Assembly: GCF_001463765.1 (NCBI RefSeq)
Contig: NZ_BBWK01000029.1
Coordinates: forward strand, 1-64,000
Reading direction: 5' to 3'
DNA from: Aureimonas sp. AU4
Lineage (GTDB): Bacteria > Pseudomonadota > Alphaproteobacteria > Rhizobiales > Rhizobiaceae
DNA length: 64,000 nt
Under the pieces are notes generated by a model. That model worked only from the letters and a program-made list of their open reading frames with translations. It ran no database searches and was not told the origin of the DNA. Positions 1 to 64,000 of this stretch are shown piece after piece; the first letter of the stretch is position 1; every line of letters begins with the position of its first letter. The translations under genes and the position numbers were made by a program.

Positions 1-2
1 GC

Positions 3-647
3 ATGGCCGTGCCCGCGCCGCGCGCCAGGGGCGGCGAGCCGATCGGCTGGCGGGCGGTTCTCTCCGAGATCTTCTCGGCGCGCAACGCGCGCGCCACGAT
101 CGCCTTCTGGACCGCGCTCTTCATGGGGCTCCTTCTCGTCTACGGTCTCGGCCAATGGCTGCCGCAGATCATGCGCCGCTCGGGCTACGAGCTCGGCGAC
201 AGCCTCCTGTTCCTGGCCGTTTTCTCGTTCACCTCTGCCATCGGCGGCATCCTGCTCGGCCGGCTGGCGGACCGGTTCGGCGTGCGCCGGACGGTCTTCC
301 TTTCCTATCTTCTCGGCGCCGCCGGCATCGCGGCGCTGTCGCTCAAGGGCTCGATCTGGATGAACTACGCCTTTGTCGCGGTGGCGGGGTTCGGCAGCGT
401 ATCGAGCTCGCTGATCCTGACGGGCTATCTCGCCCAGTATCTCGACCCACGCGTGCGGGCGGGCGGCACGGGCTGGGCTCTGTCCTTCGCCCGGATCGGC
501 GCCTTCTGCGGGCCGCTGCTCGGCGGCACCGTCGCCTCGCTCGGCGTCGATCCCGCCTGGAACTTCTACGCCTTCGCGCTGGTCGGCCTCGTTGCGGCGC
601 TCGCCACGGCGGCGATCCCCGGCCGGACGGGGGCGACGCGACCCTGA
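3..647 (+). CDS. MFS transporter, C-terminal half (5' end outside window)
   Basis: This is the second half of a major facilitator superfamily carrier, an inner-membrane secondary transporter. The visible 214 residues open with a polar loop and then give about six hydrophobic segments, among them a YGLGQWLPQIMRRSGY stretch and an LGRLADRFGVRRT loop (near residue 85). Those match the start of the second six-helix half and the inter-helix RxxDRxGRR-type motif of the aromatic acid:H+ symporter (AAHS) branch. A full member has about 400-450 residues, so the first half lies before the window and the Met at position 3 is probably internal. The gene ends 15 bp before the convergent dioxygenase-family gene. 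Substrate unknown; an aromatic acid would fit the neighbours but is inference. Confidence 0.8.
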   Translation: MAVPAPRARGGEPIGWRAVLSEIFSARNARATIAFWTALFMGLLLVYGLGQWLPQIMRRSGYELGDSLLFLAVFSFTSAIGGILLGRLADRFGVRRTVFLSYLLGAAGIAALSLKGSIWMNYAFVAVAGFGSVSSSLILTGYLAQYLDPRVRAGGTGWALSFARIGAFCGPLLGGTVASLGVDPAWNFYAFALVGLVAALATAAIPGRTGATRP

Positions 648-662
648 GTCCGCAGCGCCCTC

Positions 663-1421
663 CTACTCCGCCGCCTTGGGCTGCGGCGGGGCGGAGAGCG
701 ACGCGCGCACCACGCCGTAGCTCGCGCCCCAGGCGTCGGTCATCGTGCAGCGAACGTCCCAAAGCTCGGGAAAGAAGCGGTGGCGCGCGCCGGCCTGCAG
801 GATGTCGACCGGCCGCCCCTTCAGCGACTTCGACCCGAGGCCGATGGAGCGGTGGATGAGATAGACGTGGTGCGCCCGGAACTTCTGGAACAGCTCGTCA
901 TACTCCACCAGCGCCTCGGCGACGACGTAGGAGTCGTCATGGGCGTAGGCGCTGTCGTAGACCTGCTCCACCGTCTTGCCGCGCCCCTCGAGATAGGTCT
1001 CGCGATAGGCCTCCCAGAGATCGAACGGCATGCGCAGGAGGACCTGGAAGCCCGGCGACTCCTGCCCGGAACCGTTGCCGAGCTGCTTGCGCACCTCCTG
1101 GTACTCGCGCGGCGACATGGTCTCGAGAAGCTCGAGCTGCGCCGTCATGAGCCGCATGGTGCGGTGGACGCGACCCATCAGCGTCACGACCCGGTGCGTG
1201 TCGCCCGCCCGCAGGAAGTCCATCACGTCGACCAGCGTATAGGCGATGAGCTTCATCCACAGCTCCTCGACCTGGTGGACGACCTGAAACTGGAGCTCGT
1301 CGCCGTTCGTCATCTCGGCCAGCGGCTTCTGGCAGGACAGAAGCGTCCCGACGTCGAGATAGACGCCGTAGTCCAGCATCTTCGGCGTCTCGATCAGGGC
1401 GTGGTAACCGGCGCGATCCAT
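663..1421 (-). CDS. Tryptophan 2,3-dioxygenase family protein (divergent)
   Basis: 252 residues, slightly shorter than the usual ~270-300. The family opens the indole ring of tryptophan with O2 and haem, giving N-formylkynurenine. His49 in QFQVVHQVEELWMKL matches the distal active-site His, and His185 in FRAHHVYLIHRSIG matches the proximal haem ligand region; the FFPELWDVR block near the C-terminus is also typical. The Gly-rich substrate loop (GTGG in characterised enzymes) is not seen; KGRPVDIL stands there instead, so a different indole or aryl substrate is possible. It is divergent from an Lrp/AsnC regulator with a 133-bp gap, an arrangement like kynR/kynA. A kynureninase-like gene lies 12 kb away. 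Family call is firm, substrate is not. Confidence 0.75.
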   Translation of the reverse strand: MDRAGYHALIETPKMLDYGVYLDVGTLLSCQKPLAEMTNGDELQFQVVHQVEELWMKLIAYTLVDVMDFLRAGDTHRVVTLMGRVHRTMRLMTAQLELLETMSPREYQEVRKQLGNGSGQESPGFQVLLRMPFDLWEAYRETYLEGRGKTVEQVYDSAYAHDDSYVVAEALVEYDELFQKFRAHHVYLIHRSIGLGSKSLKGRPVDILQAGARHRFFPELWDVRCTMTDAWGASYGVVRASLSAPPQPKAAE

Positions 1422-1554
1422 GACAAGCGATCCTCAAGCAGGGTTGCTGGGCGCCGAGCGTCGCACGGATTTGCCCGAACATTGTTTCCTCGATTTCCGC
1501 GATGGGCGTTTCGTGTGAACGTTCCGCCGTGATCTGCCGTGAACTGGAGAACGA

Positions 1555-2031
1555 ATGGACCGTATCGACCTGGAGATCGCCGAGGCGCTGGAAGAGGATG
1601 CACGTCTTTCCTTCGCGGATCTCGCGGGCCGTCTCGCCATGAGCAAGACGCCTTGCTGGAAGCGCGTGAAGGCTCTGGAGGAGAGCGGCGTCGTGACGGG
1701 CTACCATGCGAGCCTCTCGCCCGCCGCGCTCGGGCTCGGCGTCGAGGCCTTCGTGCAGATCGTCCTTGCGCCCGAGGAGGCGCCCGCCTTCGAGGCCGCG
1801 GTCGTGCGCCATCCCTTCGTGCGGCGCTGCCACGCGACCACGGGCGACGGCGACTATCTCGTTCATCTGGTGGCGCGGGACATCGCGGGCCTCGACCGCA
1901 CGCTGCGCGAGGAGCTGGCGCGCATGCCGGGCGTCCAGCGCACGCGCACCTTCGTGGCCACGCGCGAGATCAAGGCGAGCCACAAGCTGGCGCAGGCCGC
2001 CCGCGCGGCCGGCCTGCCGGGTGCGGGCTAG
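1555..2031 (+). CDS. Lrp/AsnC-family transcriptional regulator
   Basis: 158 residues with the standard two-part layout: an N-terminal winged helix-turn-helix (residues ~4-60, including LAGRLAMSKTPCWKRVKALEESGVV) and a C-terminal RAM/AsnC ligand-binding domain (~70-145) with the usual GDYLVHLVARD core (GDGDYLVHL here). Such proteins form octamers that sense amino acids. It is read away from the dioxygenase-family gene, and KynR, an AsnC-type activator of kynurenine genes in Pseudomonas, is a reasonable analogue by position. The ATG at 1555 starts the HTH with normal length. Its 3' end overlaps the end of the convergent livM gene by 4 bp. Confidence 0.9.
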   Translation: MDRIDLEIAEALEEDARLSFADLAGRLAMSKTPCWKRVKALEESGVVTGYHASLSPAALGLGVEAFVQIVLAPEEAPAFEAAVVRHPFVRRCHATTGDGDYLVHLVARDIAGLDRTLREELARMPGVQRTRTFVATREIKASHKLAQAARAAGLPGAG

Positions 2032-3008
2032 CGCGTGGCCGGCCTCTCCGGCGCCGCCGCGCCGGACGGATCGCGGCGGTGGTGCGACAGCACCTCGGCG
2101 AGAAGCCCCTTCGGTCGCAGGACGAGGATCAGGCAGAGCGCGACGCCGATGAGCACGATCTGCAGCGCGGCGGCGCGCGCCTGGTTGCCGGGATCCACCG
2201 CGGCGCCGATCAGGAAGGAGGAGCCCGACCAGAGGCCCCACACCACGACCGAGCCCACAACGGCGCCGAGATTGTTGCCGGCGCCGCCCACGACCAGCAT
2301 TGTCCAGACCTGGAAGGTCAGCGTCGGCAGGTAGTTCTCGGGCGCGATGAAGCCGATGAAATGGGCCTGGAGCGCGCCGCCGAGCCCCATGATGCCGCCG
2401 CCGATAGCAAAGGCCTGCAGGCGGAAGCGCGTCACCGGCTTGCCGAGCGCGCGGGCCGCCTCCTCGTCCTCGCGGATGGCCTTCAGGACGCGCCCCCAGG
2501 GCGAGCGGACGAGCCGCTCCAGCACCCACCAGACGAAGGCGAGAACGAGGGCGACGAGCGCGAGGTTGCAAAGGCCGAAGACGAGCGGATCGGCGGCGTA
2601 GCCCGCGAAGGGCCGGGGAATGAAGCCGAGGCCGAACGGCCCGCCGGTCAGGGGCTCGAGGTTCAGCGCGGCGAGCTGCACGGTGACCGCGAAGCCGAAG
2701 GTCGCGATCGCGAGATAGTCGGAGCGCAGGCGGATCGTCAGCCAGCCGAGCACCAGCGAGGCGAGCGCGGCGGCCGCGAAGGCCGCCGCCCAGCCGACGG
2801 GAACCGGAAGAGCGAAGCCGCCGATCCGGTCCGCCGCGTCGGGCGTCGTCAGGATCGCCGAGGCGTAGGCGCCGATACCGACGAAGCCCGCGACCCCCAC
2901 GTTGAAGAGGCCGGTCTGGCCCCACTGGACGTTCAGCCCGAGCGCGATCACCGCGTAGCTCAAGGCCAGCGTCAGGAAGAAGGCGGCGTATCCAAGGATC
3001 TCGATCAT
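2028..3008 (-). CDS. livM: Branched-chain amino acid ABC permease, LivM type
   Basis: 326-residue inner-membrane permease with about nine hydrophobic helices. The N-terminal ALNVQWGQTGLFNVGVAGFVGIGAYASAIL block and the AIREDEEAARALGKPVTRFRLQAFAIGG cytoplasmic loop are hallmarks of LivM (the ATPase-contact loop with EDE..A..LG). The start is the ATG at 3008, which overlaps the livH stop as ATGA; longer in-frame extensions run back through livH and are not real. Together with LivH it forms the channel of a HAAT-family importer for branched-chain or related amino acids and amides. It is last in the livG-F-H-M operon, read leftward. The binding protein is encoded apart, at 8217-9485. Confidence 0.93.
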   Translation of the reverse strand: MIEILGYAAFFLTLALSYAVIALGLNVQWGQTGLFNVGVAGFVGIGAYASAILTTPDAADRIGGFALPVPVGWAAAFAAAALASLVLGWLTIRLRSDYLAIATFGFAVTVQLAALNLEPLTGGPFGLGFIPRPFAGYAADPLVFGLCNLALVALVLAFVWWVLERLVRSPWGRVLKAIREDEEAARALGKPVTRFRLQAFAIGGGIMGLGGALQAHFIGFIAPENYLPTLTFQVWTMLVVGGAGNNLGAVVGSVVVWGLWSGSSFLIGAAVDPGNQARAAALQIVLIGVALCLILVLRPKGLLAEVLSHHRRDPSGAAAPERPATR

Positions 3009-3913
3009 GAGCGCGACCGCCCGAGAAGCCCTTGCGGGCGCAGGAGAAGGACGAGGGTGAGGATCAGGAAGGCGACCGCCGCGCGCCACTCGGCGCCGAT
3101 CGTCTGAACGGCTAGCGCCTCGCACAGCCCGACGACGAGGCCGCCCAGCACCGCGCCGGGCACCGAGCCGATGCCCCCCAGAATCGCGGCGGCAAACAGC
3201 GGCAGGAGAAGGTCGAAGCCCATGTAGGGCCGGATCTGGACGAGAAGCCCGGCCATGATGCCGGCTGCCGCCGCCAGCCCGCCGCCGAGGAACCAGGCCA
3301 TGCGGACCACGGCGCGCACGTCGATGCCGGCGAGCCGGGCCAGCGCCGGGTTCTCCGACACGGCCCGCATCCGCCGCCCGACCTGCGTGCGGGTCATGAG
3401 AAGATGGACGGCGAGGATCAGCACCAGGGTCGCGCCGAGCATCAGGATCTGGTCGGGCGTCGCACGCAGGCCCCAGCTGAAGCGGATGGCGATCTGGAGC
3501 TCGTTCGTGAAATAGGCCGGCTGCGAGGTGAACACGAATTCGAGGAGGCTGCGCAGCGCCATCGAGGCGCCGAAGCTGGCTATCACGAGGATGATGACCG
3601 CCGACCCCTTGCGCCTGAGGACGCCGAAGAGGATCGCATCGAGCAGGATCGCGAGCGCGCCGGTGACGAGGATCGCGAGCGGCACGGCGAGAAGGACGTT
3701 CCAGCCAAACGAGAAGTCGCCCACCGGCGCCGAGCCCACCACCGCGCCGAGAAGGCCCGAGAGCGCGAGCGCGGCATAGGCGCCGGCCGTGATGAACTCG
3801 CCATGCGCGAAGTTGGCGAAGCGCAGGATGGAATAGGTGAGCGTCACGCCGATCGCGCCCAAGCCGATCATGGCGCCCGCCACGAGCCCGTCGACGACGA
3901 ATTGCGGGTTCAT
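3005..3913 (-). CDS. livH: Branched-chain amino acid ABC permease, LivH type
   Basis: 302-residue integral membrane subunit. The N-terminal VDGLVAGAMIGLGAIGVTLTYSILRFANFAHGEFITAGAY region and the MRAVSENPALARLAGIDV loop (around residues 190-210) are diagnostic of LivH permeases, as is the ILGGIGSVPGAVLGGLVVGL segment near the C-terminus. The ATG at 3913 overlaps the livF stop by 4 bp, and its own stop overlaps the livM start by 4 bp, so the four genes are very probably one translationally coupled unit. It pairs with LivM to make the membrane pore. Substrate cannot be read from the sequence; the neighbouring catabolic genes suggest an amino acid or its derivative. Confidence 0.93.
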   Translation of the reverse strand: MNPQFVVDGLVAGAMIGLGAIGVTLTYSILRFANFAHGEFITAGAYAALALSGLLGAVVGSAPVGDFSFGWNVLLAVPLAILVTGALAILLDAILFGVLRRKGSAVIILVIASFGASMALRSLLEFVFTSQPAYFTNELQIAIRFSWGLRATPDQILMLGATLVLILAVHLLMTRTQVGRRMRAVSENPALARLAGIDVRAVVRMAWFLGGGLAAAAGIMAGLLVQIRPYMGFDLLLPLFAAAILGGIGSVPGAVLGGLVVGLCEALAVQTIGAEWRAAVAFLILTLVLLLRPQGLLGRSRS

Positions 3914-4653
3914 GGATGGGCCTCCGCGTGCTCGTAGCTGCCGAGAAACAGGGCGCCGAGGTTCGGATCGGCGCGCAGCTCGGCGGCCGGCGCCACATGG
4001 CGCAACCGCCCTTCCGCCAGAACCACGCCCCGATCGGCGATCGACAGGGCGGCGCGCACGTTCTGCTCGACGAGCAGGATCGCGACGCCGGTCTCGCGCA
4101 CCCGCTCCAGGGCTTCGAACACGTCGTGCACGAGCTTGGGGGACAGGCCCGCAGACGGTTCGTCGAGGATCAGGACCGCGGGCTCGACGATCAGCGCGCG
4201 CGCTGTCGCCAGCATCTGCCGCTGCCCGCCCGACAGCGCGCCCGCCACGAGGCCGGGCCGGGAGCCGAGGTCGGGAAACATCGCGAAGGCGGCGTCGATG
4301 CGCGGCTGGCGCAGCCGCGCGGGCAGGATGCCGGCGCAAAGGCGCAGGTTCTCGAGGATGGTGAGGGAGGCGAAGATGTTCTCGGTCTGCGGCACGAAGG
4401 CGAGGCCGTCGACGACGCGCAGGTGCGCCGGCCGCGCCGTGACGTCCGCGCCGCGAAGGGCGACCCGCCCGCCGAAGGTCGGCACGACGCCGGCCACCGC
4501 CTTGACGAAGGTCGACTTGCCGGCGCCGTTCGGGCCCAGCACGGCCACGATCTCGCCCGGCGCGACGTCGAGATCGATCCCGCGCACGATCGGCAGGCTT
4601 TCCTCGTAGCCCGCGACGAGGCCGCGCACCTCCAGGATCGGCGCCGCGCTCAA
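3910..4653 (-). CDS. livF: Branched-chain amino acid ABC ATPase, LivF type
   Basis: 247-residue cytoplasmic ATPase of the importer. Walker A is GPNGAGKST (near residue 40), the ABC signature is LSGGQRQML, Walker B is PAVLILDEPSAGLSP, and the switch His sits in ILLVEQNVRAAL. The short length and the LVEQN motif mark it as LivF, whereas LivG ends in LIEHNMD. The start at 4653 overlaps the livG stop at 4650. It works as a pair with LivG beneath the LivHM channel. Nothing unusual was seen. Confidence 0.93.
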   Translation of the reverse strand: MSAAPILEVRGLVAGYEESLPIVRGIDLDVAPGEIVAVLGPNGAGKSTFVKAVAGVVPTFGGRVALRGADVTARPAHLRVVDGLAFVPQTENIFASLTILENLRLCAGILPARLRQPRIDAAFAMFPDLGSRPGLVAGALSGGQRQMLATARALIVEPAVLILDEPSAGLSPKLVHDVFEALERVRETGVAILLVEQNVRAALSIADRGVVLAEGRLRHVAPAAELRADPNLGALFLGSYEHAEAHP

Positions 4654-5456
4654 TGGACGCTCCCGCCGAGATAGGCCTCGACGACGCGCGGGTCGGACAT
4701 GACGGCCTCCGGCGTGCCCGACGCGAGCGGCCGTCCCGCGGCCATGACGAGGACGCTTGGGCAGAGGCGGCGGATCATGTCCATGTTGTGCTCGATCAGC
4801 AGGACCGCGATGCCGCGCCGGTTGATCTCGGCGATCCGCTCGATGATAAAGTCGAGAAGCGCCGGGTTCACGCCGGCCGCCGGCTCGTCGAGAAGCAGGA
4901 CCCTCGGCTCGGCCATCAGCGCGCGGGCGAGCTCCAGAAGCTTGCGCTGCCCGCCGGACAGGACGCGGGCCGGACGGTCCGCGAGATGGTCGAGGGCGAG
5001 AAAGCGGATCAGGGCGAAGGCCCTCTCGCGTGCCGCCGCCTCCTCGCGCCGCACGCGGCCGGGCGCCAGCAGGCTCGCCAGCACCCGCTCGCCGCTCTGG
5101 CCCGTGGCCGCGGTGACGACGTTGTCGAGGACGCTCATCTCGGGAAACGGACGCGGGATCTGGAAGGTGCGGGCGAGGCCGCGCCCGACGCGCCTGTGCG
5201 CCCCCTCACCCTCCACCGGCACGCCCTCGATGCGGATCGTGCCGCGATCGGGCTTGAGGCTCCCCGCGACGAGGGCGAACATGGTCGACTTGCCTGCGCC
5301 GTTCGGGCCGATCACGCCCAGGATCTCGCCCCGGCGCAGCGTGAAACCGACGCCGTCCACGGCGGCGATGCCACCGAAGTCACGCGCCAGTTCGTCGACC
5401 GCGAGGGCGGGCGGCGAACCGGCGTCAGGTGTGGGGGGCGTGGAAGGAGCCGTCAT
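4650..5456 (-). CDS. livG: Branched-chain amino acid ABC ATPase, LivG type
   Basis: 268-residue ATPase and first gene of the leftward operon. Walker A GPNGAGKST, signature LSGGQRKLLELARAL, Walker B PRVLLLDEPAAGVNP and the LLIEHNMDMI switch region identify the LivG branch. The residues before ~20 (TPPTPDAGSPP) are low-complexity and may be a flexible tail or upstream start choice. Its promoter must lie in the 107 bp shared with the divergent GntR gene, where a TTTGAT/ATCAAA inverted repeat sits at 5481-5505. That makes the GntR protein the obvious candidate regulator. Confidence 0.93.
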   Translation of the reverse strand: MTAPSTPPTPDAGSPPALAVDELARDFGGIAAVDGVGFTLRRGEILGVIGPNGAGKSTMFALVAGSLKPDRGTIRIEGVPVEGEGAHRRVGRGLARTFQIPRPFPEMSVLDNVVTAATGQSGERVLASLLAPGRVRREEAAARERAFALIRFLALDHLADRPARVLSGGQRKLLELARALMAEPRVLLLDEPAAGVNPALLDFIIERIAEINRRGIAVLLIEHNMDMIRRLCPSVLVMAAGRPLASGTPEAVMSDPRVVEAYLGGSVH

Positions 5457-5480
5457 GCCGGGCGTCCCAAATTTTGATGT

Positions 5481-5505
5481 TTTGATTTGTGATCAAACTT
5501 TACAG
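5481..5505. promoter_or_regulatory. Candidate GntR operator, site 1 (livG/GntR intergenic)
   Basis: The + strand reads TTTGATTTGTGATCAAAC followed by TTTACAG. It holds a perfect TTTGAT-N5-ATCAAA inverted repeat. In reverse complement it gives GTAAAG then TTTGATCACA, which resembles sites at 10919-10942 and 13378-13401 that also carry GTAAAG followed by a TGATCA core. Position between two divergent genes supports an operator; the binding protein is inferred. Confidence 0.5.
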
Positions 5506-5563
5506 CGGCGAAGCTATGGGCCTAGTCTGCTGAAGACAAGCGAATAATTGAGCAGGTCCCGTT

Positions 5564-6328
5564 TTGCCCAGCTTGTGTGCAGATGCGAAGGCGAGCCCTT
5601 CGGCGACGCGTCCGGCGCCCCCCGGCCCGCCGGCCTCGCCGCTGGCCGTTCTTCCCCGGATCGCTCGCGAGACCGTGCTCGACCGGGTCTACCGGTCGCT
5701 GCGGCGTTCGCTGATCGAGGGCACGTTCGACGCGGGCGAAGTCCTGCGCATCCAGGAGGTCGCCGCCCGGCTGGAGGTCAGCACCATGCCGGTGCGCGAG
5801 GCGCTGGGGCGGCTCGTCTCGGAGCGTGCGCTGGAGGCCCTGCCCAACCGCTCCATTCGCGTGCCGCTCCTGACGAGACCCCGCCTCGACGAGGTGGCCC
5901 ATGCCCGGGCGCTCGTCGAGGGCGAGGCGGCGGCCCTCGCCAGCCGCCGCATCGGCCCCGGCACGCTTTCGGCCCTGAAGCGGGAAACCGACGCCTACGA
6001 CCGGCTGACCGCCAGGGACGGCAGCCATCGCGCGCGGGCCGCCTACAACCACGCCTTCCACTTCGCGATCTACCGGGAAGCGGGATCGAGCGTCCTTCTG
6101 CCGATCATCGAGAGCCTGTGGCTCCAGTCCGGGCCGTTCATCCGGGCGGCGGCGGAAATCTACGACAACGACGACGGGCTCAGCGCCACCCATCACCATT
6201 GGCGGATCATCGAGGCTCTGGAGCGGGGCGATGCGGAACGGACCCGCCGGGCCGTCGGCGCGGATATCGACCGGGCCTTCGACCTCCTGCGCCAACGCCT
6301 GTCCTTCGCGCAGGAGACCGCCCCATGA
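5564..6328 (+). CDS. GntR-family (FadR/FCD) transcriptional regulator
   Basis: 254 residues if the TTG at 5564 is the start; no better in-frame ATG or GTG precedes the DNA-binding domain, so the N-terminus is uncertain. The winged helix (residues ~38-100) includes AARLEVSTMPVREALGRLVSERAL, the typical GntR recognition helix, and an all-helical FCD effector domain (~110-240) follows with DxxFHFAIY (NHAFHFAIYREAG) and a late HHWRIIEAL His pair for metal or carboxylate binding. It is divergent from livG and overlaps the next gene (TIGR04076) by 4 bp, so it is probably co-transcribed with the reductase genes. A close paralogue sits at 10994. Confidence 0.88.
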   Translation: MPSLCADAKASPSATRPAPPGPPASPLAVLPRIARETVLDRVYRSLRRSLIEGTFDAGEVLRIQEVAARLEVSTMPVREALGRLVSERALEALPNRSIRVPLLTRPRLDEVAHARALVEGEAAALASRRIGPGTLSALKRETDAYDRLTARDGSHRARAAYNHAFHFAIYREAGSSVLLPIIESLWLQSGPFIRAAAEIYDNDDGLSATHHHWRIIEALERGDAERTRRAVGADIDRAFDLLRQRLSFAQETAP

Positions 6329-6690
6329 GCGCATCGGGCGACGACCGCTTCGAGCTCTTCGACCTGAGGGTCGAGGTCGTGGTGCCCGACGAGGGGCCGG
6401 TCTATTGCGGGGCAAAGCCCGGCGACCACTTCGAGCTGCGCGGCGAGATGCTGCATCTGCCCCCCGGACAGGGCTTCTCGATCTACTCGCTCGCCGCCGT
6501 CCTGCCGCTGCTCGCCGCCAAGCAGCGCCCGACGCACCGCAACGACTGGATGACCTCCGATGCGGAGGTCGCCTGCCCCGACCCGAACTGCGCGACGCGC
6601 CTGCGCATCACGCGCCTTGCCCGCCGCGCCTTCAGCCATGCCGAGACGACGGCGGTGCCGCTGCCCGCCTGCGACTCGCCCGAACCGTGA
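6325..6690 (+). CDS. TIGR04076-family small protein
   Basis: 121 residues of an uncharacterised family. The signature features are a central VYCGAKPGDHFELRGEML stretch, the segment FSIYSLAAVLPLLAAKQRP and a late ACPDPNCATRLRI motif; the Cys residues (VYCG and CPDPNC) could bind a metal, which is inference. No signal peptide is seen, so it is probably cytoplasmic. The ATG at 6325 overlaps the GntR stop (ATGA) and the next gene starts 11 bp downstream, so it should be translated in register with the aldo/keto reductase and may act with it. Function unknown. Confidence 0.8.
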   Translation: MSASGDDRFELFDLRVEVVVPDEGPVYCGAKPGDHFELRGEMLHLPPGQGFSIYSLAAVLPLLAAKQRPTHRNDWMTSDAEVACPDPNCATRLRITRLARRAFSHAETTAVPLPACDSPEP

Positions 6691-6701
6691 GGACATCCGC
6701 C

Positions 6702-7751
6702 ATGCAGACCATCGATCTCGCCCCGGACTACCGCATCTCGCGCGTCATCCGCGGCAACTGGCAGCTGGCCGGCGGCCACGGCGCGGTGGATGCGCGGGAC
6801 GCGGTGGACGACCTCTTCGCCTTCGCCGACGCCGGCATCACCACCTTCGACTGCGCCGACATCTATACCGGCGTCGAGGACATCATCGGGCAGTTCCGCG
6901 AGCGCTACCGCGACGAGCGCGGCTCGGAGGCGGCGGGGCGCCTTCGCGTCCACACCAAGTTTGTGCCCGACCTCGACGCGCTCGCCACCATCTCGCGCGC
7001 CGACGTCGAGGCGTCGATCGACACCTCGCTGAAGCGCCTGCGCACCGAGCGGCTCGACCTCGTGCAGTTCCACTGGTGGGACTACGACGTGCCGCGCTAC
7101 GTCGAGGTCGCGGGCTGGCTGAACGACCTCGCCCGCGCCGGCAAGATCCGGCACGTGGGCGGCACGAACTTCGACACGCCGCGCGCCGCCGAGCTGCGCC
7201 GGGCGGGGCTGCCGCTCTTCTCCATGCAGCTCCAGTACTCCCTTCTCGACCGGCGCCCGGAAGCGGGACTCCTGGCGGAAGCGGCCGCGAGCGGCATGGC
7301 GATCCTGTGCTACGGCACGGTCGCGGGCGGCTTCCTGTCGGACCGCTGGCTGGGGCAGCCCGAGCCGCGCGAGCCGCTGGAGAACCGCTCGCTCACCAAG
7401 TACAAGCTGATCATCGACGAGTTCGGCGGCTGGGACCTCTTCCAGGCGCTCCTGCGCGCGTTGCGCTCCGTCGCCGACCGCCGCAGCGTCGACGTCGCGA
7501 CGGTCGCGAGCCGCGCCGTTCTGGAGCGTCCCGGTGTTTCGGCGGTCATCGTGGGCGCGCGCAACCGCGCGCATCTGCCCGCCAACCTCGCCGTCTCCGA
7601 CATGCTCTTCACCGAGGAGGACCGCACCGCGATCGAGGCCGTTCTGGCGTCCGCCAAGCCCGTTCCCGGCGACGTCTACGAGATCGAGCGCGACCGCAAC
7701 GGGCGCCACGGCTCGATCATGAAGTACGGCCTCAACAAGACGGCGGCCTGA
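6702..7751 (+). CDS. Aldo/keto reductase
   Basis: 349 residues with an AKR TIM barrel. The full catalytic tetrad is visible: Asp and Tyr in TFDCADIYTG, Lys in RVHTKFVPD and His in LVQFHWWDYD. These enzymes reduce carbonyl groups with NADPH, or run in reverse on alcohols. The cofactor-binding end (AVIVGARNRAHL) is present. Start is the ATG at 6702, 11 bp after the TIGR04076 stop, and the next gene begins 5 bp after the stop, so it is central to a four-gene rightward set. Substrate unknown; the neighbours suggest an intermediate of amino-acid breakdown. Confidence 0.92.
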   Translation: MQTIDLAPDYRISRVIRGNWQLAGGHGAVDARDAVDDLFAFADAGITTFDCADIYTGVEDIIGQFRERYRDERGSEAAGRLRVHTKFVPDLDALATISRADVEASIDTSLKRLRTERLDLVQFHWWDYDVPRYVEVAGWLNDLARAGKIRHVGGTNFDTPRAAELRRAGLPLFSMQLQYSLLDRRPEAGLLAEAAASGMAILCYGTVAGGFLSDRWLGQPEPREPLENRSLTKYKLIIDEFGGWDLFQALLRALRSVADRRSVDVATVASRAVLERPGVSAVIVGARNRAHLPANLAVSDMLFTEEDRTAIEAVLASAKPVPGDVYEIERDRNGRHGSIMKYGLNKTAA

Positions 7752-7756
7752 GGGAC

Positions 7757-8182
7757 ATGGCCGGCGCCCTCGCCTCGCTCGCGCTGGCCGAGATCGCCGA
7801 GCGCCACGCCTTCTTCGAGCGCTGGTTCAACGGCGGCGGCGACGAGGACGCGCTGGCCCGCTCGCTGGCCCGCTTCGATCCCGCCTTCCTGCGGATCGAC
7901 CCGGCCGGCGGACAGGTGAACCTCGCCGCGCTTGAAGCGTCGCTCGCCGCCCGGCGCGGCGCGCGCGCGGGCGACCCGGTCTCGATCAGCGTCGAGGACG
8001 GCGCGATCGCCTGGGCGAGCGCGGCCGCCGTGCTCGCCACCTATGTCGAGGTCCAGGGCCCGGCCGGCTCGCCCGAACGGCGCCGCCGCCGCTCCACCGC
8101 CCTCTTCGTCGTGCCGCCGGGCGGGGGCCCTCCCCTTTGGCGGCATGTCCAGGAAACCTTCATCCACGACGGCGGCGCCTGA
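7757..8182 (+). CDS. Small NTF2-like (DUF4440/SnoaL-type) protein, putative
   Basis: 141 residues, read from the ATG at 7757, 5 bp after the reductase stop. The plan LALAEIAERHAFFERWFNGG, then FDPAFLRIDPAGG, then DGAIAWASAAAVLATYVEVQ, ending in PLWRHVQETFIHDGGA, fits the cone-shaped NTF2-like fold (one amphipathic helix, then curved strands, closing with a WR.vheS-type strand). Members act as small enzymes (isomerases, cyclases) or binding proteins. Exact family was not proven here. Its tight coupling to the reductase and TIGR04076 genes suggests a shared step. Confidence 0.6.
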   Translation: MAGALASLALAEIAERHAFFERWFNGGGDEDALARSLARFDPAFLRIDPAGGQVNLAALEASLAARRGARAGDPVSISVEDGAIAWASAAAVLATYVEVQGPAGSPERRRRRSTALFVVPPGGGPPLWRHVQETFIHDGGA

Positions 8183-8216
8183 CGCGTCGGCCGCAGAACC
8201 CAAGGAGACGCATGCC

Positions 8217-9485
8217 ATGAAGCACCTTCTCACCGGCGCGGCGCTGACGGCGCTCCTTCTGCCGGCCGCCGCGCTGCCGGCGGCCGCGCAGTCCGGCCCC
8301 TGCACGATCACGGTCGGCGTCGTGATGGAGCTGACGGGTCCGGCCGGCGCCTACGGACAGGCCGGCGCCAAATCGGTCGAGATGGCGTTCCGCGACATCA
8401 ACGAGGCGGGCGGCGCGGCCGGCTGCACGCTCGCCACCGACACGCGCGACAGCCAGAGCCAGGGCAACGTCGCCGTCGACCAAGCGACGCAGCTCGTCAA
8501 CATCCGCAAGGTTCCCGTGCTGATCGGCGGCATCATCTCCTCGGTCTCGGTACCGATCCTGACCTCGGTCACGGCGCCGGCCGGCGTCGTCCAGGTCTCG
8601 CCCGCCTCCTCCTCGCCGACGCTGACCAACCTCGCGCAGGAGGGCAAGACCAACGGCGTCTTCTTCCGGACCATCACCTCCGACGCGCTCCAGGGCACGG
8701 CGGCGGCGAAGTACGCCATCGACCAGGGGCTGAAGAAGCTCGCCGTCGTCCACGTCAACAACGACTTCGGCGTCAACATGGTCCGCGAGTTCGAGACCGC
8801 CTACAAGGCGCTCGGCGGCACGATCACGTCCGTCACGCCCTACAACGAGAAGCAGGCGAGCTACGCCTCCGAAGCCACCGCGGCCATGACGGGGGACCCG
8901 GAGGGTCTCTACCTCGTGAGCTATCCCGTGGACGGCGCGACCATCGCCCGCGCCTGGGTCAGCCAGGGCGGGACGCCGACCTTCCTGCTCAACGACGGCA
9001 TGAACTCGGCCGACTTCATCAAGGCGGTGGGCGCCCGCTATCTCGACAACGCCTACGGCACCTCGTCGGGCACCAGCCCGACCAAGTCGACCGAATATTT
9101 CAACGCGAACTACAAGACCTTCTCCGGCGGCATCGATCCCGCAGCCCCGGCCGCCGACCGCTCCTACGACGCGGGCGCGATCGTGGGCCTGGCCATCGCC
9201 AAGGCCGGCAAGCCGGAGGCCGCCGCGATCAAGCAGGCGATGCGCGAGGTGGTCGATCCCGCCGGCGAGCCGATCTATGCGGGCCCGGAGGAGTTCAAGA
9301 AGGCCCTGTCCCTCATCAAGGATAGCAAGCCGATCCGCTACGAAGGCGTCATCGGTCCGGTGGAGTTCGACAAGAACGGCGACATCACCGGCCCCTTCCG
9401 GCTTTGGCGCATCCAGAAGGGCGAGGTGACCACGATCGGCGAGATGTCGGCCGACGAGGTCGCCAAGGTCAAGGCCGGCAAGTAG
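8217..9485 (+). CDS. Amino acid ABC transporter substrate-binding protein (Liv/HAAT type)
   Basis: 422 residues with a Sec signal peptide (MKHLLTGAALTALLLPAAALPAAAQ, cleavage near residue 24) and a type I periplasmic binding fold. ITVGVVMELTGPAGAYGQ at the mature N-terminus and RDINEAGG shortly after are typical of the Peripla_BP_6 branch. The ATG at 8217 is preceded by AAGGAG. It is the only Liv-type binding protein near the livMHFG genes and the likely partner, although it is transcribed from the other strand with the reductase set. A strong bidirectional hairpin follows the stop. Confidence 0.92.
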   Translation: MKHLLTGAALTALLLPAAALPAAAQSGPCTITVGVVMELTGPAGAYGQAGAKSVEMAFRDINEAGGAAGCTLATDTRDSQSQGNVAVDQATQLVNIRKVPVLIGGIISSVSVPILTSVTAPAGVVQVSPASSSPTLTNLAQEGKTNGVFFRTITSDALQGTAAAKYAIDQGLKKLAVVHVNNDFGVNMVREFETAYKALGGTITSVTPYNEKQASYASEATAAMTGDPEGLYLVSYPVDGATIARAWVSQGGTPTFLLNDGMNSADFIKAVGARYLDNAYGTSSGTSPTKSTEYFNANYKTFSGGIDPAAPAADRSYDAGAIVGLAIAKAGKPEAAAIKQAMREVVDPAGEPIYAGPEEFKKALSLIKDSKPIRYEGVIGPVEFDKNGDITGPFRLWRIQKGEVTTIGEMSADEVAKVKAGK

Positions 9486-9491
9486 CCTTGC

Positions 9492-9529
9492 AAGCGGCCG
9501 CCCCTCGTCGAAGGGCGGGGCGGCCGCTT
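9492..9529. terminator. Bidirectional hairpin terminator
   Basis: AAGCGGCCGCCCC and GGGGCGGCCGCTT form a perfect 13-bp stem with a 12-nt loop, between the stop of the rightward binding-protein gene (9485) and the stop of the leftward oxidoreductase (9535). The position between convergent genes supports termination in both directions. No long T-run follows, so efficiency is uncertain. Confidence 0.75.
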
Positions 9530-9534
9530 CCGCG

Positions 9535-10848
9535 TCAGGCCTCCCGCCCGATCCGCCGGTCCTGCCAGCGCGCCTGCGCGATGGCGAAGGAGGGTGCGAT
9601 GCGGGCGAGCGGCGCGAAGGGCAAAGGGCGCGCCGGCCCGCTCGGCACGGGAAGCTCGGCCAGCGGCACGCCGCAGCTCGCGTCCGCCAGCGCTTCGCCG
9701 AGCATGGCGGTGAGCGCGATGCCCCGCCCGTTGCAGCCGATGCCGCCCAGAAAGCCCGGGCCGAACTCGAAGACGTGCGGCAGGAAGTCGGGCACCATCG
9801 CGGCCCGCCCCGTCCAGACATGTTCGAGCGGGGGAACGGCGGGAAGGCGCAGCTCGTCGGCGAGCCGGCGGCTGATCATCCGCCCCATGCGCGCATGGGC
9901 TCCGACCGGCAGCATGGACATGCCGCCGCTGATCAGCCGGTTCTCGGCGTCCAGGCGATAGGTGAAGAGGTTGGCGCGCGTGTCGGCGGCGGGATGGCGG
10001 CCGGGCGCGAGCCGGCGCGCCTCCTCGGCCGAAAGCGGCGCGGTCGCGGCCTGATAGACCTGCAGCGGCACGACCGCGTCGGCAAGGCGCCGGGCGACCC
10101 CGGTCCGGAAGGCGTTGGTGCACAGAAGGACGCGCGCGGCGAGAAGCGAGCCGCCGGCATGGCGCAGGCGCCAGTCCGCGCCCTCCCGTTCGACGGCGTC
10201 GATGCGCGTTCCTTCCGCGATCATCGCGCCCGCTCCCAGCGCAACTCCCGCCAGGCCGCGGGCATAGGCGAGCGGGTTCAGCATCCCACCGCTCTCGTCG
10301 AGAAGGGCGCCCGCGCAAAGGCGGGCGCCGGACAGCGCCCGCGCCTCCTCGCGCTCCAGAAGGCGCACCGGGCGGCCGAGCGACCGCCACGCCTCGGCCC
10401 GCACGCGCAAGACCTCCAGCGCGGCGGGCGAGTGGGCGACGTGCAGCCAGCCGGTCTCCTCCGCGTCGCAGGCGATCGCGTTCTCGCGGACGGTCTCGAA
10501 GACGCGGGTTCCGCCCATCCCCACCATGCGCAGGAGCGTCTCGCCGCGCGTCCGGCCGAGGCGCTTCACCACGGCGGCGGGATCGGCCTTGGCGAAGTTC
10601 GGCACCACGAAGCCGGCATTGACGCCGCTCGCCCCGCTTCCGACGCGCTCCGCCTCGAGAACCGCCACTCGCCGCCCGCGCCGCGCAAGGTGGAGCGCCG
10701 CGGTCAGGCCGAGGAATCCGCCGCCCACGACCGCGACGTCGACCCGAGAGCCGTCGGGCGGCGCGGGAGCCGGCGATGCGGCGTCCTCCGGTCCGGCCGT
10801 GCGCCACCACAGGGTGCGGCGGTGTTCCGCCTCAAGCGCTCGCGTCAC
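9535..10848 (-). CDS. FAD-dependent amine/amino acid oxidoreductase (DAO family)
   Basis: 437 residues from the GTG at 10848, chosen because GGGAGGGCAGG lies just upstream; an ATG at 10902 would add 18 residues without homology. The N-terminal Rossmann motif is VDVAVVGGGFLGLTAALHLARRGRRVAVLEAE, followed by the DAO body and a C-terminal FLGGIGCNGRGIALTAMLGE flavin-binding block. This layout is that of DadA/PuuB-type enzymes, which oxidise secondary amines or D-amino acids to the imino or keto product, feeding electrons to O2 or the respiratory chain. Divergent from the second GntR regulator, with a shared operator candidate at 10919-10942. Substrate unknown. Confidence 0.88.
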   Translation of the reverse strand: MTRALEAEHRRTLWWRTAGPEDAASPAPAPPDGSRVDVAVVGGGFLGLTAALHLARRGRRVAVLEAERVGSGASGVNAGFVVPNFAKADPAAVVKRLGRTRGETLLRMVGMGGTRVFETVRENAIACDAEETGWLHVAHSPAALEVLRVRAEAWRSLGRPVRLLEREEARALSGARLCAGALLDESGGMLNPLAYARGLAGVALGAGAMIAEGTRIDAVEREGADWRLRHAGGSLLAARVLLCTNAFRTGVARRLADAVVPLQVYQAATAPLSAEEARRLAPGRHPAADTRANLFTYRLDAENRLISGGMSMLPVGAHARMGRMISRRLADELRLPAVPPLEHVWTGRAAMVPDFLPHVFEFGPGFLGGIGCNGRGIALTAMLGEALADASCGVPLAELPVPSGPARPLPFAPLARIAPSFAIAQARWQDRRIGREA

Positions 10849-10918
10849 CCTGCCCTCCCTTGGCCTGCCGGCCGATGCGGCGCCGGCCGCGCGTCCTTGC
10901 ACGATCGCCGTCGCCTTC

Positions 10919-10942
10919 GTAAAGCTTCGTGATCAAACGATC
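10919..10942. promoter_or_regulatory. Candidate GntR operator, site 2
   Basis: Reads GTAAAGC, then TTCG, then TGATCAAACGATC. Twenty of 24 positions are identical to site 3 at 13378-13401, with only the four-base spacer changed. It sits between the divergent oxidoreductase (start 10848) and GntR gene (start 10994), where both promoters must be. The TGATCA core is a palindrome. Confidence 0.6.
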
Positions 10943-10993
10943 CTTCCCGCCTCGTCCGCCGCCCGCCGCCGGACCCTTCCCGGAGTTGGCCCG

Positions 10994-11725
10994 ATGCCGC
11001 GACCAGCGCCCGCGCCCTTCGACGGCGCGCTCCAGCCCGTGTCCGCCCGCCGCACCCTGCAGGACGAGGTGCATCACGGCCTCGCCCAGGCGCTGATGGC
11101 CGGACGCTTCGATCCCGGCCAGACGCTCACGATCGCCGCGCTCGCCGACCAGTTCGGCACGAGCCACATGCCGGTGCGCGAAGCCCTGCGCCGGCTCGCG
11201 GCCGAGAACGCGCTGGAGGTTTCCACGAGCGGCACCGTGGTCGTGCCGGCGGTGAGCCGCGCGCGGCTCGACGACCTGTGCGACGCACGCCTCGTGGTGG
11301 AGGGCGCGGCGGCCGAGCGGGCCGCGCTCGCCATGACGACGCCGGTGCTGCGCCGGCTCGACCATCTCGCCCGCGAACATGCCGAGGCGGGCCGCGAGAA
11401 GGATGCGGCCGCCATGCTCGCCCGCAACCAGGAATTCCACTTCGCGATCTACGCCGCGTCCGGCTCGCCGGTGCTCGCCCAGCTCGCCGGATCGCTCTGG
11501 CTGCGCTTCGGACCCTATCTGCGCATGCTGACCAAGCAGATGGAGCCGCAGCTGGGAGCCGGCGAGATCGACACCTACACGCGCCACCACGGCGACATCC
11601 TCAAGGCCCTGCAGGACGGAGACGCGGACGGGGCCGGCCGGCACCTGCGCGCCGACATCGCCTCCACGCAGGCGCTCCTGCGGCCGCTGTGCCCGAGCGA
11701 GAACGGGGACGCTACAGCCGATTGA
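10994..11725 (+). CDS. GntR-family (FCD) transcriptional regulator
   Basis: 243 residues. The winged helix spans residues ~20-85 (ALADQFGTSHMPVREALRRLAAENAL) and the FCD domain ~95-230, with NQEFHFAIYAASGSPVLAQL and the late HHGDILKAL motif. It is a paralogue of the protein at 5564: both keep the same FHFAIY and SLW.. blocks. It is divergent from the flavin oxidoreductase and convergent with the aminotransferase; the two 3' ends overlap by 14 bp (11712-11725). The 24-bp site upstream (10919-10942) is the natural binding site for autoregulation and control of the oxidoreductase; this is inference. Confidence 0.9.
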   Translation: MPRPAPAPFDGALQPVSARRTLQDEVHHGLAQALMAGRFDPGQTLTIAALADQFGTSHMPVREALRRLAAENALEVSTSGTVVVPAVSRARLDDLCDARLVVEGAAAERAALAMTTPVLRRLDHLAREHAEAGREKDAAAMLARNQEFHFAIYAASGSPVLAQLAGSLWLRFGPYLRMLTKQMEPQLGAGEIDTYTRHHGDILKALQDGDADGAGRHLRADIASTQALLRPLCPSENGDATAD

Positions 11726-12881
11726 GGAAGGCGCCGATACGGGCCATGCCCTCCTCGAGCCGCTCGGTCGACTCCGATCCGAAGCACACCCTGAGATGCC
11801 CCTCGCCGGCCGGTCCGTAGAAGCTGCCGGCCTCGACCACGACGCCCGCCTCGTCGAGCAGGCGATCGGCCAGGACCTGCGCGGGCAGGCCCGTTCCCGA
11901 TACGTCCGGAAAGGCATAGATCGTCCCCTCGGGCAGGGCGCAGGTGACGCCCGGCATCTGGTTCAGGCGCTGCACCACGAGGTCGCGCTTGCGCCGATCC
12001 TCGGCGACCAGGTCTTCCAGCACCGCCGGCGGCCCGGTCACGGCGGCGAGCGCGCCGGCCTGGATGAAGGTGTTGACGTGCGTCGCGTCGTTGGCGGTGA
12101 TCTTCAGGAGCCCCGGCATGGCCCAGCGCGGTGCCGCGAGGTAGCCCAGGCGCCAGCCGTCCATGGCGAAGGACTTGGTGAAGGCGAACATCGAGATCGT
12201 CCGCTCCGCCATGCCCTCCAGCGAGGCGATCGAGACGTGCCGGTTGCCGTCGAAGACGATCTCCTCGTAGACCTCGTCCGAGACGACGAGGAGATCGTGG
12301 CGGATCGCGACGTCGGCGAGCGCCTGGAGCTCCTCCCGCGTGTAGACGCGCCCGGTCGGGTTCACGGGGTTGACGAGGACGATCATGCGCGTGCGCGGAC
12401 CGACCTTGGCCTCGATTGCGGCCGCGTCGATCGCGAAACCCCGGCGCGCGTCGAGCGGGGCGGTCACGACGCTCGCCCCGGCCAGCTCGATCTTGCCGAC
12501 GTGCTGGGGATAGTAGGGCTCGAGCAGAATCGCCTCGTCGCCCGGATCGAGCAGCGCCAGGAAGGCGGCGAAGGAGGCGTGGGTCAGGCCGTTGGTGACG
12601 AGGATATCGGAGGGCTCCACCGCCAGCCCGTTGGCCGTGCGCAGCTTGTCGGCCAGCGCGCGCCGCAGCGCCGGCACGCCTTGGAGATCGCTGTAGTGGA
12701 CGTCGCCCGCCCGAAGCGCGCGGATCGTCGCCTCCTTGATGTGGAGCGGCGTGTCGGCATGCGGCTTGCCGAGTTCGAGGTGCACGAGATCGCGCCCCTC
12801 GCCCTCCAGGGCTGCGGCCTTGGCGTACATGCCGAAGCTCTTCTTGGCGGTGGCGGAGATTCGCTGGGCGACGCGTCGCAC
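11712..12881 (-). CDS. Class I/II pyridoxal-phosphate aminotransferase
   Basis: 389 residues from the GTG at 12881, which has AAAGGA 8-12 bp upstream; a longer reading frame runs back through the RidA gene and is not credible. The fold-type I pattern is complete: NPVNPTGRVY (residues 171-180), SDEVYEEIVFDG (201-212), the Schiff-base Lys236 in MFAFTKSFAMDGWRLGY, and the terminal VCFGSESTERLEEGM. Such enzymes move an amino group between an amino acid and a keto acid. RidA lies 29 bp upstream on the same strand, consistent with clearing enamine/imine by-products of this PLP enzyme. Confidence 0.9.
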   Translation of the reverse strand: MRRVAQRISATAKKSFGMYAKAAALEGEGRDLVHLELGKPHADTPLHIKEATIRALRAGDVHYSDLQGVPALRRALADKLRTANGLAVEPSDILVTNGLTHASFAAFLALLDPGDEAILLEPYYPQHVGKIELAGASVVTAPLDARRGFAIDAAAIEAKVGPRTRMIVLVNPVNPTGRVYTREELQALADVAIRHDLLVVSDEVYEEIVFDGNRHVSIASLEGMAERTISMFAFTKSFAMDGWRLGYLAAPRWAMPGLLKITANDATHVNTFIQAGALAAVTGPPAVLEDLVAEDRRKRDLVVQRLNQMPGVTCALPEGTIYAFPDVSGTGLPAQVLADRLLDEAGVVVEAGSFYGPAGEGHLRVCFGSESTERLEEGMARIGAFLNRL

Positions 12882-12910
12882 GGCTGGCTGTCCTTTCGGG
12901 TCGTGGCGGA

Positions 12911-13297
12911 TCAGGACCGGCGGCGCAGGGCCGCGACCTCGATCTCGACGAGGATCTCCTCGGCCGGGAAGCCGCAGAGGATCGTGGTGTTGGTCGGCCG
13001 CGGGTCGCGGAACGTCGCGCCGAGGATCTCGGAGACCGGCATGACGTGTTCGCGCGCGGCCAAATAGACGCGGACCTGGACGACGTCGGCCAACGAGGCT
13101 TGCGCCTCGGCCAGCGCCTCGCCGATCGTCTTCAGCGCCTGGCGCGCCTGGGCGGCCGCGCCGTCGGGAAAGGACATGGTGGCCGGGTCGTAGCCCGCCG
13201 TGCCGGACACGAACACCCATTCGCCGTCCACCACCGCGCGAGCGTAGCCGGCGATCTCCTCGAACTTGGAACCGGAATAGATCGAGCGTCGCGTCAT
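12911..13297 (-). CDS. RidA/YjgF/UK114-family protein
   Basis: 128 residues, the normal length for a RidA trimer subunit. The N-terminal FEEIAGYARAVVDGEWVFVSGTAGYD and C-terminal PTNTTILCGFPAEEILVEIEVAAL are the family signatures; an Arg precedes the PTNT block where RidA enzymes carry the catalytic Arg. RidA hydrolyses reactive enamine/imine intermediates to keto acids plus ammonia. It starts the two-gene leftward operon with the aminotransferase and faces the kynureninase-like gene across 280 bp that hold operator site 3. Confidence 0.9.
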   Translation of the reverse strand: MTRRSIYSGSKFEEIAGYARAVVDGEWVFVSGTAGYDPATMSFPDGAAAQARQALKTIGEALAEAQASLADVVQVRVYLAAREHVMPVSEILGATFRDPRPTNTTILCGFPAEEILVEIEVAALRRRS

Positions 13298-13377
13298 GGT
13301 GGAAACTCCGGGAAGCGAGAGAACCGGTGCGTGTAGATGGGCCCCGACGTCGGGGATAACGCCGCGACGGGCTGCTT

Positions 13378-13401
13378 GTAAAGCGGTTTGATCAAACGAT
13401 C
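13378..13401. promoter_or_regulatory. Candidate GntR operator, site 3
   Basis: Reads GTAAAGC, then GGTT, then TGATCAAACGATC. Positions 13386-13397 form the perfect palindrome GTTTGATCAAAC. It lies between the divergent RidA and kynureninase-like genes. Apart from a 4-base spacer it is identical to site 2, 2.5 kb away, and it shares the core with site 1. Confidence 0.6.
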
Positions 13402-13578
13402 GAAGGCTGATAGCGTTCGTCCAAACCGTGGTCCGCGCCGCTCGGGAGACCGTGCCCGACGGGATGCGGCCTTCGGCGAAAACATTCCTCGAGCGGATCG
13501 TGCCCTCTTGCAGACCCCCGGAAATATCCGCATGAATTTCAGACCTGAACTATTCCTTCCGACCCTGCGGACCGGCGG

Positions 13579-14706
13579 ATGAGCGGCTACTTCCTCTACC
13601 ATTCCATCGGCACCTTCCCGGGCAAGGCGGATGCGCTGCGCTCGGCGCTCGGCCGCTTCGCCGACGAGTGGTCGGCGGAGAACGACGCGCAGTGGCCGAC
13701 CATGCTGTCCCTGCGCGCCCGCTTCATCGACGCCTGGACACGCCTGATCGAGGCCCCGGCCGGCTCGCTGACGACCACCGAGAGCGTCACCGCCGGGCTC
13801 TATGCGCTGATCGGCGCCCTTCCGCGCGAGCGCCTCGCCGGCAAGCGCGTGCTCGTGGCGGCCGACTGCTTCCCGAGCCTCCACTTCCTCCTGTCGGGTC
13901 TGGCGCCGCGCTTCGGCTTCACGCTCTCGACGGTGCCCTTGCGGCCGGGCGAGCGCTGGGTCCGCGAAGAGGACATGATCGCGCACTGGGGCGAGGATGT
14001 CGGCCTCACGCTCCTGACCTTCGTCACGTCCACCGCCTCCTTTCGCTGCGACATGGCGCGCCTTGCCGCCCACGGCCGGGCGATGGGCACGATCACCGTG
14101 GCGGACGTCACGCAAGGGGTCGGCATCCGGCCCTTCTGCGTGGCGGACGGTTTCGTCGACGCGGTGGTCTCCACCTCGCTCAAGTGGCTCTGCGGCGTCT
14201 CGGGTGCCGGGATCCTCCAGGTGGCGCCGGACCTCCTGAAGACCTGCGAGCCGGAGTTCCGGGGCTGGTTCAGCCAGGAGAACCCCTTCTCCTGGGATCT
14301 CGACGCCTTCCGCTTCGCGCCCGACGCACGCCGCTTCGACCAGGGCACGCCCTCGATCCTGCCGGCCGCCGGCTCGCTGCCGGGCCTGGACCATATCCAG
14401 GGCCTCGGCCTGCCGGCCGTCGCCGCGCAGAACCGGCGCCTGACGGACCTCGTGGTCGCGATGGCGCAAGAGGCGCGCCTTCCCCTCGCCTCGCCCCGCG
14501 AGGCGGAGCGGCGCGGCGGCAGCGTGATGCTGAACCTCGGCGAGGCGGCGGCCGGGCTCGTCGCCCCCTTGCGCGAGCGCGGCCTCTTCTGCGACGCGCG
14601 CGGCCCGGTCCTGCGCCTGTCTCCCGGCCTCGTCACCGAGGAGGCCGAGGTTTCCCGTCTCTTCTCGGCGATGGCCGAACTCGGCGCCCGGCGCGCCGCC
14701 GCCTGA
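13579..14706 (+). CDS. Kynureninase-like class V PLP enzyme
   Basis: 375 residues of the class V (fold-type I) aminotransferase family. Asp176 in ITVADVTQGVGIRPF is positioned for the PLP ring nitrogen and Lys202 in VVSTSLKWLCGVSGAG is the Schiff-base Lys; the K-W/Y-L-x-G motif and RFDQGTPSILP block resemble kynureninase. Kynureninase cleaves kynurenine to anthranilate and alanine. Sequence in the substrate region does not allow a substrate call, and cysteine-desulfurase-like or EgtE-like chemistry remains possible. It heads a rightward set with a polar-amino-acid binding protein and permease. A 186-bp leader precedes the ATG. Confidence 0.75.
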   Translation: MSGYFLYHSIGTFPGKADALRSALGRFADEWSAENDAQWPTMLSLRARFIDAWTRLIEAPAGSLTTTESVTAGLYALIGALPRERLAGKRVLVAADCFPSLHFLLSGLAPRFGFTLSTVPLRPGERWVREEDMIAHWGEDVGLTLLTFVTSTASFRCDMARLAAHGRAMGTITVADVTQGVGIRPFCVADGFVDAVVSTSLKWLCGVSGAGILQVAPDLLKTCEPEFRGWFSQENPFSWDLDAFRFAPDARRFDQGTPSILPAAGSLPGLDHIQGLGLPAVAAQNRRLTDLVVAMAQEARLPLASPREAERRGGSVMLNLGEAAAGLVAPLRERGLFCDARGPVLRLSPGLVTEEAEVSRLFSAMAELGARRAAA

Positions 14707-14722
14707 TCATGCCCCCCGTCCC

Positions 14723-14741
14723 CGCCGCGTGAGACGCGGCG
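14723..14741 (+). other. Intercistronic hairpin
   Basis: CGCCGCGT and ACGCGGCG make a perfect 8-bp stem with a 3-nt GAG loop between the kynureninase-like stop and the binding-protein start. It is too close to the downstream ribosome binding site (GAGGAG) to be a clear terminator and may be an RNA processing or stability element. Confidence 0.45.
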
Positions 14742-14761
14742 ACAGCCCAGAGGAGTTCTTC

Positions 14762-15559
14762 ATGCTCGACCGGCGCCGCTTCTTCGGCCTCGTTCTCGCC
14801 GCCACGGCGCTCGCGCCGGCTCTGCCGGCCCTGGCCGCCGATCCGATCGTCGTGGGCGCCTATCCCTCGAACCCCCCTTGGGAGTTCAAGAACGACGCCG
14901 GCACCTTCGAGGGCTACGAGATCGACGTCGCGACCGAGGCCGCCAAGCGCGTCGGCCGTCCGGTGGAGTTCCAGGACCTCGGCTTCCAGGCGCTGTTCGC
15001 CGCCACGGCCTCGCATCGCATCGACTTCGCGGTGTCGTCGATCTCGATCACCAACGACCGCCTGAAGAACCAGTCCTTCACGCAGCCCTACTACGACAGC
15101 GACGGCACGATCCTCGGCCGCGAGGGATCCGACATCGCCCGGTTCGAGGACCTGAAGGGCAAGACGATCGGCGTCGTCTCGGGCACGACCGGCGAGAAGT
15201 GGGCCAAGGAGAACGCCGACAAATACGCGATCTCCGAGGTGAAGGGCTACAACGCCCAGCAGGACCTGATGCTCGACATCCAGAACGGCCGCATCGACGG
15301 CGGCGCGGGCGAGATCGCGGGCTTCCAGTACGCCATGACGAAGATCCCGGGCCTGAAGCTCCTGATCCGCATCCCCACCGGCGAGCGCTTCGCCATGATG
15401 GCGCCGAAGGACTCGAAGATCCTGCCCGAGGTCAACGAGGCCATTTCGGCGATGAAGGCCGACGGAACCCTCGCCAAGATCCACGAGAAGTGGTTCGGCG
15501 TCGCCCCGACCGCGGGCACCAGCACCGTCGTCGCCTCGGGCGTGCCCACCGCGCAGTAA
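14762..15559 (+). CDS. Polar amino acid ABC transporter substrate-binding protein
   Basis: 265 residues. The signal peptide MLDRRRFFGLVLAATALAPA carries an RRRFFG block that resembles a twin-arginine signal, so export in folded form is possible. The mature part is a SBP_bac_3 fold: VGAYPSNPPWEFKNDAGTFEGYEIDVATEAAKRVG, the AVSSISITNDRL hinge and GVVSGTTGEKWAKEN. This family binds His, Gln, Glu, Arg and similar polar amino acids or opines. The ATG at 14762 has GAGGAG 6-11 bp upstream. A perfect 18-bp hairpin follows the gene, then the cognate permease. Confidence 0.9.
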   Translation: MLDRRRFFGLVLAATALAPALPALAADPIVVGAYPSNPPWEFKNDAGTFEGYEIDVATEAAKRVGRPVEFQDLGFQALFAATASHRIDFAVSSISITNDRLKNQSFTQPYYDSDGTILGREGSDIARFEDLKGKTIGVVSGTTGEKWAKENADKYAISEVKGYNAQQDLMLDIQNGRIDGGAGEIAGFQYAMTKIPGLKLLIRIPTGERFAMMAPKDSKILPEVNEAISAMKADGTLAKIHEKWFGVAPTAGTSTVVASGVPTAQ

Positions 15560-15571
15560 AACAGACACCTG

Positions 15572-15626
15572 GTCCAGCACGGAGCGGACGGGACGCGGCA
15601 AGCGCCCTGTCCGCTCCGTGCTGGAC
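15572..15626 (+). terminator. Strong intercistronic hairpin after binding-protein gene
   Basis: GTCCAGCACGGAGCGGAC (15572-15589) pairs perfectly over 18 bp with GTCCGCTCCGTGCTGGAC (15609-15626), with a 19-nt loop. No T-run follows, so it may act as a partial terminator or as a 3' stabiliser of the binding-protein mRNA. It covers the GTG at 15618, which argues that the permease starts at the ATG 15648. Confidence 0.8.
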
Positions 15627-15647
15627 GCCTTCCCGCGAGCCGATGCC

Positions 15648-16322
15648 ATGGGGCTGATCGATACCTTCTTCAACGCCGAAGTCCTGGCGCGCGCTTTTCC
15701 GATCCTCCTGCGGGGACTCTGGAACACGCTGCTGCTCGGCGCGACGGCGATCCTGTTCGGCTGCCTCGTCGGCCTTCTGGTCTGCCTCCTGCGGCTCTAC
15801 GCGCCCAAGGTCGTGCGCTGGCTGGCGGTCGGCTATATCGACATCTTCCGGGCCCTGCCGGTCCTTGTCGTCCTGATCCTTCTCTACTACGCTCTGCCCT
15901 TCGTCGGCATCCGCCTGTCCTCCTTCGCCTCGGCCGCGATCGCGCTGACGCTCGTCCTGTCGGCCTTCACGGCGGAAGTCTGCCGGGCCGGCATCGAGAC
16001 CGTGCCGCGCGGGCAGTTCGAGGCGGCGGCCGCGCTCGGCCTGCCGTTCCACCTCACCATGCGCAAGGTGATCCTGCCCCAGGCGGTGAAGGTGATGATC
16101 CCGCCGCAGACCAGCAACTGCGTCTCGGTCCTGAAGGACACGGCGCTCGCCTCGGTCGTCGCCATGCCCGACCTTCTCAAGCAGGCCAACGACGCACAGG
16201 CGATGATGGCCAACCCGACGCCGCTCATCGGCGCCGCGCTGATCTACCTCGTGATCCTGTGGCCGATGGTCCGCCTGGTTTCGTTCCTGGAGATGCGCAG
16301 CCGCGGCAAGACGGCGCGCTGA
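15648..16322 (+). CDS. Polar amino acid ABC transporter permease (HisMQ type)
   Basis: 224 residues, five hydrophobic helices. The EAA loop is QFEAAAALGLPFHLTMRKVILPQA, the ATPase contact found in HisM/HisQ/GlnP permeases, and the N-terminal LLRGLWNTLLLGATAILFG is also standard. Start at ATG 15648; the GTG at 15618 lies inside the hairpin stem and would add ten non-homologous residues. The family usually has two permeases or a homodimer plus an ATPase gene, but no polar-amino-acid ATPase follows here, so it must borrow one encoded elsewhere or the cluster has lost it. Confidence 0.92.
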   Translation: MGLIDTFFNAEVLARAFPILLRGLWNTLLLGATAILFGCLVGLLVCLLRLYAPKVVRWLAVGYIDIFRALPVLVVLILLYYALPFVGIRLSSFASAAIALTLVLSAFTAEVCRAGIETVPRGQFEAAAALGLPFHLTMRKVILPQAVKVMIPPQTSNCVSVLKDTALASVVAMPDLLKQANDAQAMMANPTPLIGAALIYLVILWPMVRLVSFLEMRSRGKTAR

Positions 16323-16453
16323 CGGCCGGACGCTGTGAAGTGCCTCGACGCGGGCATGCAGCGCAGCGAACCCTTATGATGCGTGTCGAAGGCTTTGGGT
16401 TCACGCCGACAATCGTCTCGAAAGCGCAGGCCTAGGATCGCGCCCTCAATATC

Positions 16454-16978
16454 ATGGACTTCGCATGGGCCAAGGATCGCGAGATCGCGGCGCGCCCGAT
16501 GTCGAACAACGGCGAGGTCGCCTTCGAGGGCACGAGCTGGCTCTTCTCCTACGAGCAGGCCAGGACGATCGGCGACATCGAGCGCGATCCGAAGGTCGGC
16601 CTCGGCTTCCAGGGCAGGAAGGGCCTTCTCGGCAAGCCGCCGCTGTTCATCTCGGTCGAAGGGCACGCCAGGCTCATCCGCGACAGGGCGGCGTTCGAGG
16701 CGCACTGGACCAGGGATCTCGACTATTGGTTCAAGGACGGGATCGACACGCCGGGCGTCGTGCTGATCGAGGTGAAGGCCGAACGGATCCACTACTGGGA
16801 CGGCCAGGACGAGGGCGAGGTCCCGGTTCGGTGGTCTGGCGTCGAGTGCGGGATGCCCAAACGAAAACGCCCCGCCGGGGGAGGACCGGCGGGGCGTAAT
16901 GTTGGCCTCAAGGTTGGGAGGAACCCTCGGCCTTATCCGCTGCGACCTCTGGGAGGAACAGCCGCAACGAAACTATGA
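16454..16978 (+). CDS. Pyridoxamine 5'-phosphate oxidase-like protein, clipped at the N-terminus and extended at the C-terminus
   Basis: The core from REIAARPMSNNG to ERIHYWDGQDEGEV is a clear general-stress/PNPOx-like split-barrel flavin-binding family protein, with FQGRKGLLGKPPLFISVEGHA in the middle. Family members start with about 25 more residues (a helix and a first strand ending in GEIASRPMSNN), and an in-frame TAG at 16433 blocks any upstream extension. They also end right after EGEV; here the frame runs on for some 45 low-quality residues through the hairpin terminator of the next gene. Both ends look damaged, so this may be a pseudogene. Confidence 0.65.
   Translation: MDFAWAKDREIAARPMSNNGEVAFEGTSWLFSYEQARTIGDIERDPKVGLGFQGRKGLLGKPPLFISVEGHARLIRDRAAFEAHWTRDLDYWFKDGIDTPGVVLIEVKAERIHYWDGQDEGEVPVRWSGVECGMPKRKRPAGGGPAGRNVGLKVGRNPRPYPLRPLGGTAATKL
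16867..16897 (-). terminator. Rho-independent terminator of the DUF1127 gene
   Basis: ACGCCCCGCCGG and CCGGCGGGGCGT pair perfectly over 12 bp around a 7-nt loop. On the minus strand the stem is followed by a TTTTCGTTT run, so it terminates the leftward DUF1127 transcript about 95 bp after its stop. The same segment is overrun by the extended PNPOx-like frame. Confidence 0.85.
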
Positions 16979-16991
16979 AACTGGTGGGCGC

Positions 16992-17135
16992 TTAGCGCGC
17001 GGCCTGGCGGGCGACCGTCGCGATGTCGGCGCGGTCGATGCCGAGATCGGCCAGCTCGCGGTTCGACAGGCGGTTCAGCTCGTTCGAGGTCTGGCGGAAG
17101 GAGCGGTAGGCGCGGATGGCGTTGGCGATGCGCAT
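16992..17135 (-). CDS. DUF1127-family small protein
   Basis: 47 residues from the ATG at 17135, preceded by GAGGA with 8-nt spacing; an in-frame ATG at 17198 would add 21 residues with no family similarity. The whole protein is the DUF1127 module: an N-terminal helix with AIRAYRSFRQTSNELNRLSNRELADLGIDRADI and a basic Ala tail. These short Arg-rich proteins are common in Hyphomicrobiales; members studied in Agrobacterium bind RNA or affect phosphate and carbon metabolism. It has its own terminator at 16867-16897 and no operon partner. Confidence 0.85.
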   Translation of the reverse strand: MRIANAIRAYRSFRQTSNELNRLSNRELADLGIDRADIATVARQAAR

Positions 17136-17289
17136 GGGGGTGATCCTCGTGTGCGGCCTCTCGTCGGTGGTGGCCGCTGGTGTGGTTTCTTTCGACACCC
17201 GGAAGATAGTCGAACGGGGTGGGCGGCAGGAGCGCTGAGATCGCAGGGGAGCCGTGCGCTGCGCTGCTATCGGCGTGGCGCGGGGCTGC

Positions 17290-17983
17290 TATGCGTCGGA
17301 CCGATAGCGCCATCCCGTTCAGCGTTCCCCATTCCCGGATCCGCGCAAGCTCCCGTACGGCCAGCTCGGCGCGGGGAGCGCTCCCGACCCTATGCAGCTC
17401 GATCGTGCGGCCGGTGCGGACGCCTTCCGCGAGAACGCGATGGATGCGCCGGAAGCCGAACGGGTCGGCGCGGCGGTAGGGCCGACCGGCCAGAAGCCGC
17501 TCGACGTTCGACGTTCGACGTTCGGGGCGTACTCGCGGAACGGCCGGCGCCAGCGCGTGATCTCGCCGACGTGGATGCCGAAGTTCACGACCTGCCACTC
17601 GCAAAGGCCGGACGCGCGTGGATCGACACCCGGATGGACGACGACCCGGTGCCACTCCTTCGGCAGCGTGACGGGGCGCGTCGGATCGATCCCGGCGAGC
17701 AAGGCGATCCGGTCGAGGATGCGTCCAAGCAGGCCCGACTCGAAGGCCTGCGCCAGCGTCCCGTCGCAGAAGCGCTCGCCGCGGATCAGTACCGTTAGGA
17801 GCTTCGCCAGATCGCCCGCGTCGACGCCGCGATGGCATTGGGATTGGTTTGCAGGCGGACAGCCTCGGGCGTCCGGGACCATTCCGGCCAACTGAAGTCT
17901 GCACGCACCCACCCGGCGGCACTGGCGGCAAGGACGAAGCGGTCGGCCTCGGCCGATAAGGCGAAGTAACGGAACTGCGTCAC
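17290..17983 (-). pseudogene. DUF6508-like gene broken by two frameshifts
   Basis: Coding-like segments lie in three different minus-strand frames. The first (17983 down to ~17820) gives FVLAASAAGWVRADFSWPEW and a following NPNAIAAS; the second (from ~17815 to ~17520) continues it with DLAKLLTVLIRGERFCDGTL then AFESGLLGRILDRIALL, the DUF6508 core; the third, after a 7-bp repeat, reads VERLLAGRPYRRADPFGFRR onward. The first shift equals loss of 1 bp (or gain of 2) near 17815. The second is exactly repaired by removing two of three 7-bp copies at 17501-17521. No family was recognised for the C-terminal part. Function unknown. Confidence 0.6.
17501..17524. repeat. 7-bp tandem repeat (3 copies)
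   Basis: TCGACGT is repeated three times in a row (17501-17521), followed by TCG. The array lies inside the broken DUF6508-like gene and changes its reading frame. A single copy would restore a continuous, protein-like frame, so two copies look like a recent slippage insertion of 14 bp. Confidence 0.8.
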
Positions 17984-18440
17984 ACCATTCTTCGTGTCAC
18001 CGCCGGCCCATTGCCCGAAGCGGAAGCCGGGACGGGCGAAGAGCGGGGCGAACGGGGCGAGCGCGTAGAGATCGGGGGCCGGTTCGGCGGGTATGTCGCT
18101 TCGCTCGCATGTCGGCGCGGACGTTGGCCCATGCCGGGCAGCCTGCCCAAAGTCCCCGGCAAACGGACAAAAGGTTGCGTGGTCCGGTGCCGTGCGTCCC
18201 TTGTAGCTCGGCGGACTCTACTCATCCGTGAAGGAGTTTCGGGGGAATCACGTCACCCCCAACCGCCGTTGCGGGCAGGCAACGCGTCGTCCCGACGCGG
18301 CCCATCAAGCGCGGCATCGTATAGATCACCGCAAAGAGCGGCCATGGGCACGCGGAGTCTCGACATCTCGCGAAACCGAAACAACACGTCAGCATAGCAT
18401 CATGGCAAAACGGGTATCCGCAGAGACTTCCCCGAGGTCA
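17984..18440. other. Gene-poor stretch
   Basis: No recognisable gene, RNA or repeat. Open frames here are Arg/Ser/Pro-rich and without family similarity, as expected of non-coding GC-rich DNA. It lies between two decaying genes and probably holds eroded sequence. Confidence 0.5.
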
Positions 18441-18514
18441 TACGCCGATAACGGTCGCGGAGTTCGACATGCTGGCCCGCGCAGCCAACCGGGCCGTGCG
18501 GGTCGGCGACCGGC

Positions 18515-19123
18515 ATGCGTCGCGCGCATGCCGAGGCATCGGCGGCGACCGCCGCACTCGACCATCTGGGCGCCGCCATCATCACGCTCAACCGCGACGG
18601 ACGAGTGCGCAGCGCGACCCCCTCGGCCGACGCATTGATGGCCTCCCGCGATGGGATCAGCTCGAAGGGTGGCCGGTTGGCGGCACTCTATCGGCAGGAT
18701 CAGCCGGCGCTCGACCGCCTCCTCAGCGACATCCTCGACCCCGCGCGCTGCATTGAGGCGGAAGCGCGCGAGGTACGCCTGCGGCGGGACGGGGGACGCG
18801 CTGCGCTGCGCATCTCGGCGGGCGCCATCCACAAGCGCCTGCCGAACTTCGGCGTTGACGACGGGGCGGCGGCCGTCCTGATCGTGCGCTCGGTCGCGCC
18901 CGCCGCGCCGCGCCTGGACGCGTTGGTTGCGCTCTGGGGGCTTACGCCCGCCGAGGCGCGTCTTGCCGTTCATCTCCTGAAGCCGCTGTCGCTCGCCGAC
19001 GCTGCTGCGGCGCTCGGCATCGGTCACGAGACAGCGCGTTCGCACCTGAAAGCCCTGTTCGCCAAGACCGGCACCCGTAGGCAGACTGAACTTGTCCTGC
19101 GACTGACAAGCGGGATGACATGA
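18515..19123 (+). CDS. LuxR-type HTH regulator, N-terminally truncated
   Basis: 202 residues. Residues ~15-120 look like a PAS-type sensor (LDHLGAAIITLNRDGRVRSA, then RRDGGRAALRI), and ~130-200 is a LuxR/GerE helix-turn-helix (LTPAEARLAVHLLKPLSLAD, ALGIGHETARSHLKALFAKTG). Full members have ~370 residues with another N-terminal half. Just upstream, in the neighbouring frame, EFDMLARAANRAVRVGDR (18460-18510) resembles the expected linker, so a 1-bp insertion in the CGCGCG run near 18523 has probably split the gene. The visible ORF may still be translated, but it is more likely a remnant. Confidence 0.6.
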   Translation: MRRAHAEASAATAALDHLGAAIITLNRDGRVRSATPSADALMASRDGISSKGGRLAALYRQDQPALDRLLSDILDPARCIEAEAREVRLRRDGGRAALRISAGAIHKRLPNFGVDDGAAAVLIVRSVAPAAPRLDALVALWGLTPAEARLAVHLLKPLSLADAAAALGIGHETARSHLKALFAKTGTRRQTELVLRLTSGMT

Positions 19124-19355
19124 CGGCTTCGCCGCAGTCGGATCTTTGCGCCACGATCGGGGGCGAATTACGCCCGAAATGATGGCCTTGCCGTTGTGGG
19201 ACCGGTGCGACCACTCAGCGAAACGGTGCATAATCGGCGGCCTCTCGCAGGTGTCCAACGGCGCTCGCAACGGCGGGCCATACCCATGCCATGGTTCACC
19301 TCGCGTTCATTCAGCGAGCCATACAGGGCGTCATGTTCCCAAGGGGAGTTTGGAA

Positions 19356-19673
19356 ATGCGCCCTGCAATTACCGCCGCCGTCCTCGCTCTCTCGGCGATC
19401 ACGTCGATGCAGCCGGCTCGCGCCTCCAGCGACGAGGCATGGCGAGCGTTCGACGCGAAGGTGACGAAGGCCTGTCTCGCGGCGAGCGGCATCCGCAACG
19501 CCCGCCCCTCGGTCATCGTTGGCTTCGACGATCGTGTCGGCATGGTGGCCATGCTGGTGTCCGACCGCACGAGAGGTTCGGCGATGGGCAAGCTGTGTCT
19601 CTACAACAAGAAGACCGGTAAGGCGTTCGTGGATGATGCGGAAATGTGGTCGGCGCCGCCCCAGCCCAAGTGA
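19356..19673 (+). CDS. Small exported protein of unknown function
   Basis: 105 residues from the ATG at 19356, which has AAGGGGAG upstream; a longer frame from 19146 lacks a signal sequence. The signal peptide is MRPAITAAVLALSAITSMQP with cleavage after ARAS. The mature part (DEAWRAFDAKVTKACLAASG then VGFDDRVGMVAMLVSD and KLCLYNKKTGKAFVDDAEMW) has two Cys that could pair in the periplasm. It resembles short alphaproteobacterial periplasmic hypotheticals. No clear operon partner. Confidence 0.65.
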   Translation: MRPAITAAVLALSAITSMQPARASSDEAWRAFDAKVTKACLAASGIRNARPSVIVGFDDRVGMVAMLVSDRTRGSAMGKLCLYNKKTGKAFVDDAEMWSAPPQPK

Positions 19674-19699
19674 GGCTGTTTCGGAAGCCGACCGCAACC

Positions 19700-20060
19700 G
19701 GTACGACACCCTGTGGATACTGAAGTTGGTCGGCGGCACGTCTCGAACGAACCGGGCGACGCCAGGGTTGACGACCACGCGGATGACGTCGCCGCGAGCG
19801 CCGCGCACCAGTCCGCTCGCAACGTGGGCGACGGTGCCGCCCGAGCCCGCATAGCCGTGGCTCGCCGCGGCCGCCTCGTTGCCGGTGGTGCCGTTCCGCG
19901 TGATGTTGACGAATAAGGCAAAGGCGCTCGACCCCGTCATCGCGACGCCCGCCGAGAACTCCCAGACGCCGCTCTCGGAAGCGGTCCCATTCGCGTCGTC
20001 CCGCCGATCTTCGACATCGCGAACTCCTTCATGGCGTTGCCGAAGGAAGGCCGGCGGCTC
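19700..20060 (-). pseudogene. Possible C1q/phage-structural-like remnant
   Basis: On the minus strand, one frame gives SGVWEFSAGVAMTGSSAFAL, FVNITRNGTTGNEA, then GLVRGARGDVIRVVVNPG and ends with TNFSIHRV near 19705, a plan like C1q-type beta-jelly-roll C-termini found in phage and bacterial surface proteins. Immediately upstream the sense switches frame (FGNAMKEFAMSKIGG at ~20000-20045). No in-frame start or proper stop was found. This is read as a frameshifted scrap; the family is tentative. Confidence 0.3.
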
Positions 20061-20113
20061 CGGACGGTCCCCCTCGCCACCCGTTCATCCGCAAGCTGCG
20101 CCGATGCGTCCGA

Positions 20114-20728
20114 TCACATCGGCGGCACGACGCCCTGGTTGCCGACCACGACGAAGGCCGTCGACAGCGAGCCGTCGGCCGCCTTGGTCGCCGGCACGAA
20201 GACCGGGGCGCCCGGCTTGAGGTCGGCGGCGGTCGCCTCGGCGAAGGTGACCACCGGAACGTTCGGCGGCAGGGTGATCTGCTTGGATCCGGTCGGATAG
20301 GTCAGCGTGAGTTCGCGACCCGAAACGCTCTCGACCGCGTTCGAGACCGTGGCGTTGGTCATGGTCGAGTTCGGCTGGAGATCCCAGGGGAAGCTGCCCT
20401 CGTTGGCCCCCTTCATCGCGGACGGGAAGATCAGCACCTCCAGCGCGCCGGCCTTGCCCCCCTCGCCCGGCAGGGTCGCCGCGCCCACGTAGTCGCCCGG
20501 CTTGATGTCGCCGGCCGAGGCGGACCTGACGCCGCGCACGCCGACAGCTGGAACCATCGCGATCCGGACCACCGGCCCCTCGCGCGATGTGACCGACAGC
20601 GTGTTCCCCTCGACCGAGGCGATCGTCCCGCGCACGCGCGTCGGCTGACCGTCCTGCGCGACGGCCAGCGATGGCGACAAGGTCAGAAGGCCCGAGACGA
20701 CGAGAGCGCCGGAAATGAAGCGATGCAT
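20114..20728 (-). CDS. Exported DUF5666-like (OB-fold) protein
   Basis: 204 residues from the ATG at 20728. The signal peptide MHRFISGALVVSGLLTLSPS ends near AVAQ (residue 25). The mature part holds strand-rich repeats typical of DUF5666/OB-like secreted proteins: TRVRGTIASVEGNTLSVTSREG, DIKPGDYVGAATLPGEGGKA, later ADLKPGAPVFVPATKAADGS, two copies of a GDxKPG..V module. Location is the periplasm or cell surface. No enzymatic motif. It stands alone between the decay zone and the glycan cluster, and may belong to neither. Confidence 0.7.
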   Translation of the reverse strand: MHRFISGALVVSGLLTLSPSLAVAQDGQPTRVRGTIASVEGNTLSVTSREGPVVRIAMVPAVGVRGVRSASAGDIKPGDYVGAATLPGEGGKAGALEVLIFPSAMKGANEGSFPWDLQPNSTMTNATVSNAVESVSGRELTLTYPTGSKQITLPPNVPVVTFAEATAADLKPGAPVFVPATKAADGSLSTAFVVVGNQGVVPPM

Positions 20729-20811
20729 GGGGTCTGCTGCCCTTCCGCTGCGGGGCGCCCGTCCTGGGCACCGACCGGAACAGGGAACAGGTTGCCGGGA
20801 TCGCGGCGGTT

Positions 20812-21690
20812 TCAAGGTGTCGGTCCGTGTCGCGCGGCAGCCTCGAGCAGCGCGGCCGACAGGCTCGGGTCCAGCGTCATGTCCTCGCGGACGAGGCCAT
20901 GGTCCCAGCGGTGACGCTGCGGCGCATTCCAGGCCGGCGAGTCGACGATCGGGTAAAGGCAGACGCCCGCGACGGGAATGCGCGAGCGCTCCACCTCGGC
21001 CAGGACGTGGCGCAGCCAGTAGCCCTTGTCGTCGATCCCGCGCCAGCGGCGAGGATGGCCCCTGTGAAGGCCGGTCTCGGTGATCATCACCGGCTTGCCG
21101 TAGCGCGCGGCCACGTCGCGCAGCGAACGGGCGATGCTGCGCCGCAGGTCGTGCGGGTAGACGTTGATGCCGACGACATCGGCCGTGTCGGCCAGCGCAT
21201 GCGCGCCGATCTCGTGCGGCCGGTGCGCGGGCTCGGAGGTGACGAGACGCAGGCGGGGAAGCCGCTCGCGCAGGATCGCCAGGATGCCGCGCGCCTGCTC
21301 GACGACGAAGGCGGTACTCTCGCCGGGTACCATGCGCGGGTGGAAGCTCGTCTCGTTGAAGCAGCACCAGAAGGTCTGGTCGGGCGCGACCGCAAGAACC
21401 GCATCGGCCACCCGCCGTGCGTAGCCCTCGGGGTCGGCGTGGCGCCAGTAGTGGTTGAGGTCCCAGATCACCTCCATGTCCGCCTCGCGCGCGACGCGGA
21501 GGCGCGGCTCGACCGGTAGCCACGGGGGCAGGCCGTCGCGCACGGTTCGGATGCCGTGCACCCGGAGGATCGCGTAATGCGCGGCCATCCGTGTCTCGGG
21601 CAGATGGTCGGTGCCGGTCAGGAGGCAGAAGTTGCCCTGCCATTCCAGGCGGCCGCACTCGAAACCGGCCTGGAGAAAGGATCGGAACAC
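20812..21690 (-). CDS. Glycoside hydrolase-like protein, clan GH-A fold
   Basis: 292 residues from the GTG at 21690. It shows the TIM-barrel pattern of clan GH-A: an Asn-Glu acid/base pair in WCCFNETSFH (Glu113) and a nucleophile candidate Glu205 in KPVMITETGLH, with WDLNHYW at the third strand. There is no signal peptide, so it is probably cytoplasmic. Its opening (FRSFLQAGFE, HGIRTVRDGL) matches the C-terminal domain of the protein encoded 18 bp upstream, so the two are paralogues. Role: glycan trimming or transglycosylation in a biosynthetic cluster; the sugar is unknown. Confidence 0.75.
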   Translation of the reverse strand: MFRSFLQAGFECGRLEWQGNFCLLTGTDHLPETRMAAHYAILRVHGIRTVRDGLPPWLPVEPRLRVAREADMEVIWDLNHYWRHADPEGYARRVADAVLAVAPDQTFWCCFNETSFHPRMVPGESTAFVVEQARGILAILRERLPRLRLVTSEPAHRPHEIGAHALADTADVVGINVYPHDLRRSIARSLRDVAARYGKPVMITETGLHRGHPRRWRGIDDKGYWLRHVLAEVERSRIPVAGVCLYPIVDSPAWNAPQRHRWDHGLVREDMTLDPSLSAALLEAAARHGPTP

Positions 21691-21707
21691 CGGCGGCGCG
21701 GCGCCCG

Positions 21708-23957
21708 TCAGGCGCCGAACTCCATCGCGCGCTGGCGCTCAAGCTCGGCGGCGAGTGCGGGATCGGCGATGCGCCCGCGGGCGTCGGCGGAGAAGCGCAG
21801 CAGCCCGTTCGGACAGTAGCGCTCGTCGTCCCAGCCGGGATGGTCGAGAACGGGGTAGAGGCAAAGGCCCTCGACCGGCACGCCCCGGCGCATGGCGGCG
21901 CGCACCTCGCCCCCGACATAGGCGAGCCACTCCGCCCGCCGGTCGCCCTCGGTGCCCGTCTCGGCCACGAAGATCGGACGACCGTAGCGGGCATGGGTTT
22001 CCGTCAGGATGTCGCGGAAGGGCCTGTAGAGGGGATGGCCGATGTCGATCGGCGGCCCGCCGTGGATCCACTGGTTGTTGAAGTAGTAGTTGACCCCGAC
22101 GATATCGAGCAGAGCCTCGCGCCCGCCGATCTGCGGCCAGGCGCGGCCCGCCAGCATGTCCCAAGCCTGGAACTGCGCTTGCCGGTGTCCCTCGGCATGG
22201 GCCGCCTCGTGCGGCCGCGAGGGATCGGTGATGACGTTGATGACGGGGTCGGCATGCACGAAGCGCGCGCGCGGATCGACGCGCCAGATCGCCTCCATCG
22301 CGAGAATCGCGGCGCGCGAGAGCTGCACCTTCAGCTCGTGTGCGCGACCGTGCGCGAAGGGGTTGAGGTAGCCGGCGTCTCCCCCGCCCCAGGCCAGGAA
22401 GGAGATCTCGTTGACCGGCGCATAGAAGGGTACGCCCTCGGTCGCGGCCCCGATCACGCGCGCGGCCTCTGTGGCAAAGCGCGTGAAGCGCTCGACGAAT
22501 TCGGGGCGCCAGATGTCGATGTCGTCCGGCCAGCCGTAATGGAGGATGTCCCAGACGACCTGCGTGCCGGTTTCCTTTGCCGCCTGAAGCTGCGCCCGGA
22601 GGCTCCCCCAATCGTAGCGGCCGGGCTCGGGCTCCACGAGATGCCAGCGCAGGCCGTCGCGCACGGTGCGGATGCCGTGGCGCTGGAGCGCGGCGTAGTC
22701 CTCGCGCGCGAAGCGGTCGTGGTAGCTCGCCGCGATCATGTCGACGCGGCGCCGGTCGTGGGCGCGGCGGTGCGAGGAGGACTCGAAGCCGCCCTGGTGG
22801 AACGAGCGGAAGAGCTGCGGCCGGTGCGGCTCGGGCCGTGTCTCGCGCAGGACCGCCTCGATTAGCGCCTCCCACTGCGCCACGACCACCGGCACCGCGT
22901 AGTCGCGCTCGACCTTGGCCCGGAGCGCGGCGCCAAGGCGCGCGCGACGGGCGGGATCGTCGATCAGCGCCAGCATGGCCTGTGCGACGGCGGCCGGGTC
23001 CTCGTGCGGCACGAAGAGGCCGCTGACGCCGTCCTGGATCTGCTCGGTCGTGCCGTTGTCGGCGGTCGCGATCACGGCCAAACGAGCCGCGCCCGCTTCC
23101 GCGATCACATGCGGCATTCCCTCGCCGCGCGACAGCCAGACGAAGACGTCGAGCGCGGCCAGAAGCTCCGGCACGTCGGCGCGGTCGCCGAGAAAGCGTA
23201 CGGCGTCGCCCAGCCCGAGCGTGCGGGCGCGCTCGTAGAGGGCCTGCGCGTAATCGGGCAGAAAGGCGTCGGGACCGCCGATCACGAGGAAGCGCGCGTC
23301 GGGGCGCGTGCGCCGAACGAGGGCGGCGGCGTCCAGAAAGTCCTCGACGCGCTTCTTCGGGTCGAGCCGGCCGACCCAGCCGATCACAGGCGTCTTGGGC
23401 GCAAAGCCGAGCGCCCGGCGCATCGGCTCGCGGGCCGCGGCATCGAAGGGCGCGAGGTCGACCGTGGACGGGATCTCCAGCGCGCAGGTCTCGCGGCCCG
23501 GCATGCGCGAGGCGGCGGCTTCCCGGATCGAGCGGCAGACGCCGACATAGCGGCTGGTGAAGTGCTTGGGGCCGCCGAGCGCCTCGGAGACGAGCCCGCC
23601 GTGCTCGATCAGGGGCGGCCGCAGATGGAGCCGTTCCAACGCGGGATAGATGTCGGCGACGTTCTGGCAGGAGACCACGAGATCGTAGCCCGCGAGCTTG
23701 CCCGCGAGATAGTTGATCGTGTCCTCGAAGGAGAGCGTGTAGGGCGTGCGGTCGACGGACACGCCCAGCGCCTCCAGCTGCTGGTGCGTCTGCTCGGGCA
23801 TGCCCTCCTTGCGGAAGCACGCGACGACGTCGATGCGATAGCGCCGGGGATCGAGATGGCGCGCCAGATGGCGCACCTCGGTCTCCTCGCCGCCCACCAC
23901 CAGCCAGGCGAAGACGAACAGGATGCGGACCGGCTCCGGGCTGGCGTCGCTCGCCAT
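21708..23957 (-). CDS. Glycosyltransferase family 4 - GH-A hydrolase fusion
   Basis: 749 residues in one frame. Residues ~1-385 are a GT-B glycosyltransferase of the GT4 type (VFAWLVVGGEETEVRHLARH at the N-lobe; VIGWVGRLDPKKRVEDFLDA, and FVWLSRGEGMPHVIAEAGAA with the EX7E-like motif). From ~390 a GH-A barrel follows, with acid/base Glu517 in YAPVNEISFLAW and a nucleophile candidate near Glu665 in FVAETGTEGDRR. The ATG at 23957 overlaps the previous stop. Joining a transferase that builds a glycoside to a retaining-hydrolase fold is unusual. The GH part is a paralogue of the following gene's product. Confidence 0.8.
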   Translation of the reverse strand: MASDASPEPVRILFVFAWLVVGGEETEVRHLARHLDPRRYRIDVVACFRKEGMPEQTHQQLEALGVSVDRTPYTLSFEDTINYLAGKLAGYDLVVSCQNVADIYPALERLHLRPPLIEHGGLVSEALGGPKHFTSRYVGVCRSIREAAASRMPGRETCALEIPSTVDLAPFDAAAREPMRRALGFAPKTPVIGWVGRLDPKKRVEDFLDAAALVRRTRPDARFLVIGGPDAFLPDYAQALYERARTLGLGDAVRFLGDRADVPELLAALDVFVWLSRGEGMPHVIAEAGAARLAVIATADNGTTEQIQDGVSGLFVPHEDPAAVAQAMLALIDDPARRARLGAALRAKVERDYAVPVVVAQWEALIEAVLRETRPEPHRPQLFRSFHQGGFESSSHRRAHDRRRVDMIAASYHDRFAREDYAALQRHGIRTVRDGLRWHLVEPEPGRYDWGSLRAQLQAAKETGTQVVWDILHYGWPDDIDIWRPEFVERFTRFATEAARVIGAATEGVPFYAPVNEISFLAWGGGDAGYLNPFAHGRAHELKVQLSRAAILAMEAIWRVDPRARFVHADPVINVITDPSRPHEAAHAEGHRQAQFQAWDMLAGRAWPQIGGREALLDIVGVNYYFNNQWIHGGPPIDIGHPLYRPFRDILTETHARYGRPIFVAETGTEGDRRAEWLAYVGGEVRAAMRRGVPVEGLCLYPVLDHPGWDDERYCPNGLLRFSADARGRIADPALAAELERQRAMEFGA

Positions 23958-26900
23958 CAGTCGCGGACCTTGAACACGACCTGCAGGAAGTCCGGCCGCT
24001 CGTCCACGAGATGGCGCAGGAAGCGCGGCGCGTCCTCGAAGTCGACGACGTGGGTGATCATGTGCTCGGTGATGTCGCGTCCGCGCGCCTGGAGGAGGCC
24101 GATCGTCTCGGCTGCCAGCCGCCGGCGGTTCCACTCGAAGCCGAGACCGCGCGGCACGCGGTTGATCTGCGCGCAGCGGATCGCCAAGCCGTTGTGGTGG
24201 AACTCCTCGCCCAGGCGCAGCGGCTCCGCCCCGCCCTGGTAGAAAGCGAGATCGATGACGGTACCCTGCGGTCGCAGGGCCCGGAGCGCGGCATGGAGGC
24301 TGCGCGCGTCCGCGCGCGTCTGGAACACGAAGTCCGCGCCCCGGTCGCCGCCCCCGTGGTGCCAGTTCGCCTTGGCATGGTTCCAGGCTTGGTCCTCGTC
24401 CATCGCCGTGAAGCCCAGCGCCTCGATGCGCGCGCGCCGGAAGGGCGACGGGTCTGCGACGACGACCTCGCCGGCCCCCGCGCGCGCGGCGAACAGCGCC
24501 GTCAGGAGACCCACCACGCCGCCGCCGATGACCAGCACCGGACGGCCGGCGACCCCCTGCCCCAGCCGCTCGACGCGGCCGCCCGCCAGTTCCGCGTCGG
24601 CATGGAGAATGCCATTGGCGGCGATCGGGCCCATCTGCGCGACGTAGATGCCGAGCATCGGATCGACGCCCTCCGGCAGCTTCACCAGGAGATCGTGGAA
24701 CGGGTCGGCCGTGTGGCCGCTCTTGTGGGCGAAGGTCGAGGCGACGACCTCGCCGGCGCAAAAGCCGGGCGCGCGGGATTCTGCGACGCGCGCCACCTCC
24801 ATGTAGCCGAGGAACGGCACCGGAAAGTGCTGTCCCGCCTCGCCCGGCACGAAGACGCCGCGCCCGCCGTCCCAGCGCGAATGAAGATACGGGTTGGTAT
24901 TCTTGAAAAAGGTGAGCTCGGTGCCGGCGGAGAAGCCGGTATAGAGCGTGTCGAGGCGGACCTGCCCGTCGCCCGGAGGGCCTTCCTCGTACTGGAAATG
25001 GTAGGCCTCGCCCGGCCGCTCGATGCCGAGCGAGCGCACGTGCCGATGCCCCGGCGGCAGTTGTCCCGGCTCCGGCCGCGGCGGGAAGCGCAGCGGCGCG
25101 GGCGCCGTGCGGGGAGCCGTGTCGGGCTGGAGATGGACCACCTCGCCGGTGCGCGCCGACTGCACGACGGCCAGCGCCAGGCGGTGCGTCGCGAGCGCAT
25201 CGGCGTAGGGGCAGCGGATGCGGTTCTCGCCGCCGCGCACCGCGTCGATGAAGTCGCGGTCCTCGCGCCAGACCGGGTCGCCGTCGGCGCCGCGCACCGG
25301 GCGACCGCGCCCGACGTCCACCATGATGTCGCGGTCCGTCAGCTCGATCGCCAGCCGGTCGGCGAAGATGTGGAGGCCGACGCGGTGGTTCCAGCCGAGA
25401 AGGCAGGTCGAGGCGATGTTGGCGACGACGCCGCTCGCGAACGTCAGACTGGCCGTCGAGGTGGTCGGAACGTCGAGACCGGGAAAGGCCTCGCGATCGC
25501 GGTGCGCCGCGCGGCCGTAGACCTCGGTCACCTCGCCCACCAGGAAGCGGGCGAGGTCGAGAAGGTGCGTCGCCTGCTCCACCATCTGGCCGCCCGACTG
25601 GTCCTCGCGCCACCACCATTGCGGCGGGGGCGTCGAATCCAGCCAGTAGCCCGACAGGAGCTGCGCCGGGTTGTCGGCGAGCAGCGCTCGCGCCTCGTCC
25701 ACCGTGTCGAGATAGCGCCAGTGGTAGCCGACGGCCGTGACCAAGTTCTTGCGCGCCACCTCGGCGGCGATCGCCTCCGCGGTCGCGATATCGAGCGAGA
25801 CCGGCTTCTCCACAAAGAACGGTAGATCCCGTTCGATCGCGGCGCGCTCCGCCTCGCCGTGGGCGAAGGGCGGCACGCAGATATAGACGGCATCGGGCGC
25901 GCAGGCATCCATCATCGCGCCGGCCTCCGAGAAGGCGCGGGCCCCGAAGCGGGCGGCCGCCCCTTCCGCTCGGGCGAGATCGGTGTCGGCGAAGCCGACG
26001 ATCGCGACGTCCTCGAAGTGCTCGAGGATGCCGAGATGGCGGTGCGCGATGCCGCCGGCCCCGACGAAACCGATCCGGGTGGTCTTCATGCGTGCGTCCT
26101 GCGTTTCACGGTGGGGAGAAGCCGCCAGCCGGCGGTAGAGCGTGGCCGTCGCTCGCGCCATGGCAGAGGCGTGGAAGCGTCGGCGGAAGCGTTCCTGTGC
26201 GGCCTCGCCCGCCCGGGCGAGCGCGGCGCGGTCGGGCAGGCGCTGGAGAAGCGTGCGGGCGAGCGCGCCGGCGTTGCCGGGCTCGGCGAGCCAGCCGGAC
26301 ACGCCGTCCTCCACCGCCTCGCTCGTGCCGCCGATGCGCGTGGCGATCACCGGCAGCCCGGCGGCCATGGCCTCCAGCACCACCAGCGGCAGACCTTCGA
26401 AAAGCGAGGGCAGGACAAGCGCGTCGGCCGCAGCCATCAGGTCGGCGACGTCGTCACGGCTGCCGAGGAACCGCACGGCGTGGCAAAGGCCGAGCGCTCC
26501 GGCCCGTTGCTCAAGCGGGGCACGCAAGGGACCCTCGCCGACGACGAGACAGACGAGACCGGGGAGCTCTCCATGGATCAGTGCGAGCGCGTCAAGGAGA
26601 ACGGCATGGCCCTTCTGCTCGGTCAGGCGGGCGACCACGAGAAGAACCGTCGCATCGGGCGCGATCGCGAGAGCCCGACGGACCGCGTCGCGGCCTAGGG
26701 CGGCGTGTCGGGGGTGGACGCCGTTGGGGATCGCGTGGAGCCGGGTCGGATCGAGGCCGGCTGCCAGAAAGCTGTCGGCAGCCGCCTGCGACACGCAGAC
26801 CACGGCGTCCAGAGCGGACGCTTCCCGCCGGTGCCACGCGATCTGCTCGGGATCGGTCAGGACGAACGGGAGGTGCTCGGTGCGCAGGATCGTCGGAATA

Positions 26901-27220
26901 CCGGCTCGGCGGCCGGGCTCGGCCAGATCGTGCCCTTCCCAGGCAATACCGGCATGAACATGCAGGATGTCGGCGCGCCAACGCTCGAGCGTCTCGCGAA
27001 GCGAGGCGGGGTCGCCAAGCGGCAGATCCAACACGGCGAGGCCGGCGTCGGACGCCCGCGCGCGCAGTCCCGAGCGCGGGTCGGCGGCGATCGCGACGTC
27101 CCACTCCGCCGCGAGCTCCCGGCCGAGCGCGAGCATGTGCTCGCCGACGCCGGAGGGAACGAGGCTGTCGGTGGCCAGGATCAGGCGAAGGCGGCGCGGG
27201 CCCCGGCCGGCTCGGCTCAA
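23957..27220 (-). CDS. Three-domain fusion: GT4 glycosyltransferase - Gfo/Idh/MocA oxidoreductase - MDR dehydrogenase
   Basis: 1087 residues without an internal stop. Residues ~10-370: GT4 (SGVGEHMLALGRELAAEWDV, ARLTEQKGHAVLLDALALI, PSLFEGLPLVVLEAMAAGLP). Residues 378-705: Gfo/Idh/MocA (TTRIGFVGAGGIAHRHLGIL, then FFVEKPVSLD with the EKP catalytic Lys). Residues ~720-1087: zinc-type alcohol dehydrogenase (MDR) fold (GFSAGTELTFF, VLVIGGGVVGLLTALFAARA) without the usual Cys zinc ligands. The start is a TTG overlapping the preceding TGA; Met378 opens the middle domain and could be an internal start (AGGAC 7 bp upstream). Likely role: glycan assembly plus redox change of a nucleotide sugar. Confidence 0.8.
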   Translation of the reverse strand: MSRAGRGPRRLRLILATDSLVPSGVGEHMLALGRELAAEWDVAIAADPRSGLRARASDAGLAVLDLPLGDPASLRETLERWRADILHVHAGIAWEGHDLAEPGRRAGIPTILRTEHLPFVLTDPEQIAWHRREASALDAVVCVSQAAADSFLAAGLDPTRLHAIPNGVHPRHAALGRDAVRRALAIAPDATVLLVVARLTEQKGHAVLLDALALIHGELPGLVCLVVGEGPLRAPLEQRAGALGLCHAVRFLGSRDDVADLMAAADALVLPSLFEGLPLVVLEAMAAGLPVIATRIGGTSEAVEDGVSGWLAEPGNAGALARTLLQRLPDRAALARAGEAAQERFRRRFHASAMARATATLYRRLAASPHRETQDARMKTTRIGFVGAGGIAHRHLGILEHFEDVAIVGFADTDLARAEGAAARFGARAFSEAGAMMDACAPDAVYICVPPFAHGEAERAAIERDLPFFVEKPVSLDIATAEAIAAEVARKNLVTAVGYHWRYLDTVDEARALLADNPAQLLSGYWLDSTPPPQWWWREDQSGGQMVEQATHLLDLARFLVGEVTEVYGRAAHRDREAFPGLDVPTTSTASLTFASGVVANIASTCLLGWNHRVGLHIFADRLAIELTDRDIMVDVGRGRPVRGADGDPVWREDRDFIDAVRGGENRIRCPYADALATHRLALAVVQSARTGEVVHLQPDTAPRTAPAPLRFPPRPEPGQLPPGHRHVRSLGIERPGEAYHFQYEEGPPGDGQVRLDTLYTGFSAGTELTFFKNTNPYLHSRWDGGRGVFVPGEAGQHFPVPFLGYMEVARVAESRAPGFCAGEVVASTFAHKSGHTADPFHDLLVKLPEGVDPMLGIYVAQMGPIAANGILHADAELAGGRVERLGQGVAGRPVLVIGGGVVGLLTALFAARAGAGEVVVADPSPFRRARIEALGFTAMDEDQAWNHAKANWHHGGGDRGADFVFQTRADARSLHAALRALRPQGTVIDLAFYQGGAEPLRLGEEFHHNGLAIRCAQINRVPRGLGFEWNRRRLAAETIGLLQARGRDITEHMITHVVDFEDAPRFLRHLVDERPDFLQVVFKVRD

Positions 27221-29622
27221 GCCAAGGGTCCCGCGGTGGCACCCGACACGGCCGCGCCCGCCAGCGCCGCGCGCGGGCTCATCCGGCCATAGGTCGCCAG
27301 CGCCTGCGCCACCACCTGATCCATGTTGTAGTAGCGATAGGTGGCGAGGCGGCCGACGAAGCTGACGTCGGGGGTAGCATCGGCAAGCGCCTCGTAGCGG
27401 CGGTAGATCGCCCGCGTTTCCTCGCGCGGCACGGGATAGTACGGATCGCCCCGGTCCGAGGGAAACTCGTAGGAGATACTGGTGCGCGCGTGCCGCTGCC
27501 CCGTCAGGTGCTTGTACTCGGTGATGCGGGTCTGGGGCACCTCGGTGCCGGGATAGTTCACCACGGCCACGGGTTGGAACTCGGGTCGGTCGTGCGTCTC
27601 GTGCCGGAAGGCGAGGCTGCGATAGGGCAGCTCACCGAAGCGGTGGTCGAAGAACTCGTCCACCGGGCCGGTGAACACCGTATGGCCGACATCCACGGTG
27701 GCGCGAACCGAGCGGTAGTCCGTGCCGGTGCGCACGGTGATGTTGGGGTGATCGAGCATGCGCTCGAACATCGCCGTGTAGCCGTCGGCGGGCATCGCCT
27801 GGAAGCTGTCGAGGAAGTAGCGGTCGTCGGTGTTCGTGCGGGTCGGCACGCGGGCGGTGACGGAGCGGTCGAGCTGCGAGGGGTCGAGCCCCCATTGCTT
27901 GCGCGTGTAGCCGCGAAAGAAGGTCTCGTAGAGCTCGCGCCCGACCGCCGAGACCACGACGTCCTCGGCGGTGCGGATGTCGGCGACCGGCTCGGCCCGC
28001 GCTGCCAGAAAGGCGGCAGCCTCGGCGTCGGTGCGAAGGTCGAGGCCGTAGAGCCCGTTCAGCGTCGTGCGGTTGATCGGGATCGGCAGGAGCCGATCGC
28101 CGACATTGGCCAGGACGCGGTGCTCGTAGGGCCGCCACGTGGTGAAGCGCGAGAGGTAGTCGACGACCCGCTGGCTGTTGGTATGGAAGATGTGGGGTCC
28201 GTAGCGGTGGACGAGGATACCGGCCGCGTCGAGGTGATCGAAGGCGTTGCCGGCGATATGCGGGCGCCGGTCGACCACGAGAACGCGCTTGCCCGCGTCC
28301 GCCGCGAGCCGCTCGGCCAACACGGAGCCCGCAAAGCCCGCCCCGACCACGAGCGCGTCGAAGCGCTCCCGCCTCGTTCCCCCTTGGACGGCGGGGGCGA
28401 CCGGCGTTTCGTCGTTGGCGGCGTGCGCGGCGGCGATCCGGGCGGCCAGAACGGCGTCCGCAAGGATTGCCGCCATGCGCGCCTGCGTCCTGTCCCAGGA
28501 GATATCGGCCAGGGCGGCGTCGGCCTCGTTCCGCCACGCCCCGTCGCGCGGCAAGGCGAGGACGCTCTCGCAGGCCGCGACGAAACCTGCGGCATCCGCG
28601 GCGATGCGCACGCCCTCCATCGCGCCGTAATGGCGCACGACGTCGGCGATCGGCGTCGACACGACGGGACAGCCGCCCGCTAGGTACTCCGGCGTCTTGG
28701 TGGGGCTGATGAAGCGCGTCGCCTCGTTCAGGGCGAACGGCATCAGGGCGGCGTCCCAGCCCGCGAGGTAGGACGGCAGCTCGTCGTAGCTCTTGCCGCC
28801 GAGCCAGTGGATGTTGGCGCCGCGCGGCAGCTCCGCCGGGTCGATCTTGGCGACGGGCCCCAGCATCGCGAAGCTCCAGTCCGGCCGCATCGCCGCAATC
28901 TGGCGCAGGAGATCGAGGTCGAGCCGCTCGTCGATCACCCCGTAGAAGCCGAGCACCGGTCCGGCGAGGCCGGCCTGGTCGGCGGGCTGGACAAGGTTGG
29001 CGCGGCGCGCTTGTCCGAAATGCGCGGCGTCCACGGCAGAGGGAAAGGCGTGGATGTTGGCGTGGCGATGGCGCTTCGCCTCGTAGAGGCTCCAGCCGCC
29101 GGTGAACACGGCGTCCGCCCGCGCGATCAGCCGCTCCTCCATCTCCACGAGGCGCGGGTCCGCGAAGCGGAAGCCGGCCAGTTCGTCCATGCAGTCGTAG
29201 ACCACCGCCGCCGCCTCGACCGCGCCGGCGAAGCCGAACATCATCGGGGTGTAGAACCACAGGATCGGCGCGGCGGTGGTTGCGGTCTCGACCAGCATGG
29301 CGAGGAGCTGCGCCAGCCCCGCCTCCCGCTCCTTCACGCTCCACCAATGCGGCAGGCGCGGGCGCAGCGCGACGATGCCGTCATCGGGAAAGGGGTGAAA
29401 CTCCAGGAACGGCAGATGATGGTCGCAGGGAATGAATTCCTCGAAGACGAAGACCTTTCGGCCGCGCGCGAAGCGCCGCATCAGGTGCTGCGGGCGTTGG
29501 GTCACGAAGTCCCAGCGCAGATGCGAGAAGCAGATGATCGGAGCGTCGTCGTGCGCGGATTTCAGGGCGTCGCCGAGCCGCGCTCCCGCAGGGCCGGCAG
29601 CTGTCGTCGAATCCAGCGTCAT
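27217..29622 (-). CDS. glf: Glycosyltransferase - UDP-galactopyranose mutase fusion
   Basis: 801 residues. Residues ~25-400 are a GT-B glycosyltransferase (FSHLRWDFVTQRPQHLMRR, then FYGVIDERLDLDLL and SPTKTPEYLAGGCPVVSTPI). Residues ~420-795 are a UDP-galactopyranose mutase: FAD motif DALVVGAGFAGSVLAERLA, HRYGPHIFHTNSQRVVDYLS, KQWGLDPSQL, the substrate-binding RYFLDSFQAMPADGYTAMFE and the terminal ATYRYYNMDQVVAQAL. The mutase turns UDP-galactopyranose into UDP-galactofuranose using reduced flavin, so the fused transferase may use galactofuranose at once. It overlaps the next gene by 4 bp (TTGA). Gives the cluster a probable galactofuranose-containing product. Confidence 0.88.
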   Translation of the reverse strand: MTLDSTTAAGPAGARLGDALKSAHDDAPIICFSHLRWDFVTQRPQHLMRRFARGRKVFVFEEFIPCDHHLPFLEFHPFPDDGIVALRPRLPHWWSVKEREAGLAQLLAMLVETATTAAPILWFYTPMMFGFAGAVEAAAVVYDCMDELAGFRFADPRLVEMEERLIARADAVFTGGWSLYEAKRHRHANIHAFPSAVDAAHFGQARRANLVQPADQAGLAGPVLGFYGVIDERLDLDLLRQIAAMRPDWSFAMLGPVAKIDPAELPRGANIHWLGGKSYDELPSYLAGWDAALMPFALNEATRFISPTKTPEYLAGGCPVVSTPIADVVRHYGAMEGVRIAADAAGFVAACESVLALPRDGAWRNEADAALADISWDRTQARMAAILADAVLAARIAAAHAANDETPVAPAVQGGTRRERFDALVVGAGFAGSVLAERLAADAGKRVLVVDRRPHIAGNAFDHLDAAGILVHRYGPHIFHTNSQRVVDYLSRFTTWRPYEHRVLANVGDRLLPIPINRTTLNGLYGLDLRTDAEAAAFLAARAEPVADIRTAEDVVVSAVGRELYETFFRGYTRKQWGLDPSQLDRSVTARVPTRTNTDDRYFLDSFQAMPADGYTAMFERMLDHPNITVRTGTDYRSVRATVDVGHTVFTGPVDEFFDHRFGELPYRSLAFRHETHDRPEFQPVAVVNYPGTEVPQTRITEYKHLTGQRHARTSISYEFPSDRGDPYYPVPREETRAIYRRYEALADATPDVSFVGRLATYRYYNMDQVVAQALATYGRMSPRAALAGAAVSGATAGPLA

Positions 29623-29700
29623 GCCCGCCCCTCTCGTTCGTCACCCACGCACTAGCCGATCACAAGTCCCGGCGTGATGCGACTGAGTGAAGCCGGCGAA

Positions 29701-30876
29701 TTACCGTAGCAGCGACCGGAAACGCTCCACCGTATGAGGCCATGTCCAGCGCGATCGGGCGATCCCGCGCGGCCGAAATTCCCCCAGCGTGTCCAGCATC
29801 TCCACGAGCACCTCGCCGAAGCGCTCGGCCGGTGCGGTGCGGCCGGTCCCGGGCGTGACGAACTGGAGCCCGCAGGCCAGACGCTCGTTGGCCAGAACCG
29901 GCAGGCCGGCCAGCATGTACTCGGTGAGGATGGCAGGCGCCCCGTCGTCGACCCCGCAGACGACGCCGATGCGCGCCTGGTTCATGAGCCGGTTGACCTC
30001 GTCGAAAGGCACGCCCGGCGGGCCGACGAAGTCCACGTCGAGACCGCGCGCCGCCGCCTCGGCGCGCAGCGCCTCGCCCATCTCGCCGTAGCCGAAGACG
30101 CAGAGCGCCCTGAGGCGGCGCGGTGCCGTGGCCAAGGCGTCGAACAGGATGTCGTGGCGCTTGTAGGGCTGCGCAGCCGCGACGTAGACGACGTCGTACG
30201 GCTTCTCGCCGCCCAGCGGGCGGAACGTCTCGTCGTCGGCGAACTCCGGCCCGATCGGCATGATCGCCGTCGCCATGCCGGGATGACGCGCCTCGACCTC
30301 GTCGGACTGCCACCGGGCTCCGGTGAGAACGAGGTCGAAGTGACGGCTGACCTCGGGCGGCACGCGCAGCGCAGGCGCGTCGATGGAATTGTAGACTTTG
30401 AAGCTGTGCCGGCAGGCGTGGAGAATTTGTTCGTCCACCCCGAGGCCCAGGACCACGAGGATGTGCGGCGCGCCGACGGCCTCGATGAAACGCAGCATGT
30501 GCCGCGACGCGAAGGGTGCCTCCTCGCCATCGAGGCCGAACACGCGCCGCGCCAGGTGCGGACCGTCGCGCCGCACGGGCGGCACCGCCTCGGCGCGACC
30601 GTGGTGCCATATTTCCCCGTGCCGCACGATGCCTGCCCTGATGCAGGCCAGCGGCAGACGCTCCAGGTAGCCCCCGACCACGCGAACGGACTCATCGGCC
30701 ACCTCGTGCGCACGAGGTGGCGAGAACGGCTCGCGCGGGAGCCGCTCCGGCCATTCCGCCGCGCGCCGGTCCAGCGCCTGCGCATCGAAGCCGTGCGGCG
30801 GCCAGCCCTCCACGAGATCGCCGATCACGACGATGGAGGGATCCGCTGTGAGCACCGCCGCGTCGCCTTGATGCAT
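29701..30876 (-). CDS. Glycosyltransferase (GT-B type)
   Basis: 391 residues from the ATG at 30876 with GGGGGAG upstream. The C-lobe is readable: VVYVAAAQPYKRHDILFDAL, LCVFGYGEMGEALRAEAAAR, then VDFVGPPGVPFDEVNRLMNQ and DDGAPAILTEYMLAGLPVLA, the nucleotide-sugar site of GT1/GT4-like transferases. The N-lobe is divergent. No signal peptide or membrane segment. It is probably first in the leftward glycan operon, 78 bp before the GT-mutase gene. Donor and acceptor unknown. Confidence 0.78.
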   Translation of the reverse strand: MHQGDAAVLTADPSIVVIGDLVEGWPPHGFDAQALDRRAAEWPERLPREPFSPPRAHEVADESVRVVGGYLERLPLACIRAGIVRHGEIWHHGRAEAVPPVRRDGPHLARRVFGLDGEEAPFASRHMLRFIEAVGAPHILVVLGLGVDEQILHACRHSFKVYNSIDAPALRVPPEVSRHFDLVLTGARWQSDEVEARHPGMATAIMPIGPEFADDETFRPLGGEKPYDVVYVAAAQPYKRHDILFDALATAPRRLRALCVFGYGEMGEALRAEAAARGLDVDFVGPPGVPFDEVNRLMNQARIGVVCGVDDGAPAILTEYMLAGLPVLANERLACGLQFVTPGTGRTAPAERFGEVLVEMLDTLGEFRPRGIARSRWTWPHTVERFRSLLR

Positions 30877-31387
30877 CCGAATGTCTCCCCCGATATTGCG
30901 AATTCGTTTCCTCGGCGACGGGCGGTCGCCTGCGTTGGGACAACTTGGGTCAAACAGGCAGGAGTCGAGCCAAGCGGCGCTGCGAACCGGCACCTTCGAA
31001 CAAGGTGCGGTCGATCCGGCGCCTGGTGAGCGAGGCGGAACGCAACGCGGAGGTCACGGGGCTGACGTGCAGAGGCATCTCGGGTTTCCGGCCGATCGCC
31101 CGCTTCGGGTGCCGCAAAGGCGAGGCGATGCGGGCCACGTGTCGGCAGTTCGTTGCGCTGTGCGAGGAGGCAGGCCCAATCGCCGGCCGGCGGCCGCCGC
31201 GGTAGGCAGGTGCGGGAACCGGGGCGATGCCTTTGACATGCCGTATCGGCTCGACCGTATTCCCGACGCCACGCGTATCCGTCGGCGAACGGTCGAGCAC
31301 CGGCTCGGCACGGCGGGGCCGGATGGGGCGAAGCCACGCCGGAATGCCGCGACCGTCGACGCAGGAGGTATGTAGTCCCGCCGCGGA
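30877..31387. other. Intergenic region, 511 bp
   Basis: No gene was recognised on either strand. It must carry the promoter of the leftward glycan operon near its left end and the end of the LacI-type transcript near its right end. Several short open frames are Arg/Pro/Ser-rich and lack family similarity; no clear hairpin terminator was seen. Confidence 0.5.
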
Positions 31388-32392
31388 TCAGACCGGCCCG
31401 CAGCTGTCTCCCAGTATCAAGGCGGGCTGGAAGACGACGTTCCGAGGGGCCGACGCGGGGCCGCGCTCTATTCGGTCGACCAGCAGCCGCAACGCCTCGT
31501 TCGTCATCTCCGAGATCGGGTGCTCCGTTCTCGTCAGGCGCGGACGCAGCCCCCCGATGCCGGGGATCGTGTCTGTGGAGGCGATCGATACGTCGTGGGG
31601 GCAGGAAAGATCGAGGTCCGCCAGCGCCCGCATGACACCAAGAGCCATGACACCGTTGGCGACGTAGATCGCGGTCGGACGGCTGCGACTGGCCAGAAGC
31701 TCCCGGGCGACGGAATAGGCGACATCCTCCCGGAAAGCTCCGTTGCGAATGTGGTCGGGCTCGGGCTTCAAACCGCGTGCCGCCATGCCCTCCAGAAGGC
31801 CCTCGAGGCGACCTTTGCCCGTTGTCAGGTGAAGCGGGCCGGTGATCGTCGCGATGCGGCGATGACCGAGATCGAGAAGATAGTTCGTGACCTGCCGGGC
31901 TGCGGAGACATTGTCGATCGTCACCGTATCGCAGCGATCGTCCGCGACGAGACGCCCGAACAGGACGGTCGGAATGCGACTGCCTTCGCCGTCCCGGCCG
32001 TCGAGGCGCAGGCCCGCGTCGATCGGAACCAGCATCAGGCCGTCGCACGACAACGCCCTTACCCGTGCCAGGATCCGGCGTTCGTTGTCCGGCTTCTCGT
32101 CGCTGTTGAACAGCACGAGCGAGTAGCCCCAGTCCGCCACTGCCGCCTCCGCCGCGCAGACGATGCGGGCGAAGAAGGGGTTGGTGAGATCGGATACGGC
32201 CAGCGCGATCAACTGGCTGCGACCGCGCTTCAGATTGCGCGCGGCGGACATCGGCGCGTAGTCGAGATCGCCGATCGCCGCGAGCACGCGCGCGCGCAGG
32301 ACGGGGCTGACATAGGCCGTGTCGTTGACCACCGCCGAAACGGTCGCCGTGGAGACGCCGGCAGCTTTTGCGACGTCGCGGATCGTTGCCAA
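31388..32392 (-). CDS. LacI-family transcriptional regulator
   Basis: 334 residues. The N-terminal HTH is MATIRDVAKAAGVSTATVSA with the hinge Leu-rich region RARVLAAIGDLDYAPMSAARN, followed by a periplasmic-binding-like effector domain (SQLIALAVSDLTNPFFARIV; TVLFGRLVADDRCDTVTIDN). It is divergent from a sugar importer operon, and an AAACGTTT palindrome lies 16 bp before its start, the classic core of LacI operators. It most likely represses the importer and itself until the sugar or a catabolite binds. Confidence 0.93.
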   Translation of the reverse strand: MATIRDVAKAAGVSTATVSAVVNDTAYVSPVLRARVLAAIGDLDYAPMSAARNLKRGRSQLIALAVSDLTNPFFARIVCAAEAAVADWGYSLVLFNSDEKPDNERRILARVRALSCDGLMLVPIDAGLRLDGRDGEGSRIPTVLFGRLVADDRCDTVTIDNVSAARQVTNYLLDLGHRRIATITGPLHLTTGKGRLEGLLEGMAARGLKPEPDHIRNGAFREDVAYSVARELLASRSRPTAIYVANGVMALGVMRALADLDLSCPHDVSIASTDTIPGIGGLRPRLTRTEHPISEMTNEALRLLVDRIERGPASAPRNVVFQPALILGDSCGPV

Positions 32393-32405
32393 TCAAACAC
32401 CGTAG

Positions 32406-32416
32406 CTAAACGTTTC
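32406..32416. promoter_or_regulatory. LacI-family operator candidate
   Basis: CTAAACGTTTC holds the perfect 8-bp palindrome AAACGTTT (32408-32415), the LacI/GalR consensus core with central CG. A weaker related site, CTAAACGCCGTTC, follows at about 32491, and GCAAAACGGTTCGC lies at 32514-32527, nearer the binding-protein gene. Two or three sites across the divergent region would allow looping. Confidence 0.6.
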
Positions 32417-32578
32417 ACAATAAGGCTGGACAGGCCGAGTAACGCCACACCGTTATCTGGCGTGCCTTGGACGTCAATAGCTCTTGCATTCTAAACGCCG
32501 TTCGGAAAACATGGCAAAACGGTTCGCTGACGTTCGCCGGGAGGGCGGGTTGCGTCGAGGCGGCCACGGGAGGGTCTG

Positions 32579-33523
32579 ATGAACGCTTCAACGATCGCCA
32601 TTATCGTATCGGGCCTCGCCGCGACGCTCGCGCCGGCCAACGCGCAGGACAAGCCGCTTCTCGGGATCGTCTCGATCTCCGCCACGGAAGCCAACAACGT
32701 GCGCTACATCGCCGGCGCGACGGCAGCCGCCGAAAAGGCCGGCTGGACGGTCTCGGTGATCGACGCGGCCGGCAGCGCCGACCAGGCCAATTCCGCGATC
32801 CAGAACTTCGCGGGTCGCGGCGCGGGCGCCATCATCGACATGGTCTTCCCCTATTCCTCGATCGGCGCGGGTCTCGCCGCGGCCAAGGACGCGAACATTC
32901 CCGTCGTGACCTGGGGCGGCGGTCTCGGCTCGTCTGTCGCGGCGACCAACGGATCGGGTGCGCCGATCGCGAAGCCGGTGATCGAGAAGATGATCGCCGA
33001 TCTCGGCGGACAGGGCAGCCTCCTCGCCCTCACCTACCGGACCGGCGAGGTCTGCCGGAACCGCGAGGTCCTTCTGGACGAGATGCTGAAGTCCCATCCC
33101 GGCATCACCGTCACCAAGAACGAGGTGCGCATCCCCGGCTACTTCGAGGACGGCGCGCAATACGCCAACGCCTGGCTCGCCTCCCATCCGGCGGGCGACG
33201 GCAACCTCGCGATCTGGGGATGCTGGGACGATCCGGCGATCGGCGCGATCGGCGCGCTGCGCCAGCAGAGCCGCGACGACGTGAAGGTCTACGGCGTCAA
33301 CGGCAACGCGCAGGCGATCGAGAACGTCCAGAACGGCCACATGACGGCGACCGCCTGGGAGGACAGCTACACCGAGGGCCAGCGCATGGTGGAGATGCTG
33401 GACGAAATCCGGAAGGCCGGTGCCGACTGGACGCCGAAGGCCGCCGAGGTGCCGGCGGTCCTCGTGACCAAGGACACCGTCGCGGACTTCGTGAAGCAGC
33501 ATCCCGAAGCGCTCGGCCAGTGA
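32579..33523 (+). CDS. Sugar ABC transporter substrate-binding protein (RbsB type)
   Basis: 314 residues. The signal peptide MNASTIAIIVSGLAATLAPA ends at ANAQ. The mature fold is periplasmic-binding-like I: LLGIVSISATEANNVRYIAG, AIIDMVFPYSSIGAGLAAAK, IWGCWDDPAIGAIGALRQQ, as in ribose/xylose-type proteins. GGGAGGG precedes the ATG. The stop overlaps the ATPase start (TGATG), and no hairpin separates them, unlike the other importers in this window. Bound sugar unknown. Confidence 0.9.
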   Translation: MNASTIAIIVSGLAATLAPANAQDKPLLGIVSISATEANNVRYIAGATAAAEKAGWTVSVIDAAGSADQANSAIQNFAGRGAGAIIDMVFPYSSIGAGLAAAKDANIPVVTWGGGLGSSVAATNGSGAPIAKPVIEKMIADLGGQGSLLALTYRTGEVCRNREVLLDEMLKSHPGITVTKNEVRIPGYFEDGAQYANAWLASHPAGDGNLAIWGCWDDPAIGAIGALRQQSRDDVKVYGVNGNAQAIENVQNGHMTATAWEDSYTEGQRMVEMLDEIRKAGADWTPKAAEVPAVLVTKDTVADFVKQHPEALGQ

Positions 33524-35094
33524 TGCCGGAAGCCGCGCCGCTTCCGGCGAAGCGGCTGTCCGGATCCGACGCCCCTTCGCTGGTCGCGGCCTCAGACGTC
33601 GCCAAGTCCTACGGCGGCGTGCAGGCGCTCAAGGGCGTCTCGCTCACGATCCGCCCCGGCGAGGTACATGGGCTGGTCGGCGCGAACGGCGCGGGCAAAT
33701 CGACTTTGATCCGGATCCTGGCCGGCCTGACGCAACCCGACCGGGGGCGCATCGAGGTCGACGGACAAGCCGTATCGATCGCGACCCCGCAGCGGGCCGC
33801 AGACCTCGGCATGACGTTCATCCACCAGGAACTCGCCTTCGTGCCCGGCATGACGGTGCTGCAGAACATCATGCTGGGACTGCCGAAGCGGCAGCGCTTC
33901 GGCCTGGTGGATTGGCATGCGATCGCCAGCGAGGTCGAGCCGGTGGCGCGCCGCGTCGGGCTGACCGCCCCGCTCTTCTCGAACGTCAAGGGCCTGTCGG
34001 TCGCCGAGAAGTGGCTGATCAACATCTGCCGGGCCCTCGTGCGCCGCGCCCGCCTGATCGTCATGGACGAGCCGACCGCCTCGCTGTCGGCAACCGAGGC
34101 CGAGACGCTGCTGCGCATCGTGGAGGACCTGTCGCGCTCGGGCGTGGCGGTGCTCTACGTCTCGCATCGGCTGGACGAGATCCTGCGCCTCTGCCACCGC
34201 GTCACCGCCTTCCGCGACGGGCGATCGGTGGCCACCCTGGAGGACGCCGGCCTGACGCGGTCGAGCCTCGTGGAAGCGATCGTCGGCGGCGCCGTCGATC
34301 ATCTCGACAAGCCTGTGGGCGACGTCGGCGGCAACGAGGTCGTGCTGACGGTGTCGAAACTGACGCGCCTGCCGCGCGTGCGCGACGTCGGCTTCGACCT
34401 GCGTCGCGGCGAGGTCTTGGGCATCGGCGGCCTCGTCGGCGCCGGGCGGACCGAACTCGTTCGTCTCGTCTATGGCGCCGATCGGCCCGACGGCGGCACG
34501 ATGCGCCTCGACGGACGCCCCTACGCGCCGCGCCGCCCCGCCGATGCGGTTCGGGCCGGGTTCGGCCTCGTGCCCGAGGAGCGGCGCAGCGAGGGTCTGG
34601 TGCTCACCAAGAGCGTCGCCTTCAACCTCCATCTGTCCAGCCTGTCGCGGATCGTCTCGGGTCCGCTTCTGCCGCTCGTCAGTTCCAGGCGGCAGCGGGA
34701 GCTGTCGAACGGCATGATCCGCGACCTCTCCATCAAGACGCCGGACAGAAACGCGCCCGTCGGGCGCCTCAGCGGCGGCAACCAGCAGAAGGTCGTCATC
34801 GGCCGCTGGCTGCTGCGCGCGCCAAGAATCCTGATCCTCGACGAGCCGACGCGCGGCGTCGACATCGGCGCCCGAGGCGAGATCCACCGCCTGATCCGCG
34901 ATCTCGCCCGGCAGGGCATGGCGGTGCTCGTGGTCTCCTCCGAGCCCGACGAGTTGCCGGACCTGTGCGACCGGGTTCTGGTGATGGCCGAGGGCCGGAT
35001 CGTGCGCGAGCTGACGGGATCGGCCCTTTCCCGCAACAGCATCATCGAGGCCAGCTACGCCGAAGGGCGCAAGGCCGGAGATCCCCTGTCATGA
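33523..35094 (+). CDS. Sugar ABC transporter ATPase (RbsA type, duplicated)
   Basis: 523 residues with two ATPase halves, as usual in the ribose family. The first half has Walker A GANGAGKST, a degenerate signature LSVAEKWLINICRAL and Walker B LIVMDEPTASLS; the second half has GLVGAGRTE in place of Walker A, the signature LSGGNQQKVVIGRWLL and Walker B ILILDEPTRGVD. The unequal sites are normal for CUT2 transporters. Overlaps the binding protein start and the permease start by a few bases, so all three are coupled. Confidence 0.93.
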   Translation: MPEAAPLPAKRLSGSDAPSLVAASDVAKSYGGVQALKGVSLTIRPGEVHGLVGANGAGKSTLIRILAGLTQPDRGRIEVDGQAVSIATPQRAADLGMTFIHQELAFVPGMTVLQNIMLGLPKRQRFGLVDWHAIASEVEPVARRVGLTAPLFSNVKGLSVAEKWLINICRALVRRARLIVMDEPTASLSATEAETLLRIVEDLSRSGVAVLYVSHRLDEILRLCHRVTAFRDGRSVATLEDAGLTRSSLVEAIVGGAVDHLDKPVGDVGGNEVVLTVSKLTRLPRVRDVGFDLRRGEVLGIGGLVGAGRTELVRLVYGADRPDGGTMRLDGRPYAPRRPADAVRAGFGLVPEERRSEGLVLTKSVAFNLHLSSLSRIVSGPLLPLVSSRRQRELSNGMIRDLSIKTPDRNAPVGRLSGGNQQKVVIGRWLLRAPRILILDEPTRGVDIGARGEIHRLIRDLARQGMAVLVVSSEPDELPDLCDRVLVMAEGRIVRELTGSALSRNSIIEASYAEGRKAGDPLS

Positions 35095-36086
35095 CCGACG
35101 CGACCGCCTCGAACCGGCGCCTTTCTCCCCGGGCCAAGTCCGCGCTCGGGCTGTTCGCGCGCTACGCGACCATCATCGGCCTCCTTGCCATGATCGCCGC
35201 GTTCGCGGTGCTGTCGCCACGCGCCTTTCCCACGCTCAGCAACTTCACCAACGTCCTGAACCAGGCCTCGCTGACCATGATCATCGCGGCCGGGCTGACG
35301 CTCGCCGTGGTGGTCGGCGAGCTCGACCTGTCGGTCGGCTTCGCGGCGAGCCTGCATGGCATTCTCGTCACCGGCCTCATCGTCTCGAACGGGTTGCCGA
35401 TTCCGCTCGCGATCCTGATCGTCCTTTGCGCGGGCGCCCTGATCGGTCTCGTCAACGGGCTGATCGTCACCAAGATCAAGGTCAACTCGGTGATCGCGAC
35501 GCTCGGCGTCGGCACGATCCTGACCGGCTTGGCCTTCGCCTATTCCGCCGGCGTGCCCATCGTCTCCGGCGTGCCGGAGGCGTTTCTCCAGCTGTCGCTC
35601 GGGCGCTGGCTCTTCGGCATCCCGAACAACATCGTCATCATGGCGCTGGTGGTCGGCGGCCTTTGGGTGCTGGTGGAGCGATCGGCGCTCGGCCAGGAGA
35701 TCCAGGCGGTCGGCGGCAACCCGGCGGCGGCGCGGCTGGCCGGCATCGACGTCGACCGCATCAAGATCCTCGGCTTCGTGATCTCGGGCGTCTGCGCCGC
35801 GCTGACCGGCATCCTCCTCGCCTCGCGCCTCGGCAGCGGCACGGCGAGCGCGGCCGACAGCTATCTCCTGACCGCGTTCGCAGCCGTGTTCCTCGGCTCA
35901 GCCACGCTGCGGGACGGCGAGTTCCACATCCTCGGCACCCTGATCGGGGCGCTGATCATCGCCTTCGGCTTCAACGGCCTCAACATCTTCGGCGCGCCCA
36001 CCTTCTCGCAATACGTCCTGCAGGGCGCCATTCTCATCCTGGCCGTCGGGCTCTCCAGCCTCGGCCGCTCGATCGCGGAAAGCTGA
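35091..36086 (+). CDS. Sugar ABC transporter permease (RbsC type)
   Basis: 331 residues with about 8-10 membrane segments. IIAAGLTLAVVVGELDLSVG, KVNSVIATLGVGTILTGLAF and the QAVGGNPAAARLAGIDVDRI cytoplasmic loop (ATPase contact) identify the CUT2 branch. ATG at 35091 overlaps the ATPase stop by 4 bp. It completes a binding protein-ATPase-permease set, followed after 5 bp by a lactonase-like hydrolase. The permease homodimerises in this family, so no second permease gene is expected. Confidence 0.93.
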   Translation: MTDATASNRRLSPRAKSALGLFARYATIIGLLAMIAAFAVLSPRAFPTLSNFTNVLNQASLTMIIAAGLTLAVVVGELDLSVGFAASLHGILVTGLIVSNGLPIPLAILIVLCAGALIGLVNGLIVTKIKVNSVIATLGVGTILTGLAFAYSAGVPIVSGVPEAFLQLSLGRWLFGIPNNIVIMALVVGGLWVLVERSALGQEIQAVGGNPAAARLAGIDVDRIKILGFVISGVCAALTGILLASRLGSGTASAADSYLLTAFAAVFLGSATLRDGEFHILGTLIGALIIAFGFNGLNIFGAPTFSQYVLQGAILILAVGLSSLGRSIAES

Positions 36087-36091
36087 CCCCC

Positions 36092-36934
36092 ATGCCCGAC
36101 ACCGATCAGCCGAACTGGGACGTCCATGTCATCGAGTTCGCCCGTTCCAAGGACCAACTCGTGGCCGGGCTCGTTCACGGGGCCTACGACGAGGGCACGG
36201 TGGACGTCCCCTTCTCCTTCGTGCTCGCCCGCAGCAACACCCACGTGGTGCTGGTGGATACCGGCTTCATGAAGGAGGGTTCGGGCGAGGCCATGAGCAC
36301 GAAGTTCGGCGTGCCCTTCTGGATCTCGCCGCTGCGCATGCTGGCGGCGCTCGGCGTCGCGCCCGGGGACGTCACCGACATCGTCCTCAGCCACGCCCAT
36401 TTCGACCACATGGGCTCGATCCAGGAGTATCCAGCGGCGCGGCTCCACATCCAGAAGTCCGAGCTCCTGTCGTGGATCGAGGCGCTCGCCCTGCCGCGCC
36501 AGTTCGGCTACCTCACCGAGATCATCAACCCCGACGACCTGCGCCACGCCTTCGACGCCTCGCTCGAGCATCGCCTGAATCTCGTGGAAGGCGACGTCGA
36601 CGATCTCCTGCCCGGCCTGCACCTCCGGCTCGGTGCCGGCCACACGGTCGGCCAGCAGTTCGCAATCGTCGAGACGGCGCGCGGCCGCCTCGTGATCTCG
36701 GGCGACTGCGTCTACTCCCAGCGCAACATCTGCGGCCACAACCACGACGGCGTCTACGTTCCGCTGGCCAATGCCACGGGCAGCGTCTGGGACCAGCTCA
36801 AGACCTTCGATCGCATCAACCGCGAAATCGGCGGCGACCTCGGCCGCCTCGTGATCCTGCACGACATGCAGCGCTGGCCCACCCTGCCGGTGGTCGAAGA
36901 GATCGAGGGCTTTCGCATCGTGAAGGCGTCCTGA
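36092..36934 (+). CDS. Metallo-beta-lactamase-fold hydrolase (lactonase-like)
   Basis: 280 residues. The zinc motif is LSHAHFDHMGSIQEY (HxHxDH), with later ligands in GAGHTVGQQF and ISGDCVYS. The overall plan, with TGFMKEGSGEAMST and HIQKSELLSWIEA, is that of N-acyl-homoserine-lactone-lactonase-type proteins, which cleave lactone rings using two metal ions. No signal peptide. It starts 5 bp after the permease gene and belongs to the same operon, so its natural substrate is more likely a sugar lactone or ester made from the imported sugar than a quorum signal; this is inference. Confidence 0.8.
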   Translation: MPDTDQPNWDVHVIEFARSKDQLVAGLVHGAYDEGTVDVPFSFVLARSNTHVVLVDTGFMKEGSGEAMSTKFGVPFWISPLRMLAALGVAPGDVTDIVLSHAHFDHMGSIQEYPAARLHIQKSELLSWIEALALPRQFGYLTEIINPDDLRHAFDASLEHRLNLVEGDVDDLLPGLHLRLGAGHTVGQQFAIVETARGRLVISGDCVYSQRNICGHNHDGVYVPLANATGSVWDQLKTFDRINREIGGDLGRLVILHDMQRWPTLPVVEEIEGFRIVKAS

Positions 36935-37369
36935 ACACAGCGGATCGCCCTGTTGTCGGCAAACGACGATCGGTGAGGGTCTGAGGCAGATGGGGTGGAT
37001 GCCCCCCCCTCAACCGACATCTGAACTCCCCGATGATGTTACGGCGTGGTGAACCCGCCCCCAAGAAGTCGACCGCCAGGCAGTTTACCGTTGTCGGCTT
37101 CGGTTCGACCAAGAGCGCCTCCCAGCTTCACGCGCTCGGCGTGCCGTGCCACGTCATCGTGCGCAAGGCTCTGCACCGACCGCGGATGGTGCGGTTATCG
37201 GCCAAGCCGCTGCCCGATCTGTCGGGATGGAAGACTGCCGCGCGTCGCATCACTCGGCATGCATGCCGACGCGTCCTGACGACGGAATGCGTCCCATGCC
37301 ACCTGCCTTTGGAAAGCTCTCTCCGGCGGCCCCATCCAAGCCGGCCCAACCGGACCGTCTCCGCTTTTC
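36935..37369. other. Gene-poor stretch, 435 bp
   Basis: No recognisable gene. The open frames are rich in Arg/Ser/Pro and do not resemble a family. It follows the lactonase gene and leads into two pseudogenes, so it may contain eroded coding sequence. Confidence 0.45.
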
Positions 37370-37555
37370 TCATACAGCGGGCCGCGGCCGCGCCATGGCG
37401 TCGCGAAGCTGCGGCTCGAGTTCATCGATCGTCGCGCCTTGAGTACCTTCCGCCCGGTGAAGCGTGACCGCAAAGGAGGGCAGCAGCGGAAGGCCTGCCT
37501 CCCGCGAGAGGATGTCGAGATCGAACGGCAGTCCGAGCCGGACAGGTCCCGAGAC
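37370..37555 (-). pseudogene. LysR-type regulator remnant (C-terminal part)
   Basis: On the minus strand a 60-residue stretch, SGPVRLGLPFDLDILSREAG then LPLLPSFAVTLHRA and ending in PQLRDAMARPRPAV, looks like pieces of a LysR effector-binding domain: the start of the domain (GPVRLGLP) joined to the end (REAGLPLLPSF), with the middle and the HTH absent. It is divergent from the dead LysE gene, the usual pairing of LysR and LysE genes. Both have lost their 5' parts at the shared boundary. Family is tentative. Confidence 0.35.
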
Positions 37556-37589
37556 GCCCCCCCCCACCCTCGATCTCGGACCAGATTTC

Positions 37590-38090
37590 GTCGTCGGCGG
37601 CGATCGCAGGTCGCTCCACTTCATCGCGGGCATCACGGCGGGGCTCGGCTCGATGGCCGCGCTGGTGCGGCTCGGCCTCGGCGGCCTCCTTTCGACACTG
37701 CCTTCGCTTGCCCTCGGCATGGAAGTGCTGGGTTCTGCCTATCTCCTGTGGCTCGCTTGGCAGACCGCCGGTCGTGGCGCGCCGCGCATGGATGGCGGCA
37801 CCGCGCCGAACGGGTTTGTCGCCGGCGCCTGGACGGTCTGGCACAATCCCGAGGGCTGAGCGATGACGACGGGAGCGGCGGCGACCTTCGTCGCGCTGGC
37901 CTCGGGTCCTGGCCGTAACGGCGCGCTCCTGGCCGCCATGTTCGGCATTCTCGCTCCGATATCCCTATCGCTTTGGTGCGCCGCAGGCCTGGTTCTCGCG
38001 CATACGATCCGCAACCACCGGCAGCGGCGCCTCCTCAACGGGTCGCTCGGTCTGCTGCTGGCCCTTTCCGTCATACCGGTCCGGCACTGA
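37590..38090 (+). pseudogene. LysE/RhtB-family exporter pseudogene
   Basis: The frame gives FIAGITAGLGSMAALVRLGL, GGLLSTLPSLALGMEVLGSA and YLLWLAWQTAGRGAPRM, then WTVWHNPEG, a TGA at 37857, and continues in the same frame with AMTTGAAATFVALASG through LSLWCAAGLVLAHTI to LLLALSVIPVRH. Members have NPK(G/A)WAM at this point, so the TGA stands for the conserved Trp (TGG to TGA). The first ~30 residues (PGPN motif region) are also missing. A membrane exporter of amino acids such as Leu or Thr in its intact form; here almost surely inactive. Confidence 0.75.
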
Positions 38091-38108
38091 ATACCAAGGA
38101 GACCGCGT

Positions 38109-38465
38109 ATGGACCCGGTCGATCTCGTCTCGGCTCTCGATTCCGTCACCGCATACTGGTCGCCCCAGGTTGTCGGACGCGTGAAGGACCCATACGTCAA
38201 ACTTCTGGGCGAACTGGCCTGGCACCGGCACGACGAGGAAGACGAAGTCTTTCACGTCCTGCGCGGGCGTCTGCGCATCCAGTTCGAGGCGCGCCAAGAG
38301 ACGCTGCTGGAGGCGGGCGAGTTCCGCATCGTTCCAAAGGGCACCATGCACAACCCGGTTGCCGAAGAGGAATGCTGGATCGTGCTGGTCGAAACGACGA
38401 CGACGAAACATGCCGGCGATGTCGCAACGCCGCAGACACGGTCGATGGAACAGCAGTTGGCGTGA
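38109..38465 (+). CDS. Cupin-domain protein
   Basis: 118 residues, a single cupin barrel. ELAWHRHDEEDEVFHVLRG carries the first metal motif (H-x-H-x3-E), and LEAGEFRIVPKGTMHNPVAE the second (G-x5-P-x-G-x2-H). AAGGAGA precedes the ATG at 38109. Such small cupins bind a divalent metal and act as isomerases, dioxygenases or small-molecule binders. It starts 18 bp after the dead exporter and may once have shared its promoter. Function unknown. Confidence 0.85.
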   Translation: MDPVDLVSALDSVTAYWSPQVVGRVKDPYVKLLGELAWHRHDEEDEVFHVLRGRLRIQFEARQETLLEAGEFRIVPKGTMHNPVAEEECWIVLVETTTTKHAGDVATPQTRSMEQQLA

Positions 38466-38991
38466 CGAAGCGCGAACCGACAGGCGGGTTCGTTAGCCCC
38501 ACGGCTCCCACGCGCCGATCTCTCCTGCCTTCCGCTAAGAAACCATCTGGCATTTCGACGAGCCGCCCAGCCCGGACGCTCAGCGCCGCTCGGATAGCCG
38601 GGGAATTGGCTTGGTCCAACGACCGCCGTCCGTCGCGAGCGTCGGGCTTGTGATCCGCAGGTGTTCCAGCCGAAAACCCCTCGCTGCCCCGCACCTTGTC
38701 GACGGTGCGATGACGACGCCGCGACCGCCACACGCCCGCTGACGATCGGTGGGCGTCTGGCGACGACGGAAGACCGGACTCCGTCTACCCGGTCCAGGTC
38801 AGACAGGCGGTGGGAACGCTGCAGCGCGCGCGAGTAGGCGAGTGGGCCAAGCCTGTTGGCGCAACAACCGCATCCGCCGCCGTTCGGTTTCACCTTGGAT
38901 TGCATCGCGAACCAGCAACCGATATATGAGTTTCCAGAAATAGCTCGGTTCCGTGTTTTCGTTTGGTCACCGGACGTGTTGGGTTTTTCAA
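38466..38991. other. Intergenic region, 526 bp
   Basis: No gene was recognised. The right part (38880-38990) is lower in GC, with TATATGAG near 38925 and TGTTTTCG near 38953, and probably holds the promoter of the GntR-type gene. An in-frame ATG at 38953 could extend that protein by 13 residues. Confidence 0.4.
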
Positions 38992-39705
38992 ATGGACGTC
39001 GGGACAAGAGCCGCCGGAAGCAAGCGACCGCCCGTTGATAAGGCGACCCTGAAGGCAGAGCAGATATATGAGACGCTGCGACATGCGATCGTTCGCCTCC
39101 GCATGGTTCCCGGTTCCGTCATCTCGGAAAAGCAACTTTGCCTCCAGTACGGCGTGTCACGCACGCCGGTCCGCGAGGCCCTGAAGCGGCTGGCCGACGA
39201 GGACCTCGTCGATGTCTTCCCCCATTCGGGGACATACGTCTCGCGCATCTCGTTCGAGGTGGCCGAAGAGGGCTACGTCATTCGCCGGGCGCTGGAAATC
39301 GAAAGCATCCGACGCGCCGCCGCCCATGCCGGCAGCGAGGATATCCGCCGCCTCGACGCCCTGGTCGGCGACATGCGCGACATCCTCCGGCGCGGCGCGC
39401 TCGACGAATACATCGAGGTCGACGACGTCTTCCATGCCGAGATCGCCACGATCAGCCGCTATCCGCGCATCTGGAAGTTCATCAATCTCGTGAAGGCGCA
39501 TCTCGATCGGATGCGCCAGCTGTCCGCCCCCGTGCCGGGGCACCTGGCCGAAGTGACCGAGCAGCATGCCGCGATCGTGCGCGCACTGGACCGCCGCAAC
39601 CCCGACCAGGCCGAACTCGCCATGAAGATCCACCTCGAGGCGTCCTTCGCGGTGATGAGCGCGATGTACGAGGAAGGCCGCTACTTCAAGCGGCGGGAGG
39701 GCTGA
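38992..39705 (+). CDS. GntR-family (FCD) transcriptional regulator
   Basis: 237 residues from the ATG at 38992; the ATG at 38953 is a weaker alternative. Winged helix at ~20-90 (QLCLQYGVSRTPVREALKRL, ADEDLVDVFPHSGTYVSRIS) and an FCD domain after ~95 (VDDVFHAEIATISRYPRIWK, TEQHAAIVRALDRRNPDQAE). The His/Asp pattern fits a metal-assisted carboxylate effector. It lies upstream of and in line with GMC oxidoreductase and SDR genes, so it probably controls sugar or sugar-acid oxidation genes. Confidence 0.92.
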   Translation: MDVGTRAAGSKRPPVDKATLKAEQIYETLRHAIVRLRMVPGSVISEKQLCLQYGVSRTPVREALKRLADEDLVDVFPHSGTYVSRISFEVAEEGYVIRRALEIESIRRAAAHAGSEDIRRLDALVGDMRDILRRGALDEYIEVDDVFHAEIATISRYPRIWKFINLVKAHLDRMRQLSAPVPGHLAEVTEQHAAIVRALDRRNPDQAELAMKIHLEASFAVMSAMYEEGRYFKRREG

Positions 39706-39721
39706 TCATGGACGCAACCGG

Positions 39722-39831
39722 TGTTTCGTCACCGCGATCCTGACCGCGGCATCGGGCAAGGCGGCCGAGAGCGAACGCCTCGACCCCGGCAACAGCGAGT
39801 TCGCGCCCCGGCAGATCGGCGCGGTGATGTG
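39722..39831 (+). other. Short coding-like remnant
   Basis: In one frame the stretch reads VTAILTAASGKAAESERLDP then EFAPRQIGAVM and a stop. The opening looks like the N-terminus of a small antibiotic-biosynthesis-monooxygenase-type protein, but it is far too short and has no start codon. It may be the scar of a deletion between the regulator and the GMC gene. Very tentative. Confidence 0.2.
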
Positions 39832-39890
39832 AGGCAAGGCCGGACCGGCGCGCTGGAGGGCGAGCCGCCGGCTCATCGGGAGGAAGCGGC

Positions 39891-41465
39891 ATGGGCGAAC
39901 TGAAGGCCGGCTACGACATCATCATCATCGGCGCGGGCGTGGGCGGCGGCGCGCTCGCCAACGCGCTGGCTGCGCCCGGTCGCGACATCCTGATGATCGA
40001 ACGTGGGCCTCGCCTGCCGCGCGAGAAGGACAACTGGAGCGTCGACGCCGTCTTCCACAAGCGAAAATACGCGACCAGGGAGGAGTGGCGAGACTGCGAC
40101 GGAAAACTCTTCCATCCCTCGACCTACTATTATGTCGGCGGCAACTCGAAGTTCTTCGGCGCGGCGACCGTGCGCTTCCGCAAGGAGGACTTCGGGGACC
40201 TGCAGCACGAGGGCGGCGTCGCTCCGGCCTGGCCTGTCTCCTACGACACGTTCGAACCCTACTACGCGCGCGCCGAACGTCTGATGGGCACGCATGGCGA
40301 GGCAGGCCTCGACCCGATCGAGCCACCGCGCTCCGGTCCCATGCCCTATCCCCCGATCGGCCACGAGCCGGAAATCGCGTGGTTCGAGCGGAAGCTGCGG
40401 GAGCGGGGCCTGCGCCCCTTCCCGCTGCCGATCGCGATCGATTACCACGACGGAGGCGCCTGCGCGCGCTGCCGGACTTGCGACGGCTTCGCCTGCAAGA
40501 TCGGGGCGAAGGGCGACGCCGAGGTGCGGCTCGTCAACCCGGCGCTCGCCAAGGGCGGCGTGACGCTGATCACCGAGGCCTTCGTGCACAGGCTCGTCAC
40601 CGATCCGTCAGGCGGTCGGGTGACGGCGGTCGAACTCGACTATCGAGGCGAGCGGCGCACCGTCTCGGCACGCGTCGTCGTGTCGGCGGCAGGTGCCATC
40701 AACTCCACCGCGCTGCTCCTTCGCTCGGCGAGCGACAAGCATCCGAAGGGCCTTGGCAACAACACCTCCGACCAGCTCGGCCGCAACTACATGGCCCACA
40801 ACAACACGGCCATGATGGCGGTCTCGCCGTTCCGCAAGAACCGCGTGACGTTCCAGAAGTCGATGGCGATCAACGACTTCTATCTCGCCAACTCGGAGAG
40901 GCCCTACCCGCTCGGCAACGTGCAGGGCCTGGGCAAGCTGCAGGCCGGCATGCTGACGGCGAGCGTCAAGTGGGCACCGGAATGGGCGATGGGCCTGTTT
41001 GCCGAGCGCTCGGTGGACTGGTGGCTGATGTCGGAGGACCTGCCCGACCCGAACAACCGTGTCACCCTCGACCCGGACGGGAAGATCCGCGTGTCCTACA
41101 CCGCCAACAACCTCAAGTCGCATGGCGAGCTGGTGAGCGTGTGGTCGCGCATCATGCGCGTGCTCGGCTACCCGCTGATCGTCACCCAGAAGATGGACAT
41201 CAGGGTCTCGATGCATCAGTGCGGCACCGCGCGCTTCGGCAACGACCCCGCGACGTCCGTCCTCGACACGAACTGCAGGGTCTGGGACGTCGACAACCTT
41301 TACGTCGTCGACGCGTCCTTCCTGCCCTCGTCCACGGGCTTCAACCCGTCGCTCACCATCGTCGCGCAGGCGCTGCGCACCGCCGAGCACATCCTGCGCG
41401 AGCTGGGCGAACCGATCGCGGTTCCCGTTCCGTCGGTGCGCGTGGCCGAGACCACGCCCGCCTGA
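39891..41465 (+). CDS. GMC-family FAD oxidoreductase
   Basis: 524 residues. The FAD motif is YDIIIIGAGVGGGALANALA; later signatures are ARVVVSAAGAINSTALLLRS, the catalytic MHQCGTARFGNDP His region and DASFLPSSTGFNPSLTIVAQA with the paired Asn. A Cys cluster (CARCRTCDGFACKIGAKGDAE, residues ~185-205) resembles that of membrane-associated sugar/polyol dehydrogenases. There is no signal peptide. GGGAGGA precedes the ATG. These enzymes oxidise alcohols or sugars and pass electrons to the chain or O2. It forms a pair with the SDR gene 34 bp downstream. Confidence 0.9.
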   Translation: MGELKAGYDIIIIGAGVGGGALANALAAPGRDILMIERGPRLPREKDNWSVDAVFHKRKYATREEWRDCDGKLFHPSTYYYVGGNSKFFGAATVRFRKEDFGDLQHEGGVAPAWPVSYDTFEPYYARAERLMGTHGEAGLDPIEPPRSGPMPYPPIGHEPEIAWFERKLRERGLRPFPLPIAIDYHDGGACARCRTCDGFACKIGAKGDAEVRLVNPALAKGGVTLITEAFVHRLVTDPSGGRVTAVELDYRGERRTVSARVVVSAAGAINSTALLLRSASDKHPKGLGNNTSDQLGRNYMAHNNTAMMAVSPFRKNRVTFQKSMAINDFYLANSERPYPLGNVQGLGKLQAGMLTASVKWAPEWAMGLFAERSVDWWLMSEDLPDPNNRVTLDPDGKIRVSYTANNLKSHGELVSVWSRIMRVLGYPLIVTQKMDIRVSMHQCGTARFGNDPATSVLDTNCRVWDVDNLYVVDASFLPSSTGFNPSLTIVAQALRTAEHILRELGEPIAVPVPSVRVAETTPA

Positions 41466-41499
41466 ACCGTTCGAAACATCCCAGGGAGGAAAAAACACC

Positions 41500-42294
41500 A
41501 TGGTGGCCAAGCGTGACTACGCGCGCCTCTTCGACCTGACGGGCCGCAAGGCCATCGTGACGGGAGGGTCGCGCGGCATCGGCCGCGCGCTCGCGCAGGC
41601 GCTCGCCGCTCATGGCGCCGATGTCGCCATCGTCGTGCGCTCGACGGTGGATCAGGCCGAGGATCTGGCGCGCGAACTCAACGACAAAGGCGGCGACAGC
41701 TTCGCGATCCGAGCCGACGTCTCGAACCCCGAAGACGTCGAGCGATTGGCGGCCGAGGTGGACGCGCGCTGGGGCCGCGCCGACATTCTCGTCAACAATG
41801 CCGGCGTCATCCATCCCGGCGAGGCCGAGACCTACGCGCTCTCGGACTGGCGCGCGACCATGGCCGTCAACGTAGAGGGCGTGTTCCTCATGAGCCAGGC
41901 GATCGGCCGCCTGATGATCCGCCAGCGGTCGGGCTCTATCGTCAACATCGGCTCCATGTCCGGCCGCATCGTGAACTGGCCGTTCAAGCACTCGGCCTAC
42001 AACGTGTCCAAGGCCGCCGTTCACATGATGACCAAGTGCCTCGCCACCGAATGGGCCGAGCACAACATCCGCGTCAACGCGCTGGCGCCGGGCTACATCC
42101 TGACCGAGCTGACGGAAGAGGTGCTGAGAGAACACCCCGACGTCGTCAACGACCACTGGGCCAAGAGCGCGGTGCAGAACCGCATCGGCACGGTGGACGA
42201 GCTCGCCGGCGCGGTCGTGTACCTGGCCAGCGACGCCGCCTCCTTCACCACCGGGGAGATCCACACCGTCGACGGTGGCCTGACGCTGCGCTGA
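41500..42294 (+). CDS. Short-chain dehydrogenase/reductase (gluconate 5-dehydrogenase-like)
   Basis: 264 residues of the classical SDR fold. Cofactor motif KAIVTGGSRGIGRALAQALA, NNAG at ILVNNAGVIHPGE, and the catalytic Ser-Tyr-Lys in IVNIGSMSGR and HSAYNVSKAAVHMM; the end VDGGLTLR is also typical. The basic residue after the Gly-rich loop suggests NADP(H), but that is weak. Sequence type resembles gluconate 5-dehydrogenase/KduD-like enzymes. GGGAGGA precedes the ATG. With the GMC oxidoreductase it would oxidise or reduce a sugar, polyol or sugar acid. Confidence 0.92.
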   Translation: MVAKRDYARLFDLTGRKAIVTGGSRGIGRALAQALAAHGADVAIVVRSTVDQAEDLARELNDKGGDSFAIRADVSNPEDVERLAAEVDARWGRADILVNNAGVIHPGEAETYALSDWRATMAVNVEGVFLMSQAIGRLMIRQRSGSIVNIGSMSGRIVNWPFKHSAYNVSKAAVHMMTKCLATEWAEHNIRVNALAPGYILTELTEEVLREHPDVVNDHWAKSAVQNRIGTVDELAGAVVYLASDAASFTTGEIHTVDGGLTLR

Positions 42295-43165
42295 CGAACG
42301 CAGCCCATTCCAAACGGAACCGGGACGCTTCCTTTCGGACGCGTTCCATCCAGTCCGACCACACGTGGGATTGGGTCATTCGCCTTCCGCCTGGGCGAGC
42401 CGATCCGCGATGACGCAGCGGACGTGCGGGAGCGGCGCATCGCCACCTCCCCCGCACAAATAGCGACCCGCATTTTGCGCGCGCTGGAAGCGGACCCGTT
42501 CCGGCGCTCCGGACCCGCAGGACGGGCCAGCGGTACGGGAGGGGACGATCGGGTCGGGGCGTGTCGCCTGACGGCGAACGGGTCGGGTCCCACGCCGCTC
42601 GGCTCTCGAACCCCCGCTCGATGTCGGCGATCGTCTCGGCCTGCGGCCACCACGCCCGCGTCCGCCGCCCTTACCGTATGGGCGCCCCGGGCAGGCGGAG
42701 AGCGGGGCTCGAAGCATTCCATGATCAGCGTCATCATCGGCCGGACGAAATGCTGGGCGTCGCGCCCGCCGGAGCGACGGACGACGTCCTGGGCCCTGAC
42801 GGCAAGAGCAGCGGCCGACGGGCATGGGGGGGGCCCTGCCCGTTTCGACCGTCTCGTTCCAAAGCGGACCGCTCCCTGTCGGACGAGCCGACAAGGGGCG
42901 GTACGAGAGCCAGGCAACCCGTGCTGCTTCGCCCGAAGCCTCGATGTCGGCGAACACCGCACGGCGGCTGACGCGCCGATCGCATTCGCGGTCGTGTCCG
43001 GATACGGGAAGACCGGAGCATGTCCGGCAGACCACGGATCGGCGGAAACGCTCTGGCGGCCGCGCGTTTGCGGCCCGGTGGTCCACGGTCCGATGTGGCG
43101 CCGAGTGCGCCCGCAGGCTGTTGCGGTGAATGGCGCGCGAGCGGGCGGCCTCACCTGACGGACAA
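42295..43165. other. Gene-free region, ~870 bp
   Basis: No recognisable gene on either strand; this is the largest such gap in the window. Open frames are long in places because of high GC, but their composition (Arg/Pro/Ser/Gly) and lack of family similarity argue against coding. One G-run (near 42826) and several CCG/CGG-rich short repeats are visible. It may be an eroded gene or a recombination scar. Confidence 0.5.
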
Positions 43166-43185
43166 GGCCCGGCCGTCGCCGGGCC
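43166..43185 (-). terminator. Hairpin terminator of the SelA-like gene
   Basis: GGCCCGGC and GCCGGGCC form a perfect 8-bp stem with a CGTC loop, 9 bp beyond the stop of the leftward gene at 43195. On the minus strand TTGTCC follows, a weak T-tract. Position supports a terminator. Confidence 0.65.
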
Positions 43186-43194
43186 ATTGATCGC

Positions 43195-44388
43195 TCAGTC
43201 GGGCCAGGTGCTGACGGCGCGGCGGCGACGGCGCTCGACGATGTCGCTCGCGATCACGGTGTTGGATCGACGCGCCGCCTCGAGCTCCTCGCCGAGGCGC
43301 TCCGCCACGATCTCGGCCTGACCGGGATGGAGGTTGCAGGGGTCGAGGTAGAAGTAGCCGTGCTCCACTTCGTGGTCGCGCACGATCACGGGGCGCTCGC
43401 CGCGTCCGAGCTGGTCCGCCAGATCCCAGGCCGTGATGTGGGCACGCGGCGGGTCGATATGGACGCGCAGCCGATCCAGCGGATTGTGCGTCGGATCGGG
43501 ATCGACCACGGGATCGACCCCCTCGAAGGGCTCCAGGGCATCGCGCCACAGGTCAAGCGCCGCGCGCTCGCGCGCGCGAATGCCGTCATGGTCGCGCGTT
43601 TCCCATGCTTCCAGCGCTGCGATCGTTCCCACGATGCCTTCCTTGCCGACCTTCATGCCGCGCCCGATGCCGTTGTTCTGCATGTAGGCGGCGCGCACGA
43701 GATCCTTGCGTCCCGCCACGATGCCGCCCGTCGGCCCGCCCAGGAACTTGTGGGATGAATAGAGAGCAAGGTCCGCTCCCTGCGCCAGGAAGCCCTTGAG
43801 GTCGTATTCCGAGGCGGCATCCACGATCACCGGAACACCCTTCGAATGGGCGATGTCGATGAACTCGCCCAGCGGCATCTGACCGTACTGCACGACATGG
43901 TGCGACACGACGTAGAGAGCGGCCGCGGTGCGTTCGGTGATCGCGCCCGCGAGCTGGTAGGCTTCGGCGCTGGTGGCCTGTCCCACCGGAACGACCTTCG
44001 CGCCGGCGAGGCGAATGCCTTGTTCGACAGGCGCCCCGTAACCCACCATGTGACCGGACTGGACCACGACCTCATCGCGCGGCAGGCGGCTCGTGTCCGG
44101 CAGGCGCTCGATCGCGGCGCGGTCGTCACCGGTCATCGCGCCTGCGATGGCGAGCGTGATCGCCCCCGCGCAGGAGGCGGTGACGAAGCCTGCCTCCCCG
44201 CCCGTCAGCCGGGCTATGGTGCGGCTCGCGCGTTTCTGGAGATCGCCGATCTCGACGAACTGCGGCAACGTTGCGGCAATCGCCACCACCGCTTCGGGCA
44301 CGACGATCGAGGCGCCCAGCGACGTCATCGTGCCCGAGACGTTGATGATCGGGCGCAGGCCCATCTGGAGACGGATGTCGTTGGTCAT
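43195..44388 (-). CDS. SelA-like PLP enzyme (DgaE-type ammonia-lyase/aminotransferase)
   Basis: 397 residues from the ATG at 44388, with GAGGAC upstream. This is the SelA-like fold-type I PLP family: [20 protein letters not shown] near the N-terminus, [37 protein letters not shown] and the Schiff-base Lys in [20 protein letters not shown]. Relatives remove an amino group by elimination, as in D-glucosaminate-6-phosphate ammonia-lyase, and often sit beside Atu3266-type deacetylases, as here. Divergent from an IclR regulator. The product keto acid and substrate are not known. Confidence 0.85.
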
Positions 44389-44470
44389 GGAAATGTCCTC
44401 AGGCTGCAATGTTGGTTGGAGCGGGCGCGGCGGCTCGATATGATCGCGAGCCGGAAGCTCGGGCATCGGG

Positions 44471-45307
44471 GTGACGTTTCGGAAGATGGACGCGAGCATG
44501 GCGGCAAGAACGGATGGGGACGACGCACGGGACACGCTTCCCGCGCGGCGCTCGCGGGTCAGCGGCATCGACCGCATGCTGCAGATCCTCGACCAGCTGC
44601 GCGACACGGGCACGCCGGCCACGGCCTACGACCTCGCCCATTCCGTGGGTGCGCCGCTCTCCACGATCTACACGATCGTCGACGATCTGGTCGGCAAGGG
44701 GCTTCTGGTCAGGGGCGACGACGGCTCGATCTGGCTTGGCCCCCGCCTCTACCACTATGGTTTGGCCTACGAGCGATCGATCGACCTCATGGCCATCGCC
44801 AAGGAAGAGATGGCGGACCTGAACCGCCGGCTCGGCGAGACGATCCAGATCTGCGGCCGCGACGACGACATGATGGTGGTGCTGGCGATGGCGGAGGGGC
44901 GGGATCATTTCCAGGTCACCTCGCGCGTCGGCTCGCGCGTGCCGCTGAACTGGGTGGCGTCCGGCCGCCTGCTCGCAGGGCACCTGCCGGAGGCCGAGCG
45001 CGTCGCGCTCTTCCGGCACTGCGCGCGCGTATCGCCGACCGGTCGGGCCGAGACCGACGCGGAAACGCTGGCGAGCCAGTCCGCTGCGGCCCTGCACGAC
45101 CGCCTGTCGATCCAGGCCGGCGAGTCCGCCTATTCGGTCGCCTGCGTCGCCGCGCCCATCGTCGATCGCGATGGGGCCTGCAACGCGACGATCTCGGTGG
45201 TGCTGCCCGACTTCAAGGTTTCGGAAGCGCGCGAGCGCTATGCCGACGCCGTGCGCGAGGCGGCGCGCCGTATCGAGACACGGCTCGGCTGGGCCCGCCC
45301 CCGCTAG
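44471..45307 (+). CDS. IclR-family transcriptional regulator
   Basis: 278 residues if the GTG at 44471 is used; ATGs at 44486 and 44498 are also possible. HTH at ~25-85 ([40 protein letters not shown]) and the IclR effector domain at ~100-270 ([20 protein letters not shown], and [20 protein letters not shown] with the late Cys). It separates the SelA-like gene from the RidA-ended importer operon and faces the latter's 3' end with 13 bp between stops. It probably controls the SelA-like gene and perhaps the importer, in response to a small organic acid. Confidence 0.92.
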
Positions 45308-45320
45308 GGCCGGGCGTTCC

Positions 45321-45821
45321 TCAATCGATCGCAACGATCGCCTCGATCTCGACCGTGATGCGGCCGGGCAGCGAACCGAAGCCGACCGCCGAGCGCGCGT
45401 GCTGCCCCGCCTCGCCGAAGACCTCGACGAGGAGGTCGGAGCAACCGTTGATGATGGCGGGATGCTCGGCGAAGTCCGGTTCGGCGTTCACCATGCCGAG
45501 GAGCTTCACGACGCGGCGCACGCGCGCGAGATCGCCGAGCGCTTCCTGCATCACGGCGATCAGGTTGATGCCGGTCAGCCGCGCATGCGCATAGGCCGCC
45601 TCGATCGAGACGTCTGACCCGACCTTGCCGGTATGCATGCGCCCGTCGGCCTCGCGTGGCCCCTGGCCCGAGAGGTAGAGGAGCTTTCCCTCGACCACGT
45701 GCGTGACGAAGTTGGCGACGGGTGGCGGCGCGGGCGGCAGATCGATGCCGAGCGCGGCCAGGCGCGCCCGGGGCGATGGATTGGCGGTCGCCGGGGAGAC
45801 GGCGCTTGGGGATAGGGACAC
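45321..45821 (-). CDS. RidA-family protein
   Basis: 166 residues from a GTG at 45821 with GGAG 11 bp upstream; a GTG at 45833 is the alternative. It is of the longer RidA subgroup: RLAALGIDLPPAPPPVANFV then VVEGKLLYLSGQGPREADGR, and the C-terminal GQHARSAVGFGSLPGRITVE with the catalytic-type Arg and EIEAIV. It is last in the leftward operon after the Opp/Dpp ATPase genes (31-bp gap). It is well placed to clear enamine/imine made by the SelA-like lyase. A second RidA of a different subgroup lies at 12911. Confidence 0.88.
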   Translation of the reverse strand: MSLSPSAVSPATANPSPRARLAALGIDLPPAPPPVANFVTHVVEGKLLYLSGQGPREADGRMHTGKVGSDVSIEAAYAHARLTGINLIAVMQEALGDLARVRRVVKLLGMVNAEPDFAEHPAIINGCSDLLVEVFGEAGQHARSAVGFGSLPGRITVEIEAIVAID

Positions 45822-45852
45822 GGGGGCATTCACTCCGGATGGAAGGGGTTCG

Positions 45853-46854
45853 TCACAGGAGGCCGGCGGCGGCGAGCTCTTCCTGACGCAGGCAGGCGGC
45901 GAAATGGCCGGGCGCGACCTCCTCGTCGGGCGGTCGCCGCTCGGCACAGACAGGTGCCGCATGGGGGCAGCGCGTGCGGAAGACGCAGCCCGACGGCGGA
46001 TCGATCGGGCTCGGGATGTCGCCCTTCAGGATGACGCGCTCCCGGCTGTGGTTCGGGTCCGGTACGGGGGCGGTCGCGATCAGCGCGCGGGTGTAGGGGT
46101 GGCGCGGCCGGCGATAGACCTCGCGGCTCGGGCCGCGCTCCATGATGCGACCGAGATACATCACGACCACCTCGTCGCAGAGATATTCCACCACCGACAG
46201 GTCGTGGGCGACGAACAGCATGGTGAGGCCGAACTCGCGCTGCAGGTCCTGCAGGAGGTTGAGGATCTGCGCCTGCACCGAGACGTCGAGCGCGGAGACG
46301 GGCTCGTCGGCGACGATCAGGTCGGGCTCGACCGCGAGCGCGCGCGCGATGCCGATGCGCTGGCGCTGGCCACCGGAGAACTCGTGCGGATAGCGCCGCG
46401 CATGGTCGGGCGACAGGCCGACGCGGGTGAGAAGCTCCGCGATCCGCCTTTCGCGCGCGGCCCCCTTGGCAAGGCCATGCGTGTCCAGCGCCTCGGCGAG
46501 GATGGCGCCGACGCGCATGCGCGGATTGAGCGAGGAATAGGGGTCCTGGAAGATGATCTGGAGACGGCGGCGATAGGCACGCATCTCGCGGTCGGAAAGC
46601 GTCAGGAGGTCCGTGCCCTCGAAGCGCGCCGCGCCACCGGTCGGCTTCACGAGGCGCAGGATCGAGCGCCCGACCGTGGTCTTGCCGGAGCCGGACTCGC
46701 CGACGAGGCCGACGATCGAGCCTCGACGCACCGAAAAGGACACGCCGTCCACCGCACGCACGGTCCCGTGGGAAAGCGGAAAATGGGTCTTGAGGTCCTC
46801 GACCTCGAGGATGGGACGGTCGGCGCCGCGGCGGGTGTCAGTGGCAATGCTCAC
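45853..46854 (-). CDS. Peptide/oligopeptide ABC ATPase (DppF/OppF type)
   Basis: 333 residues from the GTG at 46854, which overlaps the preceding TGA (GTGA). Walker [10 protein letters not shown], signature [15 protein letters not shown], Walker [13 protein letters not shown] and the C-terminal oligopeptide-transporter tail with [15 protein letters not shown] (iron-sulfur-like Cys motif) are present. A longer upstream start would add residues encoded within the partner gene. It pairs with the DppD-type ATPase encoded just upstream. Confidence 0.92.
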
Positions 46855-47870
46855 AGGAGTTCGTGCCTCCAGCAGCGGCTGAGGCGCGAGGGCGCGACCG
46901 CAAGGAGCGGCGGCACCTCGGCCGTGCATTTCGGGGCGGCGTAGCGGCAGCGCGGCGCAAAGGTGCAGCCGGGCGGCAGGGCGGTGATCGGCGGCACGCT
47001 GCCGGGAATGGGCGTCAGCGCCCGGCGCGTCCCGTCGGCAGCGATGTCGCGCGCTGCGTTCGGCGTCGAGGCGAGAAGCCCCTCGGTATAGGGGTGCTTG
47101 GGCTGGGCGAACAGATCGCCGACCGGCGCCTGCTCGACGACGCGTCCCGCATACATCACCACGACGCGACGCGCGATCTCGGCAACGACGCCGAGATTGT
47201 GGGTGATGAACAGGATGCCCATGCCCATCTCGCCCTGGAGGCGCGCCAGGAGATCGAGGATCTGCGCCTGGATGGTGACGTCGAGCGCCGTGGTCGGCTC
47301 GTCGGCGATCAGGAGGCGGGGCTTGTTGGCGAGCGCCAGCGCGATCATCACGCGCTGCCGCATGCCGCCCGACATGTGATGGGGGTAGTCGTCGAGGCGC
47401 CGGCGCGCGGCCGGAATCTCCACGAGCTCCAGCATGCGCCCGGCGCGCTCGCGCGCTTCCGCCCGGCCGACCCGCTCGTGGAGAAGGATCATCTCCGCGA
47501 TCTGATCGCCCACCGTGAAGAGCGGGTTGAGGCTCGTCATGGGTTCCTGAAAGATCATGGCGATCTCGGTGCCGCGAAGGCCGCGCATCTCGCGCGGCGA
47601 GGCCCTCGCCAGGTCGCGCACCGCGCCCGCCCTGTCGCGAAAGAGGATCTCGCCCGCGACGATGCGGCCGGGATCGGCGAGAAGGCGCATGATCGACAGG
47701 CTCGTCACCGACTTGCCCGAGCCCGACTCCCCCACCACCGCGACCGTCTCGCCGCGCCGGAGATCGAAGGTCACGCCGTCCACCGACTTCGCCACGCTCG
47801 TGCGCGCGACGAAGTGCGTCTGGAGGTCCCGCACCGAGAGGAGGACGTCGTCGGGCAGCGCGGCCTGCAT
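46851..47870 (-). CDS. Peptide/oligopeptide ABC ATPase (DppD/OppD type)
   Basis: 339 residues from the ATG at 47870. Walker [10 protein letters not shown], signature [15 protein letters not shown], Walker [13 protein letters not shown] and the tail [20 protein letters not shown] place it in the DppD branch. Its start overlaps the amidohydrolase stop and its stop overlaps the DppF-type start, so the three genes are coupled. Energy subunit of the importer for peptides or, as the neighbours suggest, another amide. Confidence 0.92.
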
Positions 47871-49066
47871 CAGCCGTGCGCCCCGCAGGTGCAGACCCTG
47901 GCCTCGCCTTCCTTGGGCATGTGACGGGAGGCGCGCACCAGCGTCGAGCCCATCACGGCGTGGCGCGGCTCGAACATGCGGGTCAGCGTGCCGAGCGCCC
48001 CTTGCGAATCCCGCACCTTGAGGTCGCTGTCGACGAGGTCGAAGACGGTCAGCTCGGCCTTGCGGCCGACGGCGAGGAGGTCGTCGGTCGCAAGGCCCAC
48101 GGCCGACATCGGCGCGGTGGTGGACGCCGTGACCACGGCCTCGAAGGGCATGCCCACCGACAGGAGCTTCGACATGGTGGTCGCCATGTCCCAGACCGGG
48201 CCGTTCAGCGAGTGGTCGTGAAGGTCGGTCGAGATCGAGAATGGCAGGAGCCCACGCTCGATGGCGACCTCGGCCACCTTGAACGAGAAGGACGCGCCGC
48301 CGTGTCCGACGTCGAGGCGGATGCCGCGGTCGGCGCACTTCACCACGAGGTCCCAGAGATCCTCGTCCTCGATGATCGAGCCGCCGGCCTTGCCGTTGAA
48401 GCAGTGGGTGATGACGTCGCCCGGACGCAGGAGCTCCAGGATCTCGTCGTAGGTCGGAGGCGGCTCGCCGACATGGATCATCATCGGCAGCTTCAGGATC
48501 TTGGCGACCTTCACGGCGACCTTGACCGGCGTGATGCCCCAGGAGCCGAGGATGACGTGGCTCGCGCGGCACTTGATGCCGACGATGAGGTCGCGGTTCG
48601 CCTCCACCACGGCCAGCGTCCGATCGATGTCGATCGAGCGGATGTCGATCAGCTCCGACACGCGGTTGCAGGCGACGAGGCCGATCGAGCCGATGTTCAG
48701 GAAGGCGAGGATGCGCTCCTGCGCGGGCTCGATGATGTACTCGCGAAAGCCGTGAAACGTCGCCTCGCCGGCCGAGCCGGCGTCGACGATCGTGGTGACG
48801 CCGCGCTGCAGGCCCGCGAGCTGCGGGCGGATCGAGATGTCGGTGCCGCCGTGCCAGACATGGGCGTGGAGGTCGGTCCAGCCGGGCGACACGAAGCCCC
48901 CCGCCCCGTCGACCTGACGGGCGGCGGGCGGGGGGATCAGCGAGGCGCCGACCTGCGCGATGCGGCCGTCCGCGCCGACGAGGATGTCAGTCGCGGCGCC
49001 CGGCGCGGCGCCGGGCCGGAAGCCGACGGGCCGTACGTTGCGGATGAGAATGGGTTGGGTGTCCAC
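47870..49066 (-). CDS. Amidohydrolase/deacetylase metallohydrolase (Atu3266-like)
   Basis: 398 residues from the GTG at 49066. The metal motif is [12 protein letters not shown] (HxH), with a probable carboxylated Lys in [10 protein letters not shown], later His in [14 protein letters not shown] and ITHCFNGK, and Asp in [13 protein letters not shown]. This matches the subtype of dihydroorotase-like amidohydrolases that includes Atu3266 and EF_0837, which remove acyl groups from N-acyl compounds. It sits inside the importer operon, between permease and ATPase genes, so it likely acts on the imported substrate in the cytoplasm. The N-terminus has no signal. Confidence 0.88.
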
Positions 49067-49071
49067 GGGCG

Positions 49072-49947
49072 TCAGATGTCCTTGGCCAGTCGGGGGTCGA
49101 GAAGGTCGCGCAGTCCGTCGCCCACGAGCTGCAGCGACAAGACGGCGAGAACGATGGCGAGACCGGGGAAGAAGAGGATCCAGGGGGCCTGGTCGAGATA
49201 TTGCCGCCCCTGCGCGATCATGGTTCCCCAGGTCGGCACGCTGGGCGACACGCCGACGCCGAGGAAGGACAGGCCCGCCTCCGCCAGCATGGCGCTCGCG
49301 AAGATGAAGGTGCCCTGGACGAGGATCGGCGACAGGAGGTTGCGCAGCACGTGGCGCACCATGATGCGCGGCGTCGAGACACCGAGCGCGCGCGCCGCCT
49401 CGACATAGGGAAGCTCCCGGATCACCAGCGTCGAGGCGCGCACGATGCGCGCGAGGCGCGGCGCGTAGACGATGCCGAGCGCGGCCACCACATTGACCAC
49501 CGAGGGGCCGAGCGCCGAGACGAGCGCGATGGCGAGCAGGATGTCGGGAAAGGCCATCATCGCGTCGATGAGGCGGGCGAGCGGCGCGTCGAGCCGACGG
49601 AAGAAGCCGGCGAGCAACCCCAGCGTCACGCCGATCAGGCTGGACACCGCGACCACCGAGAGGCCGACGAGCAGCGACAGCCGACCCGCGACGGCCAGGC
49701 GCGTGAACACGTCGCGCCCGAAGTCGTCGGTGCCGAAGAGGTTGACGCCGGAGGGTGGCTTCAGCCGGTTGGCGAGCGACAGGCGCGAGGGCGAGAAGGG
49801 CGAGAGCCAAGGGCCCGCGATCGCCAGCGCGAGGATCAGCGCGAGCACGACGAGCCCGGCCAGAACCGCGCGGCGCCGCAGGAGCGCGCGCAGGACGCCG
49901 AGCCGGCCGGACGCGCCGCCGGGGCTGAGCGTTGCCACGGCCGCCAT
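49072..49947 (-). CDS. Peptide-type ABC permease (DppC type)
   Basis: 291 residues, six hydrophobic segments. N-terminal WLSPFSPSRLSLANRLKPPS and GTDDFGRDVFTRLAVAGRLS, plus the EAA loop YVEAARALGVSTPRIMVRHV, are standard for DppC. The start at 49947 overlaps the DppB stop by 4 bp, and its stop is followed after 5 bp by the amidohydrolase start. It forms the inner-membrane pore with DppB. Confidence 0.93.
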   Translation of the reverse strand: MAAVATLSPGGASGRLGVLRALLRRRAVLAGLVVLALILALAIAGPWLSPFSPSRLSLANRLKPPSGVNLFGTDDFGRDVFTRLAVAGRLSLLVGLSVVAVSSLIGVTLGLLAGFFRRLDAPLARLIDAMMAFPDILLAIALVSALGPSVVNVVAALGIVYAPRLARIVRASTLVIRELPYVEAARALGVSTPRIMVRHVLRNLLSPILVQGTFIFASAMLAEAGLSFLGVGVSPSVPTWGTMIAQGRQYLDQAPWILFFPGLAIVLAVLSLQLVGDGLRDLLDPRLAKDI

Positions 49948-50888
49948 CAGGTGCGCACGCGCGGGTCGACGAGGATGTAGAGCATGTCGATCGCGAAGTT
50001 GATGAGGACGTAAAGACCCGCCACCACGAGGAGCGCTCCCTGGATCACGGGATAGTCGCGCCGCAGCACGGCGTTGACCACGAGGTTGCCGACGCCCGGC
50101 AGGCTGAACACCGTCTCGGTGACGACGGCCCCGGAGATCAGGAGCGCTGCGGTCAGCCCCACCACGGTCAGGATCGGGATCAGCGCGTTCTTCAGGGCAT
50201 GGCGGACCACGACGCGCGTCTCGCTCATGCCCTTGGAGCGGGCGGTGCGCACGTAGTCGTCGCCGAGAACGTCGAGCATCGAGGCGCGGGTGAAGCGGAT
50301 GATGAGGGCCGACGACACGATGCCGAGCGCCACCGCCGGCAGGACGAGATGGCCGAGCCGCTCGGCGAAGCTCGCGCCCGGCCCGCCGTAGCCGGAGGCC
50401 GGAAACCAGCCGAGGCGCACGGCGAAGAACTGGATCAGGATCAGGCCGAGCCAGAAACTCGGGATGCTGGCGGCGAGCATGGCGAGCGTGGTCGCGGCCT
50501 GGTCGAACAGGGAGCCGCGCCGGTAGGCGGCGTAGATGCCGATCGGCAGAGCGATCGCGACCGCGATGAGAAGCGAGAAGAGCGTCAGGAAGAAGGTCGG
50601 CTCGGCGCGGTCGGCGAGCGCCGTCAGGACCGGCTGGTCGAGGAAGATCGAGCGGCCGAAGTCGCCGCGCACGACGTCGGCGAGATACTGGCCGTATTGC
50701 ACGAGAAGCGGCCGGTCGAGTCCGAGTTGCGAACGGAGCGCCGCGATGTCGGCCTGCGTGGCGTCGGGCCCCAGCATCACGGCGGCGGGGTCGCCGGGTG
50801 TCACGCGCACGATCACGAAGACGATCGTGACCACGATGAGCATGACGACCAGCATGCCGAAGAGGCGATGGGTGATGGTGCGGATCAT
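49947..50888 (-). CDS. Peptide-type ABC permease (DppB type)
   Basis: 313 residues. TM1 region MIRTITHRLFGMLVVMLIVV and VRVTPGDPAAVMLGPDAT are typical, as are DYVRTARSKGMSETRVVVRH (EAA loop) and the C-terminal DMLYILVDPRVRT. It is the first membrane gene after the binding protein, 63 bp downstream, with a hairpin in between (50908-50936). Pairs with the DppC-type subunit. Confidence 0.93.
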   Translation of the reverse strand: MIRTITHRLFGMLVVMLIVVTIVFVIVRVTPGDPAAVMLGPDATQADIAALRSQLGLDRPLLVQYGQYLADVVRGDFGRSIFLDQPVLTALADRAEPTFFLTLFSLLIAVAIALPIGIYAAYRRGSLFDQAATTLAMLAASIPSFWLGLILIQFFAVRLGWFPASGYGGPGASFAERLGHLVLPAVALGIVSSALIIRFTRASMLDVLGDDYVRTARSKGMSETRVVVRHALKNALIPILTVVGLTAALLISGAVVTETVFSLPGVGNLVVNAVLRRDYPVIQGALLVVAGLYVLINFAIDMLYILVDPRVRT

Positions 50889-50907
50889 GGATGTTCCGAC
50901 AAGAGGG

Positions 50908-50936
50908 CCCGGAACGCCGGCGCGCGGCGCTCCGGG
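50908..50936 (-). other. Intercistronic hairpin after binding-protein gene
   Basis: CCCGGA-A-CGCCG and CGGCG-C-TCCGGG pair over 11 bp with one mismatch and a GCGCG loop. It lies between the binding-protein stop (50952) and the permease start (50888). The same arrangement occurs at 15572-15626 and 59386-59403. Confidence 0.65.
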
Positions 50937-50951
50937 AGGAACGACTGCGGC

Positions 50952-52493
50952 TTACTTCGCCAGGTACGCGTTCCAGAAGTACGGCCACGGCGCGGGCGTC
51001 ACGCCCTGAAGCGCGGGCGACTTGGCGGCCACCGCGTTGAAGTCGCCGACCTTGAAGGCGGGCACCTCGTCGTAGAAGACCTTCTGCACCTCGCCGAAGA
51101 GCGCGGCGCGCTTGGCCGGGTCGGCCTCGGTGTTGAAGGCGTTCAGAGCCTTGGTCTTGGCCTCCGACACCCACCAGCCGGGCGAGGTGTCCTGCATCAC
51201 GCCGATCAGCGAGGGCTCGGGCAGGAACGGCGAGTGCGAGATGAAGATGTCCCAGGCGGCGGGGTCCTGCCGCCGCTGGGTGAGCGTCGCCCAGTCCACG
51301 ACGTCGAGCTTCACCTCCAGCCCGGCCTGACGCAGGTACTCGGCCGCGACCTCGGCCATCTTGTAGTGGAACTCGTACTGGCGGCTGGTGAGGATGCGCA
51401 GCGGTGTCGTGCCGTCGTAGCCTGCTTCCTTCAAGGCGGCCGCGGCGGCTTCGGGGTCACCCTTGCCGTAGGCCGAGACGCCCTCCTGGTTGTGCCAGTT
51501 GTAGCCTTCCGGGTAGAGCGCGCCGTCGACCGCGTAGAAGTCCGACGAGCCGAAGCCCGCGATCAGCATATCCTCGGGGTTGAGGGCGGTCAGCACCGCG
51601 CGCCGCTTGGCGACGTCCGACAGGAGACCCTGCTTTGTGTTCATCACGAAGACCGGCCAGCCGAAGGGCTTCAGCGTCACGGCTTCCGTCTTGCCGCCCT
51701 GGAGACGGCCGACCGACTCGACGGGGATGGAGTCGGCATAGGCGAACTGTCCGGCGACCGCGCCCTCGACGCGCGTGTTGGGATCGGGCACCGGCACGAA
51801 GCGGATCTCGTCGAGATACTGGTGGCGCGCACCGCCATAGCCATTGGCCGCATCCTCGCGCGGCTTGTAGCCGTCGAAGCGCACGAGCTGGATATATTGG
51901 TCGGGCTTGCGCTCTTTCAGCGCGTAGGGACCGGTGCCGATCGGCTTCTCCAAGGGCACCGCAACGTCCTCCTCCGGCAGAATCACGGCCGCCGAGTTGT
52001 TGAAGGCCAGAAGCGACAGGAGCGGCGCAAAGGGCTCCTTCAGCGTGAGGCGGACCGTCAGCGGATCGACCGCCTCGACCGAGGCGATATGCGAGGCTGC
52101 CTGCTGGCCGCGCGAGGCGACCGTCTGCCAGCGCTTGAGCGAGGCGAGAACGTCGGCCGAGTCCATCTTCGAGCCGTCGTGGAAGGTGATGCCGTCGCGA
52201 AGGCGGATCGTATAGACGCGCCCGTCCTGTGAAATGTCGGGCAGCTTTTCGGCCAGGAGCGGCACGACCGTCCAGTCGCTGCCGAACGTGAACAGCGTTT
52301 CGAACATGTGCTGCGAGACGATGCCGACGAGGTCGGCGGTGGAAGCCATCGGGTCGAGCGTCGGCGGCTCGCCGATCGTCGCGACGTCGATCACGCCGCC
52401 CCGATGGGGTTCGCTTGTCTGCGCCTGAGCGGCGGAACTCATGAGGGCTGCCGACAGAGCGGCGAGAAGACAAGCCATCCGCATCGTGTTCAT
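50952..52493 (-). CDS. ABC transporter substrate-binding protein (SBP family 5, DppA/OppA type)
   Basis: 513 residues from the ATG at 52493; AGGGA stands just before it. The signal peptide (MNTMRMACLLAALSAALMSS, cleaved after AAQA) is followed by the SBP_bac_5 fold: GEPPTLDPMASTADLVGIVS, MFETLFTFGSDW, KPIGTGPYALKERKPDQ and RRAVLTALNPEDMLIAGFG. Such proteins bind peptides, nickel, glycosides or opines. It heads the leftward operon of importer, amidohydrolase and RidA. Upstream is ~590 bp without a gene. Confidence 0.92.
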   Translation of the reverse strand: MNTMRMACLLAALSAALMSSAAQAQTSEPHRGGVIDVATIGEPPTLDPMASTADLVGIVSQHMFETLFTFGSDWTVVPLLAEKLPDISQDGRVYTIRLRDGITFHDGSKMDSADVLASLKRWQTVASRGQQAASHIASVEAVDPLTVRLTLKEPFAPLLSLLAFNNSAAVILPEEDVAVPLEKPIGTGPYALKERKPDQYIQLVRFDGYKPREDAANGYGGARHQYLDEIRFVPVPDPNTRVEGAVAGQFAYADSIPVESVGRLQGGKTEAVTLKPFGWPVFVMNTKQGLLSDVAKRRAVLTALNPEDMLIAGFGSSDFYAVDGALYPEGYNWHNQEGVSAYGKGDPEAAAAALKEAGYDGTTPLRILTSRQYEFHYKMAEVAAEYLRQAGLEVKLDVVDWATLTQRRQDPAAWDIFISHSPFLPEPSLIGVMQDTSPGWWVSEAKTKALNAFNTEADPAKRAALFGEVQKVFYDEVPAFKVGDFNAVAAKSPALQGVTPAPWPYFWNAYLAK

Positions 52494-53084
52494 ATTCCCT
52501 AGTTGTGCAATATATTCCCCATAAGTAGGACAGGACTTTCCCAGTGCGTCAATCCGCCAAATGCGTCGTCCGTTCGAATTGATGCACCGCATCCCGCACG
52601 GCTGCGCGCCCGGCAGGGACGGTGCCGTGCGGAATGCAGGATTTTCTTTGGCTCGGGAGGTCCGCCGCCGGTCGCCGGCGGGGAAACGGACGGCGTGTTT
52701 GGAAGGGCCGATCGGGAAGGCGGAACCGGCCTCCGCGGACCCTTGTCGGCACGGTGTCTGCCGGGCCAGATCCGGGCTCTCGGCCGGGGGGTGTCGCCTG
52801 CAGGCGACGCCATGTCTCTCCACGGCGTCGCGTCAGCCAGTCCCGGTCAGGGCTTGCGGACCGAACGGAAGTCGGCTCGGCCGCCGGGACGACCGAGCCG
52901 AAGGTGGCTCGAAGCTCGGCCACTGACGAGGGCACCGGCGCCCGAGCCGGGCGACGGCCCGGGAGCCTCGACGTGAAGCGGATGGGCGATGGCGCTGGTT
53001 GCCCCGATCGGTGCAGTCAGCGCGGTTCAGGATGCGGCCAGACCTGCCGGCATGCCATGCGTCGCGCCTTTCACAAGTCCCGCG
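52494..53084. other. Intergenic region, ~590 bp
   Basis: No gene recognised. The left end holds an AT-rich patch (TTGTGCAATATATTCCCC near 52503) that is a likely promoter of the leftward importer operon. The rest is GC-rich without protein-like frames. The right end follows the last gene of the sugar-acid operon. Confidence 0.5.
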
Positions 53085-54239
53085 TCACCAGTTGGTGACG
53101 GAGCCGTCAGGGCGCTTCAGGTGCGGCGCCTCCCAGAAACGGAAGGGCTCGCGCGTGAGCGCCTTCTCGTCCACCTCGATTCCGAGGCCCGGCGCGTCGG
53201 AGACGGGATAGACCGCACCTTCCAGCCGAGGCTGGACCGGAAAGATCTCGCTGGAGTCGAAGCCCAGATGCCGCTCCACCGGGGAGGAGCGCGTTTCCAG
53301 CCAGGCGAAGTTCGGCACCGCAGCCGCCAGATGAATGGTCGCCGCCGTGCAGACGGGGCCGAGCGGGTTGTGCGGCATGAGGTCGACGTAGTGCGCCTCG
53401 CTCCAGCCGGCGACCTTCACGGCCTCCGTCAGGCCGCCGACGTTACATACGTCGATCCGGTTGAACTGGTGGATATCGCGCTCGATGAAGGGCAGGAACT
53501 GCCACTTGGAGGAGAACTCCTCGCCGATCGCAAAGGGCACGTCGGTGAGGCGTCGCAGCGCCTCGTAGGCGACCGGCGTCTCGTCGCGGATCGGCTCCTC
53601 CAGGAAATCGAGCGTGCCCTTGGGCATGCGCTGGCAGAAGGAGGCCGCCTCGGCGACGCTGAGGCGGTGGTGGTAGTCGATGCCGAGCGAGACATCGGTG
53701 CCCAGCGCCTCGCGCGCCCGCAACATCCAGCGCGCCGTCTCGGCGAGCGAGCGCCGGGGGTCGAGCGGGGCGGTGCTTTCCTGGCCCACCGACATGAACC
53801 GGATGCAGTCCCACCCGGCTTCCACGAGCTGGTGCGCCTGGTCGATCATCGCCTCGCTGGGCTCTGCGGCCGTGGTGGCGAAGGTCGGCACGCGGTCCCG
53901 CTGCTTGCCGCCGAGAAGATCGTAGACAGGCACGCCGAGCGCCTTGCCCTTGATGTCGTGCAGCGCGATGTCGATCGCCGAGATCGCGGCGCTGAGCACG
54001 CGCCCGCCCTCGAAATACTGCGAGCGGTACATCTCCTGCCAGAGCGCGCCGATGCGCATCGGGTCGCGCCCGACCAGGAACTGCGCGTAGTGCTCGATCG
54101 CGCCCGCCACCGCCTTTTCGCGGCTCGACAGGCCGGACTCGCCCCAGCCGAAGAGGCCCTCGTCGGTCTCGATCTTGACGAGGAGCTGGTTACGCGTGCC
54201 GACCCAGACGGGGAACGGACGCACGGCGGCGATCTTCAT
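53085..54239 (-). CDS. Enolase-superfamily dehydratase (D-galactonate dehydratase-like)
   Basis: 384 residues of the mandelate racemase/muconate lactonising family. Metal ligands appear as Asp188 (GIDYHH), Glu214 (FLEEP) and Glu240 (AIGEEF); His190 two residues after the Asp and His290 in LMPHNPLGP give the acid/base pair. The spacing is the same as in E. coli galactonate dehydratase with a constant offset of five. It would turn an aldonate into a 2-keto-3-deoxy acid. Last in the leftward operon, 36 bp after manD. Exact sugar acid is not proven. Confidence 0.85.
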   Translation of the reverse strand: MKIAAVRPFPVWVGTRNQLLVKIETDEGLFGWGESGLSSREKAVAGAIEHYAQFLVGRDPMRIGALWQEMYRSQYFEGGRVLSAAISAIDIALHDIKGKALGVPVYDLLGGKQRDRVPTFATTAAEPSEAMIDQAHQLVEAGWDCIRFMSVGQESTAPLDPRRSLAETARWMLRAREALGTDVSLGIDYHHRLSVAEAASFCQRMPKGTLDFLEEPIRDETPVAYEALRRLTDVPFAIGEEFSSKWQFLPFIERDIHQFNRIDVCNVGGLTEAVKVAGWSEAHYVDLMPHNPLGPVCTAATIHLAAAVPNFAWLETRSSPVERHLGFDSSEIFPVQPRLEGAVYPVSDAPGLGIEVDEKALTREPFRFWEAPHLKRPDGSVTNW

Positions 54240-54275
54240 GGGCAGGTCCTCAAGGGTGCAGGGAAAAGGATCGCG

Positions 54276-55484
54276 CTACCAGTGCCAGAGCGTGCCATCG
54301 GCCAGACGGTTCACGGGCAGGTAGGCGCGCTCGTAGGGGTATTTGGCGGCCAGCTTCTCGTCGATCTCGACGCCGTGGCCGGGCGCGTCGCCGGGATGGA
54401 GCTGGCCGGCGCCGTAGGTCCAGCTATGCGGGAAGACCTCGTGCGTGGCGTCGGTGTAGCCGGAATATTCCTGGATGCCGAAGTTCGGCGCCCAGAGATC
54501 GAGATGGAGGTTGGCACCCAGGCACACCGGCGACATGTCCATCGCCCCGTGGCAGCCCGTGCGCACGCCGTAGACCGAGGCGAAATCCATGATCCGGCGC
54601 AGCGCCGTCGGCCCGCCGGCATGAACGGCGGTGGTGCGGATGTAGTCGATCAGCTGCTCCTCGATCAGGAGGCGCGCGTCCCAGATCGTGTTGAACACCT
54701 CGCCGACCGCCAGCGGCGTCACCGTGTGCTGCCGGATCAGGCGGAAGCCCTCCTGGTGCTCGGCGGCGACCGTGTCCTCCAGCCAGAACAGGCGGTGAGG
54801 CTCGAGATCCTTGCCGAGGCGCGCGGCCTCGATCGGCGTCAGGCGGTGGTGCGAGTCGTGCAGAAGGTGGAGGTCGAAGCCGAAGGCATCGCGCAGCGCC
54901 GCGAAGAGCTGGGGCGTATGGACGAGATACTTCGCGGTGTCCCACGCCTCCTCGCGCGGCAGCGCGTCGGTCGCCGCCGAGGTGGAAACCGAAAAGGCGC
55001 CGGTACCGTAGACGTTGGGAAGGCCCGGTATGCCGGACTGGGCGCGGATCGCGCGATAGCCCTCCTCCCGGCGGCGGCCCACCGCCTCCACGGTCTCCTC
55101 GATCGTCGTGCCCTGGGCATGGCCGTAGCACAGCACATGCTCGCGCGAGGCGCCGCCCAGGAGCTGGTAGAGCGGCATGCCGGCCGCCTTCGCCTTGATG
55201 TCCCAGAGCGCCGTGTCGATCGCCGCGATCGCCGCCATGGTGACGGGCCCGCGCCGCCAGTAGGCGCCGCGATAGAGATACTGCCAGATGTCCTCGATGC
55301 GTGCGGGGTCGCGCCCGAGAAGGCAAGGGACGACGTGCTCCTCGAGATAGGCGACGACGGCGAGCTCGCGCCCGTTCAGCGTGGCGTCGCCGATGCCCGT
55401 CAGCCCCTCGTCGGTGAGGATCTTCACGGTCACGAAGTTGCGGCCCGGGCAGGTCACGATGACCCGGATGTCCTGGATCTTCAC
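54276..55484 (-). CDS. manD: D-mannonate dehydratase (ManD)
   Basis: 402 residues, the length of characterised ManD. Every active-site residue reported for the Novosphingobium enzyme is found at the same number: Asp210, Glu236 and Glu262 for Mg2+, His212, His312, Arg147 and Tyr159. The N-terminus (ITDEG-type [20 protein letters not shown]) and [12 protein letters not shown] also match. It converts D-mannonate to 2-keto-3-deoxygluconate, a step in glucuronate breakdown. It is in the importer operon, 13 bp after the ATPase gene, so the imported sugar is probably a uronate or a uronate-containing glycoside. Confidence 0.92.
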
Positions 55485-55497
55485 GGGAGCATCCTTC

Positions 55498-57213
55498 TCA
55501 GGCGGTATATCGGAAGCGGGTGTGGAGGCGGCGCTCGCGCGGGTCGGGGCGCGGAATGGCCGAGAGCAGCGCCTGCGTGTAGCCGTGGCGCGGGTTGTCG
55601 CAGACCTCGTCGGTCGGGCCCGTCTCGACGATGCGGCCCCGGTACATCACGGCGACGCGGTCGCACATGTAGCGGATCACGCCGATGTCGTGGCTGATGA
55701 AGACGTAGGAGAGGTCGAGCTCGTCCTGCAGGCGGATCAGGAGATCGAGCATCCGGGCGCGCAGCGACACGTCGAGCGCGGCGGTCGCCTCGTCGGCGAC
55801 GATGAGCCGGGGCCTCAGCGCGATGGCGCGCGCGATCACGATGCGCTGGCGCTGCCCCCCGGAAAAGGCGTGGGGGTAGCGCTCGCGCCAGCTGGGGTCG
55901 AGACCGACCTGGGCGAGCAGTTCGCAGACGCGCTCGTCGAGCTCGCGCCCCTTGGCGACGCCGTTCACGTAGAGCGGCTCGCCGACGATCTGGGCCACCG
56001 TCATGCGCGGATTCAGCGAGGACACGGGGTCCTGGAAGATCATGCGGATCTCGCGCCGGCAGCTCTTGAGCGTGCGCCGGTCGGCCTTGGCCAGGTCCAC
56101 CACCGAGCCGTCCGCGCGGCGATAGCCGATGGAACCGCCGGAGGGCTCGTAGACGCGCAGGAGGCAGCGGCCCATCGTGGTCTTGCCCGATCCCGACTCG
56201 CCGACGATGCCGAGCGTTTCGCCGGGCGCGACGGTGAGCGACACGTCGTCCACCGCCTTCACCGGCGAAGGTCCCTTGCCGAAGTTCATGGTGAGCGCAC
56301 GCACCTCGATCAGGGGCGCCGCGGGCACGGGCTTCGCCGGCCGGTTCGCGCGGATCTCGGCCTTGTGTTCGAGCTTGCGGGCAGAATCGATCAGCATGCG
56401 CGTGTAATCGCCTTTCGGCGCGTGGAAGATCTGGTCGGTCGGCCCCGTCTCGACGAGCCGGCCGTGATGCATCACCGCCACCTCGTCGGCGATCTCGGCG
56501 ACGACGCCCATGTCGTGGGTGATGAACAGGACGCCCATGCCGTGCTCGCGCTGGAGCTTGGCGATGAGGTCGAGGATCTCGGCCTGCGTGGTGACGTCGA
56601 GCGCGGTGGTGGGCTCGTCGGCGATCAGCATCGACGGGTTGCAGGCGAGCGCCATGGCGATCATGGCGCGCTGGCGCATGCCGCCGGAGAACTCGAACGT
56701 GTAGCGGTCGGCGGCGGCTTGGGCGTTGGGGATCTCGACCTGGGACAGAAGATCGACCGCGCGCCGCCGCGCTTCCGTACGCGTCAGATCGAGGTGGACG
56801 GCGAGCGCCTCCTCGATCTGGTTGCCGATCGTGTGGACCGGCGAGAGCGAGCTCATCGGCTCCTGGAAGATCATGGCGATCTCGCGCCCCCGCACGGCGC
56901 GGATCTCGCGGCCGCGCGGGTCGAGCTGGGCGAGATCGACGCTCGTCCCGTCCTGGCGATGGAGCCGCATCGAGCCGCCGACGATACGCCCCGGACGGTC
57001 GACGATCTGGAGGATCGAGCGCGCGGTCACGCTCTTGCCGGAACCCGATTCCCCGACCACCGCGAGCGTGCGGCCCCGCCGCACGTCAAAGCCGACGCCG
57101 TCCACCGCCTTCAGGACGCCGGTCCGGTTCTCGAAATGGGTCTGCAGGTCGCGCACCTCGAGGACGAGCTCGGGGATGGCGGCGGCCTCGAGGGTGGCGA
57201 GGGTCTCGGTCAT
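55498..57213 (-). CDS. ABC transporter ATPase, fused DppD-DppF type
   Basis: 571 residues with two complete ATPase domains in one chain. The first (residues ~15-275) has [24 protein letters not shown] and [12 protein letters not shown]; the second (~310-570) has [24 protein letters not shown] and [12 protein letters not shown]. In most Dpp-type systems these are two genes, as at 45853-47870; here they are fused. The end HTRFRYTA replaces the usual Cys-rich tail. The start overlaps the permease stop by 4 bp. Powers uptake for the uronate operon. Confidence 0.93.
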
Positions 57214-58373
57214 CGGCTGTAGGGGTCGGCGGCGTCGCGCAACCCGTCTCCCAGGAAGTTGAGGGCGAGCACCGCGATCACCACCGCGCCGCCGGGCACG
57301 AACAGGAGCCAGGGGGCCTGGGCGACCGCGCGGATGTTCTGCGCTTCCTGCAGCAGGACGCCCCAAGAGACGATCGGCGGCTGGAGGCCGATGCCCAGGA
57401 ACGACAGCGAGGTCTCGGCCAGGATCATGGTGGGGATGGCGAGCGTCATCACCGAGATGATGTGGCTGGCGAACGACGGCACCATGTGGCGCAGGATGAC
57501 GCGCGCCTCGGACGCCCCGTCGAGCCGGGCGGCCAGCACGAAGTCCTCGGTGCGAAGGCTCAGGAAACGCCCGCGCACCTCGCGCGCCAGGCTCGTCCAC
57601 CCGATCAGCGAGATGATCAGCGTGATCATGAAGTAGGTGCGCACCGGCGGCCAGCTGAGCGGCACGGCCGCCGCCAGACCCATCCAGAGCGGGATGGTGG
57701 GAACCGAGCGCAGGAACTCGATGACGCGCTGGATCGCGGTATCGACGGCCCCGCCGTAGTAGCCCGAGATGCCGCCGAGAACGACCCCCAGAACCAGACT
57801 CATGGCGACGCCGACGAGGCCGATCGAGAGCGAGATGCGCGCGCCGTAGACGACGCGGCTGAAGATGTCGCGCCCGAGCCGGTCGGCGCCGAGCAGATAG
57901 AAGGGCTTGCCCGGCTCCACGGAACCGATGAGCTTGCGCTCCATCGGAATGAGGCCCGCGAGCTTGTAGGGGGCGGAGGGCACGAGGAAGCCGAGGCGCA
58001 CGGGACTGCCCGGATCGGCCTGGAAGACGCGGCGCATGGCGACGCGGTCGAGCTCCATCTTGAGGCCTGCCGCGTGAGGCGCGAAATGCGTCCCTTCCCC
58101 GTCCGAGAGGAAGAGCCCGATGCCCTGCGGCGGCGCGTAGGTGTAGCGCGCGTTGGCCGCGTTCGGGTCGAACGGCGCGATGAAGTCGGCGAGCAGGGCC
58201 ACGAGGTAGAGAAGCACGACCACGATGAGACTGACGACGGCGAGCTTGTGCCGCTTGAACTTCAGCCAGAACAGCGTCCACTGCCCGGCGACGGCGAGGT
58301 CGCGCCGTCCCGTCTCGAGCGGCGAGGGTTGCGGGTCGAGCGGCTGGCCGACGGTGGTCGCGATATCGCTCAT
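57210..58373 (-). CDS. Oligopeptide/glycoside-type ABC permease (DppC type, long)
   Basis: 387 residues, about 90 longer than the DppC-type protein at 49072 because of an extra periplasmic segment after TM1 (residues ~75-165, from FIAPFDPNAANARYTYAPPQ to PYKLAGLIPMERKLIGSVEP). That insert is typical of permeases of the family that imports oligosaccharides or glycosides. GADRLGRDIFSRVVYGARIS and the EAA loop RLDGASEARVILRHMVPSF are conserved. Overlaps both neighbours by 4 bp. Confidence 0.92.
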   Translation of the reverse strand: MSDIATTVGQPLDPQPSPLETGRRDLAVAGQWTLFWLKFKRHKLAVVSLIVVVLLYLVALLADFIAPFDPNAANARYTYAPPQGIGLFLSDGEGTHFAPHAAGLKMELDRVAMRRVFQADPGSPVRLGFLVPSAPYKLAGLIPMERKLIGSVEPGKPFYLLGADRLGRDIFSRVVYGARISLSIGLVGVAMSLVLGVVLGGISGYYGGAVDTAIQRVIEFLRSVPTIPLWMGLAAAVPLSWPPVRTYFMITLIISLIGWTSLAREVRGRFLSLRTEDFVLAARLDGASEARVILRHMVPSFASHIISVMTLAIPTMILAETSLSFLGIGLQPPIVSWGVLLQEAQNIRAVAQAPWLLFVPGGAVVIAVLALNFLGDGLRDAADPYSR

Positions 58374-59356
58374 TGGAAGCGGATCCTCGGGTCGGCGATG
58401 GCGAGGAGGATGTCGGAGACGAGCGTCCCGACGAGCGTCAAGACGCTCACCATCAGGATGATCGAGCCCGCGAGGTACATGTCCTGGGCGAGCAGCGCGC
58501 GCAGCAGCATCGGCCCGGTGGTGGGAAGGCTGAGCACGACCGAGACGATGATCTCGCCCGAGACGAGCGCCGGCAGGATCCAGCCGAGCGTCGAGATGAG
58601 CGGGTTCAGCGCGACGCGCACGGGGTATTTCAGGAGAAGGCGGAACTCCGACACGCCCTTGGCGCGCGCCGTCGTGACGTAGGGCTTGTGGAGTTCGTCG
58701 AGGAGGTTGGCCCGCATGATGCGGATCAGCGAGGCAAGGCCCGCCGTGCCGACCACCACGATCGGCAGCCAGACATGGCCCAGGAAGTCGGCGAACTTCG
58801 CCGGGCCCCAGGGCGCGTCCACCATGGCGGGCGAGAAGAGCCCGCCGACGCTCGCGCCGAAGTAGCTCACCGTGATGTACATCAGCACGAGCGCGAGCAG
58901 GAAGTTCGGGATGGCTAGCCCCAGGAAGCCGAAGAAGGTCGCGACATAGTCGCCGATCGAGTACTGGCGCACCGCCGAATAGATGCCGATCGGCAGCGCC
59001 AGGGCCCAGATGAACAGGAGCGTGCAGAAGGAGATCAGGAACGTGTAGCCGAGCCGTCCCCAGATGACGTCGGTGACGGGCCGGTTCAGCTCGAACGAGA
59101 TGCCGAAGTCGCCGCGCGTCACGATGCCGGAGACCCAGTAGAAGTACTGGATCCAGATCGGCTGATCGAGGCCGTAGCGCTCGCGCAGGACCTCGACCGT
59201 TCCCATCTCGACCGCCCCGCCGCCGCTCGCCCAGTCGGCCATGAGCGTGGTGAGATAGTCGCCGGGCGGCAGCTGGATGATGACGAAGGCGACGACCGAG
59301 ACCGCGAACAGGGTGGGAACCATGTACGCGATGCGTCGCAGGATGAACCTGAGCAT
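58370..59356 (-). CDS. Oligopeptide/glycoside-type ABC permease (DppB type)
   Basis: 328 residues. IRR..YMVPTLFAVSVVAFVI at TM1, then QLPPGDYLTTLMADWASGGG and YGLDQPIWIQYFYWVSGI, the EAA loop PYVTTARAKGVSEFRLLLKY and the terminal LLAIADPRIRFQ give a clear DppB fold. A hairpin at 59386-59403 separates it from the binding protein. Works with the DppC-type partner and the fused ATPase. Confidence 0.93.
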   Translation of the reverse strand: MLRFILRRIAYMVPTLFAVSVVAFVIIQLPPGDYLTTLMADWASGGGAVEMGTVEVLRERYGLDQPIWIQYFYWVSGIVTRGDFGISFELNRPVTDVIWGRLGYTFLISFCTLLFIWALALPIGIYSAVRQYSIGDYVATFFGFLGLAIPNFLLALVLMYITVSYFGASVGGLFSPAMVDAPWGPAKFADFLGHVWLPIVVVGTAGLASLIRIMRANLLDELHKPYVTTARAKGVSEFRLLLKYPVRVALNPLISTLGWILPALVSGEIIVSVVLSLPTTGPMLLRALLAQDMYLAGSIILMVSVLTLVGTLVSDILLAIADPRIRFQ

Positions 59357-59385
59357 CCCGTGATCCTGTTCGTGGTTCGTGAAAG

Positions 59386-59403
59386 GGCGGGCCGGAGCCC
59401 GCC
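59386..59403 (-). other. Intercistronic hairpin after binding-protein gene
   Basis: GGCGGGC and GCCCGCC form a perfect 7-bp stem with a CGGA loop, between the binding-protein stop (59422) and the permease start (59356). Matches the layout of the two other importer operons with hairpins at 15572 and 50908. Confidence 0.6.
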
Positions 59404-59421
59404 GCCGGGCGGCCTAGCGCG

Positions 59422-61362
59422 TCATTGCGCCGGCCGGTCGAAGTACCACTGGGTCAGCGTCGGCGCGGGGTGCCAGAGGTTGCCGGTGATCGGGATCGGC
59501 TCGAACACGTTCTTGATGTCGCGGTTGATCAGCGCGTATTTCGGCATCGGCCGCGAGATGCCGATCGTGTAGAAATTATCGGCCGCCCGCTCCAGGAAGA
59601 CCTTCATGGCGGCCAGCCGCGCCTCGTCGGTCACCGCCTCGTTGACCTTGTCGTAGAGCGCCATCTGCTCCTTGACCGGAGCCGGCGGCTCCTCGCCCTT
59701 GGAATGGTCGGCGTACCAGTCGGCCCACTTGGAGGCGAAGAAGATGTCGGCCTTCTGGAAGGGCATGTAGCAGCGCACGTCCGTATACGCCTCGGCGCGC
59801 CCGCCCACGCAGTTCCAGATGTAGGCGTCCTGCTCGTTGGCGTACCACATGGAGTTGAGGCGCGCCCGGTCCGTGGTGCGGATCTGGATGTCGAGCCCGA
59901 CATCGGCGGCGTACTGCTGCACCATCTGCAAGATGTCGGGATAGCTCAGGCCGAACACGTCGGCGACCATGAAGGTGATCGTGAAGCGCTTGCCGTCGGG
60001 CCCGAGGCGGAACCCTTGCGCGTCCTTCTTGTCGAGGCCGATGCGGTCGAGAATCTGCTTCGACTGCTCGGGGTCGAACTCGACATACTGGTTCGCCAGC
60101 CGCTCGTTGTAGAGCTCGTGCTCGGGCAGCGGCCCGACCTGGGCGGGCGCGCCCTGCCCGACATAGACGAGGTCGATGATGTCCTGCCGGTTGATCGCGT
60201 GGCTGAGCGCGATGCGGAAGTCCTTGTTGTTGAAGAGCGCGTTCTTGATCGGGTCCTGGACGTTGAGGTTCAGGAGAAGCGTCGCGTCGTTGGCCGGCAG
60301 GTCGGCGACGTCCATCAGCCGGTAGTGGCCCTGCTCCTGCGCATCGTAGAGCACGGACTTGTAGGTCGAGTTGTTGATGTGGCGGAAGGCGTAGTCGAGC
60401 TCGCCGCTGGTCGCGCGCAGCAGCATGAGCTGCACGTCGTCGAGCTTGGCCCAGGTGATCGTGTCGAGATAGGGCAGCTGGTTCCCCGCCGGATCGACCT
60501 TCCAGTAGTAGGGATTGCGGCTCGCCACCACGCGGTCCTGGTCGGCGTAGGGCACGGTGAGGACCCAGGGGTTCAGCGTCGGCAGCTCGAGATTCTGCCA
60601 GTAGACCGGCTGGAAGTTCGGCGAGACCTTGGAGTTGAAGAGCGACACCCAGTCGCCGACGGAAGGGTTCTTGGCGAGAAGCGCCGGGATTCCCTCCTTG
60701 TTGTACTTCTCGTGGAACTGCGAGAGGTAGTGCTTGGGATAGATGATCGGCGCATGGCCCTGCCCGTAGGCGAGCTGTTGCAGGAACAGGCCGTAGGGGC
60801 TCTCGAAGCGGAAGACGACGGTCTCGTCGTCGATCTTCTCCACCACGACCGGCTTGCCCGCGACCGTGAAGGTCGGGTTCTTGGACGGCGTCAGCGCCGG
60901 GTTCGAGAAGACGTCCTCGTACCAGAACATGATGTCGTCGGCGGTGAAGGGCGCGCCGTCCGACCAGCGCATGCCCTTGCGCAGCTTGAACGTGAAGGTC
61001 TTGGCATCGGGCGAGGCGTCGACGCTTTCGGCGATCGAGGGAACGGTCTTGGTCCAGTCCGGCGTCCAGCGAACCAGCGTCTCGTTCGCGATGGTGCGGG
61101 TGATGTTGTACTGGTCGCCGCCGCCAAGGATCGTCGTGCGCAGGTTGCCGCCGTAGCGTCCGGTCCCGTCGATCAGCGTCTCGACGAAGGGATCCGCCGG
61201 CAGGCGCTCGGCAATTGGGGGAAGGCTTCCGTCGGAGACCTTGGCGTCGAGCATGGGCGCCTGGCGATAGTCGGCGGCCAGTGCCTCCGAGCCCAGCGAC
61301 AGGGCCAGGGCCGTGCCGAGAAACAGATACCGGGACAAGCTTCGCCGATCAGCGGACCGCAT
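59422..61362 (-). CDS. ABC transporter substrate-binding protein (SBP family 5, long type)
   Basis: 646 residues from the ATG at 61362, with GGGAGGA 7 bp upstream (an ATG at 61377 lacks one). The signal peptide runs to EALAA (residue ~30). The long subtype of SBP_bac_5, with FVETLIDGTGRYGGNLRTTI at the start and ITWAKLDDVQLMLLRATSGE in the middle, is known from uptake systems for oligosaccharides and plant glycosides in Hyphomicrobiales; the residue pattern does not tell the ligand. It heads the six-gene leftward operon with ManD. Confidence 0.9.
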   Translation of the reverse strand: MRSADRRSLSRYLFLGTALALSLGSEALAADYRQAPMLDAKVSDGSLPPIAERLPADPFVETLIDGTGRYGGNLRTTILGGGDQYNITRTIANETLVRWTPDWTKTVPSIAESVDASPDAKTFTFKLRKGMRWSDGAPFTADDIMFWYEDVFSNPALTPSKNPTFTVAGKPVVVEKIDDETVVFRFESPYGLFLQQLAYGQGHAPIIYPKHYLSQFHEKYNKEGIPALLAKNPSVGDWVSLFNSKVSPNFQPVYWQNLELPTLNPWVLTVPYADQDRVVASRNPYYWKVDPAGNQLPYLDTITWAKLDDVQLMLLRATSGELDYAFRHINNSTYKSVLYDAQEQGHYRLMDVADLPANDATLLLNLNVQDPIKNALFNNKDFRIALSHAINRQDIIDLVYVGQGAPAQVGPLPEHELYNERLANQYVEFDPEQSKQILDRIGLDKKDAQGFRLGPDGKRFTITFMVADVFGLSYPDILQMVQQYAADVGLDIQIRTTDRARLNSMWYANEQDAYIWNCVGGRAEAYTDVRCYMPFQKADIFFASKWADWYADHSKGEEPPAPVKEQMALYDKVNEAVTDEARLAAMKVFLERAADNFYTIGISRPMPKYALINRDIKNVFEPIPITGNLWHPAPTLTQWYFDRPAQ

Positions 61363-61447
61363 GGTTCTTCCTCCCATCGAAGCCCGCTTTTGCGGTGTCT
61401 CCGTTCAAACCGTTCCGTCCTCGCCGGCGGAATTGCCATGATAACGA

Positions 61448-61467
61448 ACAGATCGTACATTATCTGT
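61448..61467. promoter_or_regulatory. GntR operator candidate between divergent genes
   Basis: ACAGAT-N8-ATCTGT is a perfect 6-bp inverted repeat, about 85 bp before the binding-protein start and 24 bp before the GntR start. It lies in an AT-richer promoter patch and is the likely site of repression by the adjacent GntR protein. Different from the TGATCA-type sites in the first region. Confidence 0.55.
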
Positions 61468-61490
61468 CAAACGGAATGTGTGAGAAAAGC

Positions 61491-62186
61491 ATGCCATCCG
61501 AACTGTTCGCGACGAAGCCGCTGTCCGGCATGGACGCCGATCCCCTCGCCCCCGCCGCCTCGGGCCGCATCTACAGTCGTCTGCTCGACGATATCCTGGC
61601 GGGCCATGTACCCGCGGGGGCGCGACTGAAGGTCGGCGAACTCGCGGCTCGCTACGGCACCAGCACGAACCCGGTGCGCGAGGCGCTGCAACAGTTGCGC
61701 GGCGAGGGCTTCGTGGTGATCGAGCCGAACCGGGGCGCGCGCGTGCGGCCGATCGACGAGAGCTTCGTGCGCGACATGTACGAAATCAACGTCCTGATCG
61801 AACCCTATCTCGTACGCTGGTTCGCGGACTACGCGACGGATGCCGACATCGCCCGCATGGAGGCGATTCAGAGCGAGATCGAGGCGCTCGGGTTCGAGCG
61901 GCACGATCGCTACGACCAGCTCGACGAGGACTTCCACCGCGTCGTGTACGACCGGCACTACAACCGCAACGCAGTCGAGCTCTGGCATCGCTACCGCAAG
62001 ACGCTGGGCACGATCAGCCGCGGCCTGACCATAGGCCGCTCCCGCTATGCGGCGCGCCTGGCCGAGCACCGCGAACTCATTCGCTGCCTGAAGCAGCAGG
62101 ATACGGAAGGCGCGACCCGCGCCATCGAGGTCCACGTGCGCGGTTCGGGCCGTCACATCATCGACCTCATGCGCTCCGAGCGCTGA
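61491..62186 (+). CDS. GntR-family (FCD) transcriptional regulator
   Basis: 231 residues from the ATG at 61491; an ATG at 61476 would add five. Winged helix (GELAARYGTSTNPVREALQQL in part, then LRGEGFVVIEPNRGARVRPI) and FCD domain with DQLDEDFHRVVYDRHYNRNA and the late RLAEHRELIRCLKQQDTEGA His. Divergent from the uronate-type importer/ManD operon and very probably its repressor, with a sugar acid such as a uronate or 2-keto-3-deoxygluconate as effector. Inference from position. Confidence 0.9.
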   Translation: MPSELFATKPLSGMDADPLAPAASGRIYSRLLDDILAGHVPAGARLKVGELAARYGTSTNPVREALQQLRGEGFVVIEPNRGARVRPIDESFVRDMYEINVLIEPYLVRWFADYATDADIARMEAIQSEIEALGFERHDRYDQLDEDFHRVVYDRHYNRNAVELWHRYRKTLGTISRGLTIGRSRYAARLAEHRELIRCLKQQDTEGATRAIEVHVRGSGRHIIDLMRSER

Positions 62187-62574
62187 CCTCTTCGCCGCGA
62201 CCGGGAACGGGCAAAGGGTCTGCGGCGCGCCGGCAAGATCCCACGACCTCCCGGCCTCGCCCCGCCACCTTAAGCCGCTCCCGCCCTATGCCCCCGGCTG
62301 GCAGGCGGGCAAAAGTCTTCGCGTGTCGGGACTCGATGAGGGATCGACCGCTCCCACGCCCGCCCGCCAACCGACAGGAGCACGGAAACAAACGCGCGAC
62401 GGCACCTCGAATACGTTTCGCGCGATTAAATCCCCGATGTATGTATTTGGCAAAAGCAAATATGATTTTGTCGATGCTCCGCTATATCGTATTTTTATTG
62501 GCGTATATTAACTAATCCGACAATATTAAGCGGCAGATGCTCGCGCGCCTTGCATTTGAGCGGAACCGGAATCC
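62187..62574. other. Intergenic region with AT-rich patch
   Basis: The right part (about 62400-62530) is strikingly AT-rich against the local background, with TATGATTTTG, TATCGTATTTTTATT and TATATTAACTAAT. No gene was found; it is probably the promoter region of the chemotaxis receptor. Confidence 0.6.
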
Positions 62575-64000
62575 ATGCGCCTGACCATGAAACTGAAGCT
62601 CGGCGTGAGTTTCGCAGCGTTGCTGATCCTCACGGGCGCGGTCGGCTACTTCGGTCTCTCGTCGGTCTCGGCGACGAACGATCAGCTTCGCGCCTTTGCG
62701 GACCGGCCTTTCCAGCAGGTCGAGCATGCCAACGCGCTTCAAACCAATCTCGAGACGGTACGGCGCGATATACAGGCCGCGTTCCTCACGGCCGATCCCG
62801 ATGCCCTGCACGGAACCGTCAGCGAGTATGGCGAGTCATGGCGTGCAATCGATTCCAATCTCGAACGCATCTTCGCGAACATGTCCCAGGAAGGTCGGGA
62901 GACGTTCAAGAATCTCCAACCGATGATGGCGGAGTTGAAGGCCGTCTCCGACGAAACCTTCGACCTCGCCCAAAAGGCAGACGCAACCGCGACCGCAAAC
63001 GGCCTGCAACAAACAGGAGAGCCAGTCGCGGCTGTACGGCAGGAACTGGCTTCCCTGAGGGGCGCACTGTCGGAAACGGATGCCGTGGCTCTGGTCGCCC
63101 GGGATGCCATTCAGGGGCTGATTATCTCAGCGCTGGATGCACGCCTCGAGATGGCGACGGCGCTCGCCTTGTCCGATGACGCGGCGATCGCCGCGGCGAG
63201 CCAGCATCTCGATCGCCTGGACAGCGAGTTCAGGAACGGCCTCGATGCGCTGGCGGCGCGCGTGCCCGGAGAGCCGGAACGTCTTTCCGCGATCAAGACG
63301 GCCTGGGCGGCGGCCTTCGAGAGCCTGCGGTCCCATGCCGACATCGGCGTCGACAACTGGCTCGACAAGGCTCAACGCCTTGCCGACACGAAGCAGACTC
63401 CCCTGGCCATTCAGGTCGGCAAGACGATGCATGCGCTCACGGACCGCGCGGGCGTCCTGGCCGACGAATTCCTCCGCAGTGCCGACACGACCTACCGATC
63501 CACGCGGCTGTGGCTTCTTTGTCTGATCGCGGGCGGCATCCTGCTCGGCGCCAGCGCGGCGGCCTGGATCGCGCTCTCGATCTCTCGTGGCCTCGGCCGG
63601 GCCGTGAAGCTTGCCGAGGCGATCGGGGAGGGAGACGTCTCGCAGCGCGTCGAGGCCAGTGCGACGGATGAGATCGGCGACCTCCTGCGCGCCATGAACG
63701 CGATGAGCGTCAAGCTCGGCGAGGTCGCGGCGACGGTCACGAATTCCTCGAACCAGGTCGCCGTCGGATCCTCCCAGTCGGCCGCCACGGCCGAGCAGCT
63801 TTCCTCGGGCTCGAGCGAGCAGGCCGCAGCCTCGGAGGAAGCCTCGGCTGCAATCGAGCAGATGGCTGCCAACGTGCGCCAGAACGCCGACAATGCCGGC
63901 CAGACCGAGAAGATGGCAGCCCAGGCCTCCGCCAATGCCCAGAAGACCGGAACGGCCGTGGCCGCTTCGGTGGAAGCGATGCGCACGATCGCGCAGAAGA
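62575..64000 (+). CDS. Methyl-accepting chemotaxis protein, N-terminal part (runs off the end)
   Basis: At least 475 residues, open at the window's end. The start ATG at 62575 (or 62587) is followed by TM1 (LKLGVSFAALLILTGAVGYF), a periplasmic sensor of about 280 residues with a helical-bundle composition, and TM2 (LWLLCLIAGGILLGASAAAW). A HAMP domain follows (GDVSQRVEASATDEIGDLL), then the start of the signalling helices with AEQLSSGSSEQAAASEEASA and IEQMAANVRQNADNAGQTEK. It senses an external ligand and steers flagellar motors through CheA. Being next to the sugar-acid operon may be chance. Confidence 0.9.
   Translation, partial: MRLTMKLKLGVSFAALLILTGAVGYFGLSSVSATNDQLRAFADRPFQQVEHANALQTNLETVRRDIQAAFLTADPDALHGTVSEYGESWRAIDSNLERIFANMSQEGRETFKNLQPMMAELKAVSDETFDLAQKADATATANGLQQTGEPVAAVRQELASLRGALSETDAVALVARDAIQGLIISALDARLEMATALALSDDAAIAAASQHLDRLDSEFRNGLDALAARVPGEPERLSAIKTAWAAAFESLRSHADIGVDNWLDKAQRLADTKQTPLAIQVGKTMHALTDRAGVLADEFLRSADTTYRSTRLWLLCLIAGGILLGASAAAWIALSISRGLGRAVKLAEAIGEGDVSQRVEASATDEIGDLLRAMNAMSVKLGEVAATVTNSSNQVAVGSSQSAATAEQLSSGSSEQAAASEEASAAIEQMAANVRQNADNAGQTEKMAAQASANAQKTGTAVAASVEAMRTIAQK

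Follow-up and report, generated by a model that had tools for sequence, protein, structure and literature searches.

Can a glycosyltransferase fused in a single reading frame to two different oxidoreductase domains be a genuine enzyme, and what would a gene cluster built around it make? The cluster (hereafter the cassette) lies in the window, the 64,000-nucleotide stretch of Aureimonas DNA that was analysed, and its features are as follows.

29701-30876, minus strand: GTa, a GT-B glycosyltransferase (GT) and the first cassette gene; 391 aa, PF00534/PF13692.
27217-29622, minus strand: GT-UGM, a fusion of a TuaH-like glycosyltransferase and a UDP-galactopyranose mutase (UGM); 801 aa, PF13692 and PF03275.
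23957-27220, minus strand: the trimodular GT4-Gfo/Idh/MocA-MDR protein; 1087 aa, from the ORF and Pfam/NCBIfam, with GT4 at residues 1-367, Gfo-Idh-MocA at 379-690 and a zinc-less MDR at ~722-1087.
26097-26101, minus strand: CAGGA, at -12 to -8 of the internal start, its Shine-Dalgarno-like (SD-like) site.
26087-26089, minus strand: conserved internal ATG (Met378), a predicted second translation start that would give a free Gfo-MDR protein of 710 aa.
21708-23957, minus strand: GT4-GH, a fusion of a GT4 and a divergent GH1-fold glycosidase; 749 aa.
20812-21690, minus strand: the lone GH, a shortened paralogue of the GH domain of GT4-GH; 292 aa.

GTa starts at an ATG preceded by GGGGGAGA. The trimodular gene starts at a TTG that overlaps the GT-UGM stop by 4 bp (TTGA), it overlaps GT4-GH by 1 bp (TGATG), and the first in-frame ATG, GTG or TTG of the lone GH lies 17 bp past the GT4-GH stop; the initial annotation, which had three genes overlapping by 4 bp, is corrected in this respect. 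Beside the cassette, at 31388-33523, the window holds a LacI-type regulator together with a divergent gene for a sugar-binding protein. At 35426-36931 lies a frame of 502 aa whose C-terminal half contains a domain of metallo-beta-lactamase fold (PF00753). A link to a sugar importer, suggested by the adjoining LacI-type regulator and substrate-binding protein, was dropped, as both are absent from four Rhizobiales cassettes.

Of the 52 loci that a scan of a genome collection yielded, 31 (L021-L051) have the cassette and form the basis of the counts; L001-L007, repeats of the same genus, were left out of them. The trimodular protein is one open frame in 30 of the 31 loci, and the loci with the fused frame span Aureimonas, Rhizobium, Agrobacterium and Sinorhizobium. 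In addition, 56 plasmid records show one place that matches 80% or more of the protein. The strain Sinorhizobium medicae WSM419 is among the carriers of the trimodular gene. The 1087-residue frame is therefore neither chance nor an assembly error, and a frameshift error is likewise ruled out by its intact state in the 30 loci. The other fusions noted at the outset are equally real: GT4-GH is one frame in 30/31 loci (two frames in L035, still counted), and GT is fused to UGM in 19/31. A GTa homologue is found in 30 loci, counting L051, where it is split over two frames. Relatives with the three trimodular domains as separate genes, a possibility raised in the initial annotation, are represented among the 31 loci by one case; in Devosia enhydra (L049) GT4, Gfo and MDR follow in the same order as separate frames, the GT4 stop overlapping the Gfo ATG (ATGA). 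The lone GH had been counted as part of the set, and its frame is indeed present in the window, but besides the window it occurs in just two of the 31 loci (L021 and L022) and is not a stable cassette part. The fusion is not confined to this genome and occurs across Rhizobiales; within the genus of the window the cassette is present in 7 of 21 genomes, its own included. Judged by these comparisons, the cassette is conserved, often plasmid-borne, and present in many plant-associated bacteria, Rhizobiales among them. It is ordinary in its parts and unusual in its assembly.

Both GT4 parts can be assigned plainly. PF00534 scores 138.3 bits on the N-part of the trimodular protein and 114.8 bits on that of GT4-GH (cut-off 26.4), and EX7E, which we take to be the GT4 motif, is invariant in the former (E275/E283, 31/31 sequences) and lies at residues 279-287 of the window GT4-GH (E279/E287). 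The TuaH model matches GT-UGM with 85.9 bits, below its NCBIfam cut-off of 550, while TIGR00031 reaches 367.6 bits on the same protein, above its cut-off of 303.75, and identifies the C-part as UDP-galactopyranose mutase (glf).

The position of this mutase bears on the product. It stands behind the TuaH-like GT in 19 of the 31 loci, and for the remaining 12 it is encoded at another place in the genome, so that UGM is present in 12/12 genomes whose cassettes lack the fusion. A UGM search of the cassette entries matched 18 of 20, the two misses being plasmid records searched without their chromosomes, and UGM was thus found in every cassette-bearing genome searched; for Aureimonas AU20, the genome with the cassette at the same place (G013) has its UGM on another contig. 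In the genus of the window, UGM occurs in 7/7 genomes with the cassette vs 3/14 without, although six of the seven owe it to the UGM domain of the cassette itself. A second genus carries the GH part in 14 of 39 genomes, and UGM in all 14 of these vs 13 of the 25 others (p=0.0013; p=0.0028 when only the 12 with an unfused GT are taken). In a sample of the class (385 genomes, 31 of them with UGM), the GH profile (E 1e-10) finds five genomes, that of the window included, all with UGM; the GH-UGM gap is 129-163 bp in three of the other four, and in the fourth the GH matches are partial, one lying ~230 bp from UGM. Among 13 plasmid regions with GH, hand-picked from 60 rows among 141 records, glf is annotated within ~2 kb of GH in seven: six of the nine with at least 37% identity, and one of the four distant ones (24-27%). 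The other three of the nine are Pantoea and Acinetobacter, with a fusion, and Paracoccus, whose cassette has no UGM within 21 kb. In the Pantoea and Acinetobacter plasmids (L078:9992-13720, L083:9992-13720) a PRK07208-type flavoprotein replaces UGM in a 1242-aa GH-GT-FAD oxidoreductase fusion. The trio of GT, UGM and GH1-fold protein recurs on plasmid records of Alpha- and Betaproteobacteria and Deinococcus, and a literature search of titles and abstract beginnings found no description of it. The galactofuranose link proposed in the initial annotation gains support from the 12 unfused-cassette genomes and from the second genus, and, judging from its family, UGM would supply UDP-galactofuranose.

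The GH part of GT4-GH is a divergent GH1-like barrel with two catalytic glutamates, Glu517 (NEIS) and Glu666 (ETG); the lone GH, 35% identical to it, keeps NETS at 112 and ETG at 205. At E 0.001 the Pfam GH1 model matches neither protein, and we therefore speak of a GH1 fold and not of GH1. The only Pfam match on the GH part is PF02449 (2.2e-4), and the lone GH has none. Since GH1 belongs to clan GH-A, the earlier GH-A label stands. Compared with GH1 beta-glucosidases, the cassette domain is shorter (a 372-aa model), shares 14-21% identity among the rows compared, and is fused to GT4 in all but one of the loci. It may trim or transfer glycosyl units while the glycan is assembled. A Deinococcus plasmid (L077:9773-12286) carries a GH1-fold domain fused to an acyl-CoA-dehydrogenase/SfnB-like domain, near GT and glf.

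What the trimodular gene yields is the next question, and its internal start argues for two products. The Met378 codon reads ATG throughout the 31 fused sequences (the window plus 30 loci). An SD-like 4-mer lies at -15 to -5 of it in 30 of these, the exception being L021; the corresponding figures are 64 of 568 for the other in-frame Mets and 12.7% for random codons. A 5-mer list separates the two sets further (30/31 vs 6/568); as it was picked after viewing the sites, we place weight on the generic 4-mers. The GGA/GGG of the site falls in three codon phases (16, 11 and 4 sequences) and is therefore not explained by coding. Two observations count against such a site. Pairing energy is moderate: the mean is -4.5 kcal/mol vs -2.5 for control Mets, and -5 kcal/mol is reached by 1 of 31 internal sites vs 18% of controls. 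One other Met column is also SD-like (4-mers in 18/20), and these statistics treat related sequences as independent, which overstates their significance. The full-length start overlaps the preceding gene in 31/31 sequences and has an SD-like 4-mer in three; here, of the possible starts, the one closest to the preceding stop was used, a choice that favours overlap. Because Met378 has a conserved SD-like site and the gene's own start overlaps the upstream gene mostly without one, we expect, from this strong sequence signal, a full-length chain by translation coupled to the upstream gene and an independently started free Gfo-MDR.

The initial annotation had allowed for a product starting at 26089 as the only one. 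That start looks like a conserved ribosome site, but its product is hardly the only one, because GT4 lacks a stop of its own in the window and in 30 of the 31 loci. The same facts bear on a reading in which the full-length chain is incidental, overlapping Devosia-like ancestors having been fused by a frame change while GT4 and the internally started Gfo-MDR do the work. The conserved internal site and the ATGA overlap of Devosia fit such a history. The missing GT4 stop argues against it, as does the GT4-Gfo linker, which comes in six lengths and is in frame in all 31 fused sequences, a state that drift would not keep; we regard it as very unlikely. An AlphaFold model of the whole chain is of moderate quality (pLDDT 75.3, pTM 0.42); its linkers at 368-378 and 707-718 are of low confidence, and there are more weak stretches within Gfo and MDR.

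What the two dehydrogenase domains do is suggested by their relatives. The Gfo part belongs to the Gfo/Idh/MocA family: PF01408 scores 81.9 bits (cut-off 24), and EKP, presumably the family motif, is invariant (E471-K472-P473, 31/31 sequences). Against four E. coli MDRs the MDR-domain profile scores 75.3 bits with YcjQ, 44.6 with YdjJ, 38.4 with Tdh and 25.0 with YdjL, and the Gfo profile scores 57.4 bits with YcjS. In the alignment GHE, which we take to be the zinc motif of MDRs, is present in Tdh, YdjJ and YdjL and absent from YcjQ, the free-standing pairs and the fusion. The MDR domain is thus of a zinc-less, YcjQ type, with YcjQ the nearest of the four compared. The functions of YcjQ and YcjS are given in the E. 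coli RefSeq product names as D-guloside 3-dehydrogenase and D-glucoside 3-dehydrogenase. One passage of PMC11543891 words the roles differently, calling YcjQ a D-glucoside dehydrogenase. By sequence, the solved structures that match the MDR domain best belong to alcohol and threonine dehydrogenases (best E 1.4e-8), and the best match of the Gfo domain is DgpA (8.4e-16), which acts on glycosides.

Like the cassette, E. coli pairs an MDR without GHE with a Gfo/Idh protein, and both parts are detectably homologous; there, however, they are separate genes of a breakdown operon that includes the C4 epimerase YcjR, whereas here the pair is fused to GT4 and no C4 epimerase is seen in the cassette. 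No YcjR-type epimerase was found among the five window proteins or in the linked genes of four annotated Rhizobiales cassettes, and the annotations of the Azospirillum and Skermanella regions list no Gfo gene. A Deinococcus plasmid has Gfo/Idh/MocA and sugar phosphate isomerase/epimerase genes ~1-3 kb beyond glf (L077:16434-18455). The nearest free-standing Gfo relatives (44-50% identity) adjoin an MDR (36-37%) in Trueperaceae and Chloroflexi (L052-L055), as separate genes with the MDR first, opposite to the fusion. Two of these pairs lie in galactose operons, as judged from selected ORFs, the only ones scanned in these neighbourhoods (L052-L056): L052 has GH42, GH4 and galactose-1-phosphate uridylyltransferase, and L055 has GH4, galactokinase and sugar-transport components. 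Among the selected ORFs no galactose context was seen in L053, which gave a nucleoside hydrolase, or in L056, and none beyond a weak GHMP-kinase match in L054.

Galactose and gulose differ at C3. This difference, the YcjQ-like MDR domain and the relatives in galactose operons are why we propose C3 redox of a galactosyl residue; sugar redox modification, as first suggested for this cluster, is plausible. The GT4 part would transfer one sugar, and Gfo-MDR, resembling a fused YcjS/YcjQ, would then oxidise and re-reduce C3 of the acceptor-borne galactosyl residue to leave a 3-epimerised (gulo) or a 3-keto sugar. In its most specific form, which we consider unlikely though worth stating, GT4 is fused to its own two-dehydrogenase epimerase: a galactosyl residue is added and its C3 flipped via the 3-keto form, giving gulose-type residues without NDP-gulose, and the internal ribosome site provides extra free epimerase, with mixed complexes possible. 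The low identity to YcjQ/YcjS (25-26%) and the reversed order of the free pairs count against this model, as do the alcohol and threonine dehydrogenases nearest to the MDR domain among solved structures and the scant galactose context of L053, L054 and L056. So does a report, in an excerpt of PMC11239390, that D3dgpA oxidised glucosides but did not oxidise kaempferol galactosides. The lack of an annotated Gfo gene in Azospirillum and Skermanella and of a nearby UGM in Paracoccus also speak against it.

Gfo-MDR might alternatively act before transfer, on a nucleotide sugar or free sugar, as a donor-making pair whose product the GT4 fusion only channels. Many Gfo/Idh enzymes do work on NDP-sugars or free sugars, and the UDP-GlcNAc 3-dehydrogenase model NF040723 is among the NCBIfam matches of the trimodular protein (E 4.3e-17). 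At 62.6 bits it nevertheless falls far short of its cut-off of 450, as all 25 matches listed of 55 fall below theirs; besides, the MDR domain is closest, among the four E. coli MDRs, to a guloside dehydrogenase, and glycosides are the substrates of the best Gfo match among solved structures. Donor making seems unlikely to us.

Is the post-transfer modification that we propose part of a larger polymer? GTs and UGM are common in exopolysaccharide and LPS side-chain loci, and the cassette could be an ordinary one with its polymerase and exporter elsewhere. The initial annotation saw no exporter, and this holds for the genes adjoining the window cassette, but not for Azospirillum and Skermanella, in which an ABC-exporter-type gene directly follows GH (L079:11137-12903, L080:11213-13006) and is a possible exporter of the product. 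These exporter-type genes speak for such a locus. Against it, no polymerase or flippase is annotated in 11 plasmid regions, whose gene tables are incomplete. Four of these regions hold Rhizobiales cassettes, and directly beside them no exporter is annotated either, though two of the four have an EamA transporter some kb further downstream. Averaged over 19 residues, the hydropathy of the five window cassette proteins peaks at 0.95 to 2.15, and because the highest peak (residue 894) falls within the Rossmann portion of the MDR domain, we see no clear membrane segment by hydropathy, which again argues against an ordinary polysaccharide locus. We think this reading rather unlikely.

An EcfG-type motif (GGAAC-N16-20-GTT) precedes GTa in seven of 30 loci, a count that none of 500 Markov shuffles reached (mean 0.88). 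The seven are L025, L030, L031, L032, L038, L044 and L046, five of them named Rhizobium. Stress genes neighbour several cassettes. The window has no such motif upstream of GTa, its sole match being at 20784 on the plus strand, and general-stress (EcfG) control is therefore not claimed for this genome.

Taken as a whole, we tentatively favour, at somewhat below even confidence, a cassette whose product is a short glycan or glycoside derived from galactose. The conservation of the fusions and of the internal start signal, the domain assignments and the co-occurrence with UGM are what the comparisons show; from them we infer chemistry, product, GH role and location. The GT-B enzymes would assemble the chain, C3 redox would follow transfer, and the trimodular gene would provide two products, the full-length chain by coupled translation and a free Gfo-MDR protein started at the internal ATG, which appears to have a ribosome site of its own. 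If true, an enzyme pair familiar from sugar breakdown would gain a role in biosynthesis, and a fused machine would be seen to edit a sugar at C3 after its transfer. The trimodular gene would also be a clear example of a single gene that yields a fusion and, via a conserved internal start, one of the parts of that fusion. The recurring trio of GT, UGM and GH1-fold protein offers a testable entry point to the galactofuranose glycans of these bacteria.
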